Assembly: GCA_009782655.1 (NCBI GenBank) | Contig: WRIQ01000105.1 | Span: 1 to 5,092, forward strand | Direction of reading: 5' to 3' | Source: Prolixibacteraceae bacterium | GTDB taxonomy: Bacteria > Bacteroidota > Bacteroidia > Bacteroidales > Prolixibacteraceae | Length of the DNA: 5,092 nucleotides | Shown: piece after piece, positions 1 through 5,092 of the stretch | How the letters are laid out: every line of letters begins with the position of its first letter | How positions within the stretch are numbered: position 1 is the stretch's first letter | Notes under the pieces: generated by a model | The model's database searches: none | What the model saw: the letters and a program-made list of their open reading frames with translations, nothing else | Told to the model about the DNA's origin: nothing | Translations under genes and position numbers: made by a program

Positions 1-468
1 TTTTCTTTCGCGGCGAATTTGAGCAAGCTCAATCAAAATAGCGTGCGACAGTTCCAGCGCCAACGGCATGTAGTTGTCGGTATCTTTGCAGGCATACCCG
101 AGCATCATTCCCTGATCGCCCGCACCCTGTTCCAACCTATCGGTGCGCTCGACGCCGCGGTTTATATCCGGGCTTTGCTCGTGAATGGCCGACAAAACAC
201 CGCACGAATCTGCATCAAAACGGTATTCGGCTTTTGTGTAGCCTGTTTTCTGAATAACGCGGCGGGCCACTTCCTGCACATCCACATAGGCTTTTGATTT
301 AACCTCGCCGGCCACGATTACCTGTCCCGTGGTAACCAGCGTTTCAATAGCTACTTTCGATGCCGGATCGAATGCTAAAAACTGATCCAGCAATGCGTCG
401 GATATCTGATCGGCAACCTTGTCGGGGTGTCCTTCCGAAACAGATTCGCTTGTAAATAAATAACTCAT
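1..468 (-). CDS. metK: S-adenosylmethionine synthetase, N-terminal part (runs off the window)
   Basis: Cytosolic enzyme that makes S-adenosylmethionine from methionine and ATP, releasing phosphate and pyrophosphate. The first 156 codons are present, and the reading frame is open to base 1, so the C-terminal part lies outside the window. Visible family signatures are [13 protein letters not shown] at residues 5-17 (His14 and Asp16 match the catalytic His and Mg-binding Asp), Glu42 in the position of the K+ ligand, [12 protein letters not shown] at 84-95, QSPDINRGV at 98-106 in the mobile active-site loop, and the nucleotide-binding GAGDQG at 115-120. ATG at 468 is chosen because the conserved N-terminus starts right there, as in E. 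coli MetK. No Shine-Dalgarno is seen, which is usual in Bacteroidota. The gene has its own promoter and a SAM-II-like riboswitch in its leader, pointing to feedback by its product. Family identity is certain. The total length cannot be judged here. Confidence 0.97.
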
Positions 469-486
469 CGTATAAAATAATTATTA

Positions 487-539
487 CCGGAAACCGGAGA
501 TTAAACAAATGGCTGCGGGACAGGGATTGATACAACAGT
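487..539 (-). promoter_or_regulatory. Candidate expression platform of the metK leader
   Basis: Lies between the SAM-II-like aptamer and the metK start. Seen directly on the minus strand: ACUGUU (539-534) is the exact complement of AACAGU (552-547) in the aptamer P2 3' strand, giving a 6-bp hairpin with a 7-nt loop. AUCAAUC (531-525) is the exact complement of GAUUGAU (583-577) in the P2 5' strand. The two pairings nest with each other and exclude P2. Further down, AAUCUC (502-497) can pair with GAGAUU (585-580), and CCGG-UUU-CCGG (497-487) forms a small hairpin before a U-rich stretch ahead of the start codon. I infer that these sequences switch between a SAM-free and a SAM-bound fold. Whether control is by termination or by translation cannot be decided, because there is no strong GC-rich terminator and no clear Shine-Dalgarno. 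Confidence 0.45.
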
Positions 540-545
540 AAAATC

Positions 546-597
546 GACTGTTTTAGCATTTTTTCCTGTGGTTGCAATCAATCTCAAATCCATCCAC
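546..597 (-). promoter_or_regulatory. SAM-II-type riboswitch aptamer upstream of metK
   Basis: SAM-binding RNA pseudoknot in the 5' leader of metK, about 80 nt before the start codon. Read on the minus strand, the SAM-II layout appears in order. P1 is GUGG (597-594) with CCAC (571-568). Loop L1 contains GAUUU (590-586), the U-rich stretch that forms base triples around SAM. P2 pairs GAUUGAUUGC (583-574) with GCUAAAACAGUC (557-546): C574-G557, G575-C556, U555 bulged, U576-A554, U577-A553, an internal A-rich mismatch, then G579-C550, U580-A549, U581-G548, A582-U547 and G583-C546. The conserved UUGCAA, A-rich linker and GCUAAAA are intact. In this class SAM binding stabilises the pseudoknot and lowers expression. 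One oddity is two extra nucleotides between P1 and GAUUU, with only four base pairs in P1. The position before a SAM-synthesis gene supports the call. I assigned it by eye, without a covariance-model score. Confidence 0.8.
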
Positions 598-608
598 GCA
601 GTGTGCCG

Positions 609-616
609 CAAAGTTA
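609..616 (-). promoter_or_regulatory. Bacteroidota -7 promoter box for metK
   Basis: TAACTTTG on the minus strand matches the TAnnTTTG element used by the primary sigma factor of Bacteroidota. Transcription would start near position 600-605, giving a leader of about 135 nt that begins just before the riboswitch P1 stem (597). That placement makes the box credible. I see no convincing -33 TTTG at the usual 19-22 nt spacing; the region there is A/T-rich. Confidence 0.6.
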
Positions 617-666
617 GTTTTCTTTTTCGAAATTATCTGTTTCCTGTGATAAAATTTTTGATACGG

Positions 667-697
667 AAAAAATAATTAAACTGAATCCGGGTTTAAT
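667..697 (-). terminator. Weak candidate rho-independent terminator after the PPIase gene
   Basis: On the minus strand, ATTAAAC (697-691) and GTTTAAT (681-675) form a perfect 7-bp stem with a 9-nt loop. TA and six T residues (672-667) follow at once. It lies about 70 nt past the PPIase stop codon and before the metK promoter, where a terminator is expected. The stem is AT-rich, so it may be weak or may act together with the larger inverted repeat just upstream. Confidence 0.45.
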
Positions 698-699
698 GC

Positions 700-743
700 C
701 ACACAGCGTTCGTCACACTTGTTTCATCTTTCAACGCTGTGTG
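700..743. repeat. 11-bp perfect inverted repeat between the PPIase gene and metK
   Basis: CACACAGCGTT (700-710) and AACGCTGTGTG (733-743) are exact reverse complements separated by 22 nt. In the PPIase transcript this would be a stable 11-bp stem starting 22 nt past the stop codon. No T-run follows it directly, so it is not a classical terminator alone. It may protect the mRNA 3' end or assist the T-tailed hairpin at 667-697. A protein-binding palindrome is less likely given the long spacer. Confidence 0.55.
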
Positions 744-764
744 TTTCCTGTCGGTCAGAATCGC

Positions 765-1583
765 CTATTTCTCCATTTTCATACGCATTTTCACATTTTT
801 CACCGGCCTGTCGGCGGCGGCGGTTTCAACGGCGGCAATTTTGTCGATGACATCGAGCCCCTCCACCACCTCGCCGAAAACGGTGTAGTTGTCATCCAGA
901 TGGGGCGTGCCGCCAACTGTTGAATATGCTTCTCTCTGTTCCGGAGTGAGCGTATATTTTGGCGTGGCTTCGAAAATGCTGTCGGCGACGATTTGAAACT
1001 TGTAGATTCTTTCCTGAAAAGCGGTTTGATCATTTTGTCGCAGTTGATTCATTTCCTGCTGGTGCGGCATGAAGAGCTCGCGGAGAATATCCTGCTTCTG
1101 CGCATTCTGTTTTTGCATTTCGATTGTGTCCAAACGTCCCGAGCTGAGAACTTCGCCCTGAACAATATAAAACTGGGAACCGCTCGATTCTTTTTCGGGA
1201 TTTACCTGATCGCCCATTCGTGCAGCGGCGAGGGCTCCTTTTTTGTGAAAAAGTCCCGGGACAAATTCGGCGGGAATGGTATATCCGGGGCTGCCATTTC
1301 CCAGTTGCTGCCCTTCGACAGCGTTTTTAGATTGAGGATCGCCGCCCTGAATCATGAATTTTTTGATCACGCGATGGAAAAGCAAGTCGTTGTAAAAACC
1401 TTCGCTAACCAGCTTTTTGAAATTGTCGCGGTGCTGGGGCGTTTCGTCGTACAACCTGACTTTTATTATTCCGTAATCGGTTTCTATGATTACAATATTG
1501 CTGTTGGCAGTCTTGGACGAACTGCTGCATGAAATTACGCAGATAAGAAGCGCAATAACAAGAAAATAAATAAGTTGCTTCAT
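765..1583 (-). CDS. Lipoprotein cyclophilin-type peptidyl-prolyl cis-trans isomerase
   Basis: Enzyme of 272 residues catalysing cis-trans isomerisation of X-Pro bonds, predicted to act as a folding helper in the periplasm. Residues 1-19 form a lipoprotein signal: Lys3, a hydrophobic stretch, then lipobox VISC with Cys19 as the lipidated residue. A Ser-rich tether follows without the acidic residues that mark surface lipoproteins in this phylum, so an inward-facing anchor is inferred. The cyclophilin core starts near residue 30. It shows FHRVIKKFMIQGGDP at 69-83 (Arg71 and Gln79 match catalytic Arg55 and Gln63 of human CypA), GALAAARMG at 116-124, GSQFYI at 135-140, and HLDDNYTVFGEVVEGLDVID at 228-247. 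Human CypA Trp121 is replaced by His228, as in many bacterial forms. About 75 residues (146-220), rich in Gln and charged residues, are inserted between two core strands. The ATG at 1583 is chosen because the signal begins there. A TATATTTG box lies 24 nt upstream. The family call is firm; the substrates are unknown. Confidence 0.95.
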   Translation of the reverse strand: MKQLIYFLVIALLICVISCSSSSKTANSNIVIIETDYGIIKVRLYDETPQHRDNFKKLVSEGFYNDLLFHRVIKKFMIQGGDPQSKNAVEGQQLGNGSPGYTIPAEFVPGLFHKKGALAAARMGDQVNPEKESSGSQFYIVQGEVLSSGRLDTIEMQKQNAQKQDILRELFMPHQQEMNQLRQNDQTAFQERIYKFQIVADSIFEATPKYTLTPEQREAYSTVGGTPHLDDNYTVFGEVVEGLDVIDKIAAVETAAADRPVKNVKMRMKMEK

Positions 1584-1606
1584 TTTATACTCTTTAAATT
1601 TTGTTG

Positions 1607-1614
1607 CAAATATA
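1607..1614 (-). promoter_or_regulatory. Bacteroidota -7 promoter box for the PPIase gene
   Basis: TATATTTG on the minus strand fits TAnnTTTG exactly. Transcription would start near 1600, leaving a short leader of about 15-20 nt before the ATG at 1583. That leader contains AAAGAG about 6 nt ahead of the start codon, a weak Shine-Dalgarno resemblance. A -33 element is not clear; GTTTCC lies roughly where it should be and is part of the imperfect inverted repeat at 1628-1654. Confidence 0.6.
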
Positions 1615-1627
1615 GTGAAAATTGAGA

Positions 1628-1654
1628 GGAAACGGGAGCTTGCCCGCAGTTTCC
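1628..1654. repeat. Imperfect inverted repeat upstream of the PPIase promoter
   Basis: GGAAACGGG (1628-1636) and CCC-GCA-GTTTCC (1643-1654) pair as 6 bp plus 3 bp around a 6-nt loop, with a 3-nt bulge (GCA) on one side. It sits just upstream of the -7 box, across the -33 region of the PPIase promoter, and is a GC-rich island in AT-rich DNA. It could be an operator or simply chance structure. No function can be assigned. Confidence 0.35.
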
Positions 1655-1779
1655 CGAACGCATCCTAAATATATAAATACACGTTTTTTATAAAACGAAA
1701 ACAAATATACTTACAATATCTTTTCGAAAGATTTAACTAAAATAGGCGTATTATTTCGCCGATTCAATAGAAAACGGTT

Positions 1780-1787
1780 TATTTTTG
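1780..1787 (+). promoter_or_regulatory. Bacteroidota -7 promoter box for the deaminase operon
   Basis: TATTTTTG matches TAnnTTTG and predicts transcription from about 1792-1795, a leader of about 40 nt before the ATG at 1834. The -33 region (about 1754-1758) reads TTTCG, an imperfect match. Five-base inverted arms, CGGTT (1775-1779) and AACCG (1789-1793), closely flank the box, which could mark an operator. This would be the promoter for the deaminase, the protease and probably the alpha-galactosidase. Confidence 0.55.
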
Positions 1788-1798
1788 TAACCGCATAA

Positions 1799-1821
1799 AA
1801 ATATGAATAACCTGCATATTT
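1799..1821 (+). repeat. Leader hairpin before the deaminase start
   Basis: AAATATG (1799-1805) and CATATTT (1815-1821) are perfect 7-base complements with a 9-nt loop, ending 12 nt before the ATG at 1834. The stem is AT-rich and therefore weak. It may modulate access to the start codon, but chance is a fair alternative in such AT-rich DNA. Confidence 0.35.
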
Positions 1822-1833
1822 CAGCAAAAACAC

Positions 1834-2292
1834 ATGGAAGATAAAAAACAGACCCTGCTCGACAAGCGGTATTTAAAAATGGCAGCCATCTGGTCGCTAA
1901 ACTCATATTGCAAACGGCGCAAAGTGGGTGCACTGCTGGTAAAAGATAAAATGATAATTTCCGACGGATACAACGGAACGCCATCGGGATTCGAGAATGT
2001 GTGCGAAGACGAAAACTTCAGGACAAAACCTTATGTTCTTCATGCCGAGGCCAATGCCATCACTAAAGTGGCCAAATCGAGTAACAGCAGCGAGAACGCC
2101 ACTTTGTATGTAACTTCGTCGCCCTGCGTCGAATGTTCGAAACTCATCATCCAAGCGGGAATCAGGAGGGTTGTTTTTACCGAAAATTATCATACCGACG
2201 ACGGCGTTAATTTATTGATACGCGCAGGAATTGAAGTAAAAAATGTAGGAATCGACTTATCGTCACTAAAAGAGGAACATGAAGAAATATAA
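1834..2292 (+). CDS. Deoxycytidylate (dCMP) deaminase, zinc-dependent
   Basis: Cytosolic enzyme of 152 residues that deaminates dCMP to dUMP, feeding thymidylate synthase. It belongs to the ComEB/dCMP deaminase branch of the cytidine deaminase fold. Zinc site: His70 in HAEANAI (70-76) with Glu72 as proton shuttle, and Cys98 and Cys101 in SPCVEC (96-101). GYNGTPSGF at 45-53 matches the nucleotide-binding loop that separates dCMP deaminases from tRNA adenosine or cytidine deaminases. The length is typical for the family. The ATG at 1834 lies just ahead of the first conserved helix. It has no Shine-Dalgarno, but a -7 box lies 47 nt upstream. The last 14 bp overlap the start of the protease gene, so co-transcription and perhaps translational coupling are likely. 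Allosteric control by dCTP/dTTP occurs in some relatives and cannot be judged here. Confidence 0.93.
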   Translation: MEDKKQTLLDKRYLKMAAIWSLNSYCKRRKVGALLVKDKMIISDGYNGTPSGFENVCEDENFRTKPYVLHAEANAITKVAKSSNSSENATLYVTSSPCVECSKLIIQAGIRRVVFTENYHTDDGVNLLIRAGIEVKNVGIDLSSLKEEHEEI

Positions 2293-3892
2293 TATTTATA
2301 TACCTGTGCTACTGGCTGTCGCCATGATTGCGGGATTGTTTTTGGGAAACATGCTGGGGCGCAAAAGCCAACCTGTATACAACGGCTCCAGAATGACAGT
2401 CGGCAATAAACTCAACATCACCCTTGATCTGATCGACAAGAAATATGTTGACAAGGTTGAGAGCAAGAAGATCATCGAGAAAACCATTCCCCAGATGCTC
2501 GAAAATCTTGATCCGCACAGTAGCTACATTCCCGCCAAATATATGCAGGAAGTGGAAGAGGAGATGCGGGGCAACTTTTCGGGTATCGGCGTTCGGTTTT
2601 CCATTCAGGAAGATTCGGTGGTAGTTATCGCTGTTATTTCGGGCGGCCCTTCTGAAAACGTGGGCGTCATGCAGGGCGACCGCATTGTGATGGTTGACGA
2701 TACGCTTATTGCTGGTGTGGGCGTGAAGGATGAGCGGGTGCTGAAGCTTCTTCGCGGAATAAAAGGTACCCGAGTGCGCACCAAAAACTACCGCCGCGGA
2801 TTTCCCGAATTGTTGGAATTTGAAATCACGCGCGGCGACATTCCTCTCACCAGCATCGACGTTTCGTATATGATTGACGAAGAGACCGGCTTCGTCAAGA
2901 TAGGGCGTTTTTCGGAACAAACCTATTCCGAGTTTAAAGACAGCATGGACACACTGATTGGCAAAGGCGCAGAAAAAGTGATTATCGACTTGCGGAGCAA
3001 TCAGGGAGGATCCCTTACGGCGGTGGTGCGCATGGTCGACGAGTTCCTTGAGGCGGGCGAACCCATATTGATTACGCGCGGAAAATCGCAACCTGAAAAA
3101 ATTTACAACGCCTCGGACAGAAATGCTTATGCAAATATAAATGTGATTATCCTCATCGACGAGTTTTCCGCATCGGCAAGCGAGATTATGGCCGGCGCCA
3201 TTCAGGATAACGACCGCGGAATTATCGTCGGACGGCGCTCATTCGGCAAAGGGCTTGTGCAGGAACAAACATCGTTTTCTGACGGATCGGCCATCCGCCT
3301 GACCGTAGCACGCTACTACACGCCCAGCGGACGCTGCATTCAGAAACCCTACACCGAAGGAAACGACAAATATTCGGAAGACCTGTACATGCGCCTCCTC
3401 CATGGCGAGATGCTCAATGCCGACAGCATTCACTTTGCCGACTCGCTGAAATATTATACCAAGAACGGACGCCTCGTTTATGGCGGCGGCGGCATCATGC
3501 CCGATATTTTTGTTCCCGCCGACACCACCGGACGCTCCGATTATTACGTGAAAATACATCAACAAAGGCTAAATTACCAGTTTGCATTCCAGTATTCGGA
3601 TCAAAACCGCGAAACACTCAAAAAACTGGGAACCGCACAAGCCATTGAAAAATGGCTTGACAACCAGAATATTATGGATATATTTATCAGGTATGCTGAA
3701 AGCAAAGGCGTTCCATACAGCGAGGAGGGAATGAGGCTGTCGGGCGAAATAATAAAAACGCAGGTAAAAGCCAACATCGCCCAAAATATTTTGGGCGAAG
3801 AAGGATTTTATCCCATCATCCAGCAAATTGACAAAACGCTGCTGAAAGCCATTGACATATCGCGCCAAAATTTATTGGAGGACAACCTGTGA
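2279..3892 (+). CDS. Carboxy-terminal processing protease, peptidase family S41 with PDZ domain
   Basis: Envelope serine protease of 537 residues that cleaves proteins near their C-termini. Residues 5-26 form an uncleaved membrane anchor or signal (no clear signal peptidase site), so the body should be periplasmic. An N-terminal helical segment (about 40-85) leads to a PDZ domain (about 88-180) with GIGVRFS at 102-108 and a GGPSENVGVMQGDRIVMVD stretch at 122-140. In the catalytic part, DLRSNQGG (237-244) is the oxyanion segment, SASASEIMAGAIQD (297-310) holds nucleophile Ser299, and FGKGLVQ (322-328) holds general base Lys324 with Gln328. The 25-residue Ser-Lys spacing matches E. coli Prc. 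GGGGIMPDI (402-410) and a helical extension to the C-terminus are characteristic of Bacteroidota members. The segment usually reading NPGG has Gln242 instead of Pro. The ATG at 2279 overlaps the deaminase gene and has AGAGGA only 2 nt ahead of it. Its substrates are unknown. Confidence 0.95.
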   Translation: MKKYNIYIPVLLAVAMIAGLFLGNMLGRKSQPVYNGSRMTVGNKLNITLDLIDKKYVDKVESKKIIEKTIPQMLENLDPHSSYIPAKYMQEVEEEMRGNFSGIGVRFSIQEDSVVVIAVISGGPSENVGVMQGDRIVMVDDTLIAGVGVKDERVLKLLRGIKGTRVRTKNYRRGFPELLEFEITRGDIPLTSIDVSYMIDEETGFVKIGRFSEQTYSEFKDSMDTLIGKGAEKVIIDLRSNQGGSLTAVVRMVDEFLEAGEPILITRGKSQPEKIYNASDRNAYANINVIILIDEFSASASEIMAGAIQDNDRGIIVGRRSFGKGLVQEQTSFSDGSAIRLTVARYYTPSGRCIQKPYTEGNDKYSEDLYMRLLHGEMLNADSIHFADSLKYYTKNGRLVYGGGGIMPDIFVPADTTGRSDYYVKIHQQRLNYQFAFQYSDQNRETLKKLGTAQAIEKWLDNQNIMDIFIRYAESKGVPYSEEGMRLSGEIIKTQVKANIAQNILGEEGFYPIIQQIDKTLLKAIDISRQNLLEDNL

Positions 3893-3916
3893 TTGAAAAA
3901 CCATAAACCTGTTACC

Positions 3917-5092
3917 ATGAAACTATCTGTAAAACAAATGATGCTTTCGGGCGCGATTTTTTTCGCAGCTTCCGTCGTTGCGACCGCCCAAACCGTCATC
4001 TCCATTGAGACACAGCGCAATGCCATGGCATTTCAAGTTGAACAAAACAACGACTTGAATATGATCTACTACGGGAAGAAACTCTCGTCGGCAGAGAGCT
4101 ATCGCGAAATAAACGCGCAATTCGGAGCGCGCAACTCTGCCGATTATACAAAAATGCTGACGTCGGCATACACATCGTCGGGGTCGCGCAACCTTGTAGA
4201 ACCGGCCATAGCCGTGACCCACGCCGACGGCAACAACTCTTTGGACTTGAAATATGTAAGCCACGAAATAAAAAAAGAGAAAGCGGGCGTCGAGATTTTG
4301 AAAATTTCATTGAAAGACCCTGTTTACGCTTTTGAGGTGGATTTATTTTACAAATCATTTTTCGAAGAAGACATGATTGAGCAATGGAGCGTTATCCGAC
4401 ACAGCGAAAAAGGCGCCGTCACCCTGCACAAATATGCGTCGGCCAACCTGACGTTGAGGGAAAACAGCTATTGGCTGCGTCACTATCACGGCGACTGGGC
4501 CAAAGAGATGCAGGCCGAAGAGGATAAGCTCGCGCATGGCATCAAAACGCTTGACACAAAATTGGGTGCGCGCGCCAACCTTTTCCAGCCGCCGTCGTTC
4601 ATGGTTTCCATTGACAAGCCGGCCACCGAAGATGAGGGCGCGGTGCTGTTCGGCTCGTTGGAGTGGAGCGGCAATTTCAAAATCGATTTTGAAGTCGACC
4701 CCACCGGCAATCTCCGCATCATCCCGGGAATTAACAATTTTGCTTCCGATTACAGCCTCAAATCCGGTGCGGAATTTGAAACGCCGCCTTTTGTGCACAC
4801 GCTGTCGCACGAAGGAAAGGGAAGAGCCAGCCGCAATTTTCATGATTGGGCCCGCAAACACAAAATCCTCGACGGCATGGGCGAAAGGCTCACACTGCTG
4901 AATAACTGGGAAGCCACCTATTTCGATTTCGATGAAAAGAAACTGACCGAATTGCTGAAGGATACCAAAAAGCTGGGCGTCGATCTTTTTCTGCTCGACG
5001 ACGGATGGTTTGCCAACAAATATCCGCGCAACAACGACCGCGCAGGCTTGGGCGACTGGCAGGAGAATAAGACCAAATTGCCCAGCGGAATC
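3917..5092 (+). CDS. Secreted alpha-galactosidase, glycoside hydrolase family 36, N-terminal part (runs off the window)
   Basis: Hydrolyses terminal alpha-1,6-linked galactose, as in raffinose, melibiose or galactomannan side chains. The first 392 codons are present, of about 720-740 usual in the family. A signal peptide covers about residues 1-25 (Lys2 and Lys6, hydrophobic core, cleavage suggested at ATA-QT), so a periplasmic or exported enzyme is expected. The N-terminal beta-sandwich domain fills about 30-310, including EPAIAV (95-100), LDLKYVSHEI (109-118), HGDW (191-194) and HGIKTLDTKLG (207-217). The catalytic barrel starts with LNNWEATYFDFDE (328-340), followed by FLLDDGWF (358-365), whose Asp pair 360/361 binds galactose in GH36 enzymes, and LGDW (378-381). 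The nucleophile and acid/base lie beyond the window. The ATG at 3917 is chosen for the signal peptide; a TTG at 3893 is possible but less likely. The gene starts 24 bp after the protease stop, without a separate promoter, suggesting read-through. No SusC/SusD genes are in view. Confidence 0.93.
   Translation, partial: MKLSVKQMMLSGAIFFAASVVATAQTVISIETQRNAMAFQVEQNNDLNMIYYGKKLSSAESYREINAQFGARNSADYTKMLTSAYTSSGSRNLVEPAIAVTHADGNNSLDLKYVSHEIKKEKAGVEILKISLKDPVYAFEVDLFYKSFFEEDMIEQWSVIRHSEKGAVTLHKYASANLTLRENSYWLRHYHGDWAKEMQAEEDKLAHGIKTLDTKLGARANLFQPPSFMVSIDKPATEDEGAVLFGSLEWSGNFKIDFEVDPTGNLRIIPGINNFASDYSLKSGAEFETPPFVHTLSHEGKGRASRNFHDWARKHKILDGMGERLTLLNNWEATYFDFDEKKLTELLKDTKKLGVDLFLLDDGWFANKYPRNNDRAGLGDWQENKTKLPSGI

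Follow-up and report, generated by a model that had tools for sequence, protein, structure and literature searches.

A SAM-II aptamer in the metK leader of a Prolixibacteraceae bacterium and a candidate anti-aptamer strand downstream of it

Introduction

Does the leader of metK, the SAM synthetase gene, carry a SAM-II riboswitch in this genome, and by what step would such a switch act on the enzyme that makes its own ligand? The DNA analysed here, called the window, is a stretch of 5,092 nucleotides. A sequence-only reading had placed a SAM-II-type fold at 546–597 of the minus strand, bounds that coincide exactly with the first base of P1 (597) and the last base of P2 (546). As early as 2005, a passage of PMC1273637 mentioned SAM-II in Bacteroides thetaiotaomicron, and the entry "SAM-II long loops: Bacteroidetes, marine" in Table 1 of a 2010 study (PMC2864571) corresponds to Rfam family RF01726. 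These passages do not mention a link of the Bacteroidota SAM-II to metK; the supplement of PMC2864571 may treat the Bacteroidetes members and the genes next to them.

Results

Identification of the aptamer upstream of metK

We searched the whole 5,092-base window with cmscan against all 4227 Rfam families, with E up to 10. RF01726, SAM-II ("long loop"), matched 603–543 of the minus strand at 56.0 bits, above its gathering score of 44 (E 3.9e-9), and the match covered model positions 1–60 of 60. Compared with the model consensus, two loop bases are inserted and one linker base is deleted. A single further Rfam match was reported in the window, at E 9.4. Our own covariance model, R2, scored the aptamer at 64.3 bits, the window being one of its training rows. 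The features of the leader are as follows.

1–468, minus strand: metK, SAM synthetase, first 156 codons, running off the window edge (NCBIfam/Pfam)
543–603, minus strand: SAM-II aptamer, RF01726 (Rfam covariance-model match)
594–597, minus strand: P1 5' strand, GUGG (sequence and covariation in relatives)
590–585, minus strand: L1, GAUUUG (read from the sequence)
574–583, minus strand: P2 pseudoknot 5' strand, GAUUGAUUGC (sequence and covariation in relatives)
568–571, minus strand: P1 3' strand, CCAC (sequence and covariation in relatives)
546–557, minus strand: P2 pseudoknot 3' strand, GCUAAAACAGUC, with U555 bulged (sequence and covariation in relatives)
609–616, minus strand: TAACTTTG, a match of the TAnnTTTG type, 11 nt before P1

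The protein of the downstream gene matched TIGR01034 of NCBIfam (1.8e-63) at 214.7 bits, below the whole-protein cut-off of 309.4, the gene being cut by the window edge, and it also matched Pfam PF00438 and PF02772. The aptamer thus lies in the 5' leader of a SAM/methionine gene. It ends at 543, 74 nt before the start of metK; measured from the last base of P2, the start codon is 77 nt away. P2 consists of nine pairs including one G-U, with U555 bulged and A578 facing A552/A551.

The SAM-II-type fold of the sequence-only reading was borne out, as were its GUGG/CCAC P1, its nine-pair P2 and its bulged U. The L1 motif that it gave as GAUUU is present, and its extent is one base longer, GAUUUG. 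That reading had proposed a scan with the SAM-II family RF00521 and with SAM-V. The SAM-II assignment held through RF01726; RF00521 (the alphaproteobacterial SAM-II, SAM_alpha) and the SAM-V family were both absent among the window matches with E up to 10. Together, the covariance-model score, the covariation in relatives and the gene position support the assignment of 543–603 as a SAM-II aptamer in the metK leader.

With the RF01726 "long loop" family, the window shares P1, the L1 sequence GAUUUG, the UUGC / GC(U)AA core, the A-rich linker and the Bacteroidota host. The alphaproteobacterial SAM-II (the metA element, RF00521) has the same plan of P1 and pseudoknot and the same presumed ligand. 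According to passages of PMC1273637 and PMC9373788, that element is found in front of methionine/SAM genes such as metA and metZ, and a terminator is often predicted after it, whereas in the window the downstream gene is metK, no intrinsic terminator was found and RF00521 was not reported.

Distribution of SAM-II at metK in Bacteroidota

The best 80 metK relatives in genome contigs, 79 with Bacteroidota names and one with a Verrucomicrobia name, were scanned with Rfam. By its metK relatives, the host of the window would probably be a member of Bacteroidales. In 48 of the 80, RF01726 preceded metK on the strand of the gene (E up to 0.1), and 45 of these matches were above the gathering score. 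Two loci carried SAM-I/IV (RF01725) upstream of metK instead of SAM-II (L021, 1351–1446; L038, 1327–1432), and no SAM family was detected upstream of metK in the other 30 with E up to 0.1. RF00521 was matched by one of the 80 loci, L057, at 29.7 bits, below its cut-off of 36 bits.

We also scanned whole genomes. In a sample of the phylum, at least 45 of 296 genomes had a single RF01726 match with E up to 0.001, which exceeded the cut-off in 41 of them, and metK adjoined it in 44 of the 45. The exception was the weakest match (L133, 31.9 bits). In a sample of 198 genomes from the order of genome G002, at least 129 had a match, 127 of them over the cut-off. The stretch contained metK for 125 of the 127 loci read, the other two being L290 (32.7 bits) and L200; one match at a contig end (G380) was outside the loci read. 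Scans of more than 40 genomes, namely those of the phylum, of the order and for SAM-I, used stricter filters that lose weak matches, and their genome counts are therefore lower bounds. L133 and L290, with no metK in the stretch read, are probably chance matches.

Thus, metK is the regular target of SAM-II in the sampled Bacteroidota and no oddity of the window, as indicated by the 48 loci among the metK relatives and by the phylum and order samples. Bacteroidota SAM-II is almost solely a metK switch in these samples. The sequence-only reading had regarded the metK and Bacteroidota setting as unusual, which the data do not support: SAM-II of the Bacteroides group has been in print since 2005, metK is its usual partner in these samples, and the window aptamer is a further instance of an already known riboswitch class, ordinary for Bacteroidota.

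L200 (contig C269 of genome G387) is a second SAM-II copy in its genome and lies approximately 66 nt before the start of a MetH-like frame, a call made by eye through comparison with the MetH-like protein from the SAM-I loci described below. By eye, a complement of its aptamer loop is again present in the tail, AUCAAUC to GAUUGAU. Some aptamers in the collection are 77–117 nt long with apparent extra hairpins, again by eye, located in the P1-P2 linker (e.g., L108, L111 and L128) or in the L1 loop (L009, L014, L117 and L125). The SAM-II fold therefore seems to tolerate large insertions at these two places.

Covariation of P1 and P2

Covariation was evaluated on an alignment of 26 sequences and on one of 98 distinct sequences, the latter comprising the order sample plus the window and fitted to a model with P1 only. 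P1 was paired in 100% of cells in both alignments, and two of its four pairs were changed on both sides, from U-A to A-U, G-C or C-G and from G-C to A-U. The inner four pairs of P2 were paired in 98–100% of cells and hardly varied. The outer P2 was paired in 64% of cells among the 26 sequences and in 73% among the 98 (36% and 27% unpaired), with both-side changes in three of five pairs; because of these proportions, the outer P2 is not universal. The compensatory changes that the earlier reading had suggested looking for were thus seen in P1 and in the outer P2.

In the alignment of 26 sequences, 87.3% of cells were paired versus 83.2% after shuffling, both-side changes occurred in 5 pairs versus 3.3 (11 of 500 shuffles), and the P1/P2 covariation score was 0.146 versus 0.081 (0 of 500). 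With 98 sequences, 91.0% of cells were paired, both-side changes occurred in 5 pairs versus 3.1 (19 of 500), and the score was 0.110 versus 0.073 (0 of 500). The number of further pair types in this larger alignment was hardly above that of shuffles (12 versus 11.2; 181 of 500). Sliding the structure by 2 or 3 columns gave scores of 0.090 and 0.094, near the true value of 0.110.

A promoter-like box immediately upstream of P1

For the analysis of leaders, 210 sequences were collected; after removal of 2 that could not be parsed and 1 duplicate, the remaining 207 fell into 81 clusters at 65% identity. Seven of the 125 metK-linked order loci had been left out because of a pattern mismatch, and the aptamer is readable in four of them.

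TAnnTTTG, which we take to be the Bacteroidota promoter box, occurs 9 times in the whole window versus 3.75 expected, which makes a single match weak, so that TAACTTTG (616–609, minus strand) counts mainly through its conservation. In 68 of the 81 leader clusters, a TAnnTTTG box occurs in the 40 nt that precede P1, at a median distance of 13 nt. It is found in the adjoining 40 nt further upstream in 2 of 81 clusters, and in 3% of mononucleotide shuffles. The box that had been noticed about 11 nt before the aptamer was confirmed, and, given the position of such boxes before P1 across clusters, the aptamer is probably the first element of the metK mRNA.

Complementarity between the leader tail and the aptamer 5' half

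When the leaders were read side by side, the stretch following P2 was in many of them complementary to the 5' half of their own aptamer, in a register that varied by lineage. To quantify this, we computed duplex energies between the aptamer 5' half (P1 5' strand to UUGC) and the tail, using dinucleotide-shuffled tails as the null. Among 92 leaders, the mean z was -1.67, with 43% at p<0.05. When tails were grouped at 60% identity, the 17 resulting clusters had a z of -1.64 (8 of 17 at p<0.05; reversed control 0.10), and own segments were below foreign ones (p 0.001). In the 81 clusters, the z was -1.54 +/- 0.15, with 30 of 81 at p<0.05 (Fisher 4e-24). The reversed segment gave a z of -0.04 and upstream DNA 0.08 (79 clusters), and segments from foreign lineages paired with the same tail gave -0.58. 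Own segments were below foreign segments with p 8e-10, indicating that the tail strand co-evolves with the aptamer 5' half.

The strand of the best duplex, taken over all 81 clusters whether significant or not, has its median at 18–38 nt into the tail, 44 nt before the start codon, and the pairing is spread over the aptamer 5' half. Predicted leader folds were less stable once the real tail had been replaced by shuffled ones (z of the real tails -2.07; 39 of 81 at p<0.05), and 14.5 bases of the aptamer 5' half were paired with the tail versus 9.9 in shuffles (20 of 81 at p<0.05). The tail alone was slightly more structured than shuffles (z -0.49). In 67 of 81 clusters, the best fold containing P1 was less stable than the unconstrained fold by 3 kcal/mol or more, in a comparison made without a shuffle control and with pseudoknot and ligand outside the energies. 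These data make it likely that leaders of this family form a SAM-free "anti-aptamer" hairpin with the aptamer 5' half.

Pairings of other parts of the aptamer with the tail were also evaluated. In the window, an AACAGU/ACUGUU pairing of the P2 3' strand with the tail was noticed by eye; it was dropped as a general feature because such pairing was not above chance (z 0.00 in the 81 clusters, -0.20 in the 17 clusters). Pairing of this kind was nominally significant in 25% of the 92 leaders, many of them from one group of similar sequences (L108–L123). The P1 3' strand with the linker was barely above chance (z -0.23, Fisher 0.12).

In the window, the proposed strand is the following.

513–538, minus strand: proposed anti-aptamer strand, core AUCAAUCCCUGUCCCGCAG at 531–513 (predicted leader fold)

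In the predicted ligand-free fold, 531–513 pairs with 601–577. The leader 469–603 has a minimum free energy of -31.8 kcal/mol, matched in stability by 5 of 200 shuffles (z -2.21), and the best fold holding P1 has -21.5 kcal/mol. The duplex of the window does not reach significance by itself (p 0.28 and 0.27 in two runs), nor does its base-pairing probability (p 0.13); its minimum free energy with the real versus shuffled tails does so nominally (p 0.049). The signal from the window taken singly is thus weak to moderate, and the proposal of an anti-aptamer strand for it leans on the family. The strand lies downstream of the aptamer, outside the 60-position Rfam model RF01726. No description of such a strand was found in the literature searched.

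Proposed mode of regulation and alternatives

We consider it probable that the aptamer, near the 5' end of the metK mRNA, mediates feedback of SAM on its synthetase, with the anti-aptamer hairpin as the alternative fold and the choice made co-transcriptionally. Transcription would start a few nucleotides before P1, so that the aptamer would be made first. When SAM is plentiful, the P2 pseudoknot would close and lock the aptamer, the next 77 nt up to the start codon would remain largely unpaired, and metK expression would be lowered. When SAM is scarce, the strand 513–538 would pair with the P1 5' strand, L1 and the P2 5' strand, the binding site would be dismantled and metK would be expressed. 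That SAM lowers metK expression is what product feedback and the known SAM-II switches would lead one to expect. Rather than an intrinsic terminator, the effector would most likely be the loading of Rho onto the freed leader or an altered stability of the mRNA.

As an alternative output, the metK element could repress translation, ribosome loading being obstructed by the P2 3' strand or by the pseudoknot as in compact SAM-II and SAM-V switches; this is the likeliest of the alternatives, yet we judge it rather unlikely. The SAM-II of S. meliloti metA is reported in PMC9373788 to control translation from a Shine-Dalgarno sequence that lies 74 nt before the start used there. The 77 nt between the end of P2 and the start codon here are a similar distance, but no sequence resembling Shine-Dalgarno was seen in the P2 3' strand, and the last 35 nt before the start are rich in A and U (A.41, U.38, G.08; 81 clusters). 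Bacteroidota mostly initiate translation without Shine-Dalgarno pairing, which also counts against ribosome blocking. Moreover, the start-codon region is only faintly tied to the anti-aptamer strand (z -0.38; 5 of 81 at p<0.05; Fisher 0.007), which favours control during transcription. The greater predicted stability of the anti-aptamer fold relative to the best fold containing P1 is a further reason to favour co-transcriptional choice. In our view, choice during RNA synthesis, with Rho or decay as effector, is thus more likely than ribosome blocking. Base composition gives Rho no independent support: over the 80 nt that precede the start codon, the median C/G was 1.55 in metK leaders with SAM-II and likewise 1.55 in 32 that lack SAM-II. 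An intrinsic terminator, as in many alphaproteobacterial SAM-II leaders, is very improbable as the output here. Predicted terminators are common after proteobacterial SAM-II in passages of PMC1273637 and PMC2258182, but under a strict perfect-stem rule none was found in the 81 leader clusters, although five shuffled sets gave 3, 0, 0, 0 and 1, so that few would be expected anyway. None was found at 400–800 of the window, and U is only marginally more frequent in the 10 nt that follow the best anti-aptamer helix than in the tail (.42 versus.38).

Two further explanations concern the strand and the aptamer themselves. The downstream complementarity could be a by-product of a purine-rich aptamer followed by a pyrimidine-rich leader, with no switch involved, and the tail is indeed rich in U and C and poor in G; in addition, the duplex is not significant in the window or in 51 of the 81 clusters taken individually. 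We nevertheless regard a by-product as improbable, since the signal remains under controls that keep composition (dinucleotide shuffles and the reversed segment, z -1.54 versus -0.04) and own segments beat foreign ones. Least probable of all, at the edge of what we would consider, is that the element is a SAM-V or SAM/SAH riboswitch instead of SAM-II. SAM-V shares the pseudoknot core and is said in part of PMC6061858 to occur in Bacteroidetes, and SAM/SAH switches precede metK in Rhodobacterales according to passages of PMC2864571, but RF01726 was the sole SAM family matched in the window with E up to 10 and was matched in full. The co-varying anti-aptamer strand, in leaders where no terminator was found, gives a concrete and testable idea of how a Bacteroidota riboswitch may act.

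SAM-I and SAM-II in the same genomes

SAM-I (RF00162), which has a different fold, is found in the same phylum as the window SAM-II. It was above the cut-off in at least 45 of the 52 genomes with a SAM-II at metK, in contrast to passages of a 2007 survey that report no single species with both SAM-I and SAM-II (PMC2258182). Ten SAM-I loci were chosen from 30 that were read. The first protein after SAM-I was MetX-, MetY- or MetH-like in 8 of the 10 (one MetH-like, three of the MetY type matching TIGR01326 over its cut-off, and four MetX-like), and the remaining two were one NifS-like and one thioredoxin-like protein. Neither the MetH-like nor the MetX-like frames reach the curated cut-offs. The MetH frame is visibly incomplete, as are some of those of MetX, and two MetX-like pieces (L139 and L155) had no Pfam match.

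Among 23 of the 45 genomes, chosen for proximity on one contig, the nearest pair of SAM-I and SAM-II was 124 to 14252 nt apart. SAM-I follows SAM-II on the same strand by approximately 1.4 kb, about one metK length, in G140, G144, G192 and G244. In three Polaribacter loci (L010, L029 and L030), a divergent SAM-I is located upstream of the metK leader, before a gene that is MetY-like by eye from its N-terminus. The coordinates are 1127–1251 and 1376–1436 in L010, and 929–1053 and 1283–1365 in L029.

We tentatively propose, at somewhat less than even confidence, a wider reading for the metK SAM-II of Bacteroidota. It would be a shared platform with a co-evolving strand approximately 44 nt before the start, in which the pseudoknot competes with a long 5' hairpin during transcription and an unstructured leader brings about silencing through Rho or decay, in place of an intrinsic terminator or a blocked ribosome site. 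With SAM-I located ahead of methionine-synthesis genes in most of these genomes, SAM-I and SAM-II would split the pathway into "make methionine" and "make SAM". If so, two unrelated SAM receptor folds would divide one pathway between its methionine-making and SAM-making parts.

Other features of the window

The remaining genes, identified by profile matches, are located within 765–5092.

765–5092, minus strand: cyclophilin-type PPIase
765–5092, plus strand: cytidine/deoxycytidylate deaminase-like, S41 peptidase and GH36/melibiase-like

Between the PPIase gene and the metK leader, an inverted repeat, ACACAGCGTT ... AACGCTGTGT, was seen by eye at 701–742. This repeat, which has no clear U-tract, is possibly the end of the upstream transcript.
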